This document shows, one piece after another, positions 1 through 12,167 of a stretch of 12,167 nt of DNA (within the stretch, counting starts at the first letter, position 1; each line of letters starts with the position of its first letter). This DNA is from Pseudomonadota bacterium (GTDB taxonomy: Bacteria; Pseudomonadota; Gammaproteobacteria; Burkholderiales; Gallionellaceae), in assembly GCA_021822115.1 (NCBI GenBank), contig JAJZSA010000068.1, positions 1 to 12,167 on the forward strand. Reading direction: 5' to 3'. The translations under genes were made by a program, and so were the position numbers. The notes beneath the pieces were generated by a model that worked only from the letters and a program-made list of their open reading frames with translations, did no database searches and had not been told where the DNA came from.

Positions 1-268
1 CTTCGATGATCTCGCCGCGCCTCTCGGTGCTACGCGCACGCGCCACCTCTTCATGCATCTGCTGCATCTGCGCCTGCATGGCACGCCACTGCTGGCGCGC
101 TGCGCGCGTCTTCCACCAGAACCAGGCGGCGAGCAGCAACAGCAGCGGCAGCAACACCATGGACAGGGTGAAGATCAACGCCAGCAAAGCGACGAACACC
201 AGCAGGGCCAGCAGTTTCTGCCAGGGGGAGGTCGGTGTCGGCGGCAGGGAAGTGAAGAACATGCGCAT
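1..268 (-). CDS. Small membrane protein with coiled-coil tail, unknown function (3' end outside window)
   Basis: Reading the minus strand from an ATG at 268 gives 89 codons that remain open to the window edge, so the C-terminus is missing. A good ribosome binding site (AAAGGAGA, complement of 273-280) lies just upstream and fixes the start; a second Met follows at residue 3. Residues 1-18 are a short Pro/Thr-rich head. Residues about 19-52 are almost uninterrupted Leu/Val/Ala/Phe/Trp, long enough for two membrane passes broken near residue 36 or Pro41. From residue 53 the chain turns basic, then Gln/Met/Glu-rich (a QAQMQQM stretch), as in a cytoplasmic coiled coil. It starts 24 bp after the stop of the upstream membrane-protein gene, so the two are probably cotranscribed. 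I do not recognise the family. The gene call is fairly secure and the function is open. Confidence 0.72.
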   Translation of the reverse strand, partial: MRMFFTSLPPTPTSPWQKLLALLVFVALLALIFTLSMVLLPLLLLLAAWFWWKTRAARQQWRAMQAQMQQMHEEVARARSTERRGEIIE

Positions 269-292
269 GGGATCTCCTTTCAGTCGATCGGT

Positions 293-844
293 TCAGTGGT
301 TGGACATCACATGGATGCGTGCCGCGCTCAAACGTTCATAGAGACGTATCTTGCGCAGCACCGGCCACCAGTCGTAGAGGAAGATCTGCATCGGCCGCCA
401 CATCGCCACCCAGCCCACGATGGTCAGGCTCTCGCGCGCGATGTTGTAGCCGGGATTGGGCCCCATGCGCGAGATAGTGTCGGCGGCGACCAGACACAGC
501 GACACGAACACGATGCCCACCGCCATGCTGGTGCGTCCCTGCCGCAACAGACGGCGCAGATGGCGGCGCGTGCGCTCGGCCTTGTACGAAAAATGGTTGT
601 GGATGGCCTTGTTCAGGCGCTCGGCCAACGTGTCATCCTGCGGCATCTGCTCGATATGCAGGTTGATCTGGAAACGGCTATTGGGCGAATAGTCGAACGC
701 CCAGCTCTCGATGTACGCCTCGGCATCGGGATCGAGATCCTTGTTGAGGAACGGCGTCGGGTCCATGGAATTGAACAACTGCCCCACCTCGCGCACGCGC
801 ATGGCCAGTTGATGGGTGGGGACGGGATGGGCGGCATGTGTCAT
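293..844 (-). CDS. Conserved hypothetical membrane protein, 183 aa
   Basis: The predicted protein starts MTHAAHPVP at an ATG at 844; a TTG four codons further upstream is possible but less likely, and neither start has a clear Shine-Dalgarno. Residues 1-100 are soluble and acidic, with a distinctive stretch around residues 23-50 (LFNSMDPTPF, then DLDPDAEAYIESWA). From memory this resembles the N-terminus of conserved hypothetical proteins seen in several proteobacteria. Residues about 84-104 are strongly basic (RTRRHLRRLLRQGR). They are followed by two hydrophobic segments, about 107-124 and 139-158, the second rich in Trp. Topology is therefore a cytoplasmic domain followed by a membrane hairpin. 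The gene downstream on the same strand is another membrane protein 24 bp away, suggesting a two-gene operon. Function is unknown. A long plus-strand reading frame lies across the same bases but looks like a compositional shadow. Confidence 0.75.
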   Translation of the reverse strand: MTHAAHPVPTHQLAMRVREVGQLFNSMDPTPFLNKDLDPDAEAYIESWAFDYSPNSRFQINLHIEQMPQDDTLAERLNKAIHNHFSYKAERTRRHLRRLLRQGRTSMAVGIVFVSLCLVAADTISRMGPNPGYNIARESLTIVGWVAMWRPMQIFLYDWWPVLRKIRLYERLSAARIHVMSNH

Positions 845-911
845 GGCAGGCGGCAACGGCAGAATGGATGGGCGCGATTATCGCAGAATATCCACGCCCG
901 ACAGCCGCGTG

Positions 912-923
912 GCCCATATGGGC
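912..923. promoter_or_regulatory. 12-bp perfect palindrome between divergent genes (possible operator)
   Basis: GCCCATATGGGC is a perfect 12-bp palindrome in the 150-bp gap between the minus-strand gene starting at 844 and the plus-strand gene starting at 995. Its position between divergent starts suits a dimeric regulator's operator. Short palindromes arise by chance, however, and I see no second copy. No convincing -35/-10 pair was found in this gap. Confidence 0.25.
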
Positions 924-994
924 TAACCCGAAAGCGTCGAGACGGCCGCGCGCGAATCCAGTAGATTCCGGTCATCGAGACTCCGGGGAACGAC

Positions 995-1273
995 ATGGAC
1001 CAGCAAGCCCTCCGCAATGAACAACAGATCCTGCGCCAGATGCGCAAGACACTGGGCAACGTGGTGCGCGACGTGACGCCGCTGGGCGGCCGTCCCAACC
1101 CGCTCACCCAGGACACCATCCAGGACATCAAGGACTGCTTCGCGCTGATCTCCGATCGGGAACGCGCGCTCGCCGAGCTGCTCGGCTTCGATGCCGAGCG
1201 TCCCTACTTCAACGACGACGCCGACAAACCCGACACCCAGGCCATCAGCTTCGTCAAGCCGACACGGCAGTGA
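995..1273 (+). CDS. Conserved hypothetical protein, 92 aa
   Basis: A short soluble protein with no signal peptide or membrane segment. The ATG is preceded by a purine-rich GGGGA about 5 bases upstream. The N-terminal half is helical and basic (residues 1-25, RNEQQILRQMRKTLGNVVRDVTP), followed by a Gly/Pro turn and a second predicted helix (TIQDIKDCFALISDRERALAELLG). The C-terminal 25 residues are acidic and probably disordered. The composition looks coded and the reading direction fits the local pattern. I do not recognise a domain; similar short proteins exist in betaproteobacteria as far as I recall, without assigned function. Its last 20 bp overlap the 3' end of the convergent sensor kinase gene, so the two stop codons lie inside each other's coding sequence. 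No terminator is evident between them. Confidence 0.7.
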   Translation: MDQQALRNEQQILRQMRKTLGNVVRDVTPLGGRPNPLTQDTIQDIKDCFALISDRERALAELLGFDAERPYFNDDADKPDTQAISFVKPTRQ

Positions 1274-2519
1274 GCGGCAGCGACAGCTCGAAGCACGCGC
1301 CGCCCCCCGCATGCGCCAGACAGCGCACCTCGCCGCCATGGCGCCGCGCGATCTGGCGCACCAGCGCCAAGCCCAAGCCATAACTGCCTTCCTTCTCGCG
1401 GCTGCCGGCCGGGCGATAGAACGGCTCGAAGATGCGTTCGCGTTCTTCCGGCGCGATGCCCTTGCCGTTGTCGCACACGCGCAGCACGGCCTGATCGGCC
1501 ACCCGTGACAAGCTGGCCTCCACCACCGCGCCGCCATGACGGCGCGCGTTCTCCAGCAGGTTGCGCAAGGCGCGGCGCAACAGGCGCGCCTCGCCGTGCA
1601 CGCTGAGCGCTTGCGCTTCGCATTGTGCATCGCTGCGCGCGCACTCCTCGGCCAGCAGTGCGGCCAGGTCCACCGCTTCACTGTGCAACGGTTCGCGCAT
1701 CGCATCCAGACGGCTGGCCAGCAAGATCTCCTCGATCAACTGGTCCAGCTCGGCGATGTCCTGGCGCAACTCGTCTTGCAAAGGCGCGGCGGGCGCCTTG
1801 GCCTGCATCTCCAGCGCCAGACGGATGCGCGTCAGCGGCGAGCGCAGTTCGTGCGAGGCGTTGGCCAGCAACTGCTTGTGCGCCAGCAACAACGACTCGA
1901 TGCGCTCGGCCGCCAGGTTGAAACTCTGCGCCAGCGACGACACCTCATCGCAGCCTTTGGCCTCCACGCGCGTCTTGAAATCGCCCCCGCCCAACGCCTC
2001 CACCGCCTGCTTCAAGCCTTCCAGCCGCCGCGTCATGCGCCGCGTCATCGGGTAAGCCACCAGTGCCACCACCAGCGCGATCAGCACCAGCGTGGTGAAC
2101 AAGGGCAGCGGCGGCCGCGGCCGTTCATGCGCCGGCTGCGCCAGCAACCAGCGCCCGTCCGGCAACTGCATGGCCCAGGCCGATTCGTGATCGTGCCGGT
2201 GCAGCCATTCGTTGTCATGTGCCTGCGGCCCCGGCGGCAGCAAGGGGCGCCCCGCCGCCGCCAGCAAACGGCCGTCCGCCGCGAACAGCGACAGGCGCGG
2301 CAACATCGGACGCGCCAGCTTCTCCAGTACCGCCTGCTGCTGCATGGGCGATGCTTCGACCGGCGGCAAAGCCAGCACGATCACATCGCGCACCGTCTGC
2401 AGGATCTGCTTCTGCGGCGAACGCTCGCCCTGGTAATGGAAGAACGCGCCGGCCGCCAGCACCAGCAAGGCCAGGCTGGCGATCACGCCGAGATAGATCT
2501 GGAAATACAGTTTCCTCAT
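1254..2519 (-). CDS. CpxA-like membrane sensor histidine kinase, 421 aa
   Basis: Class I sensor kinase of the inner membrane that should autophosphorylate on His and phosphorylate the adjacent regulator. Domains: TM1 at about residues 8-27; a periplasmic sensor of about 110 residues; TM2 at about 140-158; HAMP at about 159-210; a dimerisation/phosphoacceptor helix with the H-box SHELRSPLTR, putting the phosphoacceptor at His223; N-box LRNLLEN (318-324); G1 box DNGKG (350-354); F-box FEPFYRP (364-370); and G2 GLGLAL (381-386). All catalytic motifs are intact. The start ATG overlaps the regulator's TGA in a 4-base ATGA arrangement, which indicates translational coupling. The periplasmic loop contains a His-rich patch (HDNEWLHRHDHE, residues 101-112), possibly metal binding; this is inference. 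The H-box and overall size are closest to the CpxA/RstB group, but the exact orthology is not proven. Confidence 0.95.
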   Translation of the reverse strand: MRKLYFQIYLGVIASLALLVLAAGAFFHYQGERSPQKQILQTVRDVIVLALPPVEASPMQQQAVLEKLARPMLPRLSLFAADGRLLAAAGRPLLPPGPQAHDNEWLHRHDHESAWAMQLPDGRWLLAQPAHERPRPPLPLFTTLVLIALVVALVAYPMTRRMTRRLEGLKQAVEALGGGDFKTRVEAKGCDEVSSLAQSFNLAAERIESLLLAHKQLLANASHELRSPLTRIRLALEMQAKAPAAPLQDELRQDIAELDQLIEEILLASRLDAMREPLHSEAVDLAALLAEECARSDAQCEAQALSVHGEARLLRRALRNLLENARRHGGAVVEASLSRVADQAVLRVCDNGKGIAPEERERIFEPFYRPAGSREKEGSYGLGLALVRQIARRHGGEVRCLAHAGGGACFELSLPLTAVSA

Positions 2520-3214
2520 GCCGCCTCCTCGCCATCCTGGTTGCGCGCGAACACGTAACCCGCACCGCGCAAGGTGATGATGCGGCGCGGGTGTTTGGGA
2601 TCGTCCTCGATGGCCGCACGGATACGCGAGATGTGCACATCGATGGAACGATCGAAGGCTTCCAGCGGTTCGCCCTTCACCGCATCCAGCAACTGCTCGC
2701 GGCTCATCACCCGCCCCGGCCGCTCGGCCAGCGCCAGCAACAGGTCGAACTGATAGGCCGTCATCTCGCACGGCTGGCCGTCCACGCGCACCAGCCGCGC
2801 GCCGCGATCGATCTCCAACCGGCCGAAACGCAAGGCCTCGCCGGCACCGGACTTGCCCCGGCGCAGGATGGCCTTCAGCCGCGCCAGCAATTCGCGCGGT
2901 TCGAACGGTTTGGGCAGGTAATCGTCGGCGCCCATCTCCAGCCCGAGGATGCGATCCATCGCCTCGCCGCGCGCGGTGAGCATCAGCACCGGGATGTCGG
3001 AGAAGCTGCGCAACTGGCGGCACGCTTCCAGCCCATCGCCGTCCGGCAGCATCAGGTCCAGCACCAGCGCATCGAACGCCTCTTGTTTCAAGGCCTGCAA
3101 ACCGCTGGCGATGGTGTGGCGCGCCGCCACGCGATAGCCCGCGTCGCCCAGATACTGCTGCAACATGGCGCACAGGCGTTCGTCGTCGTCGATGATGAGG
3201 AGATGATGGCTCAT
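2516..3214 (-). CDS. CpxR-like OmpR-family response regulator, 232 aa
   Basis: A DNA-binding response regulator. The receiver domain (about residues 1-118) has the acidic triad Asp9-11, phosphoacceptor Asp53 (VLDLMLP), switch Thr80 and Lys102 (the run GADDYLPKPF). The OmpR-type winged helix spans about 127-226, ending in TLRGAGYVF. The block MLTARGEAMDRILGLEMGADD, and FDRSIDVHIS in the effector domain, closely resemble E. coli CpxR as I recall it, so I call it CpxR-like. The chosen start is the ATG at 3214 (MSHHLLIIDDDE), which gives the standard N-terminus; the frame continues upstream into a REP-like repeat and should not be used. The Shine-Dalgarno is weak. The kinase gene overlaps its stop codon. 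A Spy/CpxP-like gene lies upstream on the same strand, and a CpxR-box-like site precedes that gene, which implies autoregulation. Confidence 0.96.
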   Translation of the reverse strand: MSHHLLIIDDDERLCAMLQQYLGDAGYRVAARHTIASGLQALKQEAFDALVLDLMLPDGDGLEACRQLRSFSDIPVLMLTARGEAMDRILGLEMGADDYLPKPFEPRELLARLKAILRRGKSGAGEALRFGRLEIDRGARLVRVDGQPCEMTAYQFDLLLALAERPGRVMSREQLLDAVKGEPLEAFDRSIDVHISRIRAAIEDDPKHPRRIITLRGAGYVFARNQDGEEAA

Positions 3215-3236
3215 GGCATAGGTTCCAAAAAGTTGC

Positions 3237-3250
3237 CGCGCATCATAACA
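3237..3250 (-). promoter_or_regulatory. Candidate extended -10 promoter for the regulator-kinase pair
   Basis: On the minus strand TGTTATGAT (complement of about 3242-3250) is an extended -10 motif about 30 bp upstream of the regulator ATG. No good -35 lies 17 bp upstream, so this would depend on the TG extension. It could give the regulator and kinase a promoter of their own, separate from the Spy-like gene and inside of the REP pair. Confidence 0.3.
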
Positions 3251-3271
3251 AGCGATGCAGACTTCCATACC

Positions 3272-3299
3272 CGTCATACCGGCGCAGGCCGGTATCCAG
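3272..3299 (+). repeat. REP-like palindromic element, copy 1
   Basis: This 28-bp unit contains an 8-bp perfect stem (ATACCGGC at 3276-3283 with GCCGGTAT at 3288-3295) around a GCAG loop. An exact inverted copy lies at 3369-3396. Related 'GTCAT.CCGGCGCAGGCCGG' units are dispersed intergenic REP-type repeats in many proteobacteria, often mobilised by RAYT transposases. No such transposase lies in the window. Confidence 0.8.
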
Positions 3300-3368
3300 C
3301 GAATAAACACCCCGCGCAGCGGACAACATCCTGATGTAGCACGGCTTGCGCCGGAGTGGTCTTCACAA

Positions 3369-3396
3369 CTGGATACCGGCCTGCGCCGGTATGACG
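3369..3396 (-). repeat. REP-like palindromic element, inverted copy 2
   Basis: This is the perfect 28-bp reverse complement of 3272-3299, separated from it by 69 bp; the identity stops at both ends of the unit. It lies 15 bp past the stop codon of the Spy-like gene. Its own hairpin could therefore slow or end transcription, or protect the 3' end of that mRNA, before the regulator gene. The head-to-head pair resembles a BIME/REPIN arrangement. Confidence 0.8.
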
Positions 3397-3411
3397 TGCG
3401 GGAAGATGACT

Positions 3412-3990
3412 TTACTCGCGCCCCATCCTGCCGCGACGCTGCTCCATCTTCTGCGCCAGTTGTGCGCGCTGCTCCGGCGTCAGCACCTCGGCCACGGCCA
3501 GCATGGTGGCCGTCATCTGCTTGCTGGCTTCGTCCGCCAGTTTGATCTGTTCGGCACGCAGGGTCTCGATGGCGCCCTTATCCAGCTCGGCGGCCGCCAT
3601 CAGCTTGCGCATCTGCACATGGTTGTCGCGCATTTTCTCGGCCAGCGGTGCGCCCTGTTTCAGTGCGGCCTGCACGATCTCGCCGGCCTTGGCCTTCTGT
3701 GCGTCGCTGGCTTTCACCTCGTCCAGCATGTGTTGCATACGCTTGTCGGCGAACTTGCCCATGCGCGCGCCATCCAGCGGCGCACCGGACATGAAGGCGG
3801 CCGGCCCGCCGTGGTGCATATCCTGTCCGCAGGCCATCACCTTGCCCGAGAAGAAACCGATGCCGAACACCGCCAGCAGGCCCACGATGCGCGCCACGCA
3901 ATGGCCGCGCCGGCCATGGCAATGATGGTCGTGGCGACCGTTGCAACGTTGCTTGTCGTTCGTATCCGGGTTTGTGTTATGTTCGCTCAT
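3412..3990 (-). CDS. Spy/CpxP-like envelope stress protein (LTxxQ family), membrane-anchored, 192 aa
   Basis: The ATG at 3990 has a clear ribosome binding site (GGAGAAGGAC directly upstream). Residues 1-31 form an unusual cytoplasmic tail rich in His and Cys (Cys16, His20, His22, His23, Cys24, His25, His30, Cys31). Residues about 33-50 are a single membrane anchor (IVGLLAVFGIGFFSG) without an obvious lipobox. The rest is a periplasmic, all-helical, charged domain of the Spy/CpxP fold with one clear LTxxQ motif (LTPEQ, residues 170-174). The expected first motif near residues 89-100 is degenerate. Proteins of this family act as periplasmic chaperones, metal-responsive modulators or brakes on CpxA-type kinases. 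The location upstream of a CpxRA-like pair, below a CpxR-box-like site, supports that role here. The metal-binding function of the tail is inference. Confidence 0.88.
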   Translation of the reverse strand: MSEHNTNPDTNDKQRCNGRHDHHCHGRRGHCVARIVGLLAVFGIGFFSGKVMACGQDMHHGGPAAFMSGAPLDGARMGKFADKRMQHMLDEVKASDAQKAKAGEIVQAALKQGAPLAEKMRDNHVQMRKLMAAAELDKGAIETLRAEQIKLADEASKQMTATMLAVAEVLTPEQRAQLAQKMEQRRGRMGRE

Positions 3991-4040
3991 GTCCTTCTCC
4001 TTGTTCGGTTGATGCCGCACCTGCGTGGCGGCTGGATGTC

Positions 4041-4046
4041 ACTGTA
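4041..4046 (-). promoter_or_regulatory. Possible -10 box for the Spy/CpxP-like gene
   Basis: TACAGT on the minus strand lies about 50 bp upstream of the ATG at 3990. It would put the start of transcription near 4034 and the CpxR-box-like repeat at about -45 to -59, a position suited to activation. The -35 is poor, as expected for an activator-dependent promoter. The assignment is tentative. Confidence 0.28.
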
Positions 4047-4047
4047 G

Positions 4048-4076
4048 GGGCGACCGTTTGCGGAGAGTTGTCGCCC
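4048..4076. repeat. 7-bp inverted repeat in the divergent spacer
   Basis: GGGCGAC (4048-4054) and GTCGCCC (4070-4076) form an inverted repeat with a 15-base spacer, between the possible -10 of the Spy-like gene and the CpxR-box-like site. It could be an operator or a DNA hairpin. It may also be chance in GC-rich DNA. Confidence 0.3.
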
Positions 4077-4078
4077 AG

Positions 4079-4093
4079 GTAAAGAAATGTGAA
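4079..4093 (+). promoter_or_regulatory. CpxR-box-like direct repeat
   Basis: GTAAA-GAAAT-GTGAA matches nine of ten positions of the enterobacterial CpxR box GTAAA-N5-GTAAA with exact spacing. It lies 89 bp upstream of the Spy/CpxP-like start and about 30 bp upstream of the FliA -35 of the divergent cyclase. With a CpxR-like regulator encoded next door, the simplest reading is autoregulation of the stress operon, possibly with an effect on the cyclase too. Confidence 0.55.
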
Positions 4094-4109
4094 GCGGTAC
4101 GGCACGGGC

Positions 4110-4136
4110 CGGCAAAGCAGCATTAAAGCTTTGCCG
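4110..4136. repeat. 9-bp inverted repeat overlapping the FliA -35 element
   Basis: CGGCAAAGC (4110-4118) and GCTTTGCCG (4128-4136) are perfect complements with a 9-base spacer, and GCAC/GTGC flanks can extend the pairing across a bulge. The right arm overlaps the -35 of the FliA-type promoter, so a protein bound here would affect that promoter. No T-run follows, so it is not a terminator. Confidence 0.4.
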
Positions 4137-4150
4137 TGCAACGCCGATAG
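4124..4150 (+). promoter_or_regulatory. Sigma-28 (FliA) type promoter of the diguanylate cyclase
   Basis: TAAAGCTT (4124-4131), exactly 11 bases, then GCCGATAG (4143-4150). The consensus is TAAAGTTT-N11-GCCGATAA, so each half matches seven of eight positions and the spacing is exact. Transcription would begin near 4157, leaving a leader of about 60 bases before the ATG at 4218. This also rules out in-frame starts upstream of the promoter for the cyclase. Sigma-28 normally drives late flagellar and chemotaxis genes, so this cyclase is probably expressed with the motility regulon. Confidence 0.72.
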
Positions 4151-4186
4151 AGTACGGATTGAGCGATCACGACAAGCGGCTCGCCG

Positions 4187-4211
4187 CCTGTCCAAACGAA
4201 GGCACGACAGG
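4187..4211 (+). promoter_or_regulatory. Possible hairpin hiding the cyclase ribosome binding site
   Basis: CCTGTC (4187-4192) can pair with GACAGG (4206-4211) across a 13-base loop. The right arm contains most of the AGGA Shine-Dalgarno of the ATG at 4218, so folding would lower translation. It is only six base pairs and could be chance. Confidence 0.3.
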
Positions 4212-4217
4212 ATAACC

Positions 4218-5405
4218 ATGTTGCGCAGATTGTTACCCGACACCCCCAGCCCCAAGGTCAAGGCCGAACAGATCCGCCTGCTGTACGACCAGGGCACCAC
4301 CATCCAGTTGCTGGGCATCGCCACCGGCGGCGTGGCGGTCTACATGTTCTGGGGCATCGTCGATCACGCGCAACTGCTGCTCTGGCTGAGCGTACACCTG
4401 CTGCTCACGCTGGCCCGCCTGCTGCTCAACCACAACTTCAAACGTGTGCAGGGCAACACCGACAACCTCGACCGCTGGGGCCACTTCTACGTCATCGGCA
4501 CTTTCCTGTCCGGCCTGGTGTGGGGCAGCCTGTGCCTGTTCCTCGACCCCAGCTGGCCGCCGCCGGACCAGATCATCCTGTTCGCCATCTACACCGGCAT
4601 CATCGCCGGGGCGTTCAACACCAACACCCCCTACTTCATCGCCTTCCCCGCGTTCTACCTGCCGCCCGTGCTGTGGCTGTGCTACACCATGCTGCAACAG
4701 CGCGCCGAAGGCTTCGCTTCGCTGACCGCACTGTTCGGCATCTACATCGTGCTGATGTACGTCTCCGCGCTGAAATTCCACGCCCGCCTCAACCGCTCAC
4801 TGCTGCTGCGTTTCGAGAACGAAGGCCTGGCCGACCGCCTCGCCCATTCCAATGTGAAGCTGGCCACGCTGGCCGACACCGACGAACTCACCGGTCTCAG
4901 CAACCGCCGCGCCATGTTCAAGCGGCTGAACGAAGAATGGAACCGCCACCACCGCGCCCACGAACCGCTCACTCTGATGTACCTCGACATCGACTGCTTC
5001 AAGCAATACAACGACACCTACGGCCACGAATGCGGCGACCAGTGCCTGGTGCGCATCGCCCAGTTGCTGCACGACCACGCGCAACGCTCCAGCGACCTCG
5101 CCGCGCGCTTCGGCGGCGAAGAGTTCGCCCTCATCCTGCCCGAAACCTCGCTCAAGGAAGCCGAGTCCATCGCCGCCTCCATCCTGCAAGAACTGCATCT
5201 GTTGCAGATCCCGCACGCCACCTCCACCGTGGCCGGCCACACCACCATCAGCATCGGCATCGCCGCGCTCATCCCCGACCGTCCCGACAACGACATCGTC
5301 CTGCGCCAGGCCGCCGACGAAGCCCTGTACAAAGCCAAGAACAGCGGCCGCAACCGCTTCATCGTTTCGCCCGACAGCCACGACTACGCCGCCGTCAGTG
5401 CCTGA
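4218..5405 (+). CDS. Membrane-bound diguanylate cyclase (GGDEF), 395 aa
   Basis: Makes cyclic di-GMP from two GTP. The N-terminal half (about residues 28-186) has about six hydrophobic segments, for example 31-48, 51-70, 91-109, 119-136, 138-158 and 168-185, acting as a membrane sensor of undefined type. A helical linker (about 187-216) leads to a complete GGDEF domain (about 217-385). Visible there are TDELTGLSNRR, the metal-binding LDIDCFKQYND and the active-site GGEEF at 299-303 (RFGGEEF). An RxxD inhibitory I-site (Arg290-Asp293) lies at the standard distance upstream, so the enzyme should be active and product-inhibited. The start at 4218 has AGGA five bases upstream and follows the FliA-type promoter; an earlier in-frame ATG at 4089 would precede the promoter. 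The gene diverges from the stress operon. No EAL domain is present. Confidence 0.94.
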   Translation: MLRRLLPDTPSPKVKAEQIRLLYDQGTTIQLLGIATGGVAVYMFWGIVDHAQLLLWLSVHLLLTLARLLLNHNFKRVQGNTDNLDRWGHFYVIGTFLSGLVWGSLCLFLDPSWPPPDQIILFAIYTGIIAGAFNTNTPYFIAFPAFYLPPVLWLCYTMLQQRAEGFASLTALFGIYIVLMYVSALKFHARLNRSLLLRFENEGLADRLAHSNVKLATLADTDELTGLSNRRAMFKRLNEEWNRHHRAHEPLTLMYLDIDCFKQYNDTYGHECGDQCLVRIAQLLHDHAQRSSDLAARFGGEEFALILPETSLKEAESIAASILQELHLLQIPHATSTVAGHTTISIGIAALIPDRPDNDIVLRQAADEALYKAKNSGRNRFIVSPDSHDYAAVSA

Positions 5406-5857
5406 GTCACCGCGCGACCTATCGTTGCATTGACACGCCCCGCATCGCTCGCCTAAAGTTCCGCCCCACTTGCAGATCTGCCCGCAGTACATCGCGCCGC
5501 ACGCACGGCACGAGGCTCACGGCAAAGTTCCCAGAACAGGATGGCTGGCGCAAGGAAGATTCCCGCACCGATGGGAACGCAGCTCGCCATACAACTGTTC
5601 GCAAAAGGGGAAGCACTTGTCAAAACCATCACACGCACATCCTGCGGCCATTGTCGCATCGCCCTCTCCTAGCCCCTGGTTTTCCCGTCGCCCACATTGC
5701 CAAGTCCCAGAAATTTATGGTCAAGAGCAGAGGCCCGCTGGTAATAAGGAAAAGCTCGCACTGGTTTACCTGAAGGGACGATTGCCCTCGCTGCCGACCG
5801 AGCTGACTTCGGATGCGTGGTTGAGAGTGGGAGTGAAATGTTGAAGAGAGTACATCC
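5406..5857. other. 452-bp region without a convincing gene
   Basis: Open frames on both strands here have odd composition (runs of Pro, Ser, His and Arg), lack ribosome binding sites and show no domain. I see no tRNA, no strong promoter and no T-run terminator after the cyclase. A 10-bp perfect palindrome, GCAGATCTGC, lies at 5472-5481. Base composition becomes AT-richer just before the ATPase gene. The stretch may be a degraded gene, the edge of the accessory module, or an unrecognised regulatory or RNA element. Confidence 0.5.
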
Positions 5858-7420
5858 ATGACCATCGTTACCAAACTACACGTTCAAAAATTAAAACGCC
5901 TAGAAAATGTAACGATTGAATTCCCAGAAAAGGGGGTCGTGGCATTGTTAGGCGAGAATGGCACGGGAAAAACAACCGTACTTCACGCGTTAGCATGTCT
6001 CTATAAACCTCACCCACAATTGCAGATAGAACGAGGAGACGTAGGAAATTGGTGGACGGACTGGTTCGTTCCTCACACAGGTAATTTTTGGCGAAACTCT
6101 GAACTAAAGGCACATTTCAAAGGCATTCCTGACGGAATTACTTACAAAAAACTGCAGGACCGTTGGAGTCCTCGCAAAGATGATCGGCAAGAACGCTACA
6201 CGCGATACATCGGATTCAAGGATTGCATGCCGCATATCGAGGAGGAATATCAACGCTCTAGATTTGAATTCAATTTGCAGGCGCTTGATTTAAGTGCCTC
6301 TAAGCGCAGCCAACTTCTTGGCGCCGCGAGGCGAATTCTGAACCGCAACTATCAAGACATTCAGCGCGCAACGAAAGGGTATGGTCTCGGACGGTTTCTT
6401 TACGCCACCATTCTTCAAGGACAACCACCTACAACATCCTCTTATCCTTCGCACTATATGGGCGCTGGTGAGCAAAAAGTACTGAAAATTATTGAAGAGA
6501 TAGTACGAGCACCTAACGGAGCCATGCTCTTGTTTGAAGAATTCGAGGTGGCGATTCATGAGTCAGCGTTGCGCAGACTTATTCCTTGGCTAGCTGAACA
6601 AGCAGACGAGAAAAATCTACAAATCATTGTTTCAACGCATTGGCCTCGTATGACAGAGTTTCACGAACAGATTCACCTACGGACATTGCACGCTACTCCT
6701 TTAGGTGGAATCACCTGCATTAACGGCTTTAAGCCATCAACCATGCATCGAATAACCGGAGATCTTGCAGATCTTCGGTTAATTACAGTATGGGTTGAGG
6801 ACAAGCTTGCCGAAAAGATTGTCGAACAAATAGCCTCCGAATTGAGGCTGTCGCCAAGTGTTACTACGAAGATTTTTGGAGCCATAAACAATTCTTTTTC
6901 GGTCGCCGCCGCGTTGGAACTAGATTCAGCAGACAGGATAAAAAATATTGTCGTGCTAGACGGTGACCGCTATCGCACTGATGCGGAAAAACTAGAACGA
7001 CTAAATGCCACACTGTCTGGCACAGGTAGCCAAATCGATGCAACCCGACAGAGCGCGCTAGCTTGGTTTGCACAATTCAATCCCGTCGAAAGTGACCCTA
7101 CTCTTCCACAAACCCCAATTAATCCAGAGAGATTTTTACTCAACGCGGCCATGCGCTCTCACCAAGCTGGCAAAACGAACTCCTATATTCAACAATATTT
7201 TGAATATGCGGCAGGGAACATCTTTGAAGACCCTGACAAGACTTTGATTTACAACATCCATCGACATTTCGGGCAACCTATTGATCGCGTCGAACACATT
7301 CTTGTGGAAGCTGCTAGTCAAGACGATTCATGGTTAGTCTTCCGACAAAACTTACGTGAGAGATTGATTGCTTCGGCTACAGCTCTAGGACTTGAGCCAA
7401 ACTCAGGCTTAGGAGCCTAG
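5858..7420 (+). CDS. OLD-like ATPase with C-terminal TOPRIM domain (GajA-like), 520 aa
   Basis: The N-terminal ABC/SMC-type ATPase carries Walker A GENGTGKTT (residues 32-40), a signature-like GAGEQ (202-206), a Walker B region LLFEEFE (224-230, with Glu where Asp is usual) and an H-loop His261 (STHW). From about residue 308 a TOPRIM-like domain follows: VWVEDKLAEKIVE (Glu314), a turn at GAINN (341-345) and the metal-binding DGD at 368-370 (VVLDGD). A helical tail contains PINPERFLL. This is the layout of OLD-family nucleases, including GajA of Gabija. The start gives the expected N-terminus, although the ribosome binding site is weak. The gene is AT-rich: 25 and 26 G/C per 60 bases at 6241-6300 and 7081-7140, against 39 at 8161-8220 in the next gene, a sign of horizontal transfer. 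A NERD-helicase gene follows after 41 bp. Alternative: a stand-alone OLD nuclease. Confidence 0.87.
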   Translation: MTIVTKLHVQKLKRLENVTIEFPEKGVVALLGENGTGKTTVLHALACLYKPHPQLQIERGDVGNWWTDWFVPHTGNFWRNSELKAHFKGIPDGITYKKLQDRWSPRKDDRQERYTRYIGFKDCMPHIEEEYQRSRFEFNLQALDLSASKRSQLLGAARRILNRNYQDIQRATKGYGLGRFLYATILQGQPPTTSSYPSHYMGAGEQKVLKIIEEIVRAPNGAMLLFEEFEVAIHESALRRLIPWLAEQADEKNLQIIVSTHWPRMTEFHEQIHLRTLHATPLGGITCINGFKPSTMHRITGDLADLRLITVWVEDKLAEKIVEQIASELRLSPSVTTKIFGAINNSFSVAAALELDSADRIKNIVVLDGDRYRTDAEKLERLNATLSGTGSQIDATRQSALAWFAQFNPVESDPTLPQTPINPERFLLNAAMRSHQAGKTNSYIQQYFEYAAGNIFEDPDKTLIYNIHRHFGQPIDRVEHILVEAASQDDSWLVFRQNLRERLIASATALGLEPNSGLGA

Positions 7421-7461
7421 AAAACTAGAAAGGTCAGATTCTTAATAATCCTCCACACACC

Positions 7462-9279
7462 ATGGCCACCCTCATTCCCTCCCTAGGCTCCGCCAAATTC
7501 GACACTCGCGGCGAACTACGCCTTGCCGAGCGACTGAAAGACTGTCTCGAAGACAACGCCTGGGTGTGGCACAACATTCCGGTGGGGCCTTTCGGCAAGC
7601 ATCCTGATTTTGTGGCGCTGCATCCGCAGCAGGGCATCGTGGTGCTGGAAGTCAAAGACTGGCGGCTGGATACGATAGGTAACGCGAACAGCAAGCAAGT
7701 CGAACTGATCACGGATCGGGGCAATGTATCGGCCGACAATCCTTTCGAGCAGGTGCGCGGCTACATGTACAACGTAGTGAGTACGCTGAAGCGCGACCCG
7801 CTGCTGGTGATCGAAAGCGGCACCTTCAAGGGTCAACCTGTATTCCCGTTTGGGCATGGCGTGGTGTTTTCCAACATCACGCGCAAACAATTCGACCAGA
7901 CCGATCTGCATGAGGTGTTTCCGCCTGAGCGTTGCATCTTCCGCGATGAGATGTCAGAGAGCGTCGATCCCGATGAATTCCGTGAACGGATTTGGCGCAT
8001 GGTGTCGCGCCGCCTGGGTTCTGGATTGAGTTTGCCCCAGATCGACCGGGTGCGCGCATTGCTGTTCCCCGAGATACGCGTGACGCAAATCGCTTTGCCA
8101 TTCGATGAACCTGCTGCCAAGGTTTCTCCTGCGGATGACCGTTTGCTGGCGGTGATGGATATGCAGCAGGAGTTGTTGGCGCGCAGCATGGGCGAAGGAC
8201 ACCGCATCGTGCGCGGAGTGGCGGGTTCTGGCAAGACGCTGATCCTTGCGTTCCGTGCCGAGCAGATCGCGCGTGCGGCGAATCGTCCGGTATTGCTGTT
8301 GAGTTTTGCGAACGGCATTTCGGGGCGGCTGGAGAATGCGATGCAGGATCGCGGTGTGGAAGACAAAGTGATTGTCTCGACCTTCCATGCCTGGTGCTGG
8401 AAGATGCTGCGCACTTATGGCCTGCCGATCACCACTGAGAAAGATATTCCCGACTTTAGTGAACGGCAGGCCGCCAATGTGCAGGCCGTGCTAGACGCTG
8501 CCGAACGCGGGCTGATCCCTGGCGGGCAATACGATGCGGTGTTGATCGACGAGGCGCACGATTTTGAGCCGCAATGGCTGGCGCTGGCAGCAAAGATGGT
8601 GAACCCGGACACCAAGGCGCTGATGATCGTTTATGACGATGCGCAGGCGATCTACAAGGGGCGTAAACGGCCGGTATGGAAGCAGCTCGGCATCGAGGCG
8701 GCGGGTCGCACTTCGGTGCTCAAGGTGAATTACCGCAACACTGCGCAGATATTGCGCTTCGCCCGCAAGTTCGCCGCCGATGTGATTGGTGCCCCCGGTG
8801 TGTGTGCCGGTGAAGAGAGTGCCGTGCTGATGCCGGAAGACGGCGGCCGCGAGGGGGTGGAACCGGTGGTGCGCCAGTGTGTGAACTATGATGGCGAAGC
8901 ACATGCAATTGCCGAATGGTTGCTGGGACGCAAGGCCGCCGGTTATCAGTGGGGACAGATGGCAGTGTTGTATCCCCGGCATTTCATCGGAGAGCGCTTC
9001 GAGAAGATTCTGGTGAAACAAGGTGTGCCGGTGGATGTGGCAAAAGATCATCACAATCGCGTGGATACAAAGTGCGATGCGGTTCGCTTCCTCTCCATGC
9101 ACACTTCCAAAGGACTGGAGTTCCCCTGTGTAGCGATCGGCGGATTGGGAGAGTTGAAGAAACCTGAAGACATCGAAGACGACATCCGCCTCACCTACGT
9201 CGCCATCACCCGCGCCACGCATGAGGCATTCATTACTTACTCGCACATATCGGAGTTGGTGAGCCGGTTGGTGGTGTGA
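7462..9279 (+). CDS. NERD nuclease-UvrD-like helicase fusion, 605 aa
   Basis: Residues about 11-125 form a nuclease-related (NERD) domain of the PD-(D/E)xK type, with Asp49 (HPDFVAL) and Glu63/Lys65 (VLEVKDW) as likely catalytic residues. Residues about 225-605 are a compact superfamily 1A helicase: a Q-motif near MQQE, Walker A GVAGSGKT (252-259, Lys258), motif Ia around LLLSFAN, motif II DEAH (363-366), motif III YDDAQAIY, motif IV VNYRNT (422-427), motif V MHTSKGLEF and motif VI YVAITRA (579-585). The motor is short for the UvrD/PcrA group, so accessory subdomains are probably reduced. All motifs look intact. The start MATLIPSLG is typical of NERD proteins despite a poor Shine-Dalgarno. 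It lies 41 bp after the OLD-like ATPase gene. The pair suggests a nucleic-acid-targeting defence system; a DNA repair role is possible. Confidence 0.9.
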   Translation: MATLIPSLGSAKFDTRGELRLAERLKDCLEDNAWVWHNIPVGPFGKHPDFVALHPQQGIVVLEVKDWRLDTIGNANSKQVELITDRGNVSADNPFEQVRGYMYNVVSTLKRDPLLVIESGTFKGQPVFPFGHGVVFSNITRKQFDQTDLHEVFPPERCIFRDEMSESVDPDEFRERIWRMVSRRLGSGLSLPQIDRVRALLFPEIRVTQIALPFDEPAAKVSPADDRLLAVMDMQQELLARSMGEGHRIVRGVAGSGKTLILAFRAEQIARAANRPVLLLSFANGISGRLENAMQDRGVEDKVIVSTFHAWCWKMLRTYGLPITTEKDIPDFSERQAANVQAVLDAAERGLIPGGQYDAVLIDEAHDFEPQWLALAAKMVNPDTKALMIVYDDAQAIYKGRKRPVWKQLGIEAAGRTSVLKVNYRNTAQILRFARKFAADVIGAPGVCAGEESAVLMPEDGGREGVEPVVRQCVNYDGEAHAIAEWLLGRKAAGYQWGQMAVLYPRHFIGERFEKILVKQGVPVDVAKDHHNRVDTKCDAVRFLSMHTSKGLEFPCVAIGGLGELKKPEDIEDDIRLTYVAITRATHEAFITYSHISELVSRLVV

Positions 9280-9301
9280 TCTAAAGTCCGGCACCCTCAT
9301 C

Positions 9302-9307
9302 TATAAT
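9302..9307 (+). promoter_or_regulatory. Consensus -10 box upstream of apeB
   Basis: A perfect TATAAT lies 60 bp upstream of the aminopeptidase ATG, in the 87-bp gap after the helicase gene. No recognisable -35 is present at 16-18 bp. It gives apeB its own promoter and so separates it from the accessory module. Confidence 0.5.
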
Positions 9308-9366
9308 CCTTCCCGCAAAGCAGTTTCGTACTGCGCCCGTCTGTCCACATTGCCCAAGAAAGCGCC

Positions 9367-10668
9367 ATGCCCATCAAGCCTGAAGACCGCGCCTACGCGC
9401 AAGATCTGTTGAAATTCATCGACGCCAGCCCCAGCCCGTGGCATGCCGTGCAGTCCATCACGCAACGTTTGCAGGCGCAGGGGTTCGCGCCGCTGCAGGA
9501 GAAGCTGCGCTGGAAGCTGGAGGCTGGCGCTGGTTATTACGTGGTGCGCGGTGCATCGCTGATCGCTTTCCGCATCGGGCGGCAACCTTTGGCGGATAGC
9601 GGTTTGCGCATGATAGGCGCGCATACCGATTCACCTGGCTTGCGCCTGAAGACGAATGCGGCGCAGGCCAGTGAGGGCGTGGTGCGATTGGGGGTGGAGG
9701 TTTACGGCGGGCCGATACTGGCGACCTTTACCGACCGCGATCTGGGCCTGGCCGGTCGCGTGAATGTGCGCACGGCACAGGGTTTTGAAACACGTTTGGT
9801 CGATTTCGATCAGCCGCTGCTGCGCCTGCCCAACCTCGCCATCCACATGAATCGTGAGGTGAACGAGCAAGGCCTCAAGCTGAACAAGCAGACCGAGTTG
9901 CCTTTGCTGCTCGGCATGGCCGATGACAAGCTGCCCGCTGGTGAACGATTCCTCAAGCTGCTGGCAGATGCGTTGCAGGTGCAGACGGCAGACATCCTCA
10001 CTTATGAGCTGGCCGTGACCGATACCCAGCCCGGTGCGTTCTGGGGAGCGGAGCAGGAGTTCATCGCCAGCAGCCAGATCGATAATCTGGCCTCTTGCCA
10101 CGCCGCGCTGACTGCCCTGCTCGCCACGGCCACGCCCACGGCCACCTGCATCGCCGCGTTCTTCGACCATGAGGAAGTGGGCAGCGAAAGCGCTGCGGGC
10201 GCGGGCGGTAGTTTTGCCAGCGATGTGATCGCGCGCATCTCGCTGTGTCTGAGGCTGGATGAGGAGCAACAGCATTGCGCGGCGGCCCACAGCTTTTTCA
10301 TCAGCGCGGACATGGCGCACGCTTACCAGCCCAACTTCCCCAATGCCTATGAACCCAACCATCGCGTGCAGATGAATGCCGGCCCGGTGATCAAGACCAA
10401 TGCCAACCAACGCTACAGCACCAATGCGGATACCGCCGCGCGTTTCATCACGCTGTGCGAAGGTGCCGGCGTGCCCTGCCAGAACTACACCCACCGCACC
10501 GACCTCGGCTGCGGCAGCACCATCGGCCCTATCGTCGCAGCCAGCCTGGGCATCGCCAGCGTGGATGTCGGATCACCCATGTGGGCCATGCACAGCCTGC
10601 GTGAAAGCGCCGGCGTGCAGGATGTGGCTTATATGATCAGGGTGATGAAGGCGGCGTTCGGTAGCTAA
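9367..10668 (+). CDS. apeB: M18 family aminopeptidase ApeB, 433 aa
   Basis: A cytosolic dinuclear-zinc aminopeptidase of the M18 (aspartyl aminopeptidase-like) family, which removes N-terminal residues from peptides. The length is typical. Family landmarks appear in order: the N-terminal SPSPWHAV (residues 21-28); GAHTDSPGL with His86 and Asp88; VYGGP; SSQIDNLAS with Asp239; FFDHEEVGSES with catalytic Glu269 and Glu270; ISADMAHA with Asp315; NQRYSTNADT; and the C-terminal MHSLRE with His409. His86, Asp239, Glu270, Asp315 and His409 are the expected metal ligands, so the enzyme looks functional. The start has only a weak purine stretch (AAGAAAG) before it, but the N-terminus aligns with the family as I know it. 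It has its own candidate promoter and is followed directly by a hairpin terminator. It is a housekeeping gene adjoining the accessory module. Confidence 0.96.
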   Translation: MPIKPEDRAYAQDLLKFIDASPSPWHAVQSITQRLQAQGFAPLQEKLRWKLEAGAGYYVVRGASLIAFRIGRQPLADSGLRMIGAHTDSPGLRLKTNAAQASEGVVRLGVEVYGGPILATFTDRDLGLAGRVNVRTAQGFETRLVDFDQPLLRLPNLAIHMNREVNEQGLKLNKQTELPLLLGMADDKLPAGERFLKLLADALQVQTADILTYELAVTDTQPGAFWGAEQEFIASSQIDNLASCHAALTALLATATPTATCIAAFFDHEEVGSESAAGAGGSFASDVIARISLCLRLDEEQQHCAAAHSFFISADMAHAYQPNFPNAYEPNHRVQMNAGPVIKTNANQRYSTNADTAARFITLCEGAGVPCQNYTHRTDLGCGSTIGPIVAASLGIASVDVGSPMWAMHSLRESAGVQDVAYMIRVMKAAFGS

Positions 10669-10755
10669 GGCGGTGGGAAGCGCGGGATCGGCTGCGCTGC
10701 GCCGGAAGCGCGTTATCAGGGCGCAGCCTCGCACACTTCCCCCACCGCTTCTTTT
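10667..10755 (+). terminator. Large two-tier hairpin terminator after apeB
   Basis: The outer arms 10667-10680 and 10736-10750 pair over about 13 bp (GCGGTGGG-type strand against CCCACCGC) with small bulges, starting within the apeB stop codon. An inner stem pairs GGCTGCGC (10690-10697) with GCGCAGCC (10721-10728). A modest T-rich stretch (CTTCTTTT) follows the outer arm. It probably ends apeB transcription, although it is larger than a standard intrinsic terminator. Confidence 0.6.
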
Positions 10756-10770
10756 GACTCCTGCCTGAGT

Positions 10771-10776
10771 TAGAAT
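10771..10776 (+). promoter_or_regulatory. Possible -10 box for the RlmN-like gene
   Basis: TAGAAT lies 28 bp upstream of the ATG at 10805. TTGACT at 10754-10759 looks like a -35 but is only 11 bp away, too close to be its partner. A hairpin, GCCCGC (10780-10785) with GCGGGC (10793-10798), falls just before the start codon. Confidence 0.3.
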
Positions 10777-10804
10777 CGCGCCCGCTTTCCATGCGGGCCT
10801 TCCC

Positions 10805-11845
10805 ATGCTTCTTTCACAACTCACCCAACGCCTGACCGACCTCGGCTGCAAGCCTTGCCATGTCGACCGCCTGCTGCGCGGCTGGTCGCAGGTGAAGTCT
10901 TACGACCGCAAGGGCAGCCCGGCGGCGACGTTCTTTCCAGCGGCAGTGCGTGAGGCGTTGCCCGGTATCGAAGTAGAGTTGGCAGGGTTGGCACGACTGC
11001 ATGGTGAATACCCGGCGAATGAAGAAGTGGCACGCCTGCTGGTGGAACTGGCGGACGGACAGATGGTGGAGAGTGTGTTGCTGCCGCGCGGCGGGTTGTG
11101 CATCTCGACGCAGGTAGGTTGTGCGGTGGGCTGTGTGTTCTGCATGAGTGGGCGCGATGGTTTGCAGCGCCAGCTTTCCAGTCTGGAGATGGTGGCGCAG
11201 GTGGTGCTGGCGCGCCGACGGCGCGCAGTCTCCAAGGTGGTGTTCATGGGCATGGGCGAGCCGGCACACAATCTGGACAACGTGCTGGAGGCGATCCAGT
11301 TGCTGGGCATGCAGGGCGACATCGCGCACAAGAACCTGGTGCTCTCCACGGTGGGCGATGTGCGGGTGTTCGAGCGGCTGCCGCAGCAGACGGTGAAACC
11401 CGCCCTCGCCCTCTCGCTGCATTCCACCAATGACGAGCTGCGTGCGCAGTTGTTGCCCAACACGCCGCGCATCCCGGTGGAAGAATTGGTGGCGCGCTGC
11501 GAGGAATATGCGCGCGCCACGCATTACCCCACGCAGTACCAGTGGACGCTGATCGAAGGCGTGAACGACAGCGATGCGGAACTGGCGCGCATCGTCGAAC
11601 TGCTCAGCGGCAAGTACGCGATCATGAACTTCATCCCGTTCAACGATGTGGAAGGTCTCCCCTATCGTCGCCCCGCCCCCGAGCGTTTGGCGCGCATGGT
11701 AGGCACACTGAAGCAACGCGGCATCATCACGCAGTTGCGCGATTCGGCCGGCCAGGATGTGGAAGGCGCATGCGGGCAGTTGCGCGCGCGGGCCGAGAAG
11801 AAAGCACGCAACCCTGCACGCCCCATCAGTCTGCTACCGCAATGA
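10805..11845 (+). CDS. RlmN/Cfr-family radical SAM RNA methyltransferase, 346 aa
   Basis: Members use radical SAM chemistry to methylate adenine C2 (RlmN: A2503 of 23S rRNA and tRNA A37) or C8 (Cfr). The [4Fe-4S] motif CxxxCxxC is at Cys106, Cys110 and Cys113 (GCAVGCVFC), the SAM-binding GMGEP at 149-153, and the methyl-carrying Cys323 in EGACGQL, matching the conserved C-terminal Cys of RlmN. It differs from E. coli RlmN as I recall it: shorter than 384 aa, MSGRDGLQRQL after the cluster motif where RlmN has STAQQGFNRNL, and not next to the ndk/pilF/ispG genes that usually accompany rlmN. It may be a paralogue rather than the main RlmN, so no symbol is given. No Shine-Dalgarno is seen. A DUF1653 gene follows 11 bp downstream and is probably cotranscribed. 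Confidence 0.88.
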   Translation: MLLSQLTQRLTDLGCKPCHVDRLLRGWSQVKSYDRKGSPAATFFPAAVREALPGIEVELAGLARLHGEYPANEEVARLLVELADGQMVESVLLPRGGLCISTQVGCAVGCVFCMSGRDGLQRQLSSLEMVAQVVLARRRRAVSKVVFMGMGEPAHNLDNVLEAIQLLGMQGDIAHKNLVLSTVGDVRVFERLPQQTVKPALALSLHSTNDELRAQLLPNTPRIPVEELVARCEEYARATHYPTQYQWTLIEGVNDSDAELARIVELLSGKYAIMNFIPFNDVEGLPYRRPAPERLARMVGTLKQRGIITQLRDSAGQDVEGACGQLRARAEKKARNPARPISLLPQ

Positions 11846-11856
11846 AAGGAACCTGC

Positions 11857-12054
11857 ATGCGCTACCGACACTACAAAGGCGGCCGCTACGAACTCGTGTG
11901 CGAGGCGAAACTGGAGGCCGACCCGACGGTCACGCTGATGATCTACCGCTCGCTCAGCGACGGACAGATCTGGGCGCGGCCGAAAACGGTGTTCTTCGAG
12001 ATGGTGCAACATGAAGGGCGGCAGGTGCCGCGCTTCGCATCGATAGCGGACTGA
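11857..12054 (+). CDS. DUF1653 family protein, 65 aa
   Basis: A small soluble protein matching the DUF1653 pattern as I know it: an opening RYRHYKGGRYE, a central VTLMIYRSL, then IWARPKTVFFE and a closing VPRF. This is nearly the whole usual domain. The ATG at 11857 is chosen because AAAGGA (11845-11850) lies six bases upstream at ideal spacing. An alternative in-frame ATG at 11842 overlaps the preceding TGA and would add five residues but place the ribosome binding site inside the gene. It follows the RlmN-like gene by 11 bp in an apparent operon. Function is unknown; the domain is often found alone or beside housekeeping genes. The end is convergent with the partial gene at the window edge, 7 bp away. 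Confidence 0.88.
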   Translation: MRYRHYKGGRYELVCEAKLEADPTVTLMIYRSLSDGQIWARPKTVFFEMVQHEGRQVPRFASIAD

Positions 12055-12061
12055 AGCGCGC

Positions 12062-12167
12062 TCAGGCCTTCATCAGCGCGCTGTTCAGTGCGTTCAGCGT
12101 CTGCATCACTTCGTGGAAGGCTTTCTTGAATTCGCCGTTCATGATCTTCTTGGCGGCGGCGAGATCG
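12062..12167 (-). CDS. C-terminal fragment of an unrecognised protein (start outside window)
   Basis: On the minus strand a frame enters from the window edge and runs 34 codons to a TGA at 12064-12062. The visible end is helical and amphipathic (DLAAAKKIMNGEFKK, then MQTLNALNSALMKA), consistent with a coding tail. The convergent position right after the DUF1653 gene fits a real gene end. Too little is present to name a family. Confidence 0.55.
   Translation of the reverse strand, partial: DLAAAKKIMNGEFKKAFHEVMQTLNALNSALMKA

Follow-up and report, generated by a model that had tools for sequence, protein, structure and literature searches.

The window, the whole stretch of 12,167 nucleotides that was analysed, carries an OLD-family gene and a NERD-UvrD helicase gene on the same strand, 41 bp apart, preceded by a repeated non-coding segment and a gene remnant and followed by two flanking genes:

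5427..5621, + strand: SEG, a conserved non-coding segment, dispersed as a repeat in Gallionellaceae-like genomes.
5743..5832, + strand: remnant of a ubiE-like SAM methyltransferase gene, its last 30 codons or so (tblastn, and Pfam of the L127 protein).
5858..7420, + strand: OLD-family ATPase-TOPRIM gene, 520 aa, HEC-04/IbfA type, GC 46%, the proposed cargo of the window's unit.
5951..5977, + strand: Walker A motif GENGTGKTT, OLD residues 32-40.
6797..6967, + strand: TOPRIM acidic residues of OLD (E314 at 6797-6799, D368-G-D370 at 6959-6967).
7462..9279, + strand: NERD-UvrD helicase gene, 605 aa, GC 58%, the proposed constant 3' gene of the unit.
7507..7788, + strand: NERD (PD-(D/E)xK) nuclease domain, helicase residues 16-109 (Pfam PF08378, E 1e-11; E18, D49, E63 and K65).
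8134..9276, + strand: UvrD-type SF1 motor, helicase residues about 225-605 (Pfam UvrD-helicase/UvrD_C).
9367..10668, + strand: M18-type aminopeptidase-like gene, flank (name from reading).
10805..11845, + strand: RlmN-like radical SAM gene, flank (name from reading).

The two ORFs and their spacing bear out the original prediction of an OLD ATPase-TOPRIM gene followed by a UvrD-type helicase gene. A promoter/terminator scan, which found fewer sites in the window than the mean of shuffles, revealed no terminator-like site on the + strand between them, and the window had no Rfam match at the gathering threshold.

The OLD protein matched AAA_15 (1e-14) and AAA_21 (5e-13) in Pfam. The Walker A motif, Glu314 and the DGD at 368-370, all pointed out in the original prediction, are present, with E424 and K461 located after the DGD, and the catalytic positions, including TOPRIM E314, D368, D370, E424 and K461, are invariant in an alignment of 33 sequences (the window counted). 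The AlphaFold2 model (mean pLDDT 86.9) had the Thermus OLD nuclease (6p74) as its first Foldseek match (E 1.8e-10) and also matched the GajA structure 8x5i (E 5.6e-9). Because the VIA-align rows span only about residues 1-304 of the model, support for the TOPRIM fold comes from the whole-length Foldseek match, with low TM-scores. The best PADLOC model was HEC-04, which scored 107.3 bits over residues 4-378 of the 520-aa protein, versus 44.8 bits for the best GajA model, and HEC-04 was the top model for all seven OLD relatives tested as well. No match to the OLD protein was found in 50,697 phage records. Viral contigs yielded no relative when scanned with single proteins and eight weak relatives when scanned with the alignment (24-26% identity across the six longer matches), and a phage origin was therefore rejected. 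A scan of genome contigs using general ATPase patterns gave 16 short matches.

In the helicase, Pfam detected UvrD-helicase (1e-13) and UvrD_C (7e-16) in addition to NERD, confirming the predicted N-terminal D-ExK nuclease. The NERD residues are strongly conserved among the loci with alignment coverage (E18, 60/61; D49 and E63, 61/61; K65, 61/62), and the helicase motif residues are found at 65 of 65 or 69 of 69 loci. The motor is indeed short, occupying about residues 225-605, compared with about 650-770 aa for the PcrA/UvrD/Rep chains deposited in the PDB; the structure model of this protein had a pLDDT of 61.6. A PADLOC model named C3a187 'NERD+UvrD' matched the helicase at full length (residues 1-602, 423.0 bits), as against 84.0 bits for the best GajB model and 62.5 bits for RTasNERD-Hel, the profile of the DRT-associated NERD-helicase. 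Given this last low score, and since no reverse transcriptase was noticed among the window ORFs by reading, a retron/DRT helicase was rejected.

A comparison of helicase loci revealed that the gene upstream of the helicase changes from locus to locus. Using genes picked by eye from ORF lists on both sides, we found a PADLOC match (E<=1e-8) for the upstream gene at 15 of 18 tested loci versus 1 of 10 for the downstream gene, a small control of 10 genes, three of which lie 0.9-1.5 kb off. Among relatives whose helicases are 65-92% identical, the PADLOC-assigned cargo comprises Tmn (L117), PARIS as fused AriAB (L118) or as AriA and AriB (L113), PDC-S46 with PDC-S73 (L119), PDC-S73 (L120), PDC-M49A (L114), PsyrT with PsyrA (L121), PDC-S01 (L123), PDC-S04 (L124), a restriction-enzyme model (L075), MTase_I (L076), PDC-S63 (L077), PDC-M21B/AbiEii (L115) and the TIR protein PDC-S66 (L143); in the window it is HEC-04, the OLD gene. 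Cargo and helicase lie on the same strand at all 18 loci, with gaps of 10-182 bp at 17 of them; in the remaining one (L114), the gap is 294 bp and holds a 108-aa ORF.

PADLOC-matched cargo was missing at 7 of the 22 loci with readable upstream DNA. Upstream genes were tested and PADLOC-negative at L073, L122 and L100/L142, and there is no convincing upstream neighbour at L074, L078, L116 and L126. The 22 loci do not include L098, L101/L125, L103 and L105, where the helicase start is missing, or the partial helicase matches G748:C67 and G780:C73.

Larger helicase regions were compared in sets of 14 and 13, selected by helicase identity or long contigs. In the set of 14, nucleotide homology begins no more than 9 nt from the start codon of the helicase in 13 regions, the 14th (L125) being without a start, and mostly stops at the helicase stop codon; fragments of the helicase end are found beside the units of L116, L118, L123 and L124. 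In 12 of the 14 cargo genes measured, GC3 is 0.33-0.53, versus 0.70-0.82 for the helicase (the exceptions being L123, 0.73, and L124, 0.65); the cargo is thus AT-rich, and the base composition of the helicase is nearly host-like.

On the upstream side, blastn detected SEG ahead of the cargo in six fetched relatives (L113, L114, L118, L119, L120 and L121), and SEG matches are present in 60 of 150 family genomes, several of which carry more than one. The methyltransferase remnant is 80% identical to residues 242-271 of the 272-aa L127 protein (tblastn), and the whole gene precedes the cargo in several relatives. SEG and the methyltransferase also precede other genes in helicase-free regions. Of ten such genes, four were PADLOC-matched; they were taken from the 7 regions, among 12 SEG regions, in which the methyltransferase or its end is also present. 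The 12 regions were high in the score list, with a single region from each genome, and were not strictly its top 12.

On the downstream side, the rlmN-like gene follows the helicase in seven fetched relatives, and eight units with differing cargo (the window, L113, L114, L115, L117, L118, L119 and L121) lie near it. L119 also carries, downstream of the helicase, a protein 94% identical to the M18-type one of the window. Between these two loci, dS is 0.86 for the helicase and 0.29 for the M18 gene, which is ambiguous on vertical inheritance of the helicase and implies that the helicase may travel with its cargo, instead of the cargo moving alone. A PADLOC-matched defence gene lies downstream of the helicase at +941 in L120. 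By reading, an AAA_14-type gene was seen at +3026 downstream in L117, and AbiE-like genes further downstream in L075. No integrase or transposase was noticed as a constant part of the unit in the ORF lists (by reading), and, when the DNA of a PARIS-carrying unit was compared with plasmids, the best 10 of 41 records shared with it no more than small pieces that lie under ORF6N and RelE/ParE genes.

We consider it probable, at roughly two chances in three, that the locus consists of two separate modules rather than a Gabija subtype, namely a fixed helicase and an exchangeable upstream defence cargo, which is here a single-gene OLD. The NERD-UvrD helicase would be the unchanging final gene of a recurrent defence unit in Gallionellaceae-like Betaproteobacteria, with an exchangeable, often complete defence system upstream on the same strand. 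In the window, this cargo would be the OLD protein, a single-gene system of HEC-04/IbfA type.

The strongest competitor, which we nevertheless regard as improbable, is that chance brought the two genes together in a defence island. The helicase would then be a free-standing single-gene defence, a helicase-nuclease directed at phage DNA and often situated in hot spots, and OLD a mere neighbour, neither needing the other. Distant relatives of the helicase in E. coli, Klebsiella and Pantoea and on a Vibrio plasmid lack an annotated defence gene immediately upstream, which suggests that the helicase may be free-standing and gather in defence islands. Some close helicase relatives likewise lack an upstream defence gene, and deletion or cloning of ibfA alone altered phage plating (PMC12111858). 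In favour of exchangeable cargo, on the other hand, a relative on a Nostoc plasmid (40% identical) stands behind genes annotated as viperin and UvrD-helicase, all on the same strand. Against chance company, the order, strand and spacing are non-random, as the upstream/downstream difference in defence genes and the short same-strand gaps indicate.

Far less credible is a fixed pair resembling GajA-GajB, in which OLD and helicase would form a complex as a divergent Gabija subtype or a new two-gene system. The gene order is that of Gabija, the OLD fold is related to GajA, and both proteins give weak matches to the GajA (45 bits) and GajB (84 bits) profiles; however, other profile families fit both far better, and the pair is not conserved when counted from the helicase side. 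Of 69 helicase loci, 60 of which have at least 1000 bp of upstream DNA, none has an OLD gene in its flanking DNA (up to 1.5 kb), and the larger fetched regions contain none either. Among order-level genomes, 31 of 399 carry the helicase (E<=1e-60) and 1 of 399 carries OLD (E<=1e-20); among family-level genomes, the figures are 33 of 150 and 0 of 150, counts in which OLD may have been missed, as three (order-level) or at most ten (family-level) candidates were scored per genome; the class, order and family samples share a few genomes. The single OLD-positive order-level genome is outside the 31 helicase carriers, and no such helicase lies beside the OLD relatives at L027, L029 and L139 (3 of 3 regions read). 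Counted from the helicase side, homologues of the two genes are thus seldom adjacent, the outcome that the original prediction had named beforehand as speaking against it. Its domains, active sites and defence context are supported, whereas the Gabija-like pair and the separate two-gene system are not, and a Gabija subtype was rejected. The tempting Gabija call is thereby corrected, gene order by itself being misleading.

Least probable of all is a host DNA-repair gene that sits next to defence genes for reasons unrelated to immunity, a reading that fits the UvrD/PcrA-type motor and the nearly host-like composition but was rejected because the helicase is patchy in the genome samples and has distant relatives on plasmids, with broken copies (L104 and L115) and repeatedly adjoining defence genes also against it.

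Returning to a fixed helicase with exchangeable cargo, OLD and helicase may share one transcript, given the 41-bp gap, the common strand and the lack of a + strand terminator-like site between them. OLD would need no partner and, as a nuclease under ATP control, would cause abortive infection, as reported for IbfA. The helicase would load onto invading DNA at nicks, gaps or ends, which either the cargo or phage replication would have produced, and would unwind this DNA while its NERD domain cuts it; one processing enzyme could therefore serve many unrelated cargoes. Cargo exchange would proceed by recombination between the SEG-methyltransferase leader at one end and, at the other end, the helicase or the DNA flanking it. 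A bolder form of this proposal, a plug-and-play immune unit, is speculative and in our view somewhat unlikely: a shared helicase-nuclease processing DNA ends would boost the unrelated PARIS, Tmn, PsyrTA, AbiE, R-M, TIR and OLD systems, and cargo would be replaced, with no dedicated integrase, through recombination whose partners are a dispersed SEG-ORF6N-methyltransferase leader and either the helicase or its flanking DNA.

Should the constant-helicase unit prove real, it would offer a trap for new defence systems, in whatever lies between the SEG-methyltransferase leader and the helicase, and service by one accessory nuclease-helicase to many unrelated immune systems would become testable. 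For a more distant relative of the helicase, about 38% identical, matches occur in 1036 of the 5426 complete E. coli genomes, 605 of which have at least 80% of the gene; the helicase family is therefore accessible.

Among known systems, Gabija also has an OLD gene followed by a UvrD-type gene, and GajA, a Class 2 OLD protein, has a helical insert in TOPRIM and forms a 4:4 complex with GajB. The window differs from it in the profile scores, in the NERD domain on its helicase and in that the pair, viewed from the helicase, is not conserved. The window helicase shares the C3a187 'NERD+UvrD' architecture over its full length, with the sites intact; no mention of this model name was found in the literature searched, and 'C3a' presumably stands for type III CRISPR accessory proteins. 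HEC-04/IbfA, a single-gene OLD-type ATPase-TOPRIM (IbfA being from plasmids R64 and pUA1135), resembles the window OLD in length (518 versus 520 aa) and in its order of ATPase then TOPRIM. IbfA reportedly causes abortive infection with one phage. The window OLD differs in sharing just 28% identity with a plasmid protein of IbfA size (518 aa), not matched to IbfA by accession, and in lying 41 bp ahead of a NERD-UvrD helicase gene. IbfA is reported to interfere with a P22-like phage and HEC-04 to be active against T4 and T5 (PMC12111858), and a review places NERD under Nhi-like in a table (PMC10952713). Finally, varied defence genes amid fixed genes are likewise found in embedded defences (HEC in Hma) and in defence hot spots of phages/satellites or Tn7, whereas in the window's unit the fixed gene is the helicase-nuclease itself, on the 3' side.

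The original prediction of a Gabija-like pair, in which an OLD-type ATPase-TOPRIM gene is followed by a helicase gene, correctly described the domains of both proteins. However, the two genes probably do not form a fixed pair; the helicase is better read as a constant 3' gene preceded by differing genes (hereafter, cargo). The features concerned are as follows.

5427-5621: SEG, a dispersed non-coding repeat
5743-5832: remnant of a ubiE-like methyltransferase gene, of which about the last 30 codons are left
5858-7420, + strand: OLD gene (520 aa), OLD-type ATPase-TOPRIM
7462-9279, + strand: helicase gene (605 aa), NERD nuclease domain and short UvrD-type motor (Pfam), 41 bp after the OLD gene

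The ATPase part of the OLD protein was recognized as AAA_15/AAA_21 (Pfam), and Walker A (GENGTGKTT), an ABC-like motif (YPSHYMGAGE) and Walker B are followed by the TOPRIM residues E314, D368-G-D370, E424 and K461. These key positions do not vary across 33 aligned sequences including that of the window (30-85% identity). The AlphaFold2 model (pLDDT 86.9) most closely matched the Thermus OLD nuclease (6p74; Foldseek E = 1.8e-10), followed by chains of retron PtuA and of GajA (E = 5.6e-9 for the highest-ranked GajA). In a profile search against the PDB, 6p74 was again the best match, and no GajA-named chain was present among the best 60 of 203 matches. The PADLOC model HEC-04 scored 107.3 bits, versus 44.8 for the best GajA model, and was also the top model for seven OLD relatives, of which four are database proteins, two come from plasmids and one is the chromosomal OLD of the order-level search. 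Similarly, the helicase matched C3a187 'NERD+UvrD' with 423.0 bits over residues 1-602, versus 84.0 for the best GajB model. Assignment to a Gabija subtype is therefore not supported by the profiles.

Where the alignments cover them, E18, D49, E63, K65 and the helicase motifs are retained across 69 helicase loci, with a single exception each for E18 and K65. A relative at L141 (1971-4004, minus strand), with a SEG copy upstream, matches query residues 62-599 only; the NERD part is missing and the N-terminus is different. At L115, the helicase gene is split into two pieces (7998-8834 and 12764-13759), the first 279 codons being inverted relative to the remainder, and an AbiEii-like gene adjoins the inverted piece.

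At E<=1e-60, 14 of 274 genomes sampled at class level, 31 of 399 at order level and 33 of 150 at family level carry the helicase (the samples share a few genomes); the OLD protein was found, at E<=1e-20, in 1 of 399 order-level and 0 of 150 family-level genomes. None of the 69 helicase loci encodes an OLD relative within the up to 1.5 kb searched per side (60 loci have at least 1000 bp upstream), nor was an OLD gene found in larger regions around helicase relatives. Around helicase relatives on plasmids and in E. coli, no adjoining OLD gene is annotated, and no such helicase adjoins the OLD relatives in two plasmid regions (L027 and L029). Thus, the pair is not conserved as seen from the helicase side. 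The sole order-level OLD (28% identity) lies without the helicase among genes that read as type I restriction-modification-like; this distant HEC-04-type gene (L139, 7911-9482) is again embedded in a defence locus.

We identified 22 distinct loci, including the window, with a helicase at least 65% identical and readable upstream DNA. L074, L078, L116 and L126 have no convincing upstream neighbour and lie outside the 18 loci tested. The tested gene is on the helicase's strand, 10-182 bp away, except at L114 (294 bp, with an intervening 108-aa ORF). Its identity changes among loci, and it matches a PADLOC defence model at 15 of the 18.

Cargo upstream of the helicase (PADLOC, E<=1e-8)
Window: HEC-04
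L075: restriction-enzyme model
L076: type I methylase
L077: PDC-S63
L113: AriA and AriB
L114: PDC-M49A
L115: PDC-M21B/AbiEii (helicase split)
L117: Tmn
L118: fused AriAB
L119: PDC-S46 and PDC-S73
L120: PDC-S73
L121: PsyrT and PsyrA
L123: PDC-S01
L124: PDC-S04
L143: TIR protein PDC-S66 (helicase broken)

The upstream genes at L073, L122 and L100/L142 have no PADLOC match; that of L122 is a sensor kinase (Pfam), and that of L100/L142 is SIR2-like with a Pfam score below the cut-off. Among more distant helicases, four of seven tested upstream genes match (PDC-S02, a UvrD helicase, a type III restriction enzyme and PDC-S41). On a Nostoc plasmid (L028, 3713-7884), genes annotated as deoxynucleoside kinase, viperin-family and UvrD-helicase precede a helicase relative on the same strand. 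The helicase and the defence genes may share a hot spot by chance, and enterobacterial helicase relatives without such cargo are consistent with this possibility. However, only one of ten downstream genes tested matches PADLOC (L120, at +941), an asymmetry that argues against chance.

SEG lies upstream of the cargo at L113, L114, L118, L119, L120 and L121, and the interval often holds an ORF6N gene, a ubiE-like methyltransferase gene, intact or broken, or both. SEG was matched in 60 of 150 family-level genomes, often in more than one copy, and may represent a mobile end, a promoter or a recombination site. In 7 of 12 regions with other copies (L127-L138), the methyltransferase gene or its end comes next, followed by accessory or defence-like genes. 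Defence-like genes can also follow copies in regions that lack the helicase; of 10 genes tested there, 4 match PADLOC models (PD-Lambda-5_A-like, a Fic piece, a type II methylase and a DRT DnaG-like protein). At L138 (3046-4095), an RTasDnaG-like (DRT-associated DnaG-like) protein directly follows the SEG-methyltransferase leader.

An rlmN-like gene is located 0.2 to about 6.5 kb downstream of the helicase at eight loci with different cargo: HEC-04 (window), PARIS (L113), PDC-M49A (L114), AbiE (L115), Tmn (L117), fused PARIS (L118), PDC-S46+S73 (L119) and PsyrTA (L121). The L120 and L123 units sit elsewhere, near genes that read as ftsX- or ftsY-like. The cargo is mostly AT-rich (window OLD, 46% GC, GC3 0.42); the window helicase is nearer to host composition (58%, GC3 0.70; flanks, 62-67% GC). 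Pieces of the helicase gene, from its 5' end before the cargo at L123 and L124 and from its 3' end downstream of the gene at L116 and L118, may be relics of recombination at these ends. In E. coli, 1036 of 5426 complete genomes match a helicase relative, 605 with at least 80% of the gene; among the 12 matches listed, four cover only 43%, with an IS66 transposase gene beneath the match.

By analogy with IbfA and Class 1 OLD proteins, the OLD protein would be an ATP-gated nuclease able to act alone. The helicase, judging from its domains, may load on nicked, gapped or ended DNA and unwind it, with the NERD site cutting. Many cargoes include a nuclease, a TOPRIM or an NTPase part, and a general end-processor is probably the simplest reason why one helicase follows so many unrelated cargoes.

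Among the papers listed by the literature searches, none has a title or opening abstract text that describes such a unit; as most of the subscription literature lay outside the search, this evidence is weak. The members belong to known families, and their arrangement represents a new variation on the defence hot spot. According to PMC12111858, ibfA is homologous to HEC-04; its plasmid-encoded product IbfA (518 aa) combines an ATPase and a TOPRIM domain and interferes with infection by a P22-like phage. The window OLD, with HEC-04 as its best profile, resembles IbfA in domains and size (520 aa). In the classification outlined in a review of OLD proteins (PMC10568477), Class 1 OLD genes are single, and Class 2 corresponds to Gabija, with a helicase downstream. 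The window shares this gene order with Gabija, but its proteins score higher with HEC-04 and C3a187.
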